Shown in pieces: positions 1 to 64,000 of a stretch of 64,000 bases of DNA (its first letter is position 1; every line of letters starts with the position of its first letter). Both the position numbers and the translations under genes were made by a program. This DNA comes from Actinomycetota bacterium (GTDB taxonomy: Bacteria; Actinomycetota; Thermoleophilia; Solirubrobacterales; 70-9), in assembly GCA_018268415.1 (NCBI GenBank), contig JAFDWO010000016.1:1-64000 (forward strand). Direction: 5' to 3'. Below the pieces are notes generated by a model that had not been told where the DNA came from, made no database searches, and saw only the letters and a list, made by a program, of their open reading frames with translations.

Positions 1-120
1 AGGGACCCTGGCGGGAGGAACGCAGGAGCGCCATGGGTCGGTCACCGAGGTCCGACCTCGTGACGGAGATGGTGGGAACTCCGCACCTCCTCCCGTCCTC
101 CCACCGCCCGAGGAGTCCCT

Positions 121-159
121 GTGGTGGATTACCGTCGCATGGCGACGGTAATCCACCAC
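121..159. repeat. Perfect 18-bp palindrome, ATG triloop (family A)
   Basis: The left arm GTGGTGGATTACCGTCGC (121-138) is exactly complementary to 142-159, leaving the loop ATG. Nearly the same left arm is found at 15061-15078, inside a coding sequence. Related stems with an ATA or TATAG centre occur at 20709-20751 and 43195-43245. There is no U-tract, so a simple intrinsic terminator is not indicated. Confidence 0.9.
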
Positions 160-281
160 GCCTCCCCATGGACCCCGGTCCCCGGGGGCCTTCTCCCGGA
201 CCGGACGATCACGGAAGCCCGACCTCGTCACGGAGACGTCGGGAACCCCACGCCTCCTCCCGTGTTGTCCAACGCTCACGG

Positions 282-333
282 ACGCGTTCCGTACCTTGAC
301 CATGCCATGGCAGGGTCAAGGTACGGAACGCGT
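282..333. repeat. 20-bp inverted repeat with palindromic centre
   Basis: The arm ACGCGTTCCGTACCTTGACC (282-301) pairs perfectly with 314-333. The 12-nt centre (302-313) contains the self-complementary TGCCATGGCA. It belongs to the same mosaic as the neighbouring palindromes; function unknown. Confidence 0.85.
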
Positions 334-589
334 TCCCGGGCCTTCCTTTCGGGCCCGGAAAGAGACGAAAGGATCCGGGAAGGGTGACCTTCCCGGCATC
401 CTCGTCACGGATCGGGCGCTCTGGATCCCTCTTCCATACGTGACCGTGACGGAGGTCCGACCTCCTCCGGTCCCCGGGCCTTCTCCCGGACCGGAGGATC
501 ACGGGAGTCCGACCTTCCTCCCGTCCCCGTGCCGCCTCTTTCACGAACCCTAACCGTCCCTGTGCCCTCTTCCGCACGACCCCCTCCCG

Positions 590-645
590 TCCCGGGCGCC
601 TCATGGCGCCCACAGCCTGCCAGGAGCGCCATGAGGCGCCCGGGA
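590..645. repeat. Hairpin H1 with conserved 14-nt loop
   Basis: The stem has arms 590-609 and 626-645 (20 pairs) and a single C/A mismatch next to the loop. The loop is CACAGCCTGCCAGG (611-624). The same loop caps a copy of this stem at 20552-20609 (opposite orientation) and an unrelated 19-bp stem at 20868-20919. Confidence 0.9.
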
Positions 646-744
646 GGCAACTCGGACGGGTGGGGGGGCGGGGGTCGCGCGGAAACTCGGCCCGCGCCGC
701 AACCGGGCCGGCCGGCCGCCCCGGCCCTCCCGAAGACCTCTACA

Positions 745-797
745 CCGCCCAGCCGTTCCTTTTGCCGGTCAGACCGGCAAAAGGAACGGCTGGGCGG
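745..797. repeat. 26-bp perfect palindrome with 1-nt centre (E1)
   Basis: The arms 745-770 and 772-797 are exactly complementary around a single A at 771, 53 nt in all. The arm contains GTTCCTTTTG. A related 22-bp palindrome, also with a central A and containing GTTCCTTATG, is at 20445-20489. A structure this long should extrude as a cruciform or form a very stable RNA hairpin. Confidence 0.9.
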
Positions 798-858
798 GGG
801 GCGCCGGTCAGGTCGACCGCAGCGGGGAGGACACCTCGGCCAGCCGCAAAGCGGACGA

Positions 859-1189
859 ATAACCTCCGCCAACCGCTCGATCGAAGAGTTCGGCCCGATC
901 TTGGAGCCGTTGGGACCGCTGGAGAAGGACGCCGGCATCGAGCAGATCCGGACGAACATGGAGGCCCGCAGGGAGGCGATCCTGGAGGCCGCCGAGCAAT
1001 GACCTGGCCCGGCGCGCGTCTGCTGCACTGTTGGCTCCGGCGGGAGGATCGTAAGGTGAGCACGATCGATCGGGCCGGACACTCGTCCGCCCCGACATGC
1101 ACGTCGCCTGGCGCCGCGCGCGGATGGCGGAGGATCCGGGGCGGGAGCTGGGCGAGGTGTTCGAGAGGTTGCTGGGCCGGGGGGCGTAG
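859..1189 (+). pseudogene. Remnant of FAD-dependent aromatic monooxygenase
   Basis: Two short fragments in different frames resemble one family, the PheA/TfdB/MhpA-type FAD aromatic hydroxylases. Fragment 1 (about 859-1002, stop at 1000-1002) reads ANRSIEEFGPILEPLG, then NMEARREAILEAAEQ, like the conserved 'ANKSIEEFGPIFEALG...ARREAL' stretch just past the family's Rossmann/FAD part. Fragment 2 (1055-1189) reads GRTLVRPDMHVAWR, then ELGEVFERLLG and a stop; LVRPDxHVAWR is the typical C-terminal end of these enzymes. The N-terminus and most of the middle are missing and the palindrome array abuts the 5' side. The family assignment is from motif memory, not from an alignment. Confidence 0.55.
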
Positions 1190-1208
1190 GGCGGGCCTGG
1201 CGCGGGGC

Positions 1209-1257
1209 GTTGACGGGCCGAGAACCGGACTATCCGACGGGCTTTCGGCCCATCAAC
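1209..1257 (-). terminator. Imperfect hairpin at iclR 3' end
   Basis: GTTGACGGGCCGAG at 1209 pairs imperfectly with the segment ending at 1257. On the minus strand it reads GTTGATGGGCCGAAA and overlaps the stop of the IclR gene. The same 15-nt start opens a perfect 23-bp hairpin at 37450-37498, also just downstream of a minus-strand gene. It probably acts in 3'-end formation; no U-tract is present. Confidence 0.5.
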
Positions 1258-2050
1258 CCCCCGCCCGCGTGTCCCGTTCGATCGCGCGGGCCGTCTTGAG
1301 CACCTCCGGCACGAACTTCTCGCGCAGGTCCTCCATGTCGGTGCGGCTGGCGTGGACGGAGACGTTCAGCGCGGCGAACTTGCCATCGCCGCCGGCGATC
1401 GGCACGGCGGCCGAGCGCAGGCCCTCCTCCAGCTCCTGGTCGACCATCGCGAAGCCCTGCTCCCGGGCCTGGTCGATCTCCTCCCGCAGCGCCTTCTTGG
1501 TGCGCACCGTGTGCGAGGTGAGGCGCTCCAGCCTGATCTCGCCCAGGCGCTCCCCGAGCTCCTCCGGGGGGAGCGCGGCGAGCAGGACACGGCCCATCGA
1601 CGTCGCGTAGGCGGGCAGGCGGGTCCCGACCGCGAGGGTGATGGTCATGATCCGCCGCGTCGGTACGCGGACGACGTAGACGATGTCGAGCCCGTCGAGG
1701 ACGGAGATCGAGGAGGACTCCTCGACCCGGCGGACGAGGCTCTCCATGTGCGGCTGGGCGATCTCCTGGAAGCTCAGCCCCGACAGGTAGGAGTAGCCGA
1801 GGTCGAGCACCCGCGGGCGCAGCGAGAAGCGGTCGCCGTCCTGGCGGACGTAGCCGAGCTCGACCAGGGTGAGGAGGAAGCGGCGGGCGACGGCGCGGCT
1901 GAGGCCGGTCGCCTGGGCCACCTCGCTGAGGCGCATCTCGGTGTGCTCGGCGTCGAAGGCGCGGATCACGGCGAGTCCGCGCTCGAGCGATTTGACGTAG
2001 GTCTGCGATGCGCGCGGCTCGGTCGGGGCCATCTCAGGTATCGTACGCAT
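1253..2050 (-). CDS. IclR-family transcriptional regulator (PcaR-like)
   Basis: 265 residues, the usual IclR size. An N-terminal winged helix-turn-helix lies at about residues 22-75 (LSEVAQATGLSRAVARRFLL is the recognition region), followed by the IclR effector domain (DIVYVVRVPTRR, YATSMGRVLLA). PcaR/PcaU-type regulators control beta-ketoadipate genes, and this gene diverges from a CoA-transferase/thiolase operon, so local control of that operon is likely. The start is uncertain: ATG at 2050 lies inside the 2046-2073 palindrome, ATG at 2032 is an alternative, and neither has a clear ribosome binding site. Confidence 0.9.
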   Translation of the reverse strand: MRTIPEMAPTEPRASQTYVKSLERGLAVIRAFDAEHTEMRLSEVAQATGLSRAVARRFLLTLVELGYVRQDGDRFSLRPRVLDLGYSYLSGLSFQEIAQPHMESLVRRVEESSSISVLDGLDIVYVVRVPTRRIMTITLAVGTRLPAYATSMGRVLLAALPPEELGERLGEIRLERLTSHTVRTKKALREEIDQAREQGFAMVDQELEEGLRSAAVPIAGGDGKFAALNVSVHASRTDMEDLREKFVPEVLKTARAIERDTRAGG

Positions 2051-2073
2051 AGTGAGCGGACGTTCACTATGCG
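2046..2073. promoter_or_regulatory. Operator palindrome for the IclR regulator
   Basis: CGCATAGTGA (2046-2055) and TCACTATGCG (2064-2073) form a perfect 10-bp inverted repeat with an 8-bp spacer that is itself partly symmetric. It sits in the 45-bp gap between the divergent iclR and CoA-transferase genes and covers the upstream iclR ATG. That position suits simultaneous control of both transcripts. The link to IclR is inferred from position. Confidence 0.75.
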
Positions 2074-2095
2074 AACACACCGAAGGGTCCGCGTG

Positions 2096-2908
2096 ATGGC
2101 CCGCGTGACGACCCTCGCCGACGCCATCGCCGACCTCCTCCGCGATGGCGACACCGTCGCCCTGGAGGGCTTCACCCACCTGATCCCCTTCGCCGCCGGC
2201 CACGAGGTGATCCGCCAGGGCCGTACCGACCTCACCCTGGTGCGGATGACCCCGGACCTGCTCTACGACCAGATGATCGGGATGGGCTGCGCCCGCAGGC
2301 TCGTCTTCTCCTACGGCGGCAACCCCGGGGTGGGCTCCCTGCACCGCTTCCGCGACGCGATCGAGAACGGCTGGCCGCGGCCGCTGGAGATCGAAGAGCA
2401 CTCCCACGCCGGGATGGCCAACCGTTACGCGGCGAGCGCGGCAGGGCTGCCGATGGCGGTGATGCGCGGCTACCTCGGTACCGACCTGATGGAGCGCACC
2501 CGCGTCGAGGAGATCCGCTGCCCCTTCAGCGGCGAGCGGCTGGTCGCCGTTCCCGCCCTCGACCTCGACCTGGCGATCGTCCACGCCCAGGAGGCCGACC
2601 GGGCCGGCAACGTGCAGCTCTGGGGGATCCCCGGGGTGCAGAAGGAGGCGGTGCTGGGGGCGCGGCGCTCGCTGGTCACGGTCGAGCGGATCGTCGAGGC
2701 CCTCGAGCCCCGGCCGGGCGCCGTCGTCATCCCCGGCTGGGCGATCGACGCGGTCGCCGAGGCCCCCGGCGGCTCCCTGCCCTCCTACAGCCTCGGGATC
2801 ACCGCCCGCGACAACGACTTCTACCGCTTCTGGGACGGCCTCTCCCGCGACCGCGACGCCTTCCGCGCCTGGATGGAGGAGAACGTGCTGGAAGGGGCGG
2901 CCGCCTGA
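2096..2908 (+). CDS. CoA-transferase subunit A (3-oxoadipate type)
   Basis: 270 residues; family I CoA-transferase alpha subunit of the GctA/PcaI/CatI type. With subunit B it would move CoA from succinyl-CoA to a 3-oxo acid such as 3-oxoadipate. Features include the N-terminal LADAIADLLRDGDTVALEGF region and VFSYGGNPGVGSLHRFRDAI, typical of the actinobacterial GctA-like branch. ATG 2096 is preceded by GAAGGG at a good distance. The stop overlaps the next start (TGATG), so the two subunits are probably translationally coupled. The exact acyl substrate cannot be read from sequence. Confidence 0.88.
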   Translation: MARVTTLADAIADLLRDGDTVALEGFTHLIPFAAGHEVIRQGRTDLTLVRMTPDLLYDQMIGMGCARRLVFSYGGNPGVGSLHRFRDAIENGWPRPLEIEEHSHAGMANRYAASAAGLPMAVMRGYLGTDLMERTRVEEIRCPFSGERLVAVPALDLDLAIVHAQEADRAGNVQLWGIPGVQKEAVLGARRSLVTVERIVEALEPRPGAVVIPGWAIDAVAEAPGGSLPSYSLGITARDNDFYRFWDGLSRDRDAFRAWMEENVLEGAAA

Positions 2909-3675
2909 TGGCTCCCGAGACCGCTGCCGGGACCGCGGCCACGCCGGCCGAGCTGCAGACGATCGTCGCCGCCCGCCTGCTGCGCGAGGCCCGCTCGGTG
3001 TTCATCGGCGTCGGCCGGCCGTCGACCGCGGCGATCCTCGCCCGCGAGCTCCTGAACCCCGACCTGGTGCTGGTCTACGAGTCGGGGACGATCGGCGCCC
3101 GACCGCACCGCATCCCGCTCTCGATCGGCGACGGCGAGCTGGCCGAGACCGCCGACGTCGTCGTCGCGGTGCCGGAGATGTTCAACTACTGGATCGGGCC
3201 GGGGCGGATCGACGTCGCCTTCCTCGGCGCCGCCCAGGTCGACCGCCTGGGCAACCTGAACTCGACCGTGATCGGCGACTACGACCACCCGCGGACGCGG
3301 CTGCCGGGCGCCGGCGGCGCGCCGGAGATCGCGGCGGGCTGCGGCGAGGTCGTCGTGATCGCCCCGCACTCGCCCCGCACCTTCGTCCGGCGCCTCGACT
3401 TCCGCACCACCGTCGGCTTCGGCGATGGCCCCGGCGACCGCGCGGCGCTTGGCTTCCGCGGCCGCGGGCCGAGCGCCGTGATCACCGACCTCGGCGTGCT
3501 CGAGCCCGACCCCGGAACCTGCGTCCTCACCCTCACCGCGATCCACCCCGGCGTCGGGGTGGAGCAGGTGCATGATGCGACGGGCTTCGACCTGGAGGTC
3601 TCCGACGACCTCCAGGTCACGGAGCCCGCCTCGGCCACCGAGCTCGCCGCCCTGCGGGCGCTGGTGGCCCGATGA
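2908..3675 (+). CDS. CoA-transferase subunit B (3-oxoadipate type)
   Basis: 255 residues; beta subunit of the same family I CoA-transferase. VYESGTIGARP places the expected catalytic glutamate at residue 58; this residue forms the glutamyl-CoA thioester in the family. Further family features are GRIDVAFLGAAQVDRLGNLN and the C-terminal LTAIHPGVGVEQV. The original junction with the thiolase gene appears to have been the usual ATGA overlap, now separated by a palindromic insertion (3679-3728). Co-transcribed with subunit A and probably with the thiolase. Confidence 0.88.
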   Translation: MAPETAAGTAATPAELQTIVAARLLREARSVFIGVGRPSTAAILARELLNPDLVLVYESGTIGARPHRIPLSIGDGELAETADVVVAVPEMFNYWIGPGRIDVAFLGAAQVDRLGNLNSTVIGDYDHPRTRLPGAGGAPEIAAGCGEVVVIAPHSPRTFVRRLDFRTTVGFGDGPGDRAALGFRGRGPSAVITDLGVLEPDPGTCVLTLTAIHPGVGVEQVHDATGFDLEVSDDLQVTEPASATELAALRALVAR

Positions 3676-3737
3676 GCGTCTGCACCAACTCGCCGTGGCG
3701 ACGAGTTTCTGCAGACGGTGAGGTGCCGCGATGAGCG
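3670..3737. repeat. Palindromic insertion with 9-bp flanking repeat
   Basis: CGATGAGCG occurs at 3670-3678 and again at 3729-3737. The 50 bp between carry an imperfect inverted repeat: GTCTGCA at 3678 against TGCAGAC ending at 3716, and AACTCG against CGAGTT. The left repeat carries the stop of subunit B and the right one carries the start of the thiolase. This fits insertion of a small hairpin element into an ATGA stop-start overlap with target duplication. Confidence 0.65.
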
Positions 3738-4915
3738 CCGCTCACATCTACGCCGTCCTGCGCACCCCCTTCGGCCGCCACGGCGGCGCCCTCGCCGGGG
3801 TCCGCCCCGACGACCTCGCCGCCCATGCCCTGCGGTCCCTCCTCGACCGCGTTCCCGACCTCGACCCGGCCCGGATCGACGACGTGATCCTCGGTGACGC
3901 CAACGGCGCAGGCGAGGACAACCGTGACGTCGCCCGCATGGCGGCGCTCCTCGCGGGCCTCCCCACCAGCGTCCCCGGCGCCACCGTCAACCGCCTCTGC
4001 GGCTCCTCGCTGGAGGCGACGATCCAGGCCGCCCGGGCGATCGAGACCGGCGACGCCGGGATCATGGTCGCGGGCGGGGTGGAGTCGATGAGTCGCGCCC
4101 CCTGGGTCCTGCCCAAGCCCGGGCGCGCCTTCCCGGCGGGCCACGAGACCCTCCACTCGAGCACCCTCGGCTGGCGGATGGTCAACCCGGCGATGGATCC
4201 ACGCTGGACGATCTCCCTGGGGGAGTCGGCGGAGAAGCTCGCCGACATGCACGGGATCTCCCGCGAGGCCCAGGACCGCTTCGCCCTGCGCTCCCACGCC
4301 CTCGCCGCCGAGGCCTGGGAGGAGGGCCGCCTCGCCGAGGTGGTGCCGGTTCCCGGCACCGAGCTGGAGCGCGACGAGGGCATCCGCGCCGACACCTCCA
4401 TCGAGAAGCTCGCCAAGCTGAGGCCGGCCTTCGTCGCCGACGGTACGGTCACCGCCGGCAACTCCTCGCCGCTCTCCGACGGCGCCTCGATGCTGCTGCT
4501 GGGCTCGGAGGCGGCCGCGGAGGAGATCGGCGCCGCCCCTCTGGCCCGGATCGTCTCCCGCGGCGTCCACGGGGTCGACCCCGACGTCTTCGGCATCGCC
4601 CCGGTGGAGGCGGCGAACAAGGCGCTGGCGAGGGCCGGACTGACCTGGGCCGACATCGACGCGGTGGAGCTGAACGAGGCCTTCGCCTCCCAGAGCCTCG
4701 CCTGCCTGGCGGGCTGGCCCGACCTCGACCCGGAGAAGGTCAACATGAGCGGCGGCGCGATCGCGATCGGCCACCCGCTCGGCGCCTCCGGTGCCCGGGT
4801 GGTCGGCCGGGTGGCCATGGAGCTGCGCGACCGTGGCGGCCGTTACGGCCTGGCGGCGATCTGCATCGGGGTGGGGCAGGGGCTGGCGATGGTGGTGGAG
4901 CGCGAGGCCGGCTGA
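3731..4915 (+). CDS. Thiolase (3-oxoadipyl-CoA/acetyl-CoA type)
   Basis: 394 residues, the normal biosynthetic/degradative thiolase length. The acyl-accepting cysteine is in NRLCGSS (C90). NEAFA lies near residue 316, the catalytic His in GGAIAIGHPLGASGAR near 348, and the second Cys in AICIGVGQG near 378. With the upstream CoA-transferase it would complete conversion of 3-oxoadipate to succinyl-CoA and acetyl-CoA (PcaIJ/PcaF roles). Substrate is inferred from context; a general acetyl-CoA C-acetyltransferase is possible. Confidence 0.9.
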   Translation: MSAAHIYAVLRTPFGRHGGALAGVRPDDLAAHALRSLLDRVPDLDPARIDDVILGDANGAGEDNRDVARMAALLAGLPTSVPGATVNRLCGSSLEATIQAARAIETGDAGIMVAGGVESMSRAPWVLPKPGRAFPAGHETLHSSTLGWRMVNPAMDPRWTISLGESAEKLADMHGISREAQDRFALRSHALAAEAWEEGRLAEVVPVPGTELERDEGIRADTSIEKLAKLRPAFVADGTVTAGNSSPLSDGASMLLLGSEAAAEEIGAAPLARIVSRGVHGVDPDVFGIAPVEAANKALARAGLTWADIDAVELNEAFASQSLACLAGWPDLDPEKVNMSGGAIAIGHPLGASGARVVGRVAMELRDRGGRYGLAAICIGVGQGLAMVVEREAG

Positions 4916-4987
4916 CCCGGAGCGGTCTCAGGAAACGCTCAGGGGTGCCGAAGGTCGCGCTTACCGGAGCCGCCTAATTTCGACTGC

Positions 4988-6175
4988 GTGAACGGGACGC
5001 AGCACGACCACCGAGACGATGGAAACCGACGGCGGGGAGGCCTGCGGAGGGCAGTGACGATCGTCACCGCCTGGCTGGCCGGGGGCCTCGTCGTCGTCGG
5101 CGTGCTGCTGGCGGCGGGGGCGCTCGGCGGCGGCTCCTCCGGCAAGACCGTGACCACGATCCGTGAGGCCGCGGCGACCAGCAAGACGGTTGCCGCGACC
5201 TCGGCCTCCGGTGCGATGAGCAACGAAGCGCTCTACGAATCGGCCGCGCCCGGCGTGGTCGAGATCAAGGCGACGATCAGCGGGGCGAGCGGCGCCGAAT
5301 CGATAGTCCCCGAAGGCTTCGGCCAGGAACCGGAAGCGAGCGAATCGAGCGCGACCGGCTCCGGCTTCGAGGTCGACGACGAAGGCACCGTGGTGACCGC
5401 CGCCCACGTCGTCGACGAAGCATCCGCGGTCAAGGTGATCCTCCAGGACGGCACCACGCGCAGCGCCGAAGTGCTCGGCGTCGACGACGCCTCCGACCTG
5501 GCGGTGATCCGCTTCGACCCCGAAGGCGCCGAACTGCACCCGCTCGAACTGGGCGACTCGGCGGCGCTCAAGGTCGGTGCCTCGGTGGCGGCGATCGGCG
5601 CGCCGTTCGAATACGCCTGGAGCTTCTCCACCGGCATCGTCTCCGGCCTCGACCGCACGATCGAAGCGCCCAACGGCTTCACCGTCGCCCACGCGATCCA
5701 GACCGATGCGGCCGTCAATCCCGGCAATTCGGGCGGCCCGCTGCTCGCCGGCGAAGGGCAGGTGATCGGCGTCGTCGACCAGATCGCGACCGATGGCTCC
5801 GCCGACCAGAGCTCCGGCGTCGGCTTCGCCGTCCCGTCGAACCTGGTCGCCGCCGAGCTCGAACAGCTGGAGGCCGGCGAAAGCGTCGAACATGCCTACC
5901 TCGGCGTCGCCACCGCGACCGCCGCCGAATCGGTCGACGGGGCCCAGGTCGCCGAAGTCGTCCAGGGCTCGCCCGCGGCGAAGGCGGGGCTGAAGCAGGG
6001 AGACGTGATCACCGAGTTCGACGGCGAACCGATCGGCGGCAGCGAAGACCTGGTCGCCGCGATAGCCGCGCGGGCGCCGGGCGACACGGCCACGCTGGAG
6101 GTCAGGCGCGGCTCCGAATCCAGCGCGCTGAAGGTGACGCTCGGCAACCAGCCGGCCGAATCCGGACGCGGCTGA
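4988..6175 (+). CDS. HtrA/DegP-like serine protease with PDZ domain
   Basis: 395 residues, GTG start. A short basic cytoplasmic tail is followed by one membrane segment (about residues 22-45), then a trypsin-like domain with H140 (TAAHVVDE), D170 (ASDLAVIRF) and S248 (NPGNSGGPLL). A C-terminal PDZ domain spans about 300-390 (AYLGVATAT, GSPAAKAGLKQGDVI). It is probably membrane-anchored with the protease outside, handling misfolded or substrate envelope proteins. Glutamate is encoded mostly by GAA, unlike the catabolic genes around it. Confidence 0.92.
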   Translation: MNGTQHDHRDDGNRRRGGLRRAVTIVTAWLAGGLVVVGVLLAAGALGGGSSGKTVTTIREAAATSKTVAATSASGAMSNEALYESAAPGVVEIKATISGASGAESIVPEGFGQEPEASESSATGSGFEVDDEGTVVTAAHVVDEASAVKVILQDGTTRSAEVLGVDDASDLAVIRFDPEGAELHPLELGDSAALKVGASVAAIGAPFEYAWSFSTGIVSGLDRTIEAPNGFTVAHAIQTDAAVNPGNSGGPLLAGEGQVIGVVDQIATDGSADQSSGVGFAVPSNLVAAELEQLEAGESVEHAYLGVATATAAESVDGAQVAEVVQGSPAAKAGLKQGDVITEFDGEPIGGSEDLVAAIAARAPGDTATLEVRRGSESSALKVTLGNQPAESGRG

Positions 6176-6180
6176 GCCGA

Positions 6181-6316
6181 CCCCACCCGGTACCGTCGCG
6201 TCACCTCGAGGTCGGCGGCGCCCACCCCACCCGGCACCGTCGCGCCGACTCGAGGTTGGCGGCTGAGCCCACCCCACCCGGTACCGTCGCGCCGGCTCGA
6301 GCCCGGCGGTGGCGCC
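6181..6316. repeat. Three imperfect 44-47-bp tandem repeats
   Basis: Units begin at 6181, 6225 and 6272. Each opens with CCCCACCCGGYACCGTCGCG, followed by a CTCGAG-centred block and a GGCGG tail. They fill most of the 267-bp gap between the protease and the surface-protein gene. There are no spacers of CRISPR type. A role in 3'-end formation of the protease transcript or in control of the next gene is possible. Confidence 0.7.
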
Positions 6317-6335
6317 GACCCCTCCGTTTTCACCA

Positions 6336-6388
6336 GTGACACTCCGTGGTCACAGTCTCTTTACAAGCTCGCTTAAAAGTGACGATTA
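6336..6388 (+). promoter_or_regulatory. Possible promoter/operator of the surface-protein gene
   Basis: GTGAC (6336-6340) and GTCAC (6349-6353) form a short inverted repeat, and a further GTGAC lies at 6379. TTTACA at 6360-6365 could be a -35 box, with only a weak -10 near 6383. This is the only less GC-rich segment upstream of the 6443 gene. Weak assignment. Confidence 0.3.
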
Positions 6389-6442
6389 GGTTGCCGCGCT
6401 ACCGGCACCTGGCCGGTCGGAAATCCCGGAACAGGAGCCTTG

Positions 6443-9400
6443 ATGCCCGAGCTCGTCCCCGCCTCGTCCACTCGTCCCGCGCGCCGTCCTGTCCTGCGCA
6501 ACCTCACTACGGCCCTCGCGACGGCGGTCGTCGCCCTTCTGGTGGTCGCGGTGGCGTCCGCCGCGGCGGCGGTCGGCGAAGTCGACCTGGCGAAGTACAA
6601 GAAGGTCGCGGGGTACCCGCTGCCGACCAAGTTCAACAACACGGCGCCGGCACACAGTTTGCTCGCCGAAGAGGCCTCGGCGGTCACCTACGACTGGGAC
6701 ACCGAAACGCTCTTCGTCGCCGGTGACGGCGGTACCTCGATCGTCCAGGTGAACAAACATGGCGAGCTGATCAACTCGATGACGCTCGCTCCGGGCGGCA
6801 GCCCGCAGGGCACTACGTTCTATGACACCGAGGGCCTTACCTATATCGGCAACGAAGAATTCGTCATTACCGAGGAGCGCTACCGGCAGATCGACAAGTT
6901 CAAGTACGTCGCGGGTGGCGAACTGACCGCTGCCGACGTGAAGACGGTGAAGCTCGGCACGACGATCGGCAACATCGGCCTCGAGGGCGTCTCCAACGAC
7001 CCCGGCACCGGTGGCTTCGTCCTGGTCAAGGAGATGGAACCGGAGGGGATCTTCCAGACCAACGTCGACTGGGACGCGGGCACGGCGACCAACGGTGGCC
7101 CGACCGCCGACGGCTCGACCAACCTCTTCCCACCTGCCGAAGCCGGCCTGCGTGACATGTCCGACGTCTACGCGCTGTCCAATGTCGCCGGGATCAGCGA
7201 CACCGAAAAAGAAAACCTCCTGATCCTGAGCCAGGAAAGCGGCCAGATCGTCAACGTCAGCCGCACCGGCCAGGTCCACAGCCGGCTCACCCTGGTCTCC
7301 GAGCCGGGCAATCCGCTCACGATCCCGGAGCAGACGAACGAGGGCGTGTCGATGGACCAGAACGGCGTGCTCTACGTCGTCAACGAGGACGGCGGTGGCA
7401 GCCAGGAACATCCCGAAGTCTGGGTCTTCGAACCGCAGACCGGGCCTGGCGTCGGGCCGAGCGCGGTGTCCCTGACCAACCCGACCACCGCGCTGCCGGA
7501 GGACACCTCGACCGCCTCGCGGATCGAGCTCGCCGACGTCTCGGTCACCGACGGCGACGGCTTCGGTGAAAACGAACTCAGCCTCACCGGCCCCGACGCC
7601 GCCAACTTCGAAGTCGACAGCAACGGCCTCTACCTGAAGGCCGGGACGGCCCTGAACGCCGCGGCCAAGCCGAACTACGAAGTCAAGGTCAAGGTGCAGG
7701 ACGCGGCCACGTCCACCCTGGCCGTGGAAAGCGCGACTTACACGCTGCACGTCTTCGCCGTCGCCGCGGGAGCGACCGAAGCGGGCATCGTGGTGAGCGA
7801 GGTGGCGCCGTGGAGCTCCGGCAACAGCCCGGTCGCCGCCGACTGGTTCGAGCTGACCAACGACGGGGCGACCAACGTCGACCTCAGCGGCTGGAAGATG
7901 GACGACGACTCCAACTCGCTCGCCGCAGCGGTCCCGCTGCTCGAAGTCGGCGTCCTGAAGCCGGGCCAGTCGGTGGTCATCGTCGCCGGTGGCACCGCGA
8001 ACATCACCGCCTTCGAGCAGGACTGGTTCGGCGGTACGGCGCCGAGCGGCTTCCTGATCGGGCGCTACGAAGGTCCCGGCCTCAGCACCGGCGGCGATCA
8101 GGTCAACATCTTCGACCAGGGCGGCAACCACGTCACCGGGGTCACGTTCGGTGCCTCGCCGAGCGCCCCGCCCTACGGCACCTTCGAAAACCCGGCCGGC
8201 CTGAGTGGCGGTGCCGGAGAGAATCCGACGCTGACCCAGGTCGCGTCCGCTGGTGTCGACGGCGCCTTCATGGCCACCAGCGGCACCGAGGTCGGCTCGC
8301 CCGGATCGGCGGTCGCGCCGACGCCGGTCGCGGTCACCGAGGTCGCCCCGTGGGGTAGCGGCTGGTCGGAATACCAGGCCGACTGGTTCGAGCTCACCAA
8401 CGAGACCGACGCGGCGATCAACCTCAGCGGCTGGAAGATGGACGACGACTCCAACTCGTTCGCCGAAGGCGCGACCCTGGAAGGCGTCACCAACCTGCAG
8501 CCGGGCGAATCGGCGGTCTTCGTCGAAACGAAGAAGGCGCCGCTCTCCGAACCGGAAGCGCAGGCCAAACTCACCGCGTTCGTCCAGTCCTGGTTCGGCG
8601 GGACGATCCCGGCAGGCGTCCAGGTCGGCGGGTACAAGGGCCCGGGCCTCGGCACCACCGGGGACCAGGTGAACGTCTTCAACGCCGACGCGACCCGGAT
8701 CACCGGCGTCGCGTTCGGCACCGCGCCGACCGGCTCGCCGCTGCCGACCTTCGACAACTCGCTCGGCCTCGGCAGCTTCGCCGGCGCGGTCACGATCAGC
8801 GATCTGAGCCAGGCAGGGGTGCACGGCGCCTTCAACGCCCACGACCAGATCGGCTCGCCGGGCGCGGTCGCCGAGCCGGTCGCACCGCCGTTGCCGGAAG
8901 TGAAGATCACCGAGGTCGCGGCGACCTCGAGCAGCGGCCCGGTCGGCGGCGACTGGTTCGAGCTCACCAACGTGGGCACCACCGCGGTCGACCTGTCCGG
9001 CTGGAAGGCCGACGATGACTCCAACTCGTTCGCCGCGGGCGGCGCGCTGGGCGGGGTGACGAGCCTCCCCGCGGGCGCCTCGGCGGTCTTCGTCGAAAAG
9101 CCCTCGCAGGCGGCGGCATTCGAAGCCACCTGGTTCCCGAACGGGCTGCCGGCCGGCTTCCTCCTCGGCAACTATGGCTCCGGTCCCGGCCTCAGCTCGA
9201 GCGGTGACCAGGTGAACCTGTTCAACGCGGCCGAAGAAAAGGTCACCGGCGTGGCGTTCGGCGCCTCGACCTCGAGCGTCTCCTTCGACAACGCCGCCGG
9301 CCTCGGCGACACGACCAGCACCCCGCCGCCGGCGATCTCGACCCCGAGCGTCGTCGGAGTCCACGGCGCGTTCAAGAACTCGGCCAACGAGATCGGCTCG

Positions 9401-10246
9401 CCGGGCACGCTCGTCACGCTCCCGGCCAACCTGATCGCCACCACGCCGATCTTCCCGGTCCAGGCGACGGGCACGGTCGGCCCGGGCCAGTGGGTGACGA
9501 TCACCAACGACGGCGGTGGCCCGGCCACGATCGGCGGCGTGCGGATCGAAGAGTCGAACCCCGAGTCGGCGGGCGACTTCATCATCGGTGCCGACCACTG
9601 CGCCGGGACGACGCTCGCCGGTGGGTCGAGCTGCCAGGTGCTGGTCCGCTTCTCCCCGGCACGCGAGTCCGCCACCTCTAGCGCCCAACTGGTCGTCGCC
9701 TCCGACGCCCCCGGCAGCCCGCTGACGGTCGTCCTGAACGGCACCAGCAGCGCGCTGCCGAAAGGTGAAAAGGGCGATCAGGGTGACCAGGGTCCGAAGG
9801 GTGACCAGGGCGACAAGGGTGATACCGGCGACACCGGTCCGCGCGGTCCCGCCGGCCCGACCGGACCCGCCGGTCCGACCGGACCCGCCGGTCCGCAGGG
9901 CCCGGCCGGGAAGAACGGCAAGGACGGCAAGGACGGGGTCGTCGAATTCGTCGCCTCCGGTTCGAGCTCCCAGGCCCGACGTGGCAACATCGCCCACCTC
10001 GGGTTCAGGATCAAGAACAAGACCGCCGGCCCTCTCCGCGGTGCCACGGTGAGCGCCGAGTCGCTCTCCGTCAAGGGCACCGACTCGGTCGCCGTCTCCC
10101 CGATCAAGGCCCACCAAACGGCCGTCGTCACCCTCGACCTGCGGATCGGCCGCAACGCTTCCCTCGGCCGCCACCGCGTCAAGGTCGACCTCAAGGTGGG
10201 CGGCCATACCGTGACTCGGACGGTGGTGATCAAGGTCACCCGCTGA
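6443..10246 (+). CDS. Large secreted protein with SdiA-regulated, LTD and collagen-like domains
   Basis: 1267 residues, preceded by AGGAG. In order: a signal peptide (about 1-41); an SdiA-regulated/YjiK-like beta-propeller-type domain (about 45-320); a cadherin-like stretch (about 340-435); three lamin-tail (LTD) repeats at about 449-625, 630-810 and 819-991, each with a DWFELTN...DLSGWK core; an Ig-like choice-of-anchor domain (about 1010-1100); a Gly-X-Y collagen-like stretch (1107-1165); and a C-terminal Ig-like domain. No sortase LPxTG or C-terminal membrane anchor is visible. Probably a cell-surface or matrix protein; the ligand is unknown. Glu codons are mainly GAA. Confidence 0.85.
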   Translation: MPELVPASSTRPARRPVLRNLTTALATAVVALLVVAVASAAAAVGEVDLAKYKKVAGYPLPTKFNNTAPAHSLLAEEASAVTYDWDTETLFVAGDGGTSIVQVNKHGELINSMTLAPGGSPQGTTFYDTEGLTYIGNEEFVITEERYRQIDKFKYVAGGELTAADVKTVKLGTTIGNIGLEGVSNDPGTGGFVLVKEMEPEGIFQTNVDWDAGTATNGGPTADGSTNLFPPAEAGLRDMSDVYALSNVAGISDTEKENLLILSQESGQIVNVSRTGQVHSRLTLVSEPGNPLTIPEQTNEGVSMDQNGVLYVVNEDGGGSQEHPEVWVFEPQTGPGVGPSAVSLTNPTTALPEDTSTASRIELADVSVTDGDGFGENELSLTGPDAANFEVDSNGLYLKAGTALNAAAKPNYEVKVKVQDAATSTLAVESATYTLHVFAVAAGATEAGIVVSEVAPWSSGNSPVAADWFELTNDGATNVDLSGWKMDDDSNSLAAAVPLLEVGVLKPGQSVVIVAGGTANITAFEQDWFGGTAPSGFLIGRYEGPGLSTGGDQVNIFDQGGNHVTGVTFGASPSAPPYGTFENPAGLSGGAGENPTLTQVASAGVDGAFMATSGTEVGSPGSAVAPTPVAVTEVAPWGSGWSEYQADWFELTNETDAAINLSGWKMDDDSNSFAEGATLEGVTNLQPGESAVFVETKKAPLSEPEAQAKLTAFVQSWFGGTIPAGVQVGGYKGPGLGTTGDQVNVFNADATRITGVAFGTAPTGSPLPTFDNSLGLGSFAGAVTISDLSQAGVHGAFNAHDQIGSPGAVAEPVAPPLPEVKITEVAATSSSGPVGGDWFELTNVGTTAVDLSGWKADDDSNSFAAGGALGGVTSLPAGASAVFVEKPSQAAAFEATWFPNGLPAGFLLGNYGSGPGLSSSGDQVNLFNAAEEKVTGVAFGASTSSVSFDNAAGLGDTTSTPPPAISTPSVVGVHGAFKNSANEIGSPGTLVTLPANLIATTPIFPVQATGTVGPGQWVTITNDGGGPATIGGVRIEESNPESAGDFIIGADHCAGTTLAGGSSCQVLVRFSPARESATSSAQLVVASDAPGSPLTVVLNGTSSALPKGEKGDQGDQGPKGDQGDKGDTGDTGPRGPAGPTGPAGPTGPAGPQGPAGKNGKDGKDGVVEFVASGSSSQARRGNIAHLGFRIKNKTAGPLRGATVSAESLSVKGTDSVAVSPIKAHQTAVVTLDLRIGRNASLGRHRVKVDLKVGGHTVTRTVVIKVTR

Positions 10247-10451
10247 GGCGGCGTGGGGCCGCCTCCAGCAACCGAAGGGAGCGGTGCGAGCGCGAAGCGC
10301 GAGTTCCTCGGTTATTCGGTTCGGGTCACGCACTGGTGTGCGCTCCCCTCGCCTCATTGCCCTGCGTCCTTGCGAGGCTGGCCCACGCCCCCTCAGGGTC
10401 GTCCCCGCAGGTCGTCTTCTCGCTATGGAGTGGCCCGCGGGAGCCGCCGCC

Positions 10452-10841
10452 CTACCCGATCTGCTGGACCGACCAGCCGTTGCCATCGGGGTCGGCGAAG
10501 AAGACGAAGCGGCCCCAGGGGAACTCCTGGACCTCGCTGACCTCGATATCGCGGTCGAGCAGCTCGGCGCGGGCGGCGTCGACGTCGGCGACCACGAGTT
10601 GCAGGCCCTCGAGCGAGCCGGGGGCCATGTTGTGGGCGCCGCTGGTGAGGGAGATCGAGCAGGCGGAGCCGGGCGGCGTGAGCTGGACGAAGCGCAGGTC
10701 GTCGGTCACCTGGTGGTCGTATTCGGCGACGAAGCCGGCCCTGACGTAGAAGGCCTTGGCCCGGTCGACGTCGGCGACGGGGACCTGGACCAGCTCCAGG
10801 CGCCAGTCGAGCTTCGAGGCGGAAGTGCTGTCGGTGCTCAT
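10452..10841 (-). CDS. VOC (glyoxalase/bleomycin-resistance fold) protein
   Basis: 129 residues, one VOC module pair. Opening strand LELVQVPVADVDRAKAFY and closing FPWGRFVFFADPDGNGWSVQQ are typical of the glyoxalase/bleomycin-resistance superfamily. The metal-ligand pattern is not clear enough to name a reaction. ATG 10841 is chosen because GGAAGGA lies 6 nt upstream. It diverges from the vsr gene across a 49-bp gap. Confidence 0.8.
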   Translation of the reverse strand: MSTDSTSASKLDWRLELVQVPVADVDRAKAFYVRAGFVAEYDHQVTDDLRFVQLTPPGSACSISLTSGAHNMAPGSLEGLQLVVADVDAARAELLDRDIEVSEVQEFPWGRFVFFADPDGNGWSVQQIG

Positions 10842-10876
10842 CTCGTGTCCTTCCGGTAGCGGTTGGTGGTCCGCAC

Positions 10877-10891
10877 TAGAGTCTGGCGCCG
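10877..10891 (+). promoter_or_regulatory. -10 element suggesting a leaderless vsr mRNA
   Basis: TAGAGT at 10877-10882 fits a TAnnnT -10 box. Transcription would begin 7-9 nt later, almost exactly at the GTG of 10891, and there is no Shine-Dalgarno sequence. A leaderless transcript is therefore likely; these are common in Actinobacteria. Confidence 0.45.
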
Positions 10892-11334
10892 TGGCCCGCC
10901 AAGCCCGACCGCCGATGACGCCATCTTCCGCCGGCGTCAGCGAGCGGATGTCGCGGGTGCGTACGCGCGACACGGCGCCGGAGAGGGAGCTGCGCTCCGA
11001 GCTCCACCGGCGCGGCTTCCGTTATCGGGTCGACCGCCGCCCCCTCAAAGGCGTGCCGGGTCGCGCCGACCTCGTCTTCGGCCCGGCCAGGGTTGCCGTC
11101 TACGTCGACGGCTGCTTCTGGCACTCCTGCCCCGAGCACGGCACGATGCCTCGTTCGAACGAAGCCTTCTGGCAGGACAAGCTCGCCCGCAACCGTGAGC
11201 GCGACGCGAGTGTGAACGCGCTCCTCTCCGCGGCGGGCTGGACCGTGGTCCGGGTCTGGGAGCACGAGGAGATCGCGGCGGCGGCCGACCGGGTCGAGGC
11301 CGCCGTCCGCGAGTCCCTAGGCCGCCAACGCTGA
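10891..11334 (+). CDS. vsr: Very-short-patch-repair (Vsr) endonuclease
   Basis: 147 residues. The pattern MSRVRTRDTAPERELRSELH, then FRYRVDRRPLKGVPGRADLVF, VYVDGCFWHSCPEHG (expected catalytic Asp at about residue 73) and VVRVWEHEE matches Vsr nucleases. These nick DNA 5' of T:G mismatches formed by deamination of 5-methylcytosine. It is convergent with a C5-cytosine methyltransferase gene, overlapping it by 18 nt, which supports the role. ATG at 10914 or 10948 are alternative starts. No restriction endonuclease gene is adjacent. Confidence 0.9.
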   Translation: MARQARPPMTPSSAGVSERMSRVRTRDTAPERELRSELHRRGFRYRVDRRPLKGVPGRADLVFGPARVAVYVDGCFWHSCPEHGTMPRSNEAFWQDKLARNRERDASVNALLSAAGWTVVRVWEHEEIAAAADRVEAAVRESLGRQR

Positions 11335-12558
11335 GCTGTTCCTTTTGGCCTCCACGGCGCCATAAAGAACAGCCGGCCGAAGGGCTTCGGCGATCCGCTG
11401 GGCGAGGAGGGGCGGGACCGCGTTGCCCACCTGGCGGGCGACGCTCGACATCGCCTGGTCCTCGGGCAGGACGAAGTCGTCGGGGAAGGACATCAGGCGC
11501 GCCGCCTCGCGCACCGTGATCGGGCGGTGGGCGGAAGGGTGGAGATAACGGCCTTTCTCCGGCTTGTAGAACTCGGTGCGGATCGTCAGCGCCGGCCGGT
11601 CCCACCAGAGGCGGCCGAAGACGTCGGTCGTCCCGGTCGGCTTCTCCCGCCAGCAGCGCGGCACCAGGTGGCCGAGCCCGGCCCGGTCGAGGTTCCGCTG
11701 CATCGCGAACCGATCGCCGCCGTCCCGCGGCACCGCCTTGTAGCGCCGCACGCTCTCCGGCCGCGGCTTCCGCGGCCGGTGCCACCCTCGCCCGTCGGCC
11801 CGCAGCGGCAGCCCCTCGACCGCCTTCCGGAACGTGACCCAGGGCGCACGCCCGCCCGGCTCCGCGGGAAGGCGGTCTGTGGGAAGGGGCTCCGCGGGGA
11901 GGGGGTCCGCGGGAAGGGGGTCCATGTCTTTTGTATCCCTCTGGGTGACAAAGGACAGGGACCCCTCCTCGCCGTGGGTCGGTGCCGGCCAGGGCGGCGC
12001 GCCGCAGCGGGTGCCGATCACGATGGCGCGCCGGCGTCGCTGGGGGACGCCGAAGTCTGCGGCGTTCAGGATCTCGCCCTCGACCTCGAAGCCGAGGTCC
12101 TCCGCGCGCCGTTTGAACGCGGCGTACTCGGCGCTGCGGAGCAGCTCAGGGACGTTCTCCATCACGAAGGCCCGCGGCTCGATCGCCTCCAGCGCCCGCA
12201 GGTACTCGCGCCACAGTCCCCGCCGCTCGAAGCCGACCGCCGCGCGATTCAGCGGGCTGAAGCCCTGGCACGGGGGACCGCCGATCACCACGTCGGCGGC
12301 CGGAAACGAGGCGACGTCCTCGATCGGCCCGCACGCCACGTGATCGCCGAAGTTGGCCGCGTAGGTGGCTGCCGCGTCGCGGTCGAACTCCACCGCGAAC
12401 ACCGACCGAAACCCTCCCGAGTCCTCGAACCCCCTGGTCATGCCGCCGCAGCCGGCGAAGAGGTCGACGAGGGTCAGGGGCGTCACCTCGGGCACGATAT
12501 GCGGCGAGCCGGCGGCGACCCGCCGCGGGGACCGGCCACCCGGCGCACCAACGCGCAC
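11317..12558 (-). CDS. DNA (cytosine-5) methyltransferase
   Basis: 413 residues. It has the C5-methyltransferase motifs: I LVDLFAGCGGMTRGF (30-44), IV GGPPCQGFS with catalytic Cys 97, VI ENV (134-136), VIII QRRRR (173-177) and X RQVGNAVPP near the C-terminus. The stretch just after motif VIII holds a PLPAD/PLPAE-type tandem repeat (about 213-234). The GTG start at 12558 has AGGAG six bases upstream; GTG 12495 is an alternative. Paired with convergent vsr; it appears to be an orphan methyltransferase because no endonuclease gene lies beside it. Target sequence unknown. Confidence 0.92.
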   Translation of the reverse strand: MRVGAPGGRSPRRVAAGSPHIVPEVTPLTLVDLFAGCGGMTRGFEDSGGFRSVFAVEFDRDAAATYAANFGDHVACGPIEDVASFPAADVVIGGPPCQGFSPLNRAAVGFERRGLWREYLRALEAIEPRAFVMENVPELLRSAEYAAFKRRAEDLGFEVEGEILNAADFGVPQRRRRAIVIGTRCGAPPWPAPTHGEEGSLSFVTQRDTKDMDPLPADPLPAEPLPTDRLPAEPGGRAPWVTFRKAVEGLPLRADGRGWHRPRKPRPESVRRYKAVPRDGGDRFAMQRNLDRAGLGHLVPRCWREKPTGTTDVFGRLWWDRPALTIRTEFYKPEKGRYLHPSAHRPITVREAARLMSFPDDFVLPEDQAMSSVARQVGNAVPPLLAQRIAEALRPAVLYGAVEAKRNSSALAA

Positions 12559-12581
12559 CCATCGCTCCTGGCCGCCGCCAC

Positions 12582-13505
12582 CTAGGAGCGGATAGGCGGG
12601 CCGTCGTCCCGCGCCCGCTCCGCTTCCGCCACGAACAGATCGTGCAGGTCGCTGATCGCGTTGTGCGCCGGGGCGGAGCGGCGGCGCTGGAGCACGAGCA
12701 GCACACCGGTGCCGTCGTCCTCGAGCGGGCGGTGGGTGATGTCGCCGCTGCGCTCCAGCGGGTCCCCGACCACGCTGTAGTCGGGGAGGACGGCGACGCC
12801 GAGGCCCGCGGCGACCATCAGCTTGCCCATCTCGGCGCCGTCGGCGGAGTAGGAGGGGGTCGGTTCGCGGCCGTCGAGAAGGCGGGTGACATAACGGTGC
12901 ATGACGTAGCCGGCGCGCATCGCGATCAGCGGCCGCTCCCAGAGGTCGGCGGTCCGGACCGCCGCGCCGCTCGCCAGCTCGTCGTCGGGACGCAGGACGA
13001 CGACCGGCCGGCCGCGCAGCAGCTCGGTCGACTCGAACTCGGGCGGCATGTCGTCGCCCTCCAGGTAGTTCACCAGGCCGAGGTCCATCGAGCCCTCCAG
13101 CAGCGCCCGGTGGATCGCGGTCTGCTGGGCGCTCAGGATCTCCACCTGGGTCGAGGCGTGGGTGTCGCGGAAGGCGTGGATGGTCGGTGCCAGCAGCGGC
13201 ACCGTCGCCGCGGTCACGGTCCCGACGCGCACCGTGCGGGAGAGGGCGCGGCTCTCGTCGGCGGCGCGCTTGAGGCTGTCGGCGGCCTCGATCACGGCGA
13301 CCATGTGGGGGAGGAGCTCGCGCCCGTGCTCGCCAACGGTGGCGCCGGAGCGGCGGCGGTCGAGGATCTCGACCCCGAGCTCGCGCTCCAGCCGGCGCAC
13401 GTTCTCGCTCAGCGCGGGCTGGGAGATGTGCAGGGCCTCGGCAGCCCGGCGGAAGGAGCCGAAGCGGGCGACGGCGGTGGCGTATTCGAGTTGCTCGATG
13501 CGCAT
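12582..13505 (-). CDS. LysR-family transcriptional regulator
   Basis: 307 residues, standard LysR length. An N-terminal winged HTH spans 1-60 (FGSFRRAAEALHISQPALSE), followed by a two-lobe periplasmic-binding-like effector domain. It diverges from the NtaA/SsuD monooxygenase operon, with 171 bp between the starts. That region contains two 20-bp direct repeats and a dyad. CysB/Cbl-type LysR proteins often control sulfonate use, so regulation of the adjoining operon by sulfur status is a reasonable guess. No effector can be named from sequence. Confidence 0.9.
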   Translation of the reverse strand: MRIEQLEYATAVARFGSFRRAAEALHISQPALSENVRRLERELGVEILDRRRSGATVGEHGRELLPHMVAVIEAADSLKRAADESRALSRTVRVGTVTAATVPLLAPTIHAFRDTHASTQVEILSAQQTAIHRALLEGSMDLGLVNYLEGDDMPPEFESTELLRGRPVVVLRPDDELASGAAVRTADLWERPLIAMRAGYVMHRYVTRLLDGREPTPSYSADGAEMGKLMVAAGLGVAVLPDYSVVGDPLERSGDITHRPLEDDGTGVLLVLQRRRSAPAHNAISDLHDLFVAEAERARDDGPPIRS

Positions 13506-13549
13506 GGTGGGGGAGGGGCGGCCTCGGGATTCGACGCTATTTCATTAAA

Positions 13550-13670
13550 GTTGACCGACTTGGTAGGAAAAGACTATCGGGCTACCCGAAAGTCCGATTT
13601 GACAGCCGTCGGTGTTCGCCTGCATCATGCGGTTCCGCTATAGATCTTTGTTGATCGACTTAGTAAGGAA
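13550..13670. promoter_or_regulatory. LysR/ntaA divergent control region with direct repeats and dyad
   Basis: GTTGACCGACTTGGTAGGAA at 13550-13569 recurs as a near copy (GTTGAYCGACTTRGTA core) at 13650-13670, exactly 100 bp downstream. Between them, GACTATCGGG (13572-13581) and CCCGAAAGTC (13585-13594) form a dyad with 9 of 10 positions paired. The downstream copy overlaps the AAGGA ribosome binding site of the monooxygenase gene. These are the best candidates for LysR binding sites. Confidence 0.6.
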
Positions 13671-13676
13671 TTGACC

Positions 13677-15116
13677 ATGCCCCGACCGATCCGCCTCAAC
13701 GCCTTCGACATGAACTGCGTCGCCCACCAGTCGCCCGGCCTCTGGCGCCACCCGGAGGATCGCGCCTGGGACTACCGCAAGCTCTCCTACTGGACCGACC
13801 TCGCCCAGCTCCTCGAGCGGGGGCGCTTCGACGGGCTCTTCATCGCCGACGTGCTCGGCATCTACGACGTCTACGGCGGCGGCCGCGATGCGACCGTCCG
13901 CCATGCCACCCAGGTGCCGGTCAACGATCCGGCGATGCTGATCTCGGCGATGGCCGCGGTCACCGCGGGTCTCGGCTTCGGCCTCACCGCGTCGATCTCC
14001 TTCGAGCACCCCTACCCCTTCGCCCGCCGGATGTCGACGCTCGACCACCTCACCGACGGCCGCGTCGGCTGGAACGTCGTCACCTCCTACCTCGACTCGG
14101 GCGCCAAGAACCTCGGCGCCGCCGCCCAGCTCACCCACGACAACCGGTACGACGTCGCCGACGAGTACCTCGAGGTCTGTTACAAGCTCTGGGAGGGCAG
14201 CTGGGAGGACGGGGCCGTCGTCCGCGATCGCGCCGCCGGCGTCTTCGCCGACCCGGCGAAGGTGCACGGGATCGAGCACGAGGGCGAGTACTTCAAGGTC
14301 CCCGGCATCCACCTCTGCGAGCCCTCGCCACAACGCTCCCCGGTCATCTACCAGGCGGGCGCGTCGAGCCGCGGCCGTCAGTTCGCCGCCGAGCACGCCG
14401 AGGCGATCTTCACCGCCGCCCCGACCAAGGAGATCCTCAAGGAGACCGTCGGCGACATCCGCCGGCGCATGCGCGAGGTCGGCCGCGATCCCTACGACGC
14501 CCGCATCTACAACCTCCTCACCGCGATCACCGACGAGACCAGGGAGAAGGCCTGGGCCAAGCACGACGACCTCGAGCGCTATGGCGACGACGAGGCGGCG
14601 CTGACCCTCTTCTCCGGCTGGATGGGCGTCGACCTGGCCGAGTACGACCTCGACGATCCGATCGGCGAGGTCGAGTCGAACGCGATCCACTCGGCCGTCG
14701 CCGCCTTCCAGCAGGCCGACCCCGAGGGCGGCGAGTGGACCGTCCGTGACATCGCCCGCTGGGGCGTCATCGGCGGCCTCGGCCCGCGCGTCGTCGGCTC
14801 CCCCGCCGAAGTCGCCGACCACATGCAGGAGTGGATCGGTTACTCCGACGTCGACGGCTTCAACCTCGCCTACGCGATCACGCCGGGGACCTTCGTCGAC
14901 GCGGTCGAGCTCCTGATCCCGGAGCTGCAGCGCCGCGGCGTCGCCCCGACCTCCTACCCGCCCGGGACCCTCCGCGAGCGCCTCTTCGACGGAGGTCCGC
15001 GCCTGCCCGAGAGCCACCCCGGCGCGTCCTACCGCCATCTCCGCGAGGCACGCGCCAAGCGTGGTGGCCTACCGTCGCATAGCGACGCCAAGACACCACA
15101 GGGGGTCGCCGCGTGA
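13677..15116 (+). CDS. NtaA/SnaA/DszA-family FMN-dependent monooxygenase
   Basis: 479 residues; luciferase-like (LLM) flavin monooxygenase of the nitrilotriacetate/DszA branch. Typical features are the N-terminal LNAFDMNC start, FDGLFIADVLGIYDVYGG, LTDGRVGWNVVTSYLDSGAKN and PQRSPVIYQAGASSRGR. It uses FMNH2 from a separate reductase and O2; relatives cleave C-N or C-S bonds. ATG 13677 has AAGGA 7 nt upstream. The C-terminal tail from residue about 462 (RGGLPSHSDAKTPQG) is encoded by a diverged palindromic element and is absent from the two paralogues in this window. It overlaps the next gene by GTGA. Confidence 0.88.
   Translation: MPRPIRLNAFDMNCVAHQSPGLWRHPEDRAWDYRKLSYWTDLAQLLERGRFDGLFIADVLGIYDVYGGGRDATVRHATQVPVNDPAMLISAMAAVTAGLGFGLTASISFEHPYPFARRMSTLDHLTDGRVGWNVVTSYLDSGAKNLGAAAQLTHDNRYDVADEYLEVCYKLWEGSWEDGAVVRDRAAGVFADPAKVHGIEHEGEYFKVPGIHLCEPSPQRSPVIYQAGASSRGRQFAAEHAEAIFTAAPTKEILKETVGDIRRRMREVGRDPYDARIYNLLTAITDETREKAWAKHDDLERYGDDEAALTLFSGWMGVDLAEYDLDDPIGEVESNAIHSAVAAFQQADPEGGEWTVRDIARWGVIGGLGPRVVGSPAEVADHMQEWIGYSDVDGFNLAYAITPGTFVDAVELLIPELQRRGVAPTSYPPGTLRERLFDGGPRLPESHPGASYRHLREARAKRGGLPSHSDAKTPQGVAA
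15061..15099. repeat. Diverged palindrome D inside the monooxygenase 3' end
   Basis: GTGGTGGCCTACCGTCGC (15061-15078) differs from the family A arm at 121-138 by only two bases. After the loop ATA, the first 6 and last 6 bases of the right arm still pair and the central 6 do not. It is read through as coding sequence. CGCCAAG occurs at 15053-15059 and again at 15086-15092. Confidence 0.75.
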
Positions 15117-16288
15117 CCGCGGACCTGCGCTTCCATTGGTTCCTGCCCACCCAGGGCGACGGCCGCGGCCTGATCGAGACCGGTGACGCGCCGCCCGCGG
15201 GCACCGCCGGCGGCCTGCGCGAGGCCTCGATCGCCTACCTGACCCGGGTCGCGACCGCGGCCGAGGACCTCGGCTTCGAGGCGGCGCTCACCCCCACGGG
15301 CGGCTGGTGCGACGACGCCTGGGTGGTGACCGCGATGCTCGCGGAGACCTCCGAGCGCCTGCGGTTCCTCGTCGCCTTCCGTCCCGGGCTGGTCGCGCCG
15401 ACCCTCGCCGCGCAGATGGCCGCAACCTTCCAGTGGCACTCCGAGGGCCGCCTGCTGCTGAACGTGGTGACCGGCGGCGACGCCGCCGAACAGCGCGCCT
15501 TCGGCGACTTTCTCGCCAAGGAGGAGCGTTATCGGCGCACCGGCGAGTTCCTCGAGATCGTCCGCCGTCTCTGGGACGGCGAGACCGTCAATTACGCGGG
15601 CGAGCACCTGCGGGTCGAGGGGGCGACGATCCACCGCCTCCCCGACCCCCGCCCGGAGATCTACTTCGGCGGCTCCTCGCCCGCCGGGATCGAGGTCGCC
15701 GCCTCCCACGTCGACGTCTACCTGACCTGGGGCGAGCCGCCCGCCGCGGTCGCCGAGAAGATCGAGCGCGTCGCCGCGGCGGCCGCCGAGCGAGGCCGCG
15801 AGGTGCGCTTCGGCATCCGCCTCCACACGATCTCCCGCGATGAGTCCGCCGCCGCCTGGGCGCAGGCCGAGCGCCTGCTCGCCTCGGTTCCGGCGGCGAC
15901 GATCGCCCGGGTCCAGGCACGCCTGCGCGAGTCCGAATCGGAGGGCCAGCGGCGGATGCTCGAGCTGCACGGCGGCTCCCGCGACCGGCTCGAGGTCTAC
16001 CCCAACCTCTGGGCCGGCGTCGGGCTCGGCCGGGGCGGCGCGGGCACCGCGCTGGTCGGCTCGCACGCCGAGGTCGCCGAGCGGATCGAGGAGTACGCCG
16101 AGGTCGGGGTCGAGGAGTTCGTCCTCTCCGGTTACCCCCACCTGGAGGAGCTCTACTGGTTCGGCGAGGGGGTGCTGCCGCTGCTGGAGCGCCGCGGCCT
16201 CTGGCGCCCGCCGGGCCCCGCCGAGCTCGCCTTCAGTGGCGGCCGCGAGGGTACCGCCGTCCCGTTCGCGGTGGGGGCGCGGCGATGA
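15113..16288 (+). CDS. SsuD-like FMNH2-dependent alkanesulfonate monooxygenase
   Basis: 391 residues, close to E. coli SsuD (381). LLM fold with HWFLPTQGDGR at the start, FRPGLVAPTLAAQMAATF, LLNVVTGGDAAEQRAFGDF, EERYRRTGEFLEIVRRLW and YFGGSSPAGIEVAA. SsuD enzymes release sulfite from alkanesulfonates with FMNH2 and O2. GTG start overlapping the upstream stop (GTGA), so it is coupled to the NtaA-type gene. A paralogue with the same neighbour order is at 32876. The exact sulfonate is not readable. Confidence 0.87.
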   Translation: MTADLRFHWFLPTQGDGRGLIETGDAPPAGTAGGLREASIAYLTRVATAAEDLGFEAALTPTGGWCDDAWVVTAMLAETSERLRFLVAFRPGLVAPTLAAQMAATFQWHSEGRLLLNVVTGGDAAEQRAFGDFLAKEERYRRTGEFLEIVRRLWDGETVNYAGEHLRVEGATIHRLPDPRPEIYFGGSSPAGIEVAASHVDVYLTWGEPPAAVAEKIERVAAAAAERGREVRFGIRLHTISRDESAAAWAQAERLLASVPAATIARVQARLRESESEGQRRMLELHGGSRDRLEVYPNLWAGVGLGRGGAGTALVGSHAEVAERIEEYAEVGVEEFVLSGYPHLEELYWFGEGVLPLLERRGLWRPPGPAELAFSGGREGTAVPFAVGARR

Positions 16289-17748
16289 GCACGCCGACCC
16301 AGCGCGTCGCGATCGTCGGCGGCGGCGCCTCGGGGGCGCTGGCCGCGGTCCACCTCCTGCGCGAGCCGCGCGACCGCGGTGCCCTGGAGATCGACCTGAT
16401 CGACCGCACCGGTGGCTTCGGCGCCGGTATCGCCTACGGGACCACCGACCCGCTCCACGTGCTGAACGTCCCCGCGGTGCGCATGGGGGCCATCGCGGGT
16501 CGGCCCGAGCACTTCCACGAGTGGCTCGCCGAGCGCGGCGAACCGGTGGCCGAGGAGGCGTTCGTGCCCCGCGGCGTCTTCGCCGGCTACGTCCGCGATC
16601 TCCTCGCCCGCGCCGAGCGGGAGGCGACCGACGCCCGCCTGCGCCGCCACTGTGGCGAGGTGACGGCGATCGTCGAGCACCACGGCGCGCCCGCGGCGCC
16701 GCTCGAGCTGACCCTCGCCGACGGCGAGCGGATCCGGGCCGACCGGGTGATCCTGGCGCTCGGCCCACTCGACGGCGGCGACCCGATCCGGGTCCCCGCC
16801 GAGCTGAAGGACTCCGGCGTCTACGTCGCCGACCCCTGGGCGGCGGGCGCCCTGGAGGAGGCGCGGCGCGATCGCGAGGTGCTGGTGGTCGGCACCGGCC
16901 TCTCGATGGTCGACGTCGCCCTGACGCTGTGCGAGGGCGGGCAGGGGCCGCGGGTCCGCGCCGTCTCCCGGCATGGGCTCGTGCCGCGCCGGCACCGACG
17001 CACGCTCACCAACCTGCGCCGCTTCCACATCCCGACCGAGACCGGGCAGATCGAGCCGATCGTGGCGGCGATCTTCGCCCAGATCTGTCGCGTCTCCCAG
17101 CAGGGCGACGACTGGCGCGACGTGATCGACTCGATGCGGCCGGTGACGCCGGCGCTCTGGAAGGCGCTCGGCACCGCCGAGCAGCGCCGCTTCCTCGCCG
17201 AGTTCCAGCGCCTCTGGGACGTCCACCGCTTCCGCATGGCGCCGGCGGTCGCGGACCGCTTCGAGGCGCTGCAGGACGTCGGGCGGATCGTCACCGAGTC
17301 GAACTCGATCGTCTCCCTGGAACCGCACGGCGATCGCGTCCGCGTCTTCCTGCGCATCCCCGGCGCGACGGACCTCGACCTGGTCGAGGTCGACCGGGTG
17401 ATCAACTGCAGCGGCGCCGGGACCGACCTGCGCCGCCAGGCGCCGCCTCTCCTGGCCGGTCTCCTCGCCGCGGGCGCCGCGCGCTCCGACGAGCTCGGCC
17501 TCGGCCTCGACGTCACCCCCGAGGGCGCGCTGCTCGGCGCCGACGGCACCCCCTCGACCCGCCTCTTCGCGATCGGTGCCCTGCGCAAGGGGGTCGAGTG
17601 GGAGGCGATCGGCGTCACCGAGATCCGCGATCACTCCGCCGCCGTCGCGCGCCAGATCGTCCGCACCGGCGAAACCGAGGAGATCCCGCTGCCAACCGAG
17701 CTGCGCGCGGTGCCCGCCGCGGCGCCGACGGAGTGGGAGGCCGCGTGA
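16285..17748 (+). CDS. FAD/NAD(P)-binding protein (NAD_binding_9 family)
   Basis: 487 residues. An N-terminal Rossmann FAD motif VAIVGGGASGALAAVHLL (about 8-25) is followed by GFGAGIAYGTTDPLHVLNVP and FVPRGVFAGYVRDLL, marks of the FAD-NAD(P)-binding family PF13454. A second dinucleotide motif VLVVGTGLSMVDVALTL lies near residue 200. The chemistry of this family is poorly defined; in this operon it could be another flavin-dependent oxygenase or a reductase acting on the same substrate. Starts with ATGA overlap. Confidence 0.75.
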   Translation: MSTPTQRVAIVGGGASGALAAVHLLREPRDRGALEIDLIDRTGGFGAGIAYGTTDPLHVLNVPAVRMGAIAGRPEHFHEWLAERGEPVAEEAFVPRGVFAGYVRDLLARAEREATDARLRRHCGEVTAIVEHHGAPAAPLELTLADGERIRADRVILALGPLDGGDPIRVPAELKDSGVYVADPWAAGALEEARRDREVLVVGTGLSMVDVALTLCEGGQGPRVRAVSRHGLVPRRHRRTLTNLRRFHIPTETGQIEPIVAAIFAQICRVSQQGDDWRDVIDSMRPVTPALWKALGTAEQRRFLAEFQRLWDVHRFRMAPAVADRFEALQDVGRIVTESNSIVSLEPHGDRVRVFLRIPGATDLDLVEVDRVINCSGAGTDLRRQAPPLLAGLLAAGAARSDELGLGLDVTPEGALLGADGTPSTRLFAIGALRKGVEWEAIGVTEIRDHSAAVARQIVRTGETEEIPLPTELRAVPAAAPTEWEAA

Positions 17749-17782
17749 CCGCCACCACCACGACCCGACGGAGGGCCGCTCG

Positions 17783-18943
17783 ATGAACCCGCTCGACCTC
17801 GTCCCCGCCATCCCCGACGCGGTCGCCGCCGCGAGCGACGAGCTCGCCGCCGGCCGCATGGTCCTCCTGCGCGACGACTGTGAGCGCCGCGGGGAGGGCG
17901 ACCTGCTCATCGCCGCCGAGTTCGCCGACGCCGCCGCGGTCAACTTCATGGCGACCGAGGCGCGCGGGCTCGTCTGCCTGGCGCTGAGCGCGGAGCGCTG
18001 CGAGCAGCTCGGCCTCGAGCAGATCGGCAACCGCGGCAACGCCTCGTCCCTGGGCGACTCGGCGATGGTCACGATCGAGGCCCGCGAGGGCGTCACCACC
18101 GGCATCTCGGCGGCCGACCGGGCCCGCACGATCGCCGTCGCGACCGACCCCGGGAGCGCCGCCGCCGACCTCGTCGGGCCTGGCCACGTCTTCCCGCTGC
18201 GGGCCCGTCCCGGCGGCATCCTCGAGCGCGCCGGCCGCACCGAGGCGGCGGTCGACCTCACCGCGGGCGCCGGGCTGCGCGGTGCCGGGGTCCTCTGCCA
18301 GGTGATGCGCGACGACGGCCACATGGCGACCGGTGAGGACCTCGAGGTCTTCGCCGCCCGCCACGGGCTCGCGGTGGTCGACCTCTCCGACGTGGTCCGC
18401 CGGGGGCGCGCCGCCGAGCCCGCGGCGGCGGCGAAGCTCGCCGAGACCGGCCGGCGGATGCGCGACGTGATGGGCCACTTCGCCACCGGCGTGTCGGTCG
18501 TCACCGCCCGCGACGCCGACGGCGCGCCGGTCGGCACCACGGCCAACGCGATCTCCTCGGTCTCGCTCGGCCCGCCCTTGCTGCTCGCCTGCCTGGCGCG
18601 CAGCTCCGAGACCCTGGCGGCGATCCGCGCCGGCGGCCGCTTCGGGGTCAACGTCCTCGCCGCCGGGCAGCGCCACCACTCCGATCGCTTCGCCAGGAAG
18701 GGCGGCGCCGTGCGCTCCCACGAGGTCGACTTCGACGACCACGAGCTCGGCGTGCCGGTGCTGCCGGGATCGCTGGCGACCGTGGTCTGCGAGGTCGAGG
18801 CGATCCACCCGGCGGGCGACCACGAGATCGTCGTCGGCCGCGCCCACCACCTCGAGCACCGCGAGCCGGGCGCCCGCCCGCTCCTCTTCTACCGTGGGTC
18901 CTATTCGGAGATCCAGATCGAGGAGGACGACCTTGCCGCCTGA
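17783..18943 (+). CDS. RibB-like/flavin reductase fusion with altered RibB site
   Basis: 386 residues. Residues about 10-205 match 3,4-dihydroxy-2-butanone-4-phosphate synthase (RibB): EGVTTGISAADRARTI, GPGHVFPLRARPGG, GAGVLCQVMRDDGHM. Residues about 225-385 are a flavin reductase-like domain (MGHFATGVSVVTA, VGTTANAISSVSLGPPLLL, RFGVNVLA). In E. coli RibB, DRENEGD and GHTEA supply the Mg ligands Glu38 and His153. Here those stretches read ERRGEGD and GRTEA, so both ligand positions are Arg (residues 36 and 152). The RibB part is probably not a working synthase. GGAGGG precedes ATG 17783. The reductase likely feeds FMNH2 to the adjacent oxygenases. Confidence 0.85.
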   Translation: MNPLDLVPAIPDAVAAASDELAAGRMVLLRDDCERRGEGDLLIAAEFADAAAVNFMATEARGLVCLALSAERCEQLGLEQIGNRGNASSLGDSAMVTIEAREGVTTGISAADRARTIAVATDPGSAAADLVGPGHVFPLRARPGGILERAGRTEAAVDLTAGAGLRGAGVLCQVMRDDGHMATGEDLEVFAARHGLAVVDLSDVVRRGRAAEPAAAAKLAETGRRMRDVMGHFATGVSVVTARDADGAPVGTTANAISSVSLGPPLLLACLARSSETLAAIRAGGRFGVNVLAAGQRHHSDRFARKGGAVRSHEVDFDDHELGVPVLPGSLATVVCEVEAIHPAGDHEIVVGRAHHLEHREPGARPLLFYRGSYSEIQIEEDDLAA

Positions 18944-19607
18944 GACGCAACCACCCGTGCCCGGACCCACCGACCACCCGACGCCGGTCCGCGATCTGCC
19001 GACGAGCGTCGATCTGAGGGTGGTGCTGGGATCGACGACGCCGCCGGGGCGGATGCACCGGGCCGTCGAGGGGGCGATCGAGCGCGCCGCGGGGCGCGGC
19101 ACTTCCGCCGACCTGCTCGACCTGGGGACGCTGCGGCTCGGCTTCGCCGACGGGACGCCGCCGGAGGATCTCGACGACGACACCGCGGCGACGATCGCCG
19201 CGGTCGCGGCCGCGCGGGCCGTGATCCTCGCCACGCCGGTCTACCGCGGCTCGCTGAGCGGCTCGCTGAAGAACCTCCTCGACCTGACGCCGGTCCCGGC
19301 GCTGCAGGGGAAGGTCGTGGGACTGGTCGCGATGGGCGCCTCCGACCACCACTTCCTCGGCGTCGAACGGCACCTCCGCGACGTGCTCGCCTTCTTCGGC
19401 GCCGTGGTGATGCCGGTCGCGGTCTACCTCACGGGCGGCGACTTCGACGACGGCGTCCCCGGCGAGCGGGCCGCGGCGGCGCTCGACGAGCTCTTCGCGA
19501 CGACCGCCGCGACCGCCGTGGCGCTGGCCGGCGGCGCCGCCGGGTTCGAGCCCGCACCGCTGGCGGCGCGAACGATCAAGCCCCGGGCCAGGGGAGTGAC
19601 AAGCTGA
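18933..19607 (+). CDS. NADPH-dependent FMN reductase (SsuE/MsuE-like)
   Basis: 224 residues; flavodoxin-like NADPH-dependent FMN reductase. The core begins at about residue 30 with VVLGSTTPPGRM and includes ILATPVYRGSLSGSLKNLLD (the FMN/NADPH-binding PxYxGSxSGxLKN pattern) and VGLVAMGASDHHFLGVE. It supplies FMNH2 to SsuD/NtaA-type oxygenases. TTG 18933 is chosen because a full AGGAGG sits six bases upstream; this makes an 11-nt overlap with the fusion gene. GTG 18957 or 19020 would trim an unconserved Pro-rich N-terminus. Confidence 0.85.
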   Translation: MPPETQPPVPGPTDHPTPVRDLPTSVDLRVVLGSTTPPGRMHRAVEGAIERAAGRGTSADLLDLGTLRLGFADGTPPEDLDDDTAATIAAVAAARAVILATPVYRGSLSGSLKNLLDLTPVPALQGKVVGLVAMGASDHHFLGVERHLRDVLAFFGAVVMPVAVYLTGGDFDDGVPGERAAAALDELFATTAATAVALAGGAAGFEPAPLAARTIKPRARGVTS

Positions 19608-20374
19608 TGCCGACCGCCGAACTCGAGCTGCCGCGGATCGCCGATCCCGCGCCGCCCGGGCCAGTTACGACCCAGCCGACCCCCACCGCGCCGACCGCAC
19701 GGGGGCCGCGCGCGATAGCCCCGCGGCCTGCGCCCGCAGCCGAAGCCCTGCCCGACGCCTCGGTCCGCGCGCTCGTCGTCGACTCCCACGCGCCATCGCG
19801 GATCGGCCTCGGCGCGCTGCTCGAGGCGCAGCCCTGGATCGAACGGTGCCTGCTCGCCGCCGACAGCGGGGAATCGGTGGCGCTGGCCCGTCGCCACCGG
19901 CCCGACGTGGCGATCCTCGACATCTCCCAGACAGGTCCCTTCGCGGGCTCGGTCACCGCCGCGATCCGCGCCGCCCACCCCGGCGTCCAGATCCTCCTTA
20001 CCTCCCGCTGCCGCACCTCCCCGGGTGCCCCGCCCGCCGCCCTCGGCGCGGTCGGCTTCCTGCCCGCGGGGGTCACACCCGAGGACCTGATCGACACCGT
20101 CCGCACCGCGGTGATCGGCGGCGAGCCGCTCGACCTCGCCGACCCGACTCCCACCGGCGCGCTCGAGCTGACCGAGCGCGAGCGGGAGATCCTGATCCTC
20201 CTTGCGACCGGGGCGACCAACCGGGAGATCGCCGAGCGCCTCCACCTGGGGCCGGACAGCATCAAGAAGAGCGCCACCGTTCTCTACCGCAAGCTGGGCG
20301 TCCGCAACCGGACCGAGGCCGCCCGCCGCGCCGAGCTGGTCCTCGGCCGTGGCCTCGACCTGAACGCGGCCTAG
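19607..20374 (+). CDS. NarL/LuxR-type response regulator, orphan
   Basis: 255 residues. After a Pro-rich N-terminal tail (1-50) there is a receiver-like domain: ALVVDSHAPSRIGLGALLE, with the likely phospho-acceptor Asp in VAILDIS. A C-terminal LuxR helix-turn-helix follows (LTEREREILILLATGATNREIAERLHL). One of the usual paired acidic residues is replaced (VVDSH). No histidine kinase is nearby. It shares the operon with the flavin oxygenases, starting in an overlap (TGATG), so it may regulate this or a distant sulfur/oxidative response. Confidence 0.82.
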   Translation: MPTAELELPRIADPAPPGPVTTQPTPTAPTARGPRAIAPRPAPAAEALPDASVRALVVDSHAPSRIGLGALLEAQPWIERCLLAADSGESVALARRHRPDVAILDISQTGPFAGSVTAAIRAAHPGVQILLTSRCRTSPGAPPAALGAVGFLPAGVTPEDLIDTVRTAVIGGEPLDLADPTPTGALELTEREREILILLATGATNREIAERLHLGPDSIKKSATVLYRKLGVRNRTEAARRAELVLGRGLDLNAA

Positions 20375-20444
20375 ACGAGCGCGACCCGGGCGGTGCGGGC
20401 GTCCGAGGTGCCGCACGGCGCCGCCCCGCCCTCCCCGGGATCGC

Positions 20445-20489
20445 TCCGCGGTTCCTTATGGTCGCCAGGCGACCATAAGGAACCGCGGA
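20445..20489. repeat. 22-bp perfect palindrome with 1-nt centre (E2)
   Basis: Arms 20445-20466 and 20468-20489 are exactly complementary around A20467. It shares GTTCCTT.TG and the single central A with the 26-bp palindrome at 745-797, but the rest of the stem differs while still pairing. Confidence 0.9.
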
Positions 20490-20551
20490 AGGGACGGGCC
20501 GTCGAGAGGGGAGGGGCCCGACCCTGCTGGCCCCCGCGGCCGTCCGAGACG

Positions 20552-20609
20552 GTCCCGGCCGCCTCATGGCGCTCCTGGCAGGCTGTGAGCGCCATGAGGC
20601 GCCCGGGAC
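20552..20609. repeat. Hairpin H2 with conserved 14-nt loop
   Basis: Arms 20552-20573 and 20588-20609 pair at 21 of 22 positions. The loop CCTGGCAGGCTGTG (20574-20587) is the exact complement of the loop of H1 at 611-624. The stem also matches that of H1, so this is an inverted copy. Confidence 0.9.
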
Positions 20610-20708
20610 GTGAGGGGTGCGTGGGGAAGACGGCACAGGGACGTGAGGAAGGTCGGACTTCCGTGATGGTTCCGTGAGGATCGGCCCCCGGACGGGCCCG
20701 ACGGGTGC

Positions 20709-20751
20709 CTGTGGCGCCTTAGTGGCGCATAGCGCCACTAAGGCGCCACAG
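20709..20751. repeat. 20-bp perfect palindrome, ATA triloop (family B)
   Basis: Arms 20709-20728 and 20732-20751 are exactly complementary around ATA. The inner GGCGC-ATA-GCGCC and the outer TGTGG/CCACA ends resemble the 121-159, 15061-15099 and 43195-43245 elements, while the middle of the stem differs with pairing kept. Confidence 0.9.
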
Positions 20752-20867
20752 CAAGGGAGGAAGCGTGGAATCCTCACGGTCTCCGTCACGAGGTCCGACA
20801 TCGGTGACGGAGTCGTGGCGCTCCCGTGAGCCTCCGGCGGGCCTTCCGCCACACCCCCCCGCACCCT

Positions 20868-20919
20868 CGGCCGTCTCGGCCACGGCCACAGCCTGCCAGG
20901 GCCGTGGCCGAGACGGCCG
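20868..20919. repeat. Hairpin H3: new stem, same 14-nt loop
   Basis: The 19-bp perfect stem (arms 20868-20886 and 20901-20919) has no similarity to H1/H2. It is capped by the identical loop CACAGCCTGCCAGG (20887-20900). The loop contains the short dyad CCTG-C-CAGG. Confidence 0.9.
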
Positions 20920-20990
20920 CGTCCCTTCCCTCCGGGCGACAGCTTCCGAAGATCCCATCCCTTCCCCGATCGGGTACGACTTCCTTGATT

Positions 20991-21012
20991 CTTGTTTAAC
21001 CTGGTCAACAAG
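20991..21012. promoter_or_regulatory. Dyad upstream of the MFS-ABC operon
   Basis: CTTGTT (20991-20996) and AACAAG (21007-21012) bracket a partly symmetric centre; 8 of 11 positions pair. Read on the minus strand it contains GTTGACC, the start of the repeat found in the LysR control region at 13550. Possible operator for the MFS/ABC transcript. Confidence 0.4.
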
Positions 21013-21029
21013 CTCTACTTTGGCTTGCG

Positions 21030-22274
21030 ATGACCCCCCACGGCGCGATCGCAACCCACCGTCCGGACCCCCGGCGCTCCTCTCACGGGGCCCGGACGGT
21101 GATCGCGCTGGTGACCGCGGCGATGTTCGCGGACGCCACCTTCTACGCAGTGATCGCGCCGCTCCTGCCGCACTACCGCGACGCGCTCTCACTCGGCCAC
21201 CTCGAAATCGCCATGCTCTTCGCCGCGCATCCGGTCGGGACGGTCATCGCCGCCCTGCCCGCCGCGCGGCTGGTCAATGCGCGCGGGTCGGCGGCGGTAA
21301 TGACCGCCGGGCTGCTCAGCCTCGGCATCGCGACGATCGTCTTCGGCCTCGCCGACTCGTTCCCGATCCTCGTCGCCGGGCGCTTCGTCCAAGGCGCGAG
21401 CGCGGCGCTGGTGTGGTGCGCCGGCCTCGCCCGCATCCAGGGCGCGGTCGCGCCGGAGCGCCGCGGCGCCGCCCTCGGCCTCGCCGGTGCGGCCGCCGGA
21501 GCCGGCTCGCTGGCGGGACCCGGCTTCGCCGCGCTCAGCAGCCTGATCGGGATCGCGGCGACCCTGATCACCCTCGGCGCACTCAGCTTCGTCCTCGCCC
21601 TGGCGATCCGCCTGGCCGGCGAGTTGCCCGGCGAGCGCCGGGAGGGTGCTCCGGCCGCCCGCACCCGCTCGCTCCTCAGCCTCGACGTCACCCGTCCGGC
21701 CGGCGTCATCTTCATCTGCGGCGCCGTGCTCGGCGCGGTCTCGACGATCGGGCCGCTGCGCCTCTCCGACCTCGGCGCCGGCGTCGTCCTGATCGCCGCC
21801 ACCTTCGTCCTCTCGGCCTTCGGCGAGGTCGTGATCGCGCCGGCCGCCGGACACGCGTCCGATCGCGTCGGCCGCACCCTGCCGATCCGCCTGGCGTTGA
21901 TCGCCGCTGTGCCGCTCCTGTTCGTGGTCGGCTTCGCCGGCTCGGTGCCCGTGACCGCACTGGGGATCGCCCTGATCGGCTCGGTGGTCGCCGTCCTCTG
22001 GCCCCTCGGGACCGCCCTCCTCGCCGATCGGGCGGGCCGTCGCGGCCGCGCGGCCGCCGAAATCTCGGCCGTCAGCCTGATCGCCTGGAGCATCGGCCTC
22101 GGCGGCGAGTCGGTCCTCTGCGGTGCCCTCGCGGGCGCCTTCGGCAACGGCGCCGGGCTCGCCTTCCTGGCGGTTCCGTGCCTGCTCGGCCTCGCCTTCC
22201 TCGGCGGCGAGGAGCCGCGGGGCGAAGTGCGCCTTCCGGGCCTCGACCCACAAACCGTCAACCCCGTCAACTGA
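21030..22274 (+). CDS. MFS transporter
   Basis: 414 residues with about 12 hydrophobic segments, the size of a DHA1-type major facilitator. The N-terminal half includes FADATFYAVIAPLLPHYRD and the loop 2-3 region AARLVNARGSAAVM. The 27-bp gap to the ABC substrate-binding protein suggests co-transcription. It could export a product or sulfite-like by-product of the oxygenases, or import a substrate. No Shine-Dalgarno precedes ATG 21030; the next in-frame ATG at 21123 would remove the first membrane helix. Confidence 0.8.
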   Translation: MTPHGAIATHRPDPRRSSHGARTVIALVTAAMFADATFYAVIAPLLPHYRDALSLGHLEIAMLFAAHPVGTVIAALPAARLVNARGSAAVMTAGLLSLGIATIVFGLADSFPILVAGRFVQGASAALVWCAGLARIQGAVAPERRGAALGLAGAAAGAGSLAGPGFAALSSLIGIAATLITLGALSFVLALAIRLAGELPGERREGAPAARTRSLLSLDVTRPAGVIFICGAVLGAVSTIGPLRLSDLGAGVVLIAATFVLSAFGEVVIAPAAGHASDRVGRTLPIRLALIAAVPLLFVVGFAGSVPVTALGIALIGSVVAVLWPLGTALLADRAGRRGRAAAEISAVSLIAWSIGLGGESVLCGALAGAFGNGAGLAFLAVPCLLGLAFLGGEEPRGEVRLPGLDPQTVNPVN

Positions 22275-22301
22275 CCGCTGGACCCAGGAGATCCAAGAAC
22301 G

Positions 22302-24005
22302 ATGAAACCAAGTCTGAAATCGCGCCTCACGGCACTCGCGGTGTTCGCCGCCCTCGCCGCCCTCACGGCGGTCGTCAGCGCCTGCGGCGGCAGCAGCTCC
22401 ACCGCGGCCCCCGCCAACACCACCTCGGTCGTCGGCGTCGGCGCCGGCGCGAAGAAAGTCGAAGGCACCCCGGTCAAGGGAGGGACCCTCGTCTACGGCA
22501 CCGACCGCGAACCGACCTGCCTCGACCCGCACAACCTCGGTGACATGCCGCAGACCTACGTGGCGCGGCAGTACCTCGACTCGCTCGTCTCGATGCAGCC
22601 GGACGGCACCGTGGTCCCCTGGCTGGCCGAAAAATGGAACATCTCCAAGGATGGACTCCAGTACACCTTCTACCTGAAGAAGGGTGTGAACTTCACCGAC
22701 GGTACGCCGTTCGACGCCGAGGCGGTGAAGGCGAACTTCGAACAGACCCTCGATCCCGAAACGCAGTCGTCGACGAACCTCGTCTACCTGCTGCCGATCT
22801 ACAAGGGCGTCGACGTCCTCGACAAATACACCGTCCGGATCAACCTGAAACGGCCGTACTCACCGTTCCTCGACGTCCTCGCCCAGGCCTTCTTCGGCAT
22901 GGAGTCGCCGAAGGCGATGGCGCGCGGGATCAAGGAAAACTGCGTCTCTCCGGTCGGCACGGGCCCCTTCATCCTGAAGAAATGGAAGAAAGGCCAGGAG
23001 ATCGACCTGGTCCGCAACCCGAACTACAACTCACCACCCGCCGACGCCAACAACCAGGGTCCGGCCTACCTGGACGCGATCACCTGGCGCTTCATCCCCG
23101 ATCCGTCGGTCCGCTGGCAGGCGCTGCAGAGCGGCGAAGCGCAGGCGATCTTCAACATCCCGCCCGAGGACTTCGCCGCGGCCCAGTCCGACCCCAACAT
23201 CGAAGTCCAGCAGTTCGTCCACGCCGGGATCGGCCACTACATCGTCCTCGACAACAGTGAACCGCCGTTCGACGACCTGAAGGTGCGCCAGGCGTTCAAC
23301 TACGCCGCCAACACCGCGGCGGCGGTGGAAAGCGCCTACCAGGGTGCCTACCCGGTCGCCACCAGCGCGATCAGCTCCGGGACGCCGTTCTACACGGCGA
23401 AGTACGCCAACCTCTACCCGCACAACCTGGCCAAGGCCGAAAAGCTCCTCGACGAAGCGGGTTGGAAGAAGAACGCCAACGGGGTGCGCGAAAAAGACGG
23501 CAAGCAACTCACGGTGAAATTCATCTACGGCTCCTCGCCTGGTGAAACGCCGCCTGCCGAGCTCACCCTGTATCAGAACGTCCAGGCTGCCGCGAAGGAA
23601 GCCGGGTTCGAAGTGACCCTGGTGCCGCAGCCGCTGGCGCAGCACAACGAACAGGCGAACATCCCGAAGGACTACGACGCCGAGCCGACCTACTGGAATT
23701 GCCCGACGCCGATGTGCATGTACATCGTCGCCTCGACCGAGACCTACGACAGCCCGTTCGCGAACATGTCGCGGATCAAAAACCCGCAGCTCGACCAGAC
23801 GCTGCTGGCGGCGGCCGCGACGACGGACCGGAAGAAGCAGGCGGCGCTCTACGGCAAGGCGCAGCAGATCATCGCCGAGAACGCCTACTGGGTGCCGATG
23901 TACCCGGAGCAGACGCTGCTCGGGATCAGCAAGAAGCTCAAGGGCGTGTGGATCGAGCCATCCGAGGGTGAGCCGATCCTCTCCGACGCCTGGTTGGAAG
24001 GCTGA
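22302..24005 (+). CDS. ABC transporter substrate-binding lipoprotein (peptide/opine family 5)
   Basis: 567 residues. A signal peptide with lipobox VVSAC gives lipidation at Cys 28, followed by a Ser/Ala-rich linker and an SBP_bac_5 domain (GGTLVYGTDREPTCLDPHN, TDGTPFDAEAVKANFEQTLDP, PVGTGPFILKKWKKGQEIDLVRNPNY). Family 5 proteins bind peptides, opines, nickel or other small organics. With an oxygenase operon directly downstream the ligand is likely an organosulfur or amino-acid-like compound. Glu codons are mainly GAA. Confidence 0.9.
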   Translation: MKPSLKSRLTALAVFAALAALTAVVSACGGSSSTAAPANTTSVVGVGAGAKKVEGTPVKGGTLVYGTDREPTCLDPHNLGDMPQTYVARQYLDSLVSMQPDGTVVPWLAEKWNISKDGLQYTFYLKKGVNFTDGTPFDAEAVKANFEQTLDPETQSSTNLVYLLPIYKGVDVLDKYTVRINLKRPYSPFLDVLAQAFFGMESPKAMARGIKENCVSPVGTGPFILKKWKKGQEIDLVRNPNYNSPPADANNQGPAYLDAITWRFIPDPSVRWQALQSGEAQAIFNIPPEDFAAAQSDPNIEVQQFVHAGIGHYIVLDNSEPPFDDLKVRQAFNYAANTAAAVESAYQGAYPVATSAISSGTPFYTAKYANLYPHNLAKAEKLLDEAGWKKNANGVREKDGKQLTVKFIYGSSPGETPPAELTLYQNVQAAAKEAGFEVTLVPQPLAQHNEQANIPKDYDAEPTYWNCPTPMCMYIVASTETYDSPFANMSRIKNPQLDQTLLAAAATTDRKKQAALYGKAQQIIAENAYWVPMYPEQTLLGISKKLKGVWIEPSEGEPILSDAWLEG

Positions 24006-24007
24006 CG

Positions 24008-25009
24008 ATGAGCGCGACGCCATCGATCACCGCCGGGGGAGCGCTGGAGGCGCCCCCCCGGCGCCGCATCCCGGGGCAGGTCGTGCTCCGCCGTCTGGTC
24101 GGCGCACTCCTCGTGCTGTGGGCGGCCGCGACCCTCTGCTTCGCCATGCAGGAACTCTCGCCGGGCAACAAGGCGCTCGCCATCCTCGGCGGCTCCGGCG
24201 CCCGCCCGCCGCAGGAGCAGATCGAAGCCACCGAAGAGAAGTACGGCCTGAACGATCCGATCCTGCAGCGGTACACCCGCTTCATCGGCAACCTCGCGAC
24301 CGGTGACCTCGGCACCTCCTACCAGTACAAGCAGCCGGTCACCAGCCTGATCTCCGAACAGGTCGGGCCGACCCTGGTGCTGGTCCTGGTCTCGACCTTG
24401 CTGGCCTGGGTCATCGCCGTGCCGATCACGCTCCTCACCGCGGGCCGGGGGCGGCTCAGATCCTCGTTCGGCTCCGGCTTCGAGGCCTTCTTCGCCGGCA
24501 TGCCGCCCTACTGGCTGGGGCTGGTGCTGCTGGTCGTGTTCGCGTTCGAACTCGGCTGGTTCCCGGCGATCGGCGGCACCTCCCCGGACGCCCTGCTGCT
24601 GCCGGCGCTCACCCTGGCCCTGCCCCTGGCAGGATTCCTCGGCCAGGTGACCCGCGACGAGTTCGAGCGCGGGCTGAAGCAGCCGTTCGCCGTCTCCGCC
24701 CGCACCCGCGGGGCGAGCGAGGCCGAAGTGCGACGACGCCACGTCCTCCGTCACGCCCTGCTGCCGGGGGTCACCCTGACCGGCTGGGCGATCGGGGCGA
24801 CGATCTCCGGCGCCGTGCTGGTCGAAGTCATCTACGCCCGGCCCGGCCTCGGGCAGGTGCTGGTGAACGCGGTCTCCAACCAAGACCTGCCGGTGGTGGT
24901 CGGCATCACGATGCTGGTGGCGCTGATCTACGTCGTGGTCAACCTGCTGGTCGATCTCCTCTACGTGGTCGTCGACCCCCGACTCCGTACAGCGACGGGG
25001 GTGGCCTGA
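24008..25009 (+). CDS. ABC transporter permease (DppB-like)
   Basis: 333 residues, about six membrane segments, BPD_transp_1 domain. PGNKALAILGGSGARPPQEQIEATEEKYGLNDPI is the periplasmic region typical of DppB/OppB. The cytoplasmic coupling loop reads VSARTRGASEAEVRRRHVLRHALLPGVT. The GTDLGTSYQ-like signature is present as TGDLGTSYQYKQPV. It follows the binding protein by 2 bp and overlaps the next permease by one base. Confidence 0.9.
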   Translation: MSATPSITAGGALEAPPRRRIPGQVVLRRLVGALLVLWAAATLCFAMQELSPGNKALAILGGSGARPPQEQIEATEEKYGLNDPILQRYTRFIGNLATGDLGTSYQYKQPVTSLISEQVGPTLVLVLVSTLLAWVIAVPITLLTAGRGRLRSSFGSGFEAFFAGMPPYWLGLVLLVVFAFELGWFPAIGGTSPDALLLPALTLALPLAGFLGQVTRDEFERGLKQPFAVSARTRGASEAEVRRRHVLRHALLPGVTLTGWAIGATISGAVLVEVIYARPGLGQVLVNAVSNQDLPVVVGITMLVALIYVVVNLLVDLLYVVVDPRLRTATGVA

Positions 25010-25902
25010 TGGCAACGGCGATCGATCCGACGGTCGGCGGGCTGCCGCTCCCCGGCGGTCCGGCGCCCGCCCGCACCGGGGTCCTCGCCCGGGTCCGTGG
25101 CATCCGCCCGGCCGTCGCCCTGTCGGTCCTGTTCCTGGCGATCATCGCGATCGCCGCACTCGTGCCCTCGCTGCTCACCAAAGGCAATCCGCTGGCGGTC
25201 AACCTCGGGCACAGCCTGCAGTCGCCGTCGCTCGAATTCCCCTTCGGCACCGACCAGTCGGGGCGCAGCGTCTACACGCGGGTGATCTACGGCGCCCGCG
25301 AGTCGGTGCTGATCGGCCTCGGTGCGACCGCGGTCGGCCTCGGCCTCGCCGCCCTGCTGGGCGTTGCCGCCGGGCTCGGTGGCAAGTGGGTGGACGGCGC
25401 GATCAACCGCCTGCTCGAGGTCCTCTTCTCCTTCCCGGGCCTGCTGCTGGCGCTGTTCCTGGTCGCCATCTTCGGCTCCGGCGTCTCGACCCAGATCATC
25501 GCCGTCGGGGTCGCCTCGGCGCCCGGCTACGCGCGGATGATCCGCGGCCAGGTGCTCCAGGTCAAAGGCGCCGACTACGTGATCGCCTCGCGGGCGCTCG
25601 GGCACAAGCCCTCGCGAACGCTGTTCAAGAACATCCTGCCCAACGCCTTCCGGCCGCTGGTCGTGCTGGCCACGCTCGGCGTCGGACAATCGATCGTCTG
25701 GGCCTCCGCCCTCAGCTTCCTCGGCCTCGGCGTCGCCCCGCCGAAGCCCGAGTGGGGGGCGATGCTCGACGCCGGCAAGGACTACATCCAGACCGCCTGG
25801 TGGCTGGAGCTCTTCCCCGGGGCGGCGATCGTCGCCTTCACCCTGGCCGCCAGCTGCCTCGGCCGATACCTGCAACGACGCATCGAAGGAGAGACGTTCT
25901 GA
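25009..25902 (+). CDS. ABC transporter permease (DppC-like)
   Basis: 297 residues, about six membrane segments. An N-terminal single helix is followed by FPFGTDQSGRSVYTRVIYGARESVLIG, typical of DppC/OppC. The coupling loop contains YVIASRALGHKPSRTLFKNILPNAFRP. The partner of the 24008 permease in one importer. Its stop overlaps the ATPase start (TGATG). Confidence 0.9.
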   Translation: MATAIDPTVGGLPLPGGPAPARTGVLARVRGIRPAVALSVLFLAIIAIAALVPSLLTKGNPLAVNLGHSLQSPSLEFPFGTDQSGRSVYTRVIYGARESVLIGLGATAVGLGLAALLGVAAGLGGKWVDGAINRLLEVLFSFPGLLLALFLVAIFGSGVSTQIIAVGVASAPGYARMIRGQVLQVKGADYVIASRALGHKPSRTLFKNILPNAFRPLVVLATLGVGQSIVWASALSFLGLGVAPPKPEWGAMLDAGKDYIQTAWWLELFPGAAIVAFTLAASCLGRYLQRRIEGETF

Positions 25903-27596
25903 TGAGCACCCCCCAGCCCGCCGCGGCGGGCGCCCCCCTGCTCGAGGTCGAGGACCTGAAGGTCGGCTTCGGTCCTCGCGGACATGTCAACGAGGTCGTC
26001 CACGGCATCTCCTTCGCGGTCGAGTCGGGCAAGTGCCTGGCGATCGTCGGCGAGTCGGGCTCCGGCAAGACGGTCACCGCGCGCACCCTGGTCGGGCTGA
26101 CCGGCGAGCGCTCGCAGGTCGAGGCAGGCAAGCTGGACCTCGGTGGTCGCTCGCTCCTCGGCCTCTCCGGCCGCCGCTGGCGCGAGGTGCGCGGCGCCGA
26201 GATCGGCTTCGTCCTCCAGGACGCGCTGGTCTCGCTCGACCCGCTGCGCAAGGTCGGCCAGGAGATCGCCGAGCCGCTTCGCATCCACGGCTGGGGCGAG
26301 CGCTCCGGGCGCCGGCAACGGGTTATCGACCTGCTGACCGAGGTCGGCGTGCCCGAGCCGGAGCTGCGCGCACGCCAGCTGCCGCATGAGCTCTCCGGCG
26401 GGCTCCGCCAGCGGGCGCTGATCGCTGCGGCGATCGCCCTCGACCCGAGCCTGCTGATCGCCGACGAGCCGACGACGGCGCTCGACGTCACCGTCCAGGC
26501 GCAGATCCTCGAGCTGCTGCAGCGCACCAAGGAGCGCGGCCGCGGCCTGATTCTGATCAGCCACGACCTCGCCGTCGTCTCCCGCCTCGCCGACCACGTC
26601 GCCGTGATGCGGCTGGGCGAGATCGTCGAGCAGGGGCCGGTCGAGCAGATCCTGCGCTCGCCGCGGCACCGCTACACGCGGGCGCTGTTGGACGCGGTCC
26701 CCGCCGCCCACTCGAAGGGGACGCGGCTGGCCCCGCGGGTCGCCGGCGCCTACATCCCGGCGGGCGACCCGCAGGTGCCGACCGTCGCCGGCCGGGCGCC
26801 GATCATCACCGCCGAGAACCTGGTCAAGTCCTTCCGCGGGCCGGACGGCACCAGCCGCACCGCGGTCGACCACGTCTCGCTCGAGATCCGGCCCGGCGAG
26901 ACGCTCGGGATCGTCGGCGAGTCGGGCTCCGGCAAGACGACGACGGCGCGCATCATCCTCGCCCTGATCGACCCCGACGGCGGCAACGTGACGCTGCGCG
27001 GCAAGGCCTGGACGACGCTGAAGGAGAAGGACCGCCGGCAGCGCCGCCGCCGCGTCTCGGTCGTCTACCAGGATCCGCTCAGCTCCTTCGACCCGCGCTG
27101 GACGGTGCGCCGGATCGTCGACGACGCGATCGCCGAGGAGGACTACAGGGGCAAGGAGGCGCGCCTCGGCCGGGTGAGGGAGCTGCTCGGTCACGTCGGG
27201 ATCGGCCCCGACCTGCTCGACCGCCGGCCCCTCCAGCTCTCCGGCGGCCAGCGCCAGCGGGTGGCGATCGCGCGCGCCCTGGCACCGCAACCGGAACTGA
27301 TCGTCTGCGACGAGCCGGTCTCGGCGCTCGACGTCTCGATCCAGGCCCAGGTGCTCGACCTGCTCGCCGACCTGCAGTCGGAGCTGAAGGTCGCCTACCT
27401 CTTCATCTCCCACGACCTCGGCGTGATCTACCACGTCTCCGACTGCGTGCTGGTGATGAAGGACGGCCGCGTGGTCGAGTCGGGGAGCGCCGAGCAGATC
27501 TTCAACTCACCCCAGGCCGAGTACACGCAGAAGCTGCTCGCGGCGCTGCCGCGCCTCGACCGAACCGAGCCCGAGAGAAAGGCGGTGCCCGCATGA
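25902..27596 (+). CDS. Fused ABC ATPase (DppD-DppF type)
   Basis: 564 residues with two complete nucleotide-binding domains. The first has Walker A GESGSGKT (about 50-57), signature LSGGLRQR and Walker B LLIADEPT. The second has Walker A GESGSGKT, signature LSGGQRQR and Walker B LIVCDEPV. A short oligopeptide/dipeptide C-terminal region with HRYTRALLDAVP separates them. Such fusions replace separate DppD and DppF. It powers the importer encoded upstream and overlaps the next gene by ATGA. Confidence 0.92.
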   Translation: MSTPQPAAAGAPLLEVEDLKVGFGPRGHVNEVVHGISFAVESGKCLAIVGESGSGKTVTARTLVGLTGERSQVEAGKLDLGGRSLLGLSGRRWREVRGAEIGFVLQDALVSLDPLRKVGQEIAEPLRIHGWGERSGRRQRVIDLLTEVGVPEPELRARQLPHELSGGLRQRALIAAAIALDPSLLIADEPTTALDVTVQAQILELLQRTKERGRGLILISHDLAVVSRLADHVAVMRLGEIVEQGPVEQILRSPRHRYTRALLDAVPAAHSKGTRLAPRVAGAYIPAGDPQVPTVAGRAPIITAENLVKSFRGPDGTSRTAVDHVSLEIRPGETLGIVGESGSGKTTTARIILALIDPDGGNVTLRGKAWTTLKEKDRRQRRRRVSVVYQDPLSSFDPRWTVRRIVDDAIAEEDYRGKEARLGRVRELLGHVGIGPDLLDRRPLQLSGGQRQRVAIARALAPQPELIVCDEPVSALDVSIQAQVLDLLADLQSELKVAYLFISHDLGVIYHVSDCVLVMKDGRVVESGSAEQIFNSPQAEYTQKLLAALPRLDRTEPERKAVPA

Positions 27597-28969
27597 GTGC
27601 CCCCCGTCAGATTCGCGTCAACGCGTTCGACATGAACTGCCCGACCCACCTGGTGGCGGGCACCTGGCGCCACCCCGACAGCCAGGCCTCCCGCTACAAG
27701 GACCTCGGCTACTGGACCGACCTCGCGCGGCTCTGCGAGCGCGGCCTCTTGGACGGGATCTTCATCGCCGACGTGCTCGGCGTCTACGACGTCTACGCCG
27801 GCTCGAACGCCGGCGCCCTGCGCGGCGGCGCCCAGGTGCCGGTCAACGATCCGGCCCTGGTCGTGCCGGCGATGGCCGCGGTCACCGAGCACCTCGGCTT
27901 CGGGATCACCGCCTCGACCTCGTTCGAGCACCCCTACACGTTCGCCCGCCGGATGTCGACGCTCGACCACCTGACCAAGGGCCGGGTCGGCTGGAACATC
28001 GTCACCTCCTACCTGGAGAGCGGCGCCCGCAACATCGGTCTCGACGGCCAGGTCCGCCACGACAACCGCTACGACATCGCCGACGAGTACATGGAGGTCC
28101 TCTACAAGCTCTGGGAGGGCTCATGGGAGGACGACGCGGTGGTCGCCGACGTCGCACGGAACGTCTACACCGACCCCGACAAAGTCCACCCGATCGAGCA
28201 CGACGGGGAGTACTTCAAGGTCCCCGGGATCCACCTCTCCGAGCCCTCGCCGCAGCGCACGCCGCTGCTCTACCAGGCGGGGCAATCGAGCCGAGGGAAG
28301 ACCTTTGCCGCCGAGCACGCGGAGGCGGTCTTCATGGGCGCGCCGCGGGCGGAGATCCTGCGCGGCAACGTCGACGACCTGCGCGGGCGCCTCGTCGACG
28401 CCGGTCGCGCCGCCGAGGACATCCGCGTCTTCAGCAGCTTCTCGGTGATCGTCGCGCCCACCGCGTCGGAGGCGGAGGAGAAGCGCGACTACTACCGCGG
28501 CCTGATCGACCCGGAGGGAACGCTGGTCCTCTGGTCGGGCTGGCTCGGCTACGACCTCGCGCCCTACGCGCTGGACGAGCCGCTGCGCCACGTGCCCAAC
28601 GAGGCGATGCAGTCGACTGCCGAGACCTTCGGCGGCGGTCGCTGGACGGTACGCGACTTCGTCGAGGAGCTCGGCTTCGGCGCCGACGGTCCGAACGCGA
28701 CCGGCGACCCGGCCGCGGTCGCCGACCAGATCGAAGACTGGATCGACTCGACCGGCGCCGACGGGATCAATCTCAACCACGTCGTCACCCAGGAGAGCTA
28801 CGTCGACTTCGTCGAGCTGGTCGTCCCCGAGCTGCAGCGGCGCGGCCGCTATCGCACCGCCTACGAGGAGGGGACGCTGCGCGACAAGTTCTTCGGCCGC
28901 GGCTCGCGCCTGCCCGACACCCACCAGGCGGCACGCCACCGCCGCGACCCCGCAGGAGCCCTCGCATGA
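27593..28969 (+). CDS. NtaA/SnaA/DszA-family FMN-dependent monooxygenase (2nd copy)
   Basis: 458 residues; LLM monooxygenase closely resembling the 13677 gene product (VNAFDMNCPTHLVAGTWRHP, FIADVLGVYDVYAGS, KGRVGWNIVTSYLESGARN). It is directly coupled to the ABC transporter, so it probably attacks the imported compound. It needs FMNH2 from the reductases at 17.8-19.6 kb or elsewhere. The C-terminus is a short Arg/Ala tail without the palindrome-encoded extension of copy 1. Overlaps the DszC-like gene by ATGA. Confidence 0.88.
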   Translation: MSAPRQIRVNAFDMNCPTHLVAGTWRHPDSQASRYKDLGYWTDLARLCERGLLDGIFIADVLGVYDVYAGSNAGALRGGAQVPVNDPALVVPAMAAVTEHLGFGITASTSFEHPYTFARRMSTLDHLTKGRVGWNIVTSYLESGARNIGLDGQVRHDNRYDIADEYMEVLYKLWEGSWEDDAVVADVARNVYTDPDKVHPIEHDGEYFKVPGIHLSEPSPQRTPLLYQAGQSSRGKTFAAEHAEAVFMGAPRAEILRGNVDDLRGRLVDAGRAAEDIRVFSSFSVIVAPTASEAEEKRDYYRGLIDPEGTLVLWSGWLGYDLAPYALDEPLRHVPNEAMQSTAETFGGGRWTVRDFVEELGFGADGPNATGDPAAVADQIEDWIDSTGADGINLNHVVTQESYVDFVELVVPELQRRGRYRTAYEEGTLRDKFFGRGSRLPDTHQAARHRRDPAGALA

Positions 28970-30198
28970 CCATCGATCTGACCGTCGACCGCGCCGCCGA
29001 TCCGGCTGCGCTGCTGGAGCCCGGCTCGCCGCGCCTGGCGGCGCTGCTGGCGGAGATCGGCACCGAGTCCGCCGTCCGCGAGCGCGAGCGGATCGCCCCC
29101 TACGCCCAGATCGACCTGCTGCGCGCGGCGCGCTTCGGGGCGCTGCGGGTGCCGCGCGAGTACGGCGGCGCGGGGGCCTCCCTGCGCGAGGCGTTCCGGC
29201 TGGTCATGGCGCTCGCCGCGGTCGACTCCAACGTCGCCCACATCCTGCGCTCGCACTTCGCTTTCGTCGAGCAGATGCTGCGCTCGACCGATCCGGGGCA
29301 GCGCGAGCACTGGCTGCGGCAGGCCGCCGCGGGGACCTTCGTCGCCGGCGCCGCGACCGAGCTCGGCAGCCACAAGGTGGGCGCCGAAGCGTTCGGGACG
29401 ACGCTGCGGCGCGACGCCGACGGCACCTTGCGCCTCGACGGGGTCAAGTACTACTCGACCGGCAGCCTCTACGCCGACGCGCTGCTCTACATCGCGCTCG
29501 ACGGGGACGGCAAGCTGGTCAGCGTGATCGTCCCCGCCGGGCGCGACGGGGTGACGCTCGAGGACGACTGGGACGGGCTCGGCCAGAGCCTCACCGGGAC
29601 CGGCACGACGCGCCTCGAGAACGTCGCCGTCGAGCCGGGGGAGGTGCTGGTCGAACGCCCGCCGGACGAGGACGGCCCGACCAGGCGCTTCGGCGTCCTG
29701 CAGCTCTACATCACCGCGGTCATCGCGGGCGCGACCCGCAACGCCGCCGACGACGCGATCGCGCTGGTCCGCAGTCGTGAGGGGCGCCCGTTCGCCCACG
29801 CCGCCGCGCGACCGGCCGAGGATCCGCTGCTTCAGGAGGTGGTGGGGGAGATGGTCAGCGCCGCCTACGCCGCCGAGGCCACCGTGCTGCGCGCGGCGGA
29901 GGCCCAGGACGCGGAGGCCGACTCGGTGGTGGACGGGGAGCCGAATCCCGACCTCGCCGACCGGGCCGCGCTCGAGGCGGCCGAGGCCAAGGTCGTCGTC
30001 GACCAGGTCGCCTTGGCGGCGACGGCACGGCTCTTCGACCTCGGCGGCGCCTCGGCGACCAAGCGGGCGCGGAACCTCGACCGCCACTGGCGCAACGTCC
30101 GCACCCTGTCCACCCACAACCCGCTGCTGCACAAGTCGCAGGCGATCGGCGATCTGGCGCTCAACGGCACGCCGCTGCCGCCCAACTGGTTCTTTTGA
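28966..30198 (+). CDS. DszC-like acyl-CoA-dehydrogenase-fold monooxygenase
   Basis: 410 residues with the acyl-CoA dehydrogenase fold. The N-terminal helical domain includes LLRAARFGALRVPREYGGAGAS. The middle domain has AATELGSHKVG and KYYSTGSLYADALL, and the C-terminal helices have FDLGGASATKRARNLDRHWRN. DszC, SfnC and related enzymes are FMNH2-dependent monooxygenases acting on sulfur or nitrogen, not dehydrogenases; the KYYSTG and LDRHWRN patterns favour that group. The neighbours support a role in organosulfur oxidation. Stop overlaps the next TTG. Confidence 0.85.
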   Translation: MTIDLTVDRAADPAALLEPGSPRLAALLAEIGTESAVRERERIAPYAQIDLLRAARFGALRVPREYGGAGASLREAFRLVMALAAVDSNVAHILRSHFAFVEQMLRSTDPGQREHWLRQAAAGTFVAGAATELGSHKVGAEAFGTTLRRDADGTLRLDGVKYYSTGSLYADALLYIALDGDGKLVSVIVPAGRDGVTLEDDWDGLGQSLTGTGTTRLENVAVEPGEVLVERPPDEDGPTRRFGVLQLYITAVIAGATRNAADDAIALVRSREGRPFAHAAARPAEDPLLQEVVGEMVSAAYAAEATVLRAAEAQDAEADSVVDGEPNPDLADRAALEAAEAKVVVDQVALAATARLFDLGGASATKRARNLDRHWRNVRTLSTHNPLLHKSQAIGDLALNGTPLPPNWFF

Positions 30199-31409
30199 GC
30201 GACGCGGTCCTACAGCCAAGGGCATCACAGGCGCCCCGCCTCGGCTCGCCCGCCGAGGCGCTCGCGGCGGCGCGGGCCTTCGCCGCCGAGGTCGCTCCCG
30301 GCGCGGTCGAGCGCGATCGCGAGCGGCGCGTGCCGGTCGCCGAGCTGGAGGCGCTGGGACGGACCGGCCTGCTCGGGCTCGGCGTCCCGGTCGAGCGCGG
30401 CGGCGGCGGGGCGAGCGCGGCGACGATCGTCGAGGTCTTCCGCATCATCAGCGCCGCCGACCCGGCGATCGGCCAGGTCCCGCAGAACCACTTCCAGCTG
30501 GTCGACGCGCTGGTCCGCTACGGCGACGTCGCCCAGAAGGAGCTGCTGCTGGGCGACGTCGTGCGCGGGGCCCGGTTCGGCAACGCCTGGTCGGAGCGCG
30601 GCGGCAGGCACCCGCTGGACACCAGGACGATCCTGCGTGCGACCGGGAGCGGCCTGCGCCTCGACGGGCGCAAGTACTACTCGACCGGCGCGCTCACCGC
30701 CCAGTGGGTGCCGGTGCTGGCCCTCGACGAGGACGGGCTCCGCGTCTTCGTCTTCCTCCCCCGTGACGTCGAGGGCCTCGCGGTCGACCAGGACTGGACC
30801 GCCTTCGGGCAGCGGGCGACGATCAGCGGCACCACCGTCCTCGACGGGGTGGAGGTGCGCCCGCAGTGGGTGCTGCGGATGCCGGCCGTGAAGCAGCGCG
30901 CCGACACCTTCGCCTCCTTCGCCCAGGTCCTCCACGCGGCGGTCGACGTCGGCATCGCCCGCGGCGCGCTCGCGGAGGCCGCCCGCCACCTCGGCACCCG
31001 CAGCCGCACCTGGTTCGAAGCGGCGGTGGAGCGTCCGGCCGACGAGCCCTACGTCGTCGCCCACTTCGGTCGGCTCGAGGTGCGGGTGCGGGCGGCCGAG
31101 GCGCTGCTCGACGCCGCCGCGCGCGGCCTCGACGCCGCCGCCGCCGACCCGCGGCCGGAGCTGGTCGACGCGGCCCGGCTCGGCGTCGCCGCGGCGCGCG
31201 CCTGCGGTGCCGAAGTCGCGCTCGAGGTCACCAGCGACGCGCTCGACGCGCTCGGCTCGTCGGCCGCCGACGAGGCCTACGGCCTCGATCGCCACTGGCG
31301 GAACGCCCGCACCCACACCCTCCACGACCCGACCCGCTGGAAGCACGTCCACCTCGGCCGCAACCTGCTCGACGGCGTCGTCCCCGGCCCCGACAACTTC
31401 TTGATCTGA
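30195..31409 (+). CDS. SfnB-family sulfur-acquisition oxidoreductase
   Basis: 404 residues, acyl-CoA-dehydrogenase fold. IISAADPAIGQVPQNHFQLV and GNAWSERGGRHPLDTRT, with KYYSTGALTAQWVPVLA and the C-terminal LDRHWRNARTHTLHDP, resemble SfnB, a sulfur-starvation protein linked to dimethylsulfone and related compounds. A second paralogue of the DszC-like protein immediately upstream. The TTG start overlaps the upstream stop (TTGA), so translation is coupled and no separate ribosome binding site is needed. Confidence 0.83.
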   Translation: MSDAVLQPRASQAPRLGSPAEALAAARAFAAEVAPGAVERDRERRVPVAELEALGRTGLLGLGVPVERGGGGASAATIVEVFRIISAADPAIGQVPQNHFQLVDALVRYGDVAQKELLLGDVVRGARFGNAWSERGGRHPLDTRTILRATGSGLRLDGRKYYSTGALTAQWVPVLALDEDGLRVFVFLPRDVEGLAVDQDWTAFGQRATISGTTVLDGVEVRPQWVLRMPAVKQRADTFASFAQVLHAAVDVGIARGALAEAARHLGTRSRTWFEAAVERPADEPYVVAHFGRLEVRVRAAEALLDAAARGLDAAAADPRPELVDAARLGVAAARACGAEVALEVTSDALDALGSSAADEAYGLDRHWRNARTHTLHDPTRWKHVHLGRNLLDGVVPGPDNFLI

Positions 31410-31440
31410 CCCGGCCCCGACCCAGGAAGGACCCCGACCC

Positions 31441-32865
31441 ATGCCCCGCCTCCGCTTCAACGCCTTCTCGATGAACTGCGTCTCCCACATCCACCACGGA
31501 CAGTGGGTGCGCCCCGACTCGCGCAGCGTCGACTACACCGACCTCGACGCCTGGGTCGAGCTGGCGCGGCTGCTGGAGCGCGGCAAGTTCGACGCGCTCT
31601 TCCTCGCCGACGTGGTCGGCACCTACTCCAGCTACGGCGGCAGTCGCGACGCGGCGATCGAGGAGGGGCTGCAGACGCCGGTCAACGACCCCTCGCTGCT
31701 GATCCCGGCGATGGCTCTCGCGACCGAGAACCTCGGCTTCGCCTTCACCCAGTCGGTGCTGCAGGAGCAGCCGTTCAACTTTGCCCGCCGGCTCTCCACC
31801 CTCGACCACCTGACCAAGGGGCGGGTCGGCTGGAACATCGTCACCTCCTACCTCGCCGACGCGGGCCGCAACCTCGGGTTCGGCGGGCTGCCGTCCCACG
31901 AGGAGCGTTATCGGCGCGCCGAGGAGTACATGCAGGTCGTCTACAAGCTGCTGGAGGGGAGCTGGGAGGACGACGCGGTGGTCCGCGATCGCGAGCGCGG
32001 CGTCTACGCCGACCCGGCGAAGATCCACGACATCGACCACCGCGGCGAGTTCTACCCCGACGTCCCCGGGCCGCACCTCTCCGAGCCCTCGCCGCAGCGG
32101 ACCCCGGTGCTCTTCCAGGCGGGGGCCTCGGAGTGGGGGCGGGACTTCGCCGCCCGCAACGCGGAGGCGATCTTCATCATCGCGAGCACCCACGACGCGG
32201 CGCGGATCGTGATCGAGGACGTGCGCGGCCGGGCGGCGCGCTGCGGACGCGATCCGGGGGACATCGTCTTCTTCCTCGGGATGTCCTTCATCGTCGGCGG
32301 CACCGAGGAGGAGGCGCGGCGCAAGGCGGCCGAGCTCGACCAGACCGCGAGCCCGCGCGGCTACGCCGCGCACACCGGGGGCAGCCTCGGCGTCGACTTC
32401 TCCGGCATCGACCTGAACGCGCCGATCGGCGAGCTGGACCACTACAACACCCAGGGCATCGCCAAGAGCCTCATCGACTCGGCCCCCGACCAGACCTGGA
32501 CCTTCGGCGACCTGCTGGCGAACCGGGCGATGAACCGGATCGTCGGGGCGCCGGAGCAGATCGCCGACGCGCTCGAGGGATGGCTGGAGGTCGGCGTCGG
32601 CGGCATCAACATGCCCTACTACGTGACGCCGGGCACCTTCGCCGACTTCGTCGACGGCGCGGTGCCGGAGCTGCAGCGGCGCGGCCTGATGCAGAGCGAG
32701 TACGCGGCGGGGACGCTGCGCGAGAAGCTCGCCGACGGGGGCGCCGGAGCGCGGCTCCCCGAGTCCCACCCGGGCGGCCGGACCCGGCGCGAGCGGCTCG
32801 GCCGTCCCCCCGCGGACCGGTCGTCGGCACCACGACCCGCGGCCGCCCCGGTCGCGGCGGCCTGA
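31441..32865 (+). CDS. NtaA/SnaA/DszA-family FMN-dependent monooxygenase (3rd copy)
   Basis: 474 residues; third LLM enzyme of the NtaA branch (FNAFSMNCVSHIHHGQWVRPD, ALFLADVVGTYSSYGGS, KGRVGWNIVTSYLADAGRN). AGGAAGG precedes the ATG. It has a Pro/Ala-rich C-terminal tail of about 40 residues. It is followed 10 bp later by an SsuD-like gene, the same NtaA-SsuD order as at 13.7-16.3 kb, so the two pairs probably arose by duplication. More divergent from copies 1 and 2 than those are from each other. Confidence 0.87.
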   Translation: MPRLRFNAFSMNCVSHIHHGQWVRPDSRSVDYTDLDAWVELARLLERGKFDALFLADVVGTYSSYGGSRDAAIEEGLQTPVNDPSLLIPAMALATENLGFAFTQSVLQEQPFNFARRLSTLDHLTKGRVGWNIVTSYLADAGRNLGFGGLPSHEERYRRAEEYMQVVYKLLEGSWEDDAVVRDRERGVYADPAKIHDIDHRGEFYPDVPGPHLSEPSPQRTPVLFQAGASEWGRDFAARNAEAIFIIASTHDAARIVIEDVRGRAARCGRDPGDIVFFLGMSFIVGGTEEEARRKAAELDQTASPRGYAAHTGGSLGVDFSGIDLNAPIGELDHYNTQGIAKSLIDSAPDQTWTFGDLLANRAMNRIVGAPEQIADALEGWLEVGVGGINMPYYVTPGTFADFVDGAVPELQRRGLMQSEYAAGTLREKLADGGAGARLPESHPGGRTRRERLGRPPADRSSAPRPAAAPVAAA

Positions 32866-32875
32866 GGTCGGGGCG

Positions 32876-34012
32876 ATGCCGGTCCGACTGCACTGGTTCC
32901 TGCCGACCAACGGCGACTCGCGCACCGACCTCAGCCTCGGCAACGCGGTCGGCGCCCACGGGGCGCGGATCGACGCGGCGACGACCACCGAGCGCAAGGG
33001 CGACATCGCCTACATGTCGCAGGTGGCGCGGGCCGCCGAGGCGCTCGGCTTCGAGGCGGCGCTGACCCCGACCAGCTCCTGGTGCGAGGAGGCCTGGGTG
33101 ATCACCGCGGCGCTGACGCAGCTGACCCGTGACTTCAGGTTCCTGGTCGCCTTCCGTCCCGGCCTGCAGTCGCCGACCCTTGCCGCGCAGGCGGCGGCGA
33201 CCTACCAGCGGGTGTCGGGCAACCGGTTGCTGCTGAACGTGGTCGTGGGCGGCGACGCGGTCGAGCAGCGCCGCTATGGCGACACGATCGGCAAGGACTC
33301 CCGTTACGCCCGCGCCGACGAGTTCCTGGCGATCGTGCGCGAGCTGTGGAGCGGGGAGGAGGTCGACTTCTCCGGCCAGTGGTACGAGCTCGGGGGCGCC
33401 CGCCTGCTCGACCCGCCCGCCTGGCCGACGGTGTACCTGGGCGGATCCTCGGCGGCGGCGATCGAGGTCGCGGCCCGCCGGGCTGACGTCTTCCTCACCT
33501 GGGGCGAGCCGCCCGCGGCGGTCGCGGCGAAGCTCGACGCGGTGCGCGAGGCGGCCGACCGCGAGGGCCGTGAGCTCGGCTTCGGCATCCGCCTCCACGT
33601 GATCTCGCGCGACACCGCCGCGGAGGCCTGGGCGGTCGCCGACCGCATGCTCGCCGGCCTCTCCAGTGCGCAGATCGCCACCGCCCAGTCGATCCAGCGG
33701 GTCTCCGAATCGGAGGGCCAGCGGCGGATGACCGAGCTGCACGGTGGCCGCACCGACGACCTCGAGGTGTCGCCCAACCTCTGGGCCGGGATCGGCCTGG
33801 TCCGCGGCGGCGCCGGCACCGCCCTGGTCGGCTCGCACGAGGAAGTGGCCGACCGGATCGCCGAGTACCACGGCCTCGGCATCGAGGAGTTCATCCTCTC
33901 CGGCTATCCCCACCTCGAGGAGGCCTACCGGGTGGGGGAGGGGCTGATGCCGGTGCTACGCGCCCGCGGGTTGCTCGTCGACGCCGGCGAGCGACTTCTC
34001 CACCCAGCCTGA
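32876..34012 (+). CDS. SsuD-like FMNH2-dependent sulfonate monooxygenase (2nd copy)
   Basis: 378 residues, nearly the length of E. coli SsuD. Shares HWFLPTNGDSRTDL, FRPGLQSPTLAAQAAATYQ, LLNVVVGGDAVEQRRYGD and LTWGEPPAAVAAKL with the 15113 paralogue. It probably desulfonates an alkanesulfonate or oxidises a related organosulfur compound. Its 3' end overlaps the convergent tetR gene by 57 nt. Confidence 0.87.
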   Translation: MPVRLHWFLPTNGDSRTDLSLGNAVGAHGARIDAATTTERKGDIAYMSQVARAAEALGFEAALTPTSSWCEEAWVITAALTQLTRDFRFLVAFRPGLQSPTLAAQAAATYQRVSGNRLLLNVVVGGDAVEQRRYGDTIGKDSRYARADEFLAIVRELWSGEEVDFSGQWYELGGARLLDPPAWPTVYLGGSSAAAIEVAARRADVFLTWGEPPAAVAAKLDAVREAADREGRELGFGIRLHVISRDTAAEAWAVADRMLAGLSSAQIATAQSIQRVSESEGQRRMTELHGGRTDDLEVSPNLWAGIGLVRGGAGTALVGSHEEVADRIAEYHGLGIEEFILSGYPHLEEAYRVGEGLMPVLRARGLLVDAGERLLHPA

Positions 34013-34567
34013 GCAGACCGAGAAGTCCTCGACCCCAAGGGCGGCGGCGACGTTGCACCACATCCCGGTCTGGAAGAAGCCGTTGAGGCGTTCCTCGTCG
34101 TCGACCCCGCTCATCGCGCGGATCAGCTCGACCAGCTTCGCGTACTCGACCCGGACGACGGTCTGGATCTCCGCGTCGTCGCCGCAGGCGGCGTAGGCCT
34201 GCAGCTGGAGCAGGAGCAGGTCCGGGTTGTCTCCGATCGCGCCTACGTAGGAGCGGCCGATCGCCTTCAGCTTGTCTTCGTCGGGTTCGGTCGGGCCGTC
34301 GCGGTCGTACGCGGCGGCGGCAGCTTCGAAGAACGCGTCGATCTTCTCGAAGCAGCGCCCCACCGCGGCGAGGAAGAGATCGCGCTTGGTGGGGAAGAGG
34401 CTGAAGACGTAGGGCTGGGCGACGCCGACGTCGGCGGCGATCGCCGACACCTTGGTCCCCTGTAGGCCGCCGTGGGCGAAGTGGTGGACGGCTGCCTCGA
34501 TCAGCGCGTCCCGGCGCTCGGCCGCCGGGACGCGCTTGCGAGGCTCCGCTTTGATCGGTGCCGCCAT
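33956..34567 (-). CDS. TetR-family regulator
   Basis: 203 residues. HTH in the first 60 (RRDALIEAAVHHFAHGGLQG, VSAIAADVGVAQPYVFSLFPTKRDLF); a C-terminal ligand domain follows. The gene lies 35 bp downstream of a DHA2 exporter on the same strand, so the two probably form one transcript and the regulator represses its own exporter operon. The repeat array at 36086-36123, upstream of the exporter, is the best operator candidate. Its 3' end overlaps the ssuD-like gene. Confidence 0.88.
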   Translation of the reverse strand: MAAPIKAEPRKRVPAAERRDALIEAAVHHFAHGGLQGTKVSAIAADVGVAQPYVFSLFPTKRDLFLAAVGRCFEKIDAFFEAAAAAYDRDGPTEPDEDKLKAIGRSYVGAIGDNPDLLLLQLQAYAACGDDAEIQTVVRVEYAKLVELIRAMSGVDDEERLNGFFQTGMWCNVAAALGVEDFSVCSGWVEKSLAGVDEQPAGA

Positions 34568-34602
34568 CCTTCGATCCTATTGCCGCGGCGGACTCCCGAC
34601 CG

Positions 34603-36069
34603 CTAGTTCGCGGTCGGGAGCGGTTGCGCCGAGGCAGCGCCGTGGGCGTTGTGGCGCTCCTCCCCGGCCGCGTCGAATTCGGCGACCTCCTCGGTGGTCG
34701 CGGTGCCGCCGAACGGCACCACGGCGGCGACCAGGGCGCCGAAGGCGAGCACCGCGACCCCGACCCAGAGCGCCGGGACCATGCCGTCGACGAACTGCTG
34801 TGGCGTGGTGTAGGCGCCGGCGCCGCTGAACACGGTGGCGAGGACGGCGATCCCGAAGGTGCCGCCGAGCTCGCGGATCGCGTTGGCGGCGCCGGAGGCC
34901 TGCCCCGCCTGGTCGACGCGGACCGAGTTGAGGATGGCGCTCGCCGAGGGGGCGAAGACCAGCGCCATCCCGGCGCCGGCGGCGACGAAGGCGGGGATCA
35001 TCGTGACGTAGCTGACCGTGGTGCCGGCGGTGATCGCCAGCCAGGCCAGGGCCGCGCCCTGCAGCGCGACGCCGGCGACCATGAACCAGCGGGCGCCGAG
35101 TTTTTCGCTGAAGACGCCGGCCAGCGGCGCGACGACCATCGTCGCCCCGGTCCAGACCAGGAGCTTCAGGCCCGCCTCCAGGGGCGAGTTGCCGAGCACG
35201 TTCTGCATGAACTGGCTGAGGAAGAAGATCGAGCCGAACATGCCGAAGTACATCGCCATCGAGACCACGTTGGTGACGGCGAAGCTGCGCTTGGCGAAGA
35301 ACTCCATCGGCAGCATCGGCGCCTCGCTGCGCAGCTCCTGGCGGACGAAGGCGGCCAGCAGGACGAGCCCGGCGCTGATGCTGATCAGGACCTCGGCGGA
35401 GGTCCAGCCGATCGTCTGCGCGCGGACCAGGCCGTAGACGAGGCCGAAGAGGCCGGTCGAGGCGAGGGCCAGGCCGGGGAAGTCGAGCGGCGCCTTGGGG
35501 CCGTAGCTCTCCTCCAGACGACGGGCGGCCAGGGGCGCGAGGGTGAGGCCGATCGGGACGTTGATCCAGAAGATCCAGTGCCAGTCGGCAAGCTCGATCA
35601 CGGCGCCGCCGACGAGCGGGCCGATCGCCACGGCGATGCCGCTGATGCCGGACCAGACGCCGAGGGCGACTCCCCGTTTTTCGGGTGGGAAGGCGCCCGC
35701 GAGGAGAGTCAGGGTAAGGGGGGTGACGATCGCCGCGCCAATGCCCTGGAGGGCGCGCGCCGCGATCAGGAGGTCGGCGGACGGGGCCAGCGCCGCGCCC
35801 GCCGAGGCGGCGGTGAAGAGGGAGATGCCGGCGACGAACATTCGCCGACGGCCGAAGCGGTCACCGAGCGCGGCGCCGGTCAGCAGTAAGACGCCGTAGG
35901 CGAGCACGTAGGCGTTGACGGTCCACTCGAGCGCCTGCACCGAGGCGCCGAAGTCATTGTGGATGCTGGGCAGTGCGACGTTCACGACGAGGTTGTCGAG
36001 AACGACCATGAAGAGGCCCACGGAGACCAGGACCAGCGTCCAGATCCTCCCTCGCTCCTCAGTTTCCAT
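34603..36069 (-). CDS. DHA2/EmrB-QacA-type MFS drug exporter
   Basis: 488 residues, about 14 hydrophobic segments. N-terminal LVSVGLFMVVLDNLVVNVALPSI carries the DHA2 helix 1 motif (LDxTVVNVALP-like). TGAALGDRFGRRRMFVAG is the MFS loop motif A, and GPLVGGAVIELADWHWIFWINVPIG is typical of the family. It exports hydrophobic toxins or drugs with proton exchange. Expression is probably controlled by the tetR gene just downstream. Confidence 0.9.
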   Translation of the reverse strand: METEERGRIWTLVLVSVGLFMVVLDNLVVNVALPSIHNDFGASVQALEWTVNAYVLAYGVLLLTGAALGDRFGRRRMFVAGISLFTAASAGAALAPSADLLIAARALQGIGAAIVTPLTLTLLAGAFPPEKRGVALGVWSGISGIAVAIGPLVGGAVIELADWHWIFWINVPIGLTLAPLAARRLEESYGPKAPLDFPGLALASTGLFGLVYGLVRAQTIGWTSAEVLISISAGLVLLAAFVRQELRSEAPMLPMEFFAKRSFAVTNVVSMAMYFGMFGSIFFLSQFMQNVLGNSPLEAGLKLLVWTGATMVVAPLAGVFSEKLGARWFMVAGVALQGAALAWLAITAGTTVSYVTMIPAFVAAGAGMALVFAPSASAILNSVRVDQAGQASGAANAIRELGGTFGIAVLATVFSGAGAYTTPQQFVDGMVPALWVGVAVLAFGALVAAVVPFGGTATTEEVAEFDAAGEERHNAHGAASAQPLPTAN

Positions 36070-36085
36070 GTCCGGTCCTTCCTAG

Positions 36086-36123
36086 TTAGTAGCGGCGACT
36101 AAGAAAAACTTAGCAGCGACTAA
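36086..36123. promoter_or_regulatory. Nested palindromes, TetR operator candidate
   Basis: TTAGT-7 bp-ACTAA (36086-36102) is followed by TTAG-6 bp-CTAA (36110-36123), and the space between forms CTAAG-AAAAA-CTTAG (36099-36113). The array lies 17-54 bp upstream of the exporter start and is strikingly AT-rich for this DNA, so it probably combines promoter and operator. Confidence 0.7.
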
Positions 36124-36166
36124 TAATTAGTGCAAGCCCGACTTCCTCCGGCCTCTCTACGCTCGC

Positions 36167-36625
36167 GTGGTGCCCCCGCAGGCAATCGTCATCTACGACG
36201 ACGATTGCGGCTTCTGCCGCTGGTCCCTGGCGCTCCTCCTGCGCCGCGACCGCGACTCCCTGCGCCCGCTTCCCCTCGGCACCCCCGAGGCGGACTACCT
36301 CCTCCACGACCTGACGCCGGAGGAGCGAGGTGCCTCCTGGCACCTGGTGATCGACCCACCGCCCGCCGCGGCCGGCCCGGAGCAGCTCAGCTTCGACGCG
36401 CCACCGGTGCGGTTCAGCGCGGGCGCCGCCCTGGCCCCGGCCCTCAGGCTCCTACCTCGCGGCCGCCGCCTCGGCTTCCTGGTAGCGCGCGTCCCGGGGC
36501 CGACCGAACGCGCCTACCGCTGGGTCGCCGACCACCGCCGCCTCCTCGGCCGCGTGGTCCCAGGGCGAGCCCGCGCCTGGGCGGACGCGACGATCGCGTC
36601 CCACGCCGGGCGAGGTCACCGATAG
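36167..36625 (+). CDS. DCC/DUF393 thiol-disulfide oxidoreductase family protein
   Basis: 152 residues. The N-terminal YDDDCGFCRWSLALLLRRD carries the DxxCxxC motif of the DCC (DUF393) family, which are thioredoxin-fold proteins. The rest (GAALAPALRLLPRGRRLGFLVARVPGPTERAYRWVADHR) fits the family's helical C-terminal part. Two GTG codons (36167, 36170) can start it. TACGCT at 36158 as a -10 box would place the transcript start at the GTG, suggesting a leaderless mRNA. Physiological role unknown. Confidence 0.8.
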   Translation: MVPPQAIVIYDDDCGFCRWSLALLLRRDRDSLRPLPLGTPEADYLLHDLTPEERGASWHLVIDPPPAAAGPEQLSFDAPPVRFSAGAALAPALRLLPRGRRLGFLVARVPGPTERAYRWVADHRRLLGRVVPGRARAWADATIASHAGRGHR

Positions 36626-36644
36626 CGCAAGGGCCCGGACGCTC

Positions 36645-36680
36645 GCTGAGTTGAGCCGGTCATGGGAGGCTCAACTCAGC
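36645..36680. terminator. 13-bp hairpin between convergent genes
   Basis: GCTGAGTTGAGCC (36645-36657) pairs exactly with 36668-36680, with a 10-nt loop. It lies between the convergent DCC gene and the small secreted protein gene, so it may serve as a two-way terminator. No strong T-tract follows. Confidence 0.55.
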
Positions 36681-36689
36681 CAGGGAGGA

Positions 36690-37133
36690 TCAGAACGGCG
36701 CCTTGCAGAGCGTCTTTGCCCCGGACCAGGAGAACCACTTGCCGAGCTTGCCGCCGGGCTTCTTCGGGATGCGGACTTCGAGCTTGGTGTAGGCGACCTG
36801 CTTGCCGCACTTGCCGAGGCTCGTCGCCCGCAGCTTGATCCGGGCGAGCTTGCGGTAGTAGCCGCCGTGGGGCTTGAAGATCGGGTTGAGGCCGTAACCG
36901 ATCGCGCTCGGGTTGCCCCAGCCGCTCCACTTGATGTGGGTGACCGAGCCGCTCGGGTCGCCGCCGTTGAAGATTTCCTTCGGTTCCGCGGTCCCGAAGC
37001 CCTTGCCGTACGGGGCGGCGAAGCTCTTGGAGCCGAGGACCGGGTTGGCGGCCGCCCCGGCGGTGGTGGCGACCGTCGCGCCGAGGGCGCAGGCGGCGAG
37101 GACGAGTGCGGAGAGGATGCGTAGTTGTCTCAT
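36690..37133 (-). CDS. Small secreted protein of unknown function
   Basis: 147 residues. A signal peptide (LRILSALVLAACALGATVATTAGA) has a likely cleavage after about residue 28. The mature part is basic with two cysteines near the C-terminal half (SLGKCGKQVAY and KTLCKAPF) that may pair. It contains KWSGWGNPSAIGYGLNPI, a pattern I do not recognise as a named family. It overlaps the upstream Zn-finger gene by 4 nt. Confidence 0.7.
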   Translation of the reverse strand: MRQLRILSALVLAACALGATVATTAGAAANPVLGSKSFAAPYGKGFGTAEPKEIFNGGDPSGSVTHIKWSGWGNPSAIGYGLNPIFKPHGGYYRKLARIKLRATSLGKCGKQVAYTKLEVRIPKKPGGKLGKWFSWSGAKTLCKAPF

Positions 37134-37423
37134 TTGTCCGCCTTCTTACCCACGAAGAGCCCGCGCATGCGCGCCCCGAGGGATGGTCGCGGCCCGCGCT
37201 CGGCCGCGATCCACTCGTCCCGCGTCGGCAGTCGTCCCGCCGCCCGCGCCGCCCGCACGCACTCCATGTGCGCGTGCCGGCGCTTCGACCGATCGTCCTC
37301 CGGCGCGATCAACACGTGGTCCGACATCGAGGCGAGGTGCTTCCCGCAGAACGGACACCGATAGGTGGCCGGCTTCAAGTTCGATGCCGGCCGCATCGCC
37401 CACCACCTCGCCTCGTCCACCAT
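37130..37423 (-). CDS. Small zinc-finger-like protein, hypothetical
   Basis: 97 residues. CPFCGKHL (Cys 23, Cys 26) and HAHMEC near residues 50-55 together suggest one Cys2-His-Cys zinc site. The C-terminus is basic (SLGARMRGLFVGKKADK). The gene overlaps the secreted-protein gene by 4 nt (AATGA), so they are co-translated, yet their products appear to act in different compartments. Function unknown. Confidence 0.65.
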   Translation of the reverse strand: MVDEARWWAMRPASNLKPATYRCPFCGKHLASMSDHVLIAPEDDRSKRRHAHMECVRAARAAGRLPTRDEWIAAERGPRPSLGARMRGLFVGKKADK

Positions 37424-37449
37424 CCTCCACAGTTTGCCCGCACCTCGAT

Positions 37450-37498
37450 GTTGATGGGCCGAAAACTCAAGCTCCGCTTGAGTTTTCGGCCCATCAAC
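37450..37498. repeat. 23-bp perfect hairpin, TCC loop (family F)
   Basis: Arms 37450-37472 and 37476-37498 are exactly complementary; both strands start GTTGATGGGCCGAAA. It lies just downstream of the MBL gene (minus strand) and upstream of the Zn-finger gene. It could end the cfa-MBL transcript, although it lacks a T-tract. The same opening sequence occurs at the iclR 3' end (1257 to 1243). Confidence 0.8.
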
Positions 37499-37528
37499 CG
37501 AGCCCTGTGACGGGAGTCGCGCCGAAGG

Positions 37529-38275
37529 TCAGCTGCGGACTACCTGGGAGCCGCCGACGATCGTCTCTTCGCCGGAGTCGCCGAAGACGATCCAGGCCTT
37601 GTTGCCGCCGTCGTAGTCGGGAGCCCAGAGCTTCAGCGTCGCGGGGCGGTCCCAGACCGTCACCTGCTCCTCGCCGGTCGCGTCGATCCCGCGCCAGATC
37701 CGCACGAAGGGGTTGTCGGCCCACTGCTCGGCGATCGTCGTCGGCTCCTTGTGGCCGGGGTGGACGCGCGTCTCGGGCGGCAGCTCCATCAGCCGCATGA
37801 CCGAGCCTTTGAGCGCCTCGAAGCCCGCCGCGCCGGGCGACGCGCAGCCGCCGACCGTGCCCTTGAAGAGGACGTCGGCGGTGAAGACGTCGGTTCCGTT
37901 GATCAGGAACGCGAGGTGGCCGGGCGCGTGGCCGGGGGTGTAGAGGGCCTCGATCTCGATCCCGTTGGCGTCGAGCTTGTCCCCGTCGCCCATGATCACC
38001 TCGACCTCCTCGTCGAGCTCCGCGGCGGTCTCCTTGTGGGCGACCAGCGGCGGCCCGCCGAGCCGCTCCCGCGCCTCCTTGATCCCGGCGACGTGGTCGA
38101 CGTGCGGATGGGTGACGAGGAAGTGCGTGATCGTGATCCCATCGGCCTCGGCGCGGTCGATCAGCGGATCGATGTCTTCGTTGCCGTCGATCAGGACGCC
38201 GGTGCCGCGCTCCGGGTCGGCCACCAGGTAGGCGTTCGAAAGCCACTGCGGGTTCTCGGTCCTCTCGACGATCAC
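37529..38275 (-). CDS. Metallo-beta-lactamase-fold hydrolase (glyoxalase II-like)
   Basis: 248 residues. The dinuclear metal motif is THPHVDHVAG (HxHxDH), with further ligands in YTPGHAPGHLAF and HPGHKEP. The family cleaves thioesters such as S-lactoylglutathione or related thiol conjugates. The N-terminus (NPQWLSNAYLVADPERGTGVLIDGN) is typical. It is coupled to the upstream cyclopropane synthase-like gene by an ATGA overlap; whether the two act together is unclear. Confidence 0.88.
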   Translation of the reverse strand: MIVERTENPQWLSNAYLVADPERGTGVLIDGNEDIDPLIDRAEADGITITHFLVTHPHVDHVAGIKEARERLGGPPLVAHKETAAELDEEVEVIMGDGDKLDANGIEIEALYTPGHAPGHLAFLINGTDVFTADVLFKGTVGGCASPGAAGFEALKGSVMRLMELPPETRVHPGHKEPTTIAEQWADNPFVRIWRGIDATGEEQVTVWDRPATLKLWAPDYDGGNKAWIVFGDSGEETIVGGSQVVRS

Positions 38276-39498
38276 GTTGCTCCTCCTTGCTCGTGGGGTG
38301 AGCCTGCGAGCTTACGGAACGACGGCTTCGCGAAGAGGAGCTGCACGTCGCCGATGCGCCGCTCGCGGAAGCCGGCCTCGGAGCTCGACAGGTAGAAGTC
38401 CCAGAGCCGCCGGAACCGCTCGTCGTAACCGTGTGCCTTCAGCTTCTCCCAGGCGGCGAAGAAGCGCTCGCGCCACATCGCCAGCGTCGGCGGGTAGTGG
38501 TCGGTGATGTCGTCGAGCCAGATCTCGCGCAGTTCGGTGACATTCCCGATGCTGGCGGCGATCCGTTGCAGTGACGGCAGACAACCGCCGGGGAAGATGT
38601 GCGTGTTGGCGAAGCTTCGCGATGCCTTCTCGATCTCGTAGAGGCGGTCGTCGACGGTGATCGCCTGCAACAGGAAGAGGCCGTCGTCGGCGAGCAGGCG
38701 GTCGCAGGTGCGGAAGTAATCGTCGAAGTACTGCCAGCCGACCGCCTCGATCATCTCGACGCTGACCAGCCGGTCGAAGGTGCCCTCGAGGTCCCGGTAG
38801 TCCTCGAGCAGGATCGTGATCCGGTCGGCGAGCCCTGCCTCACGCACCCGTGCGCTCGCCAGCTCGTGCTGGGCGCGGGAGATCGTCGTCGTCGTCACCC
38901 GGCAGCCGGTGGTGCGTGCCGCGTGGATCGCCATCCCGCCCCAGCCGGTGCCGATCTCCAGCAGGTGGGCGTCGGGTCCGAGTTGGAGGCGTTCGCAGAT
39001 GCGGTCGAGCTTCGTCAGCTGCGCCTCCTCGAGGTCGGCGCCGTCGCGCGGGAAGTACGCGCACGAGTACATCATCGTCGGGTCGAGAAAGGAGGCGAAG
39101 AGGTCGTTGCCGAGGTCATAGTGGGCGCTGATGTTGGCGCGGGCGCCGCCCCGCGTGTTCTCGGGGACGAGACCGCGGAGGCGGTGCAGGGCGCTGCGCG
39201 TCGTCGAGACCGCGGCGCTGATCCCGCGGTGCTGGTTGGTGAGGCTGCGGGCGCCGATCTGGATCAGCGCGACGAGGTCGTCGGTCTCCCAGAGGCCGTC
39301 GACGTAGCCCTCGCCGACTCCGACCGAGCCGTGCAGCGGGCCGCGCCAGGCGGCCGGATCGTTGATGCGGACGGTGGCGTGGAGGTCGGTCGGTTCGCCG
39401 TAGACGCGGCTGCGACTGCCTTCGACGACCTCGATCTCGCCGCCCTTGGTGCGCGACAGCACCGCACCGACGGCGGCGCGAGCCGCGGCGTCCCTCAC
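38272..39498 (-). CDS. Cyclopropane-fatty-acyl-phospholipid synthase family protein
   Basis: 408 residues from the GTG at 39498, which has GAGGAGG about 12 nt upstream; an upstream TTG at 39567 would add an Arg/Gly-rich tail. The SAM-binding motif is LLEIGTGWGGMAIHAA, preceded by ISAHYDLGNDLFASFLDPTMMYSCAYF and followed by VSVEMIEAVGWQYFDDYF, all hallmarks of CFA synthases. These methylate unsaturated acyl chains of membrane lipids. The MBL hydrolase gene follows with an ATGA overlap. Confidence 0.88.
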   Translation of the reverse strand: MRDAAARAAVGAVLSRTKGGEIEVVEGSRSRVYGEPTDLHATVRINDPAAWRGPLHGSVGVGEGYVDGLWETDDLVALIQIGARSLTNQHRGISAAVSTTRSALHRLRGLVPENTRGGARANISAHYDLGNDLFASFLDPTMMYSCAYFPRDGADLEEAQLTKLDRICERLQLGPDAHLLEIGTGWGGMAIHAARTTGCRVTTTTISRAQHELASARVREAGLADRITILLEDYRDLEGTFDRLVSVEMIEAVGWQYFDDYFRTCDRLLADDGLFLLQAITVDDRLYEIEKASRSFANTHIFPGGCLPSLQRIAASIGNVTELREIWLDDITDHYPPTLAMWRERFFAAWEKLKAHGYDERFRRLWDFYLSSSEAGFRERRIGDVQLLFAKPSFRKLAGSPHEQGGAT

Positions 39499-39641
39499 CG
39501 CGGCACCTCGGCCTCCTCGCCCTGGCCGATGGTGGAGGGGGAGGAAAGCGTCCGGATCATGGCGCAAGCGTACGTTCTCGGCCGTGGCGAGAACAACCCT
39601 TTGCCCGCCGACTGGTGGGGTACCGACGCCGCGGGCGCCGC

Positions 39642-40916
39642 TTAGTGGTAAGGCCGGTAGAGCATCTTGTTGCCGAGTAGTTCGCTCACCGTCTCGAAGC
39701 CGTAACCCCGTGCGCGCAAGGTGTCAATTATTTCGGGCAGCGCGGTGAGCGTCTCGTCACGCGGCCCGCCTCCGTCGTGCATCAGGATGATCGACCCCGG
39801 TCTCGCGTTGTTGACGATGTTGGAGTAGATCGCCGAGGTGCCCGGCAGCGACCAGTCGCGCGGGTCGACGTCCCAGATGATCGTCTTCATCCCGAGCGAG
39901 CCGGCGGTGGCGACGACGGTCGAGTTCACCGCGCCGCCGGGCGGGCGGAAGAGGCAGGGCTGGAAGCCGGTGTAGGCCTTGATCCTCTGCGCGGCGCCCG
40001 CGATCTGTCCGTGGCCGGGGTATTCGACGTGGTTCATCGTGTGGTCACCGATCTCGTCACCTTCGGCGAGGATCCGGCGCATCGTCGCTTCCCGGCCCGG
40101 CATCTCCTGGCCGATCTCGAAGAACGTCGCGGGCACTTCCTTTTCGCGCAGGACGTCGAGGAAGCGTTCGGTGTATTCGCTCGGCCCGTCGTCGAAGGTG
40201 AGGGCGACGACCTTTCGTTCGGTCGCCGCGGAGCCGACCAGTTCGGCGTTGCCGCCGGTGCAGCCGACGGCGCGGACGGGGCGGAGGCGGAGGGCGCGCG
40301 GGCCGCTGGGCGGCCAGGTGGTCGTACAGTGGCGGCGGACCTTGCAGCCGCCGCCGGCCGCGAGCACGCGCCAGCGGTAGTGGCCGGGCACGAGACCGCT
40401 CGGGTGGTCGGGGCCGGCGACGATCGACAGCACGAGCTCGTCCGGCTGCGGCCGCTTGAGCCGCGCCGGAAGGCTCGCCCGGGTCAGCGGCTTTTCGGCG
40501 GAGTCGACGGTGACGAGACCAGCACGCTTGTGTGCCTTTGGTCCGCCGAGGCAGAGGCGGGTCTCGGTGATGCCGACGGACGCGCCTCCGTCGGCCACGG
40601 CGGCCCCCGCGGTCCCGGTCGCGTCGCTGCTCGCCGTCGCCGCGCTCCCCTTCACCGCCGCGAATCCGAAGCACAGGTACGCCGCCGTGGCGCGCCGGGT
40701 GTCGGGCCGGGGCCGTAGCGCCGCCAGCGCCTCCGGCTTCGCGGTCCGCACCGTGAGCACCAGGTCGCGCCCGGCCTGGGATACCGTCGCGTCTTCGATC
40801 GTCGGCCGCCGTGCCGCCGCCCGGGCGCCCGGCGCGATCGCCGGCAGCGCCGTCGCGACGACGAGGAGCGCGCCGAGGGCGCACAGGATCTTGCGGGTGG
40901 GGGGAAGGTGGATCAC
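39642..40916 (-). CDS. Secreted polysaccharide deacetylase (NodB domain)
   Basis: 424 residues. Signal peptide of about 34 residues, an N-terminal region of unknown fold (about 40-215), then a NodB domain with all five motifs: TFDDGP, HTMNH, RPPGG, DVDPRDWS and ILMHD. The first and second carry the metal ligands. Likely removes N-acetyl groups from cell-wall or extracellular glycans. GTG start at 40916 with no evident ribosome binding site. Divergent from the peptidoglycan-binding protein gene; both may act on the wall. Confidence 0.87.
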   Translation of the reverse strand: MIHLPPTRKILCALGALLVVATALPAIAPGARAAARRPTIEDATVSQAGRDLVLTVRTAKPEALAALRPRPDTRRATAAYLCFGFAAVKGSAATASSDATGTAGAAVADGGASVGITETRLCLGGPKAHKRAGLVTVDSAEKPLTRASLPARLKRPQPDELVLSIVAGPDHPSGLVPGHYRWRVLAAGGGCKVRRHCTTTWPPSGPRALRLRPVRAVGCTGGNAELVGSAATERKVVALTFDDGPSEYTERFLDVLREKEVPATFFEIGQEMPGREATMRRILAEGDEIGDHTMNHVEYPGHGQIAGAAQRIKAYTGFQPCLFRPPGGAVNSTVVATAGSLGMKTIIWDVDPRDWSLPGTSAIYSNIVNNARPGSIILMHDGGGPRDETLTALPEIIDTLRARGYGFETVSELLGNKMLYRPYH

Positions 40917-40962
40917 GATCGGTGTGTCGGGTAGGAAGGTGTGATCCTAAGCGGCTTCCTTA

Positions 40963-42243
40963 GTGCTCCATGAACCAGTGACGCGTCCCGCCATCCCCGC
41001 CCGCCGGTCCCCCAGTGGCCGTGTCGCCTCCTGCGCGCTTGTCGCTCTCCTCGCGTTCATCCTCATTGCGGTTCCCGCCCGCGCCGCCGCCGAAACGGGT
41101 GGTGCCGGGGCGTTCGAAAAGGCCAAGCCGGCCCGCAAGTCGCCATTTGGTCGCCAAGGCATGTGGATCTGGTACGTCGACCAGTCCCAGGGTGGCAGCA
41201 TCCCGGCGATCATCGCCACCGCGCACCGGCACCACATCGGCACCGTCTACGTCAAGGAGGGCGACGGGACCACCCGCTGGGACCAGTTCAACGGCGCCCT
41301 GGTCAAGGCGCTCCACCAGGGTGGCCTCAAGGTCTGCGCCTGGCAGTTCGTCTATGGCGACGCGCCGCTGGCCGAAGCGCAGGTGGCCGCCGCCGCGGCC
41401 CGGGCCGGGGCCGATTGCCTGGCGATCGACGCGGAGGCTGAGTACGAAGGCAAATACGCCTCCGCCGACGTCTACCTGCGCAGCCTGCGCGCCCAGGTCG
41501 GCGCGCGCTTCCCGCTCTCCCTGGCGGGCTTCCCTTATGTCGACTACCACCCCGCCTTCCCCTACTCGGTGTTCTTCGGGCCCGGCGGCGCGGTCGCCAA
41601 CCAGCCGCAGATGTACTGGCGGGACATCGGCACCTCGGTCCGCGAGGTCTTCGCCCACACCTACCTCTACAACCGCCTCTGGGGACAGCCGATCTACCCG
41701 GTCGGCCAGACCTACGCCGGGCCCAGCCGGATGGCGCTGCGCCTCTTCCGCCGCTACTCGGCGAGCTACGGCACGGTGCCCAGCTGGTGGGACTGGCAGG
41801 AGACCGAAGTGCCAGAGTGGCAGGCGCTGGGCGCGCGGCAGGGGTGGCTCAAGCTGCCGGGCTTCACCCCCGAAGGCGAATACCCCACGCTGAAGGTCGG
41901 CTCGAAAGGCGACCTCGTGGTGTGGGCGCAGGAGCGGCTGATCACCGCCGGGGAGGAAGTCGAAGTCGACGGCCTCTACCGGGCGGCGACCCGCCGCGCC
42001 GTGCGCGCCTTCCAGGAAGCGCACGGCCTGGAACCCGACGGCGTGCTCGGCACCGCGACCTGGGAAGCGCTCGTCCACTACAAGCCGTTCAAAGTCGAAT
42101 GGGGGTCGAGCAGCCCGATCGTGAGCTCGCTGCGGCGCGGCGGGAGTGGCCGCGCCCTCCTGCGCCCGAGCGGCTCCGGCGCGGATAAGCCGCTCTCGGC
42201 GACGCTCCCCGCGGTCCGCGACGAGATCCGGCCGCCGGGCTAG
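40963..42243 (+). CDS. Secreted TIM-barrel-like protein with peptidoglycan-binding domain
   Basis: 426 residues. Signal sequence of about 45 residues, then a catalytic-looking barrel domain (GMWIWYVDQSQGG, AWQFVYGD, CLAIDAEAEYEGKY, FPLSLAGFPYVDYH, QMYWRDIG), similar in style to GH25-like or DUF4015-like hydrolases. The C-terminal PG_binding_1 domain spans about 305-365 (LKVGSKGDLVVWAQERL, DGVLGTATWEAL). It probably binds and trims the cell wall. GTG 40963 or 40978 could start it. Its TAG stop overlaps that of the convergent FAH gene within CTAG. Confidence 0.78.
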   Translation: MLHEPVTRPAIPARRSPSGRVASCALVALLAFILIAVPARAAAETGGAGAFEKAKPARKSPFGRQGMWIWYVDQSQGGSIPAIIATAHRHHIGTVYVKEGDGTTRWDQFNGALVKALHQGGLKVCAWQFVYGDAPLAEAQVAAAAARAGADCLAIDAEAEYEGKYASADVYLRSLRAQVGARFPLSLAGFPYVDYHPAFPYSVFFGPGGAVANQPQMYWRDIGTSVREVFAHTYLYNRLWGQPIYPVGQTYAGPSRMALRLFRRYSASYGTVPSWWDWQETEVPEWQALGARQGWLKLPGFTPEGEYPTLKVGSKGDLVVWAQERLITAGEEVEVDGLYRAATRRAVRAFQEAHGLEPDGVLGTATWEALVHYKPFKVEWGSSSPIVSSLRRGGSGRALLRPSGSGADKPLSATLPAVRDEIRPPG

Positions 42244-43091
42244 CGGGCGATCTTCGTCGTCAGCCGGCCGAGCGTCGGCGAGCTGACCACCAGCTCGTCG
42301 CCGTCGCCGAGCCAGACGCGCGGTTGGCGGGCGCCGCCGACCCCCTCCGGGGTGCCCGTCGCGACGATGTCCCCGGGCTCCAGGGTCATCAGCCCCGACA
42401 GGTACGACACCAGCCGGGGCACGCCGAAGATGAAGTTCGCGGTCGTGTCGCCCTGCATCTTCTCGCCGTTCAGGGTGAGTTCGATCTCGATCCCGTCCGG
42501 GGCGCCCGCTTCGTCGGGGGTGACGAGCGCCGGGCCGCAGGGCGCCGAGCCGTCGAACACCTTGCCCGCCATCCATTGCGGCGTGGCGAACTGGAGATCG
42601 CGGGCGGAGAGGTCGTTGAAGAGGGTGTACCCGGCGATGAAGTCGAGCGCGTCGGCCTCGGCGACGTCGTGGGCGCGGCGGCCGATGACGAAGGCGACCT
42701 CGGCCTCGTAGTCGACTTTCCGGCTCGCCGCGGGGAGGGTCACCGTCGCCCCGTCGGCGACGAGCGCGTTGCGCCACTTGCCGAAGACGATCGGCGTCGT
42801 CGGTAGCTCCTCCCGGCCCTCCTCGGCGTGCTTGGCGTAGTTGAGGCCGATGCAGACGATCTTCTCCGGGTCGGGGATCGGGGGCAGCAGACGGACCGCC
42901 GAGAGCGGGTGGGACGGAGCCCCGGTATCGCCGATCCGCGCCCGCAGATCCTCGACCCGCCCGTGCTCGATCAGCTCGCGCAGGCTCCCCCGGTGCGGGT
43001 CGCCGAGCGCGGCCCAGGCATCGACGACGCGACCGTCGACGAGCATCCCCGCCCGCCCACCGTCCCCCGCGTCGAACGTGACCAGCCGCAT
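42240..43091 (-). CDS. Fumarylacetoacetate hydrolase (FAH) family protein
   Basis: 283 residues from ATG 43091, where homology starts (MRLVTFDAGDGGRAGML). The core IVCIGLNYAKHAEE, KVDYEAEVAFVIGRRA, GYTLFNDLSARDLQ and TLEPGDIVATGTPEGVG carries the acidic metal ligands (E, E, D). The family includes acylpyruvate hydrolases and 2-hydroxyhepta-diene-dioate isomerases, often late enzymes of aromatic catabolism. It stands alone between convergent and unrelated genes, so its pathway is not indicated by context. Confidence 0.87.
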   Translation of the reverse strand: MRLVTFDAGDGGRAGMLVDGRVVDAWAALGDPHRGSLRELIEHGRVEDLRARIGDTGAPSHPLSAVRLLPPIPDPEKIVCIGLNYAKHAEEGREELPTTPIVFGKWRNALVADGATVTLPAASRKVDYEAEVAFVIGRRAHDVAEADALDFIAGYTLFNDLSARDLQFATPQWMAGKVFDGSAPCGPALVTPDEAGAPDGIEIELTLNGEKMQGDTTANFIFGVPRLVSYLSGLMTLEPGDIVATGTPEGVGGARQPRVWLGDGDELVVSSPTLGRLTTKIAR

Positions 43092-43194
43092 GGGCGGGAG
43101 CCTAGATGGTTGGCAGGCACGGCACGGCGACGCCGGACGACGGCCCATCCCTTTCCCCTCGGGCGGCAGGCTTGCGAGCGCCCCAAACCCCTTC

Positions 43195-43245
43195 CCGCCC
43201 GTGGTAGGTAAGCGGCGTATAGCGTCGCTTACCTACCACGGGCGG
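43195..43245. repeat. 20-bp palindrome with TATAG centre (family C)
   Basis: Arms 43195-43214 and 43226-43245 are exactly complementary. One G/T mismatch and two more pairs lie towards the centre around TATAG. GTGGTAGGTAAGCG is a different stem from families A and B but keeps the GTGG end and CG-TAT-GCG-like core. It lies in the 200-bp gap between the FAH start and the end of the MFS gene. Confidence 0.85.
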
Positions 43246-43291
43246 CCCGCCGACCCTGCCGCGCCGCCACCGGACGCGGCCTGGCCCGCGG

Positions 43292-44869
43292 TCAGCTTTG
43301 GACGCCGACCGGCTCGGCCTCGAGCGGGGCGTCGGCGCCCGCGCCGACCTCGCCGCGGTCGATCTCCCGCTCGCGCACCAGCCAGAGGGCCAACGCGGTC
43401 CCGATCAGGCAGACGATCCCGCCGAGCATGATGATCTCGTTCAGCCCGTGGATGAAGCCTTGTTCGGCGGCGCTCCGCACGCTGTCGCGGGCGTTCGCCG
43501 GGACGGCGCGGAGCGCTTGCGGCAGTGCCCCCGAGGAGGTCGCTTCGACCAGCCCGCGGGCCTGGTCGTGGGAGACCGAGCCGCCGGTCAGCGACTCGAC
43601 CTTGGAGGCGCCGGCGCCGAGGAAGATCGCCCCGTAGGCGGCCACGCCGACCGCGACGCCGACCTGGCGGAAGGTGTCGTTGATGCCGGCGGCCATGCCG
43701 CTTTTCTCCTTCGGCACGACGCTCAGGGCGACGTCGGCGATCACCGGGTTCAGCAGGCCGACGCCGATCCCGGAGACGATGAAGCCGAGCAGCAGCGCGG
43801 TCCATTCCGAGTGCACCCCGAGCCCGCCCATCAGCAGCAGACCGGCGCCGGTCAGTCCCAGGCCGCCCGCCATCAGGTAGCGCGCCTGCACCTTCGCCAG
43901 CGCCATGCCCGAGATCGGCGCGAGCAGGAACGCGCCCACCGTGATCGGCAGGTACCGGAGGCCGGCGTCGATCGCCGAGTAGCCGAGGAAGTTCTGCAGG
44001 TAGAGGGTGATGTAGAGGAACAGCGAGAACATCGAGGCCGAGACCGCGAAGGCGGCGAGCTGGACCCCGGTGAAGGCCCGGCGGCGGAAGAGGCCGAGCG
44101 GGAGCATCGGCTCGGCGACGCGGCGCTCGATCGCGATGAAGGCAGCCATCAGCACCGCCGCGCCGCCCAGCAGCGCGACGATCGGGGTGCTGCCCCAGCC
44201 TTCGTCGTTGCCCCGCACCAGCGCCAGCACAAGCAGCAGCAGCGCGGCGGAGAAGGTGACGACCCCGCCCCAGTCGATGCGGGTGACGTGGGGGTCACGG
44301 GACTCGCGCAGCTTCCAGTAGGTGACCGCGATCGTCGCGATCCCGACCGGCACGTTGACGAGGAACACCGACTGCCAGCCGAGGCCATCGGTGAGCAGGC
44401 CGCCGATCAGCGGGCCGACCGCGACGGAGACGCCGATCGAGGCGCCGTAGATGCCCATCGCCATGCCCCGCTCGGGGCCGCTCTCGAACTCCTGAGCGAC
44501 CAGCGCGAGGCTGACCGCGAACATGATCGCGCCGCCGATTCCTTGCAGGCCGCGGGCAAGGTTGAGGAAGGTCGGGTCGGGCGCGAGCGCGCAGAGCAGC
44601 GAAGCGGCGGAGAAGACCACCAACCCGGCGGAGAAGACGCGGCGCCGGCCGAACCGGTCGGCGAGCGAGCCCGCCGTCAGCACCAGTGCGGCGAGCGAGA
44701 GCGCGTAGGCGTCGATGACCCACTGCAGGTCGGAGAAGCTGCCGCCGAGGTCCTGCTGGATCTTCGGCAGCGCGGTGTTCACGACGGTGATGTCGAGAAG
44801 AAGCATGAAAGTGGCGACGCAGACCGCGCCCAACGTCCACCACTTCCTGTTGGTCTGGCTCCCGGCCAT
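43292..44869 (-). CDS. DHA2/EmrB-QacA-type MFS drug exporter
   Basis: 525 residues from ATG 44869, chosen for the AGGAGG about 8 nt upstream. About 14 membrane segments. Contains MLLLDITVVNTALPKIQQDL (DHA2 helix 1 motif), AGSLADRFGRRRVFSAG (motif A) and GPLIGGLLTDGLGWQSVFLVNVPVG. A multidrug exporter by family. Divergent from a MarR regulator with palindromic operators between, the standard MarR-exporter arrangement. Confidence 0.9.
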   Translation of the reverse strand: MAGSQTNRKWWTLGAVCVATFMLLLDITVVNTALPKIQQDLGGSFSDLQWVIDAYALSLAALVLTAGSLADRFGRRRVFSAGLVVFSAASLLCALAPDPTFLNLARGLQGIGGAIMFAVSLALVAQEFESGPERGMAMGIYGASIGVSVAVGPLIGGLLTDGLGWQSVFLVNVPVGIATIAVTYWKLRESRDPHVTRIDWGGVVTFSAALLLLVLALVRGNDEGWGSTPIVALLGGAAVLMAAFIAIERRVAEPMLPLGLFRRRAFTGVQLAAFAVSASMFSLFLYITLYLQNFLGYSAIDAGLRYLPITVGAFLLAPISGMALAKVQARYLMAGGLGLTGAGLLLMGGLGVHSEWTALLLGFIVSGIGVGLLNPVIADVALSVVPKEKSGMAAGINDTFRQVGVAVGVAAYGAIFLGAGASKVESLTGGSVSHDQARGLVEATSSGALPQALRAVPANARDSVRSAAEQGFIHGLNEIIMLGGIVCLIGTALALWLVREREIDRGEVGAGADAPLEAEPVGVQS

Positions 44870-44911
44870 TTCCGGGACCTCCTTCGCGTCGGTTACAATT
44901 CGTAAGGAAAC

Positions 44912-44953
44912 CTTGTCAGGCATCCTGATCAAGTAGTCTGGTGACCTTACCAG
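44912..44953. promoter_or_regulatory. MarR operator candidates in the MFS/MarR gap
   Basis: CTTGTCAGG (44912-44920) and CCTGATCAAG (44924-44933) form an inverted repeat with one bulged base. CTGGT-6 bp-ACCAG spans 44938-44953. Both sit in the divergent gap, 43-84 bp from the exporter start, and could let MarR repress both genes. Confidence 0.65.
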
Positions 44954-45036
44954 GTCCCCTGACCATTGGTCGGACGGCCGGGGAAGACCGCCCTTACAGA
45001 CACGACGCACCTACGACCCGATTTGTGACAACCACC

Positions 45037-45579
45037 ATGGAATCCATGCAACGACAGATCCCCGCCTCCCAGGAGTTCGTCCTCGCCGAGGGCGACACCT
45101 CCCGGATCATCCTGCCCGCCCTGCTGGACCTCGCCGTCGAAGCGATGTACCTGGACTTCCGCAAGCTCCTCGAGGAGGCGGGTATCACCGACGTGCGCCC
45201 GACCCACGGCTGCGTCTTCCGCTTCGTCCACGGCGACGGCATGCGCCTCACCGAGCTCGCCTCCCTCGCGGGCCTCACCAAGCAGTCGGTCGGCGAGATC
45301 GTCGACGACCTCGCCAAGCTCGGTTACCTCGAACGCTGCGCCGATCCCACCGACAAACGCGCCAAGCTCATCCGCCTCACCGAGAAGGGCCGCAACGCCC
45401 AGCGCATCGGGTTCACCCTCTTCGCCCAGCTCGAATCCGACTGGGCCGACACCTTCGGTGCCGACGGCATCACCGCCCTCCGCGCCCTTCTCGAAGAGAT
45501 CGCCCTGGCCAAAGCCCCCGCCGCCGTCCCCGAGCTCTCCCGCGCCGCGGCGACCCCCAAACCCGCTTCCATCCCCTGA
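45037..45579 (+). CDS. MarR-family regulator
   Basis: 180 residues from ATG 45037; in-frame starts further upstream exist, but the extra residues are not MarR-like. The winged HTH includes MRLTELASLAGLTKQSVGEI and the wing YLERCADPTDKRAKLIRLTEKG, with the characteristic DxRxK-type pattern (DPTDKRAK). Expected to repress the divergent DHA2 exporter and itself until an aromatic or drug ligand binds. Confidence 0.88.
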   Translation: MESMQRQIPASQEFVLAEGDTSRIILPALLDLAVEAMYLDFRKLLEEAGITDVRPTHGCVFRFVHGDGMRLTELASLAGLTKQSVGEIVDDLAKLGYLERCADPTDKRAKLIRLTEKGRNAQRIGFTLFAQLESDWADTFGADGITALRALLEEIALAKAPAAVPELSRAAATPKPASIP

Positions 45580-45628
45580 TCCGCTAGCTTTCCATTCCGG
45601 GCCCCCGCCGGCCCGTCCGAGTCATCTC

Positions 45629-45702
<74 letters not shown>

Positions 45703-45724
45703 CTTCCCGAGCCATCCGCAGGCG

Positions 45725-45752
45725 TCTCCGTCCTCTTGATCGAGGACGGAGA
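45725..45752 (+). terminator. 11-bp hairpin downstream of tRNA-Asp
   Basis: TCTCCGTCCTC (45725-45735) pairs exactly with 45742-45752 around the loop TTGATC. It lies 23 bp after the tRNA and probably ends its transcript; there is no T-tract. The remaining 190 bp to the P450 start contain no gene. Confidence 0.6.
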
Positions 45753-45882
45753 AGTCGCCCCTCTCGCGATCTGTGGCGTCGACAGGGGTTGCTGCCTCGT
45801 CTTATTGACCGCCAATGGCGAAGTACCCGAACCCGATCAGGGCGAAGGGCGTCACGAGCAAGACGACCAATTCGCAGGCCAG

Positions 45883-45897
45883 ATATGATATTTAATA
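45883..45897. promoter_or_regulatory. AT-rich promoter/operator motif upstream of P450-1
   Basis: ATATGATAT (45883-45891), followed by TTAATAT, is an AT island in very GC-rich DNA, about 50 bp before the P450 start. The same 9-mer, reverse-complemented, lies at 53497-53505 upstream of the divergent SDR operon. It may be a shared -10 region or a TetR-type site. Confidence 0.5.
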
Positions 45898-45942
45898 TGG
45901 TCGAGGTCCACGGGAAGGACGACTCCGACGGGAAGGCCACTT

Positions 45943-47172
45943 ATGACGGATGGGAATTTCGGCAAGCTCGGCAAGGACGTGGTCGAGGGGTTCAGCAGGT
46001 ACAGCTGCTACACGACGGAGCCCGACCGCGCGATGGAGCTTTTTGAGGCGGCGCGTAAAGGGGGGTGCCCGGTCGCCCACAGCGACGAGTTCGACGGCTA
46101 CTTCATGCTGCTCGGCTACGACGACGTCAAAAAGGGGATGGCCGATACTGGGCTCTTCTCCTCAACTCCGCAGGTGCTGCGGCCGCTCGTTCCGAAACCG
46201 CCGGTGCCCGGGCTCGAGATGGACCCGCCGCAACACAAGGAGTGGCGGCAGCTGTTCAACACGGCGGTCACCCCGACCTCGGTGGGGGCGATGGAACCGG
46301 GGGTCCGCGCCGACGTCGACGCGCGGATCGACAACTTCATCGCGAGGGGGAGCGCCGACCTCGTCACCGAGCTCGCCGACACGATCCCGGCCGACACCAT
46401 CTGTCGGCTGGTCGGCGTCAAAGACGAGAACGTGGTCGAGATCCGCGAGAAGGCGATGGCGTTCATGGCCGCGGGCGCCGACCCGGATGAGTTCATGCGG
46501 CTGCTGGGCGAGTTCGCCGAGGTCGCGATCGGCGAAATGCACAACCGCGAAGCCGAACCCCAGGACGATTACCTCACGTACCTGACCACGATCCAGGTCG
46601 AAGGACGTGACCTCGGCGACGACGACTATCTCGGCCTGGTGACGTCGTTTCTCGGCGCCGGCCACCACAGCACGACCTCGGCGATGTCGAGCCTGATCTA
46701 CGAGGTCTTCCGCGATCCCGAGGTGCGTGATCAACTGCTCGCCGATCCGGAGACGATGATCCCGGTCGCGATCGAGGAGGCATTGCGCCTGCATCCGCCG
46801 TTCTACGGCTTCTTCCGCCGCGCCACCGAGGACGCCGAGGTGGCAGGGGTCGGGATTCCCGAGGGCAGCGACGTCTACATGGGCTGGGCGTCCGCCAACC
46901 GTGATCCGGAGGTCTTCCCGGAACCGACCGAGTTCCGCCTCGATCGGGGTCGCAACCGTCACCTCACCTTCGGCTTCGGCGTCCACACCTGCCCCGGCGC
47001 GGCGCTGGCACGGATGGAGCTGCGGGTGGTGGTGGAGCAACTGCTGAAGCGGCTCCCCGACCTCGAGATCGCGGTCGAGGAACCGAAGTACGTGTTCCAG
47101 AGCGGCGGCGACTACGCCCACATAGTCACGCTTCCGGTCACCTTCGAGCCGCGGGTCGGCGAGCAGGCCTGA
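45943..47172 (+). CDS. Cytochrome P450
   Basis: 409 residues, soluble bacterial class. I-helix FLGAGHHSTTSA (AGxxxT oxygen-activation motif, about 236-247), ExxR in EEALR (about 278) and heme loop FGFGVHTCPGAALAR with Cys 350 as the iron ligand. GGAAGG precedes the ATG by 6 nt. The next gene, 6 bp away, encodes a flavin/2Fe-2S reductase that most likely donates its electrons. Substrate is unknown; adjacent acyl-CoA ligase and hydroxylase genes suggest an aromatic ether, terpenoid or similar compound. Confidence 0.93.
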   Translation: MTDGNFGKLGKDVVEGFSRYSCYTTEPDRAMELFEAARKGGCPVAHSDEFDGYFMLLGYDDVKKGMADTGLFSSTPQVLRPLVPKPPVPGLEMDPPQHKEWRQLFNTAVTPTSVGAMEPGVRADVDARIDNFIARGSADLVTELADTIPADTICRLVGVKDENVVEIREKAMAFMAAGADPDEFMRLLGEFAEVAIGEMHNREAEPQDDYLTYLTTIQVEGRDLGDDDYLGLVTSFLGAGHHSTTSAMSSLIYEVFRDPEVRDQLLADPETMIPVAIEEALRLHPPFYGFFRRATEDAEVAGVGIPEGSDVYMGWASANRDPEVFPEPTEFRLDRGRNRHLTFGFGVHTCPGAALARMELRVVVEQLLKRLPDLEIAVEEPKYVFQSGGDYAHIVTLPVTFEPRVGEQA

Positions 47173-47178
47173 CGCGCG

Positions 47179-48165
47179 ATGGGTCTCCCGAGCTGGATGG
47201 TCGAGCCGGACCCGGCGCCGGCGGTGGGAGAGACGATCGAGATGCGGATCGCCGCCCGGCGCCGGCTGGCCGAGGGAGTGGTCGAGCTGATGCTCGCCCC
47301 GGCCGCCGGCGGCCCGGCGCCGGGCTGGGAGCCGGGCGCCCACGTCGACCTCCACCTGCCGAACGGGATGCTGCGCCAGTACTCGCTCTGCGGCAGGCCG
47401 AGCGAGGTCGACGGGCTGAGGGTGGCGGTGCTGCGCGAGGCCGACGGGCGCGGCGGCTCGATCTACCTGCACGACGAGGCCGCCGAGGGTGACGTCATCG
47501 AGGTCAGCGGTCCGCGCAACCACTTCGCGCTCGAGCCCGCCGCCGGTTACCTCTTCATCGCGGGCGGGATCGGGATCACGCCGCTGGTCCCGATGATGGC
47601 GGAGGCCGAGGAGGCGGGCGCCGACTGGACGCTTCTCTACGGCGGCCGCTCGCGGCGCTCGATGGCGTTCCTCGCCGAGCTCGAGGCGGATCCGCGGGTC
47701 ACGATCGTCCCCGAGGACGAGCTCGGCCTGCTCGATCTGGCGACGGCGCTCGCCGACCCGCGGCCGGGGACGCTGATCTATACCTGCGGTCCCGAGCCGC
47801 TCCTGGCGGCGATCGAAGGGGCCGCCACCGCCTGGCCGCAGGGCGCCCTGCACCTCGAGCGCTTCAAGCCTCGCGACGACGTGCCCGATGGTCCCGGCAC
47901 GGCCTTCGAGGTGGTGCTGCAGCGCTCCGGGTTGACCCTCACGGTCGAATCCGGGCGTTCGATCCTCGCGACCGTCGCCGCGGCCGGCGTCGCGGTCCCG
48001 TCCTCCTGCGAGGAAGGAACCTGCGGTACCTGCGAGACGATCGTCCTCGCGGGTGAGCCCGAGCACCGCGACTCGATCCTCTCGCCGGCCGAGCAGGCCG
48101 CCAACGACTGCATGATGATCTGCTGCTCGCGGGCGCGCGGTGAGCGCCTCGTGCTGGACCTGTGA
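47179..48165 (+). CDS. Phthalate-dioxygenase-reductase-type NADH:2Fe-2S reductase
   Basis: 328 residues. The flavin domain has RQYSLCG (66-72), the NAD domain GGIGITPLVPM (129-139) and YTCGPEPLL, and a C-terminal plant-type ferredoxin domain has Cys 277, 282, 285 and 315. This order (FMN-NAD-2Fe-2S) is that of PDR/VanB and of the reductase half of fused P450RhF-type enzymes. Here it is separate but adjacent to a P450, so it is the likely electron donor. Its stop overlaps the ligase start (GTGA). Confidence 0.9.
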   Translation: MGLPSWMVEPDPAPAVGETIEMRIAARRRLAEGVVELMLAPAAGGPAPGWEPGAHVDLHLPNGMLRQYSLCGRPSEVDGLRVAVLREADGRGGSIYLHDEAAEGDVIEVSGPRNHFALEPAAGYLFIAGGIGITPLVPMMAEAEEAGADWTLLYGGRSRRSMAFLAELEADPRVTIVPEDELGLLDLATALADPRPGTLIYTCGPEPLLAAIEGAATAWPQGALHLERFKPRDDVPDGPGTAFEVVLQRSGLTLTVESGRSILATVAAAGVAVPSSCEEGTCGTCETIVLAGEPEHRDSILSPAEQAANDCMMICCSRARGERLVLDL

Positions 48166-49763
48166 GCGGCACCGGCGTCCATTATGTCGGCGGCCTGGGC
48201 GAGCCGACGACGATCCCCGCGATCCTCCGCGCCCGCGCCGAGCTGAGCCCCGCCGCCCGCTTCCTCACCCTCGGCGAGGAGACCCGGACCTACGGCGAGG
48301 CGCTCGCCGCGGCGGAGCGCACCGCCGACGCCCTCGCCGCGGTCGGGATCGGCCGCGACAGCAAGGTCGCGGCGCTGCTCCCCAACAGCACGGAGATGCT
48401 CGACGTCTGGTTCGGCACCGCCCTCCTGGGAGCGGTCTTCGTGCCGGTAAACGTCGGCCTGCGCGGCGATGGCCTCGGCTACGTCGTCGAGCACAGCGAA
48501 GCCGAGCTCATCGTCCTCGACGACTCGCTGGTCGAGACGCTCGACGCAGCCGTCCCGGTCGGTCGCGGTCCCCGTCACCGTTACGTGCGTGGCGACGGGC
48601 CGCTGCCGCAAGGCTACGGGTCGCTGGCCGAGCTCCTCGGCGGCGCCCATCCGCCGGCGCCGCGCCCGGCGATCGCGCCGGGGGACCTTGCCACCATCCT
48701 CTACACCTCGGGCACCACGGGCCCGCCGAAGGGGGTGATGAACTGCCACAACGCGATCACCCGACCCGCGCAGGAATGGACCCGCAACCTGGTCCGGGTA
48801 CGCGCGGACGACGTCCTCTACACCTGCCTGCCGCTGTTCCACGCCAACGCGCAGACCTCGACCACGCTCGGCTCCCTGGTCAGCGGTCGCCCGGCGGTGA
48901 TCTCGCCGCGCTTCTCCGCCTCGCGGTTCTTCGACGAGCTGCGCCTCCACGGGGCCACCGTCTTCAACTGCATCGGCGCGATGGTGACGATCCTCTTCAA
49001 GCAGCCCGCGCGCGAGGACGACCTCGACAACCCGGCCCGGCTGGCGGTCACCTCGGCCACCCCGCCCGAGCTCTGGAGCCGCTTCGAGGACCGCTTCGGC
49101 ATCGACCTGGTCGAGATGTACGGGCTCACCGAGACCTCGACCTTCTGTACCTTCAGCCCTCCCGACGACGTCCGGGTCGGGAAGATCGGCAAGCCGACCA
49201 GGTGGGCCGAGGTGCGGATCGGACGCGAGGGCGGCGAGAGCGCCCCCGACGGCGAGCCGGGCGAGATCCTGATCCGCAGCAAGGAGCCGATCACGCTCTT
49301 CCTCGGCTACTACAAGAACGAGGAGGCGACCGAACGGGCGATGGAGGGGGGCTGGTTCCACTCCGGCGACCGCGGTGTCCGTGATCCCGACGGGAACTTC
49401 GAGTTCATCGACCGGCTCAAGGACTGCATCCGCCGGCGCGGCGAGAACATCTCCTCCTTCGAGGTCGAGCGGATCGTCAACGACCACGCCGCGGTCGCCG
49501 AAAGCGCCGCGGTCGGGGTGCCGTCGGAGCTCGGCGAGGACGACATCCTGATCGTCGTCGTCCCCCGCGACGGCGACTTCGAGCCGGCCGAGCTGATCGA
49601 GCACTGTCGCGGGCGGATGGCCGACTTCATGGTCCCGCGCTTCGTCCGCGTGGTCGACCGGCTGCCGAAGACGGCCACCCAGCGGACCGAGAAGTACCAG
49701 CTGCGAGACCAAGGCACGGTTGACGCCTGGGATCGCGAAGCGGCCGAAAAAGCGGCGAAGTAG
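48162..49763 (+). CDS. Acyl-CoA synthetase/AMP-dependent ligase
   Basis: 533 residues, ANL superfamily. The P-loop-like AMP motif is TILYTSGTTGPPKGVM, then YGLTETS, GGWFHSGDRGVRDPDGNFEFIDRLKD and a C-terminal lysine region PKTATQRTEK. It activates a carboxylate to a CoA thioester through an acyl-adenylate. GTG start overlapping the reductase stop. It sits in the P450 operon, so it probably activates an acid made by or fed to that pathway. Related to the ligase at 62762. Confidence 0.9.
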   Translation: MSGTGVHYVGGLGEPTTIPAILRARAELSPAARFLTLGEETRTYGEALAAAERTADALAAVGIGRDSKVAALLPNSTEMLDVWFGTALLGAVFVPVNVGLRGDGLGYVVEHSEAELIVLDDSLVETLDAAVPVGRGPRHRYVRGDGPLPQGYGSLAELLGGAHPPAPRPAIAPGDLATILYTSGTTGPPKGVMNCHNAITRPAQEWTRNLVRVRADDVLYTCLPLFHANAQTSTTLGSLVSGRPAVISPRFSASRFFDELRLHGATVFNCIGAMVTILFKQPAREDDLDNPARLAVTSATPPELWSRFEDRFGIDLVEMYGLTETSTFCTFSPPDDVRVGKIGKPTRWAEVRIGREGGESAPDGEPGEILIRSKEPITLFLGYYKNEEATERAMEGGWFHSGDRGVRDPDGNFEFIDRLKDCIRRRGENISSFEVERIVNDHAAVAESAAVGVPSELGEDDILIVVVPRDGDFEPAELIEHCRGRMADFMVPRFVRVVDRLPKTATQRTEKYQLRDQGTVDAWDREAAEKAAK

Positions 49764-49797
49764 CCCCCGAAACCAAACCATCAAGGAGAGAACGACC

Positions 49798-50103
49798 ATG
49801 GCCGACGACGGCATCTACGAGATCGCGCAGTTGCACATCACCCCCGGGCAGAAGGAGGCCTTCCTCGCCGCCGCGGAGAAGGCGCTCGCAGTGATCGGCG
49901 CCGCTCCTGGCTGCCGCGGCGCGAAGTTCTTCGACTGCGTCGAGGAGGAGACCGAACCGGTCTTCTTCGTCAACTGGGACCGGGTCGAGGACCACTCCGC
50001 CTTCCGCGAGAGCGAGGCGTTCGCCGAGTACCGCTCGCACATCTCGCCTTACTTCGCCGAGCTGCCGACGGCGCGGCACTACGAGCTCGGGGTCGACGCC
50101 TAG
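49798..50103 (+). CDS. ABM-domain (antibiotic biosynthesis/quinol monooxygenase-like) protein
   Basis: 101 residues, the size of a single dimeric alpha/beta ABM domain (IAQLHITPGQKEAFLAAAEKAL, VFFVNWDRVEDHSAFRESEAF). Relatives include cofactor-free quinol monooxygenases (YgiN) and polyketide tailoring oxygenases. AAGGAGAG precedes ATG 49798. It is last in the P450 operon and could oxidise a hydroquinone intermediate. Its stop shares CTAG with the convergent hydroxylase gene. Confidence 0.8.
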   Translation: MADDGIYEIAQLHITPGQKEAFLAAAEKALAVIGAAPGCRGAKFFDCVEEETEPVFFVNWDRVEDHSAFRESEAFAEYRSHISPYFAELPTARHYELGVDA

Positions 50104-51689
50104 ACCCGGCGCACCGGACGACCGAGGTGGAGCGAGCGCGCCAGCTCGCCCACCAACCGGTCGGCCTCGCCGACATCCGCGGCGGTCCCGTAGACGTGGA
50201 AGTCGGGACGTACCAGGGCCAGCTCGATCCCTAGTCGGGAGAACCACCCGGCGTAGGTTCCGTCGACGTCGTCGTACGGTGCGCCGGGCGCGATCCGGGC
50301 GCTGGCACCGCCGAGGCACCGCCAGATCGCGGCGGCTTCCTCGCCGAGGTGGAGGGCAGGATCGCCGCTCGGGCTGAGCAGGACGAATCCCGGGCCGATC
50401 AGGTCGTCGAGGAGCGCGGTCCGGCCCCCGTGCCCGACCCGCCCCTGTACCCCGAGCAGGCCCGCGTACGGGTCTCCGTCCAGGGTCGCTCCGGGGCCGA
50501 GGCGCCAGGGCGGAGGAGGGGGCGGTGCCGACGACGGGTCGGTGCGGGCGGCGATCATCGCCCGGTCGCGCGCCGCCGCCGCGGCGGGATCGAGGACGCA
50601 GATCACCTCGCCCAGGGCGACCGCCTCTTCGATGATCCCGCGCACGTGGCCGAGGCGCTCGGGGCCGTAGGAGTCGAGCAGCTCCTCGCCCGCGATCCCG
50701 GCCTGGATCAGCCCGAGCCGCCAGGCGAGGGCGCGGCTGTCTCGCATCCCGGAACCGAGGCCCTGGCCGAGGAAGGGCGGCATCAGATGGGCGGCGTCGC
50801 CGGCCAGGATCAGTCGGCCCTGGCGCCAGCGGTCGCACCAGCCGGCGTTGAAGGTGTAGACCGCGTGGCGGACCAGGTCGGCGTTCTCGGGGGTGATGCC
50901 CCAGCCGCCCAGCAGTCGCCAGGCGGCCTCCGGCGTGCCCAGCTCCTCCTTCGTCTCATCGGGCAGCAGCATGAACTCCCAGCGCCGCCGCCCGCCCGGG
51001 CCCGAAGGGACGCAGGTGGTCGGCCGGGTCGGGTCGCAGCGCTGCTCGAGGTAGGGCCACCAGTCCCCTTCCCGGTGCGGGATGGTGTCGACCACGAGCC
51101 AGTCGTGGGCGAACTCGAGGTCGGTGCGGGTGGGGCCCATGGTGCGGCGGACGAGGCTGTTGGCGCCGTCGGCACCGACCACCCAGTCGGCGACCGCCGT
51201 CCACCGCTCTTCGCCCGACCCGTCGCCGGCCGTCGCCCGCAGCTCCACCGTGGCGGAGTCCTCGTCCTGGCTCACCGCGTCGGCTTCCCAGCCGCGATGG
51301 AAGGCGACGTTCGGGAGCGTCGCGAGCTTCGACTCGAAGAGGTCCTCGAGGTCGGGCTGGAAGTAGGTGGACATCTCCGGCCAGCCGCTGTCGCCGGGCA
51401 GGTTCCAGGCGATCTCGAGCAGGATCTCCTCCGCGGCGTTGCGGAAGATGTAGGCGCGGTCCTCGCCGATCACCGGCTCCAGCACCGGCCTCACCGCCTC
51501 GCCGAGGCCGGCCGACTGGATCACCCGCACGGCGTCGTGGTGGATCCCGCAGGCCCGCGGGTCCGGATAACGGCTCGGCCAGCGCTCGAAGATCGCGACG
51601 TCGATGCCCAGCATGCCGAGCTGGATCCCGGCCATCATCCCGACCGGGCCGCCGCCGATCACCACGCCCTCGTGATGCGTCTCCCGCAT
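50100..51689 (-). CDS. FAD-dependent aromatic hydroxylase (PheA/TfdB/MhpA family)
   Basis: 529 residues from ATG 51689. FAD motif VVIGGGPVGMMAGIQLGMLG (9-28), the DG motif DWVVGADGANSLVR and the GD motif LILAGDAAHLMPPFLGQGLGSGMRDS. A C-terminal thioredoxin-like domain ends with LALVRPDFHVYGTA. It would hydroxylate a phenolic ring with NAD(P)H and O2. A second enzyme of the family is at 57820. Third gene of the SDR-amidohydrolase-hydroxylase operon on the minus strand. Confidence 0.9.
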   Translation of the reverse strand: MRETHHEGVVIGGGPVGMMAGIQLGMLGIDVAIFERWPSRYPDPRACGIHHDAVRVIQSAGLGEAVRPVLEPVIGEDRAYIFRNAAEEILLEIAWNLPGDSGWPEMSTYFQPDLEDLFESKLATLPNVAFHRGWEADAVSQDEDSATVELRATAGDGSGEERWTAVADWVVGADGANSLVRRTMGPTRTDLEFAHDWLVVDTIPHREGDWWPYLEQRCDPTRPTTCVPSGPGGRRRWEFMLLPDETKEELGTPEAAWRLLGGWGITPENADLVRHAVYTFNAGWCDRWRQGRLILAGDAAHLMPPFLGQGLGSGMRDSRALAWRLGLIQAGIAGEELLDSYGPERLGHVRGIIEEAVALGEVICVLDPAAAAARDRAMIAARTDPSSAPPPPPPWRLGPGATLDGDPYAGLLGVQGRVGHGGRTALLDDLIGPGFVLLSPSGDPALHLGEEAAAIWRCLGGASARIAPGAPYDDVDGTYAGWFSRLGIELALVRPDFHVYGTAADVGEADRLVGELARSLHLGRPVRRV

Positions 51690-51705
51690 CTCGCCGCAGC
51701 CGGGC

Positions 51706-52701
51706 TCAGGCGCCCATCCGGGCGGCGACGCCGGGGAGGAGGCGCAGCGCGTTGCCGCGGTAGACGGCTTCGCGCTCGCCCTCGTCGAGGAGCGGCGTCG
51801 CGTCGAGATTGCTGGCCAGCTCGGCCGCCTTCCAGTCCGGGGTGAACGGCTGATCGCTGCCGGCCAGGAGGCGGTCGACCCCGACCAAGGTCTGGATCGC
51901 GGCAAGCTGCCGCGGGGTCGAGAAGCCCGCGACGTCGTACCAGAAGGTCCCCAGGGTCTCGATCGCCTCGGCCGCCGAGAGCTCGCTCATCTGCGGCACC
52001 ATGTCGAGCAGGCCGCCGATCCGATCGGCGACCACCGGCAGGGCGGCGCCCGCGTGGGGCGCAATCAGCTCCACGTTCGGGAACCGGTGCCTGGTCCCGG
52101 TCAGCACCAGGTTGGCGACCGCGCGGGTGCTCTCGAAGATGAACTCCAGCAGAGGCCGCGGGTAGGCGAGCTCGATGTTCTCCCAGCCAGGGGGCGAGGC
52201 GGGGTGGATCAGCGCCACCGACCCGCGCCGGTCGAGCTCCTCGAACAGCGGGTCGAGGCGGTGGTCGCCGAGGTAGAGGCCGTTGCTGTTGCTCTGCAGG
52301 ATCAGGCCGTCGGCACCGAGCTCGTCGAGGGCGTATCCGAGCTCGACCAGGCTGCCCTCGACGTCGGGCAGCGGCAACGAGGCGAAGAGGCCCAGGCGGT
52401 CGGGATGGGCGCGCACGTGAGCAGCGCCTTCCTCGTTGACCCGGCGGGCCAGCTCGCGAGCCGCGGCGTCGTCGCCGAAGTGGACGCCGGGGGAGGAGAC
52501 GGAGAGCACGGCGAAATCGGCACCGACCCGCTCCATCCCCTGCAGCGCTTCCTCGACGCTCCAGTCGGGGAGGGTCGGGAAGCCGTCCGGCTCGGCGTGG
52601 CCGCCGGCCCGCATCGCCTCCCGGTAGCCCTCGGTCAGGTAGTGGACGTGGACGTTGATCCGCCCTCCGAGCGGGACGGGGGAGGCGTCTCGAAGACCCA
52701 T
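51706..52701 (-). CDS. Amidohydrolase_2-family decarboxylase-like protein
   Basis: 331 residues. N-terminal metal motif NVHVH (His 18, His 20), then LIHPASPPGW, IAPHAGAALP and GSDQPF, the metal/catalytic positions of the ACMSD-type amidohydrolase family. Members such as 6-methylsalicylate and gamma-resorcylate decarboxylases remove CO2 from aromatic acids; true hydrolases also occur. The start codon immediately follows the SDR stop (TAGATG). With the hydroxylase downstream, a decarboxylation-hydroxylation sequence on an aromatic acid is plausible. Confidence 0.85.
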   Translation of the reverse strand: MGLRDASPVPLGGRINVHVHYLTEGYREAMRAGGHAEPDGFPTLPDWSVEEALQGMERVGADFAVLSVSSPGVHFGDDAAARELARRVNEEGAAHVRAHPDRLGLFASLPLPDVEGSLVELGYALDELGADGLILQSNSNGLYLGDHRLDPLFEELDRRGSVALIHPASPPGWENIELAYPRPLLEFIFESTRAVANLVLTGTRHRFPNVELIAPHAGAALPVVADRIGGLLDMVPQMSELSAAEAIETLGTFWYDVAGFSTPRQLAAIQTLVGVDRLLAGSDQPFTPDWKAAELASNLDATPLLDEGEREAVYRGNALRLLPGVAARMGA

Positions 52702-53433
52702 CTAGGACTGCTCGACCGGCACCGCGCCGACGGCGATCGCTGCGCCCGGCTCGGTGTCGGCCGAGTCGACCAGGGCCCAGATTTCGCGGGCGGCTTCGAG
52801 CGGGGAGGCGAGCTCCTCCGCGGCCGCCGCGGCGCGGAAATGGTCGCCCAGCGGGAGCACGTCGGCGGGGCTATCCATCGCCTCGCGGACCATCGCCGTG
52901 TCGACGCCGTAGGGGATGACCGAGAAGATGTTGCCCCGCGCGTTGCCCGCCGCCAGGTCGAGGGCCGCGGCCCGTGCCCAGTGCTCCTGGGCCACCTTGC
53001 CGGCGCCATACTGGGCGATGCCCTCGAGCGCTTTGTGGCCCCCTGGGCTCGAGCAGAGGACGAGCGTGCCGGGGATGTCCCGCTGCGCGGCGGCGGCGAC
53101 GAAGGCGGCGCCGAGGACCTGGCCGGAGGCCGAGTTGAGCAGGACCGAGGAGCGGTGCTCGTCGAGGTCGATCGAACGCAGCGGCCCGATCGGTCCGATC
53201 ACCCCGGAGAAGTGCAGGAAGACCGCCTTGCGCGGGCGCTCGGTGTCGAGCGTCGCCTCGATCGCGTCCTTGACAAGGTCCCAGCTCGCCGGGTCGCCGA
53301 GGTCGGCGGCGAGGTGCTCACCGCGCACGGGCGGCCGTCGCGAGATGCCGATCAGGCGCGCGTCCTGCGGTGCCAGGTCCGCCACGGCTGCGCCGATTCC
53401 TGACGAAGCTCCGGTGATCCAGATCGGGTCGAT
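52702..53433 (-). CDS. Short-chain dehydrogenase with apparent AUC start
   Basis: 243 residues if started at ATC 53433-53431. The NAD motif TGASSGIG (residues 7-14) lies upstream of the first usual start codon (GTG 53385). Between the in-frame stop at 53446-53448 and the motif there is no ATG, GTG, TTG or CTG. GAGAGGAG ends 6 bases before the second of two ATC codons, so initiation at AUC fits well. The catalytic Tyr 142 and Lys 146 (QYGAGK) and Ser 128/129 are present. A sequencing error or frameshift is the alternative. First gene of the minus-strand operon. Confidence 0.75.
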   Translation of the reverse strand: MDPIWITGASSGIGAAVADLAPQDARLIGISRRPPVRGEHLAADLGDPASWDLVKDAIEATLDTERPRKAVFLHFSGVIGPIGPLRSIDLDEHRSSVLLNSASGQVLGAAFVAAAAQRDIPGTLVLCSSPGGHKALEGIAQYGAGKVAQEHWARAAALDLAAGNARGNIFSVIPYGVDTAMVREAMDSPADVLPLGDHFRAAAAAEELASPLEAAREIWALVDSADTEPGAAIAVGAVPVEQS

Positions 53434-53496
53434 GATTCGCTCCTCTCACGCGGGGCCGTCCCATGGCCCGCTCCCTTCACCCGCACGATCCACTAT

Positions 53497-53505
53497 ATAT
53501 CATAT
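53497..53505 (-). promoter_or_regulatory. AT-rich promoter/operator motif upstream of the SDR operon
   Basis: ATATGATAT on the minus strand, within GAGAATATGATATATAG, about 65-75 bp upstream of the SDR start. TATGAT or TATATA here could be a -10 box. It shares its 9-mer with the P450-1 promoter region at 45883. Confidence 0.5.
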
Positions 53506-53594
53506 TCTCCGGTATGTCGGATCGCGAAGCTGCCGGGATGGTCGCCACGAAGCGGAGCTTGGTCGCCGGCCGACGCGGCCCCCGTGGAGACGGG

Positions 53595-54227
53595 TCAGCC
53601 GACGCGGTCTTCGATCGTCGAGAACCAGATCGCCAGCACCGTCTCGGCGACCCGTCGCACCTCGGCTTTGCTGATTGCCGAGGCGATGTAGAAATTCCGC
53701 TCGCCCATCCAGGCGAGGCCTTTGGCCAGCGCCCGGGCCCCGGTCGGACCCCCGTCGTCGGGCACCCCGGCCCGCACCAGGACGTCGCCCAGCAGGTCGA
53801 CGTAGAGGTCGACGGTGCCCCGCCAGATCTCTCGGACCTCGGGGTTCGAGGGGGCATTGTCGACCGCCGCCCGCATCACCACGCCGTGGTCGAGCCACTG
53901 CTTCTCGATCCGCCGGATCGAGCGTTCGATCGTTGTCTGCGGGGGCACGTCGACTTCGGCGGCGAGCGTGTCCGCGTCGTCGCGGGTGACGCCCATCGTC
54001 CGCGCCACCAGCGCCGTGACGACCTCCTGCTTGGAGCCGAAGTAGAAGTACAGCGAGGCGCGGGAGATGCCCGCGCCGGCGGCGATCTGCTCGACCGTCA
54101 CCGGGTCGAGGCCGCGCTCCTCGAGCAGCGCCTCGGCGGCGTCGAGGATCGCCTGCTCGCGCCGGTCGCCCTTGGTCGGGTTGTCGGGTCGACGCGGTCG
54201 CTCGGCGACGGGTTCAGATGCGCTCAC
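53595..54227 (-). CDS. TetR-family regulator
   Basis: 210 residues from GTG 54227; longer in-frame versions add a Pro/Arg-rich tail. HTH: REQAILDAAEALLEERGLDP, VEQIAAGAGISRASLYFYFGSKQEVV. The C-terminal domain (ERSIRRIEKQWLDHGVVMRAAVDNAP, LAWMGERNFYI) matches the TetR group near lipid/sterol catabolic genes. It lies between the SDR operon and the divergent P450-2 operon and probably governs both. There is no clear ribosome binding site at the chosen start. Confidence 0.87.
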   Translation of the reverse strand: MSASEPVAERPRRPDNPTKGDRREQAILDAAEALLEERGLDPVTVEQIAAGAGISRASLYFYFGSKQEVVTALVARTMGVTRDDADTLAAEVDVPPQTTIERSIRRIEKQWLDHGVVMRAAVDNAPSNPEVREIWRGTVDLYVDLLGDVLVRAGVPDDGGPTGARALAKGLAWMGERNFYIASAISKAEVRRVAETVLAIWFSTIEDRVG

Positions 54228-54299
54228 GGGGGAGAGGCTAACTCTCTTCGCCGGCCCGGTACGGCACCGGCGGCGAGTCGGTGCAAAATCGACGTCGTG

Positions 54300-54328
54300 T
54301 TGACAATGGATAGTACCTGAGATATTTT
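54300..54328 (+). promoter_or_regulatory. Sigma70-type promoter of the P450-2 operon
   Basis: A consensus -35 TTGACA (54300-54305) and TATTTT (54323-54328) are separated by 17 bp, about 40 bp upstream of the ribosome binding site GGAGGT at 54355. ATATTTTCCGG here resembles ATATTCTCCGG at 53503, so a shared regulator site may overlap. Confidence 0.65.
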
Positions 54329-54364
54329 CCGGCGCGGGAATTGCCAACGGGAACGGAGGTTGTG

Positions 54365-55558
54365 ATGACGGTCGCCGAGCGAAGCCCTTCGTCGAGAGTC
54401 GATCTCTACGCGGACGAGGTGCTCGAGGACCCCTGGTCCACCTATAAGGAGCTGCGCGACCTCGGGCCGGTGGTCCACGTCGAGCCGATCGACGCCTACG
54501 CGATCCCTCGCTACGCCGAGGCCCGCGAGGTCCTGCGTGACTGGCAGCGGTTCACCTCGGTCTGCGCGGTCAGCCTCAACGACCCCGCCAACGAGGCCTT
54601 CGCCGGCACCGTGCTCGCCTCCGACCCGCCGTTCCACGACCGCCTTCGGGATGTCGTCCGCGAACGGCTCTCGCCGGCGGCGATCCGCAAGCTCGACGCC
54701 GATGTCTCCAGGCAGGCAGACGAACTGGTCGCGCGGCTGGTCGAGCAGGCCGAGTTCGACGCCCACGAGGACCTCGCCCGGTTCTTCCCGATCTCGGTCG
54801 TCGCCGACCTGATCGGCCTGCCGGACGAGGGCCGGGAGCGGCTGATGGATTGGGCCAACGCCGTCTTCAACGCCTTCGGCCCCGGCGACAACGAGCGCAC
54901 CCTCGCCTCCTTCCCGCTGATCGGCGAGATGCAGGCCTACCTGGCGGAGGTCGCGACCCGCGACCGGCTGGCGCCGGGCAGCATGGGCCTGGCGATCTAC
55001 GAAGCCGCCGACCGCGGCGAGATCGGCCCCGAGTCCTGCCACCCGCTGCTCTCCGCCTACGTCTCCGCCGGCATGGACACGACGATCAACGCGATCGGCT
55101 CGGCGATGCTGCTGTTCGGCGCGAACCCGGACCAGTGGGCGAAGCTGAAGGCCGACCCGGCGCTGGCCCGCAGCGCGATCAACGAGGTGCTCCGTTGTGA
55201 GGCCCCGGTCCAGTCCTTCTGCCGCCAGGCGACCGACGCCCAGGAGGTCGCCGGCAGCGAGATCCCGGCCGGCGCCAAGGTGCTGGTGATGTTCGGCTCG
55301 GCCAACCGCGACGAGCGCAAGTACGCCGATCCGGACACCTTCGACGTGACCAGGAACGCGATCGACCATCTCAGCTTCGGCTTCGGCGTCCACCGTTGTG
55401 CCGGAGCCTCGCTCGCCGGCCTGGAGATCGAGGCGATCCTCAACGCGCTGGTCCGCCGGGTGGCGACGATCGAGATCGTCGGCGAGCCGGTCCGCGCTCT
55501 CAACAACGCGACCCGCGGCCTCCACAGCCTGCCCGTCGCGGTCACGGCGCAGGGCTGA
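54365..55558 (+). CDS. Cytochrome P450
   Basis: 397 residues from ATG 54365 after GGAGGT. I-helix AYVSAGMDTTINA (AGxDTT), ExxR-containing NEVLRCEAPVQSFCRQ, and heme loop FGFGVHRCAGASLAG with Cys 345. Resembles CYPs that oxidise aromatic acids and ethers or terpenoids; substrate cannot be named. First of a long plus-strand unit ending near 61.8 kb. No dedicated ferredoxin lies beside it, so it may share the reductase encoded at 47179. Confidence 0.92.
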   Translation: MTVAERSPSSRVDLYADEVLEDPWSTYKELRDLGPVVHVEPIDAYAIPRYAEAREVLRDWQRFTSVCAVSLNDPANEAFAGTVLASDPPFHDRLRDVVRERLSPAAIRKLDADVSRQADELVARLVEQAEFDAHEDLARFFPISVVADLIGLPDEGRERLMDWANAVFNAFGPGDNERTLASFPLIGEMQAYLAEVATRDRLAPGSMGLAIYEAADRGEIGPESCHPLLSAYVSAGMDTTINAIGSAMLLFGANPDQWAKLKADPALARSAINEVLRCEAPVQSFCRQATDAQEVAGSEIPAGAKVLVMFGSANRDERKYADPDTFDVTRNAIDHLSFGFGVHRCAGASLAGLEIEAILNALVRRVATIEIVGEPVRALNNATRGLHSLPVAVTAQG

Positions 55559-55568
55559 GGCGGGGCGG

Positions 55569-56735
55569 ATGGCGGGCGCGGAGCAGATCGTCGTCGCGGG
55601 CGCGGCGGCGACGAAGTTCGGCCGCCGGCCCGAGCTCGAGATCGCCGAGCTGGGCGTCGAAGCGGCGCGCGCGGCGCTCGCCGACGCCGGCTTCGAGCCC
55701 GCCGACGTCGATGCGATCTACGTCGGCACCTTCCTCGCCCAGTCGCTCAACCGCCAGGGTGTGCCGGCCTCGCTGATCGCCAACCTGCTCGACCTCGGGC
55801 CGGTGCCGGCGACGACGCTCGAGGGGGCCTGCGCATCGGGCACGATAGCCCTCCGCCACGGGATCCTGGCGGTGCGCGCCGGGAGCGCCCGGGTGGTGCT
55901 CTGCGTCGGCGTCGAGCAGATGACCGGCGCCGCCACCGAGGCCGTCACCGGCGCCCTCGGCGAGGCCTTTCGCCGCGACCCCGACCAGGAGGCCGGGCTC
56001 ACCTTCCCCGGCTTCTTCGGCCTCGTCGCCGACGCCCACGGCGCCCGCTACGGGACCGGCCGCGAGGAGCTGACCGCGGTCGCGACGAAGAACCGCGCCC
56101 ACGGCGCCACCAACCCGCGGGCGATGTTCGCCGAGGCGGTCGACGCCGAGCGGGTCGAGACCTCGCGCTTGATCGCCGACCCGCTGCGGGTCTTCGATTG
56201 CTCGCCGATCGCCGACGGGGCGGCCGCCGCGGTCGTCTGCCGCGAGAGCGACGCGCCCCGGCGGTCGCGCGCGATCAGGGTGCTCGCCTGCGAGCAGGCC
56301 TCCGGCCCGGTTTCGACGATCGACGCAGGCGAGGACCTGACTTCCTTCGTGGCCACCCGCGCCGCCGCCGCGGCGGCCTACGCGACCGCCGACGTGAAGC
56401 CCGCCGACCTCGACGTGGTCGAGGTCCACGACTGCTTCACGATCGCCGAGATCGTCGACTGCGAAGACCTCGGGATCCTGCCCCGCGGCGAAGCCGGCCC
56501 GGCGATCGTCGCCGGCGCCACCCGGATCGCCGGCGGCGAGCCGGTCGTCAACCCGAGCGGCGGCCTGCTCTCGCGTGGCCACCCGGTCGGCGCCACCGGC
56601 CTCGCCCAGGTCCACGGGCTGGTCGCCCAGCTGCGCGACGAGGCCGAGAACCAGGTGCCCGGCGCGCGGCTCGCGCTCTCCCACAACCTCGGCGGCACCG
56701 GTGCCGCCGCGACCGTCACCGTGCTCGCCTCGTGA
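55569..56735 (+). CDS. Thiolase-superfamily protein (SCP-x/Ltp-like)
   Basis: 388 residues. Active-site region EGACASGTIALRHG with the nucleophilic Cys, HDCFTIAEIVDCEDLG, and GGLLSRGHPVGATG with the catalytic His. The HDCFT and GGLLSRGHP forms are those of SCP-x/lipid-transfer thiolases, which include the retro-aldolase Ltp2 of sterol side-chain breakdown. Such proteins pair with a DUF35 partner, and the next gene encodes a DUF35-like OB fold. A C-C bond cleavage on a CoA thioester is likely. Confidence 0.87.
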   Translation: MAGAEQIVVAGAAATKFGRRPELEIAELGVEAARAALADAGFEPADVDAIYVGTFLAQSLNRQGVPASLIANLLDLGPVPATTLEGACASGTIALRHGILAVRAGSARVVLCVGVEQMTGAATEAVTGALGEAFRRDPDQEAGLTFPGFFGLVADAHGARYGTGREELTAVATKNRAHGATNPRAMFAEAVDAERVETSRLIADPLRVFDCSPIADGAAAAVVCRESDAPRRSRAIRVLACEQASGPVSTIDAGEDLTSFVATRAAAAAAYATADVKPADLDVVEVHDCFTIAEIVDCEDLGILPRGEAGPAIVAGATRIAGGEPVVNPSGGLLSRGHPVGATGLAQVHGLVAQLRDEAENQVPGARLALSHNLGGTGAAATVTVLAS

Positions 56736-56926
56736 GCGCCGGGCCGCAGGCCGGCGCCGTCGTGGTGGCGACCACGGCCCTCCGCGTCCCCCTGCCCGGC
56801 AAGCCGCCGGGCGAGGTCGTGGCGCTGGTCGAGACCGACGCCGGGCGGCGCCTGGTGACCCTTGCAGTTGACCCCGATCGACGACCGAAGCCCGGCGAGA
56901 CCGTCGAAGTCGGCTTCGAAGACTAA
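56732..56926 (+). CDS. Minimal DUF35-like OB-fold partner of the thiolase
   Basis: 64 residues, GTG start overlapping the thiolase stop (GTGA). The segment GEVVALVETDAGRRLVTLAV then KPGETVEVGFED resembles the C-terminal OB fold of DUF35 proteins (typically ALVELDEGPRLVT...GMPVEVVFED). The usual N-terminal zinc ribbon is absent, including its cysteines. DUF35 proteins form complexes with SCP-x thiolases and aldolases, so this may be a stripped-down subunit or a remnant. Assignment is from pattern memory. Confidence 0.6.
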   Translation: MSAGPQAGAVVVATTALRVPLPGKPPGEVVALVETDAGRRLVTLAVDPDRRPKPGETVEVGFED

Positions 56927-56937
56927 GAAAGGCAAGC

Positions 56938-57789
56938 ATGTTCCGAACCTCCGAAGTCGTCTACGACGACCTCATCTGGGCCGAGGCGCCGCGTTGGCAC
57001 GACGGCGTGCTCTGGATCTCCGACACCCAGGGCTCGCACCTGGTCGAGATCGCCGGCTCCGAGGTCACCGTCCACGACGTCTCGCCGCCGGTCAACGGCA
57101 CCGCGCCGGCGCCCGACGGGACGCTGGTCGGGGCGCGGATGGCGGGCGCCCGGGTCGACCGCTTCGACGGCCAGGAGTGGACGGTCCTCGCCGATCTCGG
57201 CGCCGCCGTCGGCGCCGGCCGCCTCGGTGACCTGACCCGGCGCAGCGACGGCACCGTCTACGTCGACGACCTCGGCAGCCAGGACCACAGCGGCAAGGTC
57301 GAGGCCACGGGCCGCCTGATCAAGGTCGATCCGCAGGGCAACGCTGCGGTCGCCGCCGACGGGATGACCTTCCCCAACGGCCTCGCCCTGATCGAAGGCG
57401 AGACGACGCTGGTCGTCGCCGAGACCTTCGCCGGCCGGCTCCGTGCCTGCACCGTCGCCGCCGACGGCGGGCTCTCGGCACCGCGGCCCTGGGCCGACCT
57501 CGGCGCGGCCCTCGGCGAGGAGTACAAGCCGGACGGGATCTGGGCCGCCGCGGACGGCTCGGTCTGGGTCGGGACCACCACCGGTGAAGCCTTCGTCCGG
57601 GTGCGCGAGGGCGAGGTCCTCGAGCGCATCGACGTCGACGGCTTCGCGATCGCCTGCTGCCTCGACGACGACGGCGCCTTCTACGGGACCGTCGCGGTCA
57701 GCACCGACCCGGAGAAGACGGTCTTCGAAGCGGTAGCCGAAAAACAGCTGCGGGCCTGGGTCGAGCGCCACCCCCGCGCCGACGCCTGA
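56938..57789 (+). CDS. SMP-30/gluconolactonase/LRE-family protein
   Basis: 283 residues, six-bladed beta-propeller type (EAPRWHDGVLWISDTQGSHLVEI, GTAPAPDGTLVGARMAG, MTFPNGLALIEGETTLVVAET, YKPDGIWAAADGSVWVG). The metal-binding Glu, Asn and Asp positions of SMP-30 lactonases appear present. It may hydrolyse a lactone, for example from a P450 or Baeyer-Villiger-like oxidation in the pathway. AGAAAGG precedes ATG 56938. Confidence 0.85.
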   Translation: MFRTSEVVYDDLIWAEAPRWHDGVLWISDTQGSHLVEIAGSEVTVHDVSPPVNGTAPAPDGTLVGARMAGARVDRFDGQEWTVLADLGAAVGAGRLGDLTRRSDGTVYVDDLGSQDHSGKVEATGRLIKVDPQGNAAVAADGMTFPNGLALIEGETTLVVAETFAGRLRACTVAADGGLSAPRPWADLGAALGEEYKPDGIWAAADGSVWVGTTTGEAFVRVREGEVLERIDVDGFAIACCLDDDGAFYGTVAVSTDPEKTVFEAVAEKQLRAWVERHPRADA

Positions 57790-57819
57790 CCACGAGCCGA
57801 AAGCCGAAGGAGAGAGAAG

Positions 57820-59343
57820 ATGGAGAGCAGCACCCCCCGGATCGACGTCGACGTCGCCGTGATCGGCTGCGGGACCACGGGCCTCACCCTGGCGTCCCTG
57901 CTGGGCAAGGCGGGGATCAAGGTCGCCGCAGTCGATCGTTCCCGCCTGCAGGTCCCGCACCCGCGCGCCACCCACCTCGACGACGAGACGATGCGCGCCT
58001 TCCAGGCGCTCGGGCTGCAGCACCTCGAGCCCCGCTTCTCGCCGGTCGGCAAGTACCGCTTCTACGACCGCCGGTGGCGTACCTGCATGGAAGTGCCGCT
58101 CGACCGCGGCTACACCGAGCAGGGCTGGCGCTCCAATTACATGTTCCACCAGCCCGACTGGGAGGCGACGGTCCGCGGCGAGCTGAACGACTCAAGTAGC
58201 GCCGAGATCTTCTTTGGCTGGGAGGTCACCGAGCTGAGCGAGGCCGAAGGACGGGTCGAGGTCATCCTCCAGGAGGTCTCTTCCGATCAGCAGCGCGCCC
58301 TCAACGCCGGCTTCGTCGTCGGCGCCGACGGCGCCGGGTCGTTCGTGCGCGGCGCCATGGGCTGCGAGCTGACCGACTACGAAGCGACCCACCGCTCGCT
58401 GATCGTCGACATCATGCCGCTGGTCGAGCTGCCGGCCGACCTGCCCGACCGCGACACCTTCATCCAGGGCGGCATCACCAACCCGCTGACCTACGTGCCG
58501 ATCGCCGCCCCGCGGCTGCGCTTCGAGCTGATGCTGCGGCCCCAGGACGACTCGCGCGAGTTCGAACGCGTCGACCGCGCCTACCAACTGCTGGCGCCCT
58601 GGTTCAAGGCCGACGAGTACCGGATCCTCCGCGACGACGTTTACGAATGGCGCTCGATCGTCCCCTCGCCCTGGCGCCGCGGGCGGATGATGATCGCCGG
58701 CGACGCCGCCCACACGATGCCGCCGATGCTCGGCCAGGGCATGTGCTCGGGGATCCGCGATGCGCTCAACCTCGCCTGGAAGCTGCCCCGCGTGGTCCGT
58801 GGCGAATCGCCGATCGAGCTGCTCGACACCTACGAGAGCGAGCGCCGGCCGCACACGACGACGTTCGTCGAGATCTCCGCCCGGCTGGCCAACGAGATCG
58901 AGCACCTGCAGCCGGAAGCGCCGCCGGAGGGGATCGCGCCGCCGGTGCAGGAGAGCGAGGTGCTGCGCCCGCAGATCGGGCCGGGGGTGCGTGACGACGC
59001 CGCCGAGCCGACCGGCGTCCTCAGCGCCCAGCCGAAGCTCGACGACGGGCGGCTGCTCGACGACGCGGTGGGCTTTCGCTTCGCCGTCGTCGGCGACCCG
59101 GAGACGATCGCGGCGGCCGGCGAGGGCACCCGATCGGCCTGGGAGAGGCTCGACGTCGCGGTGCCCGCGGGGCGGCACGAGGAGGTGATCGAGTGGGTGC
59201 GGAGCCTCGGCGCCGGCGCCGTCGTGATCCGGCCCGACCGTTATATCTTCGGCCTCGCCGAGAGCGGCGCCGACCTCGACCGCCTCACCGACCGGCTCGC
59301 GGCCCAGTTGGCCGGCGCCGGGCTCGCCGCCGAAGCGGCCTGA
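57820..59343 (+). CDS. FAD-dependent aromatic hydroxylase (MhpA-like)
   Basis: 507 residues. FAD motif VAVIGCGTTGLTLASLLGKAG (13-33), DG motif GFVVGADGAGSFVRGAMG and GD motif MMIAGDAAHTMPPMLGQGMCSGIRDA. The C-terminal thioredoxin-like domain ends with AVVIRPDRYIFGLAES. Resembles 3-(3-hydroxyphenyl)propionate hydroxylase and would add a hydroxyl ortho to a phenol. AAGGAGAGAG precedes the ATG. A family paralogue of the 50100 gene product; the decayed copy at 859-1189 is a third member of the family in this window. Confidence 0.9.
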   Translation: MESSTPRIDVDVAVIGCGTTGLTLASLLGKAGIKVAAVDRSRLQVPHPRATHLDDETMRAFQALGLQHLEPRFSPVGKYRFYDRRWRTCMEVPLDRGYTEQGWRSNYMFHQPDWEATVRGELNDSSSAEIFFGWEVTELSEAEGRVEVILQEVSSDQQRALNAGFVVGADGAGSFVRGAMGCELTDYEATHRSLIVDIMPLVELPADLPDRDTFIQGGITNPLTYVPIAAPRLRFELMLRPQDDSREFERVDRAYQLLAPWFKADEYRILRDDVYEWRSIVPSPWRRGRMMIAGDAAHTMPPMLGQGMCSGIRDALNLAWKLPRVVRGESPIELLDTYESERRPHTTTFVEISARLANEIEHLQPEAPPEGIAPPVQESEVLRPQIGPGVRDDAAEPTGVLSAQPKLDDGRLLDDAVGFRFAVVGDPETIAAAGEGTRSAWERLDVAVPAGRHEEVIEWVRSLGAGAVVIRPDRYIFGLAESGADLDRLTDRLAAQLAGAGLAAEAA

Positions 59344-59348
59344 GCGCG

Positions 59349-60062
59349 ATGGCGATCGCGCTCTACTGGATCCCCGGCAGCTGTGCCCGGGTGCCGTTCG
59401 TCGCGCTCGAGGAGGCGGGGGTGCCGTTCGACCTCCGGCCGATCAACCGCTACCGCGGCGAGCACGAAACCGAGGCCTACCTGGCGATCAACCCGAAGGG
59501 GAAAGTGCCCGCGCTGGTCCTCGACGACCTCGTCGTCACCGAGGTCCCCGTGGTCGTCCAGAGCCTCGCCCGGAGGTTCCCCGCCGCGAACCTGCTGCCG
59601 GGCGGCTCGGAAAGCGACGGGATCGAGGCGCTCAGCCTGATGGCCTGGTTCGCCAGCGGCCTCCATCCGACCGCGGGCCGCTTCCGCTTCCCGCGCCTGG
59701 GATCGGCGGAAGCGTCCGCCGCGGCGGGAATCCGCGCGCAGGCGCGTGAGGACCTGAGGAAGGGATTCGCGATCCTCGAGCGCCGGCTCGAGGGCCGCGA
59801 GTGGTTCTTCGACGACTGGTCGATCGTCGATGCCTACGCCTTCTACATCTGGTTCCGCGTGGTCGGGTCGGGGCTCGACGGATCGGAGTTCCCCGGCTAC
59901 GCGGCGCACGCGCGCCGCTGCGAAGCGCGTCCGAGCGTGTCCCGCGTCCTCGATCGGGAGGAAGTCGAGTTCGCCCGCTACGAAGCGGAAGGCATCCTCC
60001 CGGCCGATCTGCCCCCGCACCAGGCGGGCCGCCTGCCCGCCCGAGGAAAGGAAGGATCATGA
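59349..60062 (+). CDS. Glutathione S-transferase-like protein
   Basis: 237 residues. N-terminal thioredoxin fold with YWIPGSCARVPFVALEEAG (Ser/Cys active-site region), NPKGKVPALVLDD with the cis-Pro, and a helical C-terminal domain (WFFDDWSIVDAYAFYIWFRVV). Actinobacteria generally lack glutathione, so the thiol could be mycothiol or another, or the protein could isomerise a ring-cleavage product as maleylpyruvate isomerases do. The latter would agree with an FAH-family hydrolase downstream. ATGA overlap with the next gene. Confidence 0.8.
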   Translation: MAIALYWIPGSCARVPFVALEEAGVPFDLRPINRYRGEHETEAYLAINPKGKVPALVLDDLVVTEVPVVVQSLARRFPAANLLPGGSESDGIEALSLMAWFASGLHPTAGRFRFPRLGSAEASAAAGIRAQAREDLRKGFAILERRLEGREWFFDDWSIVDAYAFYIWFRVVGSGLDGSEFPGYAAHARRCEARPSVSRVLDREEVEFARYEAEGILPADLPPHQAGRLPARGKEGS

Positions 60063-61078
60063 GCAACGATCGGATCATTGCCGTCGAGGAGCACTTCGCG
60101 ACCCGGCGCTACCTCGAGGCCGCCGCCGAGCTCGACGTCTGGTCGGGCGACGAGCTGGAGATGGCGCAGATGCGCGGGCCGTTCCTCGCCCCCTGGATGA
60201 TCGAAAGGCTCGGCAACCTCGAGGCCCGGCTGGCGGTGATGGACGAGTCGGGCACCGACCTCGCGGTGCTGAGCCTGAACCCGCCGGGGGTTCAGCCCTA
60301 CGAGCCCGTGGCCGCGGCGACGGCGCTGGTCGAGAGCGCCAACGAGGAGATGGCGGAGGCGGTGCGCCGGCACCCGGACCGCTTTGCCGGGCTCGGCGCG
60401 GTCGCCCCGCAGGACCCCGACCACGCGGCCCGCGAGATCGACCGGATCATGGGCCCGCTCGGGCTCGCGGGGCTGATGATCTGCTCCCACACCCGCGGTC
60501 TCTACCTCGACGACCCTTGCTACGAGCCGCTGTTGGCGGCGGCCGAGGAGCACGGGGCGACGATCTACCTGCACCCGCGCTACCCGAGCGCGCAGATGAT
60601 CGCCCCCTACCGGGACTACGGCATGGTCGCGGCTGTCTGGGGCTACCAGGCCGACGCCGGCACGCACGCGGTGCGGCTGATCCTCAGCGGCGTGCTCGAC
60701 CGCCACCCGCGCCTGCGGTTCGTCCTCGGCCACCTCGGCGAGGGCCTGCCGCTGTGGATGCAGCGGCTCGACAATCGCTATGCCTTCGCCTACGAGGCGG
60801 CCGCCGCCGACCTCGGGATGGTGAAGCTGGAGCTGACCCCGAGCGAGTACCTGCTGCGCAACTTCGCCGTCACCACGAGCGGGATGGACGATCCCGAAGC
60901 GCTCGCCTTCGTCCTCGGCCGGGTCGGCGAGGACAACGTGCTGTTCGCGGTCGATTACCCCTACGAGGACAGCAATGCCGCCACGCGGTTCCTGTGTGAT
61001 GCCGAGCTGACCGACGCGCAGCGGGCGAAGATCAGCCACGCGAACGCCGAACGCCTCTTCAGGGGCCTCCTCTCGTGA
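60059..61078 (+). CDS. Amidohydrolase_2-family decarboxylase-like protein
   Basis: 339 residues. The N-terminal AVEEHFATRRY (Glu 10, Glu 11, His 12) is the form seen in gamma-resorcylate and 5-carboxyvanillate decarboxylases, rather than the HxH of true hydrolases. TIYLHPRYPSAQ, FVLGHLGEGLPLWMQRLD and FAVDYPYED supply the other metal/catalytic positions. It would remove CO2 from a hydroxylated benzoate-like acid. Overlaps the GST (ATGA) and the SDR (GTGA). Second member of the family in the region (the other at 51706). Confidence 0.88.
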   Translation: MSNDRIIAVEEHFATRRYLEAAAELDVWSGDELEMAQMRGPFLAPWMIERLGNLEARLAVMDESGTDLAVLSLNPPGVQPYEPVAAATALVESANEEMAEAVRRHPDRFAGLGAVAPQDPDHAAREIDRIMGPLGLAGLMICSHTRGLYLDDPCYEPLLAAAEEHGATIYLHPRYPSAQMIAPYRDYGMVAAVWGYQADAGTHAVRLILSGVLDRHPRLRFVLGHLGEGLPLWMQRLDNRYAFAYEAAAADLGMVKLELTPSEYLLRNFAVTTSGMDDPEALAFVLGRVGEDNVLFAVDYPYEDSNAATRFLCDAELTDAQRAKISHANAERLFRGLLS

Positions 61079-61842
61079 CCACCGGGCACGCCGTCCCCGC
61101 CCTCACCGCGATCACCGGTGGCAGCGGCTCGATCGGCCTCGCCACCGCGCAGGCCCTGCTCGACGCCGATCCCGCTGCCGCCGTCGCCCTGCTCGACCTG
61201 CGGCCCGGCGACGCCGCTCGCGAGCTGCTGGACGCCGAGCCCACCCGCGCCCACTTCGTCGCCTGTGACGTCACCGATCCGGTCGCCGTCGCCGCGGCGT
61301 TCGCGCGGATCGAGGAGATCGGCACGCTGGGCGGCCTCGTCTACGCCGCCGGGCTGGTCGACAACTCCGACAGCACCGACCTGGAGTTCGAGCGCTGGCG
61401 CGCGGTGCTCGCGGTCAACCTCGACGGGGCGATGCTCTGCAACCAGGAGGCGGGCCGGCGCATGCTGGCCGCCGGCAGCGGGGCGATCGTCAACATCGCC
61501 TCGATCGCGGGCCGCTTCGGCCACCCGCGGCGGCTGCCCTACTCGGTCGGCAAAGCGGCGATCGGTGCCCTCACCCGGACCCTCGCGGTCGAGTGGGCGC
61601 AGGGCGGGGTGCGGGTCAACGCCGTCGCCCCGGGCTACGTCGACACGCCGATGGTGGCCGAGGGCGAACGGCTCGGCCTCTTCTCGCGCGAAGGGGCGGC
61701 CGCGATGCACGCGATGAAGCGCCTCGCGGCGCCCGCCGAACTGGCCGATCCGATCGTCTTCCTGCTCTCCTCCGCGGCCGCCTTCATCACCGGCGAGACG
61801 CTCTACGCCGACGGCGGCTTCAGCGTCCTCAAGGCCTCCTGA
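61075..61842 (+). CDS. Short-chain dehydrogenase/reductase
   Basis: 255 residues, classical SDR. Cofactor motif TGGSGSIG (15-22), DLRPGDA after beta-2 with Asp suggesting NAD(H) preference, NIASIAGR with catalytic Ser, and YSVGK with Tyr and Lys. The C-terminus ITGETLYADGGFSVLKAS is typical. It oxidises or reduces an alcohol/ketone in the pathway. GTG start overlapping the upstream stop; last gene of this unit before a new promoter region. Confidence 0.9.
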   Translation: MTTGHAVPALTAITGGSGSIGLATAQALLDADPAAAVALLDLRPGDAARELLDAEPTRAHFVACDVTDPVAVAAAFARIEEIGTLGGLVYAAGLVDNSDSTDLEFERWRAVLAVNLDGAMLCNQEAGRRMLAAGSGAIVNIASIAGRFGHPRRLPYSVGKAAIGALTRTLAVEWAQGGVRVNAVAPGYVDTPMVAEGERLGLFSREGAAAMHAMKRLAAPAELADPIVFLLSSAAAFITGETLYADGGFSVLKAS

Positions 61843-61872
61843 CGAGCCGATCTCTGGCTAGTGCACGTAATA

Positions 61873-61878
61873 TATAAT
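61873..61878 (+). promoter_or_regulatory. Perfect TATAAT -10 upstream of the FAH operon
   Basis: TATAAT at 61873-61878, in an AT island (61868-61885), lies 57 bp upstream of the FAH start. A -35 box at the right distance (61850-61855) is poor, so activation by a regulator is possible. The ribosome binding site GGAGGAGG is at about 61919. Confidence 0.55.
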
Positions 61879-61934
61879 CGATAAGATCGTGTTGCCACCA
61901 GGGATTTGATGATGATGATGGAGGAGGTAGTCGC

Positions 61935-62765
61935 ATGCGCTTCACCACGGTCAGGACCGCCGTCGGCACCAAGGCCGCGCGGGTCGAGGGGGAGGAGCTG
62001 GTGCTCCTGCCGTACGCCGACGTCAGCGAGCTGCTCGCCTCGGGTGAGGACTGGCAGGCGAGGGGAGGCGCCGCCGACGGCGAGAGGGTGCCGCTGGAGG
62101 GGGCCGAACTGGCGCCTCTCGTGCCGCGCCCCGAGAAGATCTTCTGCGTCGGCCTGAACTACCGCGACCACGCGGCCGAGGCGAACCTCGAGCTGCCCGA
62201 GTACCCGACCGTGTTCGCCAAGTTCGCCCGCGCCCTGATCGGGCCCGAGGACGAGCTGGTGCTCCCCGACCCCTCGATCTCGACCTGGGTCGACTGGGAG
62301 CTCGAGCTCGGCGTCGTCGTCGGCTCGCCGATCCGTCACGCGTCCCCCGAGGAGGCCCTGGCGGGCGTCGCCGGCTACACGATCGTCGACGACATCTCGA
62401 TGCGCGACTGGCAGCTGCGCACCTCGCAGTGGCTGGCGGGCAAGACCTTCGAGGCCTCCACCCCCGTCGGCCCCTTCCTCGTCACCCCCGACGAGGTCGA
62501 CCCGACCGCGGGCATGGCGATGAAGCTGACCGTGAACGGCGAGACGATGCAGGAATCCTCGACCGATCAGCTGGCGATCGGGGCGGCCGAGGTCCTGTCC
62601 TACATCAGCAAGATCGTCACGCTGGTGCCCGGTGACCTGATCGCCACCGGGACCATGGCCGGGGTCGGCCACGTCCGCACCCCGCCGGTGTACCTGACCG
62701 ACGGAGACTTGGTCGAGTGCTCGATCGAGGGGCTCGGCTCGCAGACGACGCGGGCGCGTCTGTGA
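61935..62765 (+). CDS. Fumarylacetoacetate hydrolase (FAH) family protein
   Basis: 276 residues. IFCVGLNYRDHAAEA, VDWELELGVVVGSPIR (acidic metal ligands), YTIVDDISMRDWQ and LVPGDLIATGTMAGVG define the family. It would hydrolyse an acylpyruvate or isomerise/decarboxylate a ring-cleavage product. GGAGGAGG precedes ATG 61935. Overlaps the ligase gene by GTGA. Paralogue of the lone FAH gene at 42240. Confidence 0.9.
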   Translation: MRFTTVRTAVGTKAARVEGEELVLLPYADVSELLASGEDWQARGGAADGERVPLEGAELAPLVPRPEKIFCVGLNYRDHAAEANLELPEYPTVFAKFARALIGPEDELVLPDPSISTWVDWELELGVVVGSPIRHASPEEALAGVAGYTIVDDISMRDWQLRTSQWLAGKTFEASTPVGPFLVTPDEVDPTAGMAMKLTVNGETMQESSTDQLAIGAAEVLSYISKIVTLVPGDLIATGTMAGVGHVRTPPVYLTDGDLVECSIEGLGSQTTRARL

Positions 62766-64000
62766 GCTTCAGCCCGGTCAGCCTGCGGTCGGTCGCCGAC
62801 CTGCTCCGCGAGGGCGTCGCCGCCCATCCCGATCGCACCCTGTTGGTCAACGAGGACCGCGGGGGGGAGGTGACCTCGTTCACCTGGCGCGAGGTCCTCG
62901 AACACGCGGGCGGCGTGGCCGCGAGGCTGGCCGCTGCCGGCGCCGAGGCCGGTGACCGCATCCACCTCCACCTCGCCAACCGGCCCGAGTTCCTCTTTGC
63001 CTGGTTCGGCGCTGCCCTTGCCGGCTACAGCATCGTCCCCACCAACACCGGGGCGACGCCGGAGGAAATCGCCTTCATCACCGGCCACGCCGAAACCCGG
63101 ATCAGCATCACCGAGGAGACCTACCTGGCCACGGTCGAGGCGGTGCACGGCGACGCGGGCGTCCCCGTCCTCTGCTGCGAGCGCGACGACCTGCTCGGCG
63201 CCACCGCGGCGGACCCCGGCGCCTCGATCCGTCCCGAGGACGAGCTGGGGATCATCTACACCTCCGGCACCACCTCGCGGCCGAAGGGGGCGGTGGTGAC
63301 CAACGCCAACTACCTGTTCGTCGGCGAGGTATACGCGAAAGCGGTGGCGCTGACGCCGGCCGACCGGCTGCTCGTCGCCCTGCCGCTCTTCCACGCCAAC
63401 GCCCAGTACTACTCGACCATGGGGGCGTTGACGGCGCGGGCGACGATCGTCCTCGTGCCGCGCTTCAGCGCCAGCCGTTACGTCCTCCAGTGCGCCGCCC
63501 ACGGGGCCACCGTCGGCAGCCTCTTCTCGGCGCCGATCCGGATGATCCTCGCCCAGGACGCCGCCGCCCGCACCCGCGATCATCAGCTGCGCGCGGTCTT
63601 TTTTGCCCAGAACCTGAGCGACGCCGAGCTCGACCAGTGGGAGCGCGAGGTCGGCGCGCCGCTGCTGCAGATGTACGGGATGACGGAGACGATCGGGCCG
63701 CCGCTGATGAACCCGATCTGGGGCCGCTCCAAGTACGACACCGTCGGCCGCGTCACCCTCGGCTACACCTGCCGCGTGGTCGACGAGGAAGGCCACGACG
63801 TCGAGCCTGGGAAGCGCGGCGAGCTACTGGTCGGGGGCGTCCCCGGCGTCTCGCTGATCGCCGGCTACCTCCACGATGAGGCGGCGACCGCGGCGGCGAT
63901 GCGCGACGGCTGGCTGCATACCGGCGACGTTGTCGCGGTCGACGAGGACGGCTACTTCGCCTTCGTCGACCGCAACAAGGACATGATCAAGCGGGCCGGG
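62762..64000 (+). CDS. Acyl-CoA synthetase/AMP-dependent ligase, cut by window end
   Basis: 413 residues are visible; the frame stays open to the last base, so the C-terminal lid domain is missing. The AMP motif is GIIYTSGTTSRPKGAV, then LPLFHANAQYYST, YGMTETIGPPL and GWLHTGDVVAVDEDGYFAFVDRNKDMIK. An ANL-family ligase that activates a carboxylate to its CoA thioester. GTG start coupled to the FAH gene. Similar in layout to the 48162 ligase. Confidence 0.9.
   Translation, partial: MSFSPVSLRSVADLLREGVAAHPDRTLLVNEDRGGEVTSFTWREVLEHAGGVAARLAAAGAEAGDRIHLHLANRPEFLFAWFGAALAGYSIVPTNTGATPEEIAFITGHAETRISITEETYLATVEAVHGDAGVPVLCCERDDLLGATAADPGASIRPEDELGIIYTSGTTSRPKGAVVTNANYLFVGEVYAKAVALTPADRLLVALPLFHANAQYYSTMGALTARATIVLVPRFSASRYVLQCAAHGATVGSLFSAPIRMILAQDAAARTRDHQLRAVFFAQNLSDAELDQWEREVGAPLLQMYGMTETIGPPLMNPIWGRSKYDTVGRVTLGYTCRVVDEEGHDVEPGKRGELLVGGVPGVSLIAGYLHDEAATAAAMRDGWLHTGDVVAVDEDGYFAFVDRNKDMIKRAG

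Follow-up and report, generated by a model that had tools for sequence, protein, structure and literature searches.

A tandem ATC at the start of an SDR oxidoreductase gene: a miscalled or recently mutated canonical codon slightly favoured over AUC initiation

In the 64,000-nucleotide stretch of an Actinomycetota bacterium assembly analysed here (the window), an SDR oxidoreductase gene reads ATC ATC at the place where its translation appears to begin. The start site of the gene can be assigned to this tandem (53436/53433) with good confidence, and the explanation slightly favoured over genuine AUC initiation, at a probability of roughly 0.5, is that the gene is intact and that the start codon at the ATC site was miscalled or has freshly mutated from a canonical one; all weights placed on the SDR start are judgements, not computations. 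An earlier note on this DNA had proposed that the gene starts at AUC, a claim well supported for the place of initiation, on the grounds of homology, the Shine–Dalgarno (SD) sequence and the onset of coding signal, while genuine use of AUC is given less weight. The features concerned are as follows:

52702 to 53436, minus strand: SDR oxidoreductase coding region, first ATC to stop TAG, frame open; start at 53436 or 53433
53446 to 53448, minus strand: in-frame TGA closing the SDR frame upstream, from reading of the sequence
53431 to 53436, minus strand: tandem ATC ATC, where translation presumably starts; SD spacing is better for 53433, and 53436 falls in the paralog ATG column
53440 to 53447, minus strand: GAGAGGAG, SD-like, predicted anti-SD duplex -8.3 kcal/mol
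53383 to 53385, minus strand: GTG, first canonical codon, downstream of TGASSGIG; poor SD, -4.0 kcal/mol
51706 to 52701, minus strand: amidohydrolase-2 gene (PF04909, 3.8e-26), its ATG immediately after the SDR stop
50100 to 51689, minus strand: MhpA-like FAD monooxygenase, third in the presumed operon (NF004829, 519.5 bits, cut-off 390)

The SDR frame runs uninterrupted on the minus strand from after the TGA at 53448-53446 down to the TAG at 52704-52702, its 5' end reading TGA GAG GAG CGA ATC (53436) ATC (53433) GAC CCG ATC TGG ATC ACC GGA GCT TCG TCA GGA ATC GGC. Minus-strand reading bears out the earlier observation that no ATG, GTG, TTG or CTG occurs between the upstream stop and the TGASSGIG motif; the earliest canonical codon in frame is the GTG at 53385, already within the Rossmann fold, and, as in near-cognate-start genes of the infC, sigR and pcnB type, no canonical in-frame start fits the conserved protein. 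The SDR protein matches Pfam adh_short (PF00106) over most of its length (3.4e-12, 46.7 bits, cut-off 26.6) and the PDB SDR chain 5if3 (3.4e-15), and the cofactor motif TGASSGIG (TGxxxGIG type), SS and YGAGK (YxxxK) are kept in both its translation and alignment A1; profile match, glycine-rich motif and catalytic S/YxxxK together characterise a classical SDR oxidoreductase. The Rossmann TGASSGIG and YxxxK are held in common with the classical SDRs PRK07023 and benzil reductase PRK06924, although the protein lies well under both curated cut-offs: the best curated equivalog match, PRK07023, reaches 93.9 bits, far under 292, and identification as benzil reductase fails by score (57.3 bits against 258). 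A paralog with 56% identity is encoded in the same genome. The SDR presumably leads an operon with the amidohydrolase and the FAD monooxygenase; since the amidohydrolase ATG follows the SDR stop without a gap and lacks an SD (upstream duplex -2.7 kcal/mol), its translation is probably coupled to that of the SDR.

Three lines of evidence bear on where translation begins. The SD-like sequence that had been placed 6 nt before ATC 53433 was recovered there (GAGAGGAG, 53447-53440), the 3' end of its AGGAG lying 3 nt from ATC 53436 and 6 nt from ATC 53433. A predicted anti-SD duplex at least this strong precedes 4.1% of the ATC triplets in the window (n=1963), compared with ~27% of the gene starts in a 411-kb sample of the genome (n=314, crude calls); the SD is moderate and by itself only moderately above chance, and the enrichment supports initiation at the ATC site about sixfold but does not tell a genuine ATC apart from an ATG that was miscalled. 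The coding signal sets in at the ATCs, with codon log-odds of +3.6 from ATC 53436 to GTG 53385, a rough score over a short stretch. Among readable relatives from the order and phylum, 30/30 have a canonical start (ATG, GTG or TTG) 5-7 codons ahead of a conserved W/I, and none shares the lack of one, which places the SDR outside the family norm; ATC 53436 lies 5 codons, and ATC 53433 4 codons, from the conserved W. The paralog start, MTAVVWITGASSGIG, aligns its ATG with the column of ATC 53436, the first triplet of the tandem, which the earlier note did not mention; homology favours 53436, SD spacing 53433. Comparison of the orthologues' codon at this site, proposed in the earlier note as a check, returned canonical starts only and AUC in none, from relatives too distant to share the same start-codon history, no close orthologue with the same leader being among them. 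A DNA search of 12 genus genomes found neither a second copy of the locus nor a close strain; a protein-query scan of genome contigs returned no SDR relative, an alignment-based scan returned named relatives, all distant, and a plasmid collection gave no match to the SDR.

On the favoured explanation, the SDR, as first gene of the presumed operon, would be initiated at the tandem ATC site, its ancestral start codon would have been a canonical one, most probably ATG, and the C now read there would have come from a miscall in the draft assembly or from a point mutation of recent date; it would not mark a start that evolved for regulation. This is suggested by the canonical starts of all 30 relatives and the paralog ATG column, together with the finding that a single change, C to G at 53431 or 53434, restores an ATG behind the existing SD. 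It is suggested also by what is known of near-cognate starts: among 61,358 reconstructed ancestral AUG starts, two changed to CUG and one to AUU, with no switch to AUC listed (PMC5622118), counts probably lowered by annotation bias, and the AUU and AUA starts of S. aureus, with ~10% of AUG activity, have extended conserved SDs (PMC13009471), whereas that of the SDR is moderate; for ccpN of S. aureus, near-cognate start activity of up to 30% is reported in rich medium (PMC13009471).

The quality of the assembly enters on both sides. The window belongs to contig 68 of a draft in 160 contigs with 94.4% completeness, and in a sample of the other contigs the main ftsZ (L202:7787-8747, G000:C43) proved to be frameshifted, HMM positions 7-163 and 162-328 falling in separate frames. 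ftsZ is present in 12/12 genus genomes, mostly as two paralogs (L207, L210-L222), and the one broken in the source genome is intact in six of the twelve; the split is a probable assembly error, from which it follows that consensus errors, at least one, occur in this assembly, in favour of a miscalled start. Against it count the codon-usage scans of the window's own genes, in which no frame break is evident, so that this contig may be clean, and the nature of the ftsZ defect, an indel where sister assemblies break too, not a random substitution. The frameshift scan was dominated by antisense shadows, and ftsZ was the sole case accepted, on the strength of its divided HMM match; start-loss flags from codon usage, noisy by themselves, mark 83/314 genes, mostly with small excess. 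If the ATC is an error, a single base of a draft genome can mimic a convincing yet false rare start codon. G002 likewise carries a split copy, other genus assemblies break at contig ends, and several interrupt the main ftsZ at or around model positions 158-163.

Genuine AUC initiation, in which the SD would place initiator tRNA on AUC 53433 (or 53436) at low efficiency, subject to IF3 discrimination, and so throttle the SDR and the coupled amidohydrolase, is a tentative alternative to which less weight is given. It accords with the 6-nt spacing to ATC 53433, the coding signal from the ATCs onward, the intact SDR protein and the adjoining amidohydrolase without an SD, and it has precedents in Streptomyces, where infC starts at ATC and sigR at GTC (PMC5472188). 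As in infC (ATT in E. coli, ATC in Streptomyces, AUA in S. aureus), a near-cognate ATN stands behind an SD (PMC5472188, PMC13009471), in Streptomyces the same triplet as in the SDR; infC, however, is autoregulated through IF3, which it encodes, whereas the SDR is an enzyme whose AUC was read in no relative. As with Streptomyces sigR, the non-canonical start would sit on the leading gene of a coupled pair (PMC5472188), but the sigR SD, AGGAGGTG, is longer and conserved across Streptomyces and its start is experimentally proven, while the SDR has a shorter SD and a putative start. Against genuine initiation stand also the moderate SD, the catabolic and not regulatory nature of the SDR, the errors present in the draft assembly, and infC itself, for which a near-cognate start was sought in 29 loci of the source's order and none found (GTG, once TTG). 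Were the AUC start genuine, it would lie outside infC, on a catabolic SDR at the head of an operon, and would throttle the SDR–amidohydrolase pair in a lineage whose infC uses no near-cognate start, a further case of the kind known from infC and sigR; this reading is the less likely one.

Two other explanations, both improbable, would remove initiation from the ATCs. The true start could lie upstream, at ATG 53464, GTG 53449 or GTG 53493, and have been cut off from the frame through an indel in the assembly, an altered stop codon or programmed frameshifting:

53462 to 53464, minus strand: upstream ATG in another frame, preceded by an SD of its own, GAAGGGAG (-8.3 kcal/mol); leader codon score -8.0

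Here the SD equals that of the ATC, the short frame from GTG 53493 runs to TGA 53446, a stop that lies in the SDR frame, ftsZ offers a precedent for an indel, and the same-genus orthologue from a sister species (G004) has a longer N-terminus, with a GTG 11 codons before the W. The remaining readable relatives, by contrast, all begin 5-7 codons before the W/I, and the leader codon scores, rough as the stretches are short, are -8.0 from ATG 53464 and -3.4 from GTG 53493, so that an upstream start masked by an indel or by alteration of the stop is unlikely; both leaders score as non-coding, and ATG 53464 was rejected as the SDR start. Slightly less probable still is a start-loss pseudogene, or a gene from which nothing but a shortened protein, begun at GTG 53385, is made. 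The 56% identical paralog could make the SDR redundant, but the full-length open frame, normal codon usage and intact motifs argue against decay, the GTG 53385 form would lack TGASSGIG and has a poor SD, and if the SDR were no longer translated, the adjoining amidohydrolase, lacking an SD of its own, would be affected as well.

Upstream of the SDR, the following were located:

53492 to 53520, minus strand: promoter-like site, CCGACA-17 nt-TATAGT, 9/12 consensus matches
53595 to 54347, minus strand, as the SDR: TetR-family regulator (PF00440, 3.6e-17; EthR_C, 4.6e-10)

Promoter-like sites number two on both strands combined in the 321-nt region, against a mean of 0.1 in shuffles, and transcription from the site at 53520-53492 would probably begin downstream of GTG 53493. 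That GTG opens a 15-codon minus-strand frame (53446-53493), in register with the SDR, which closes at TGA 53446 immediately before the SD. The leader RNA folds no better than its own shuffles (z 1.08), and no riboregulator is therefore proposed. The infC genes of the order (L066-L095) have a conserved GTG start (CTAGTGCCGGTCCCG, TTG in one case) with little in the way of an obvious SD before it and are possibly leaderless. The FAD monooxygenase frame (50100-51905, minus strand) opens at TTG 51905; its family match and coding signal start near ATG 51689, so that the longer start is probably wrong.
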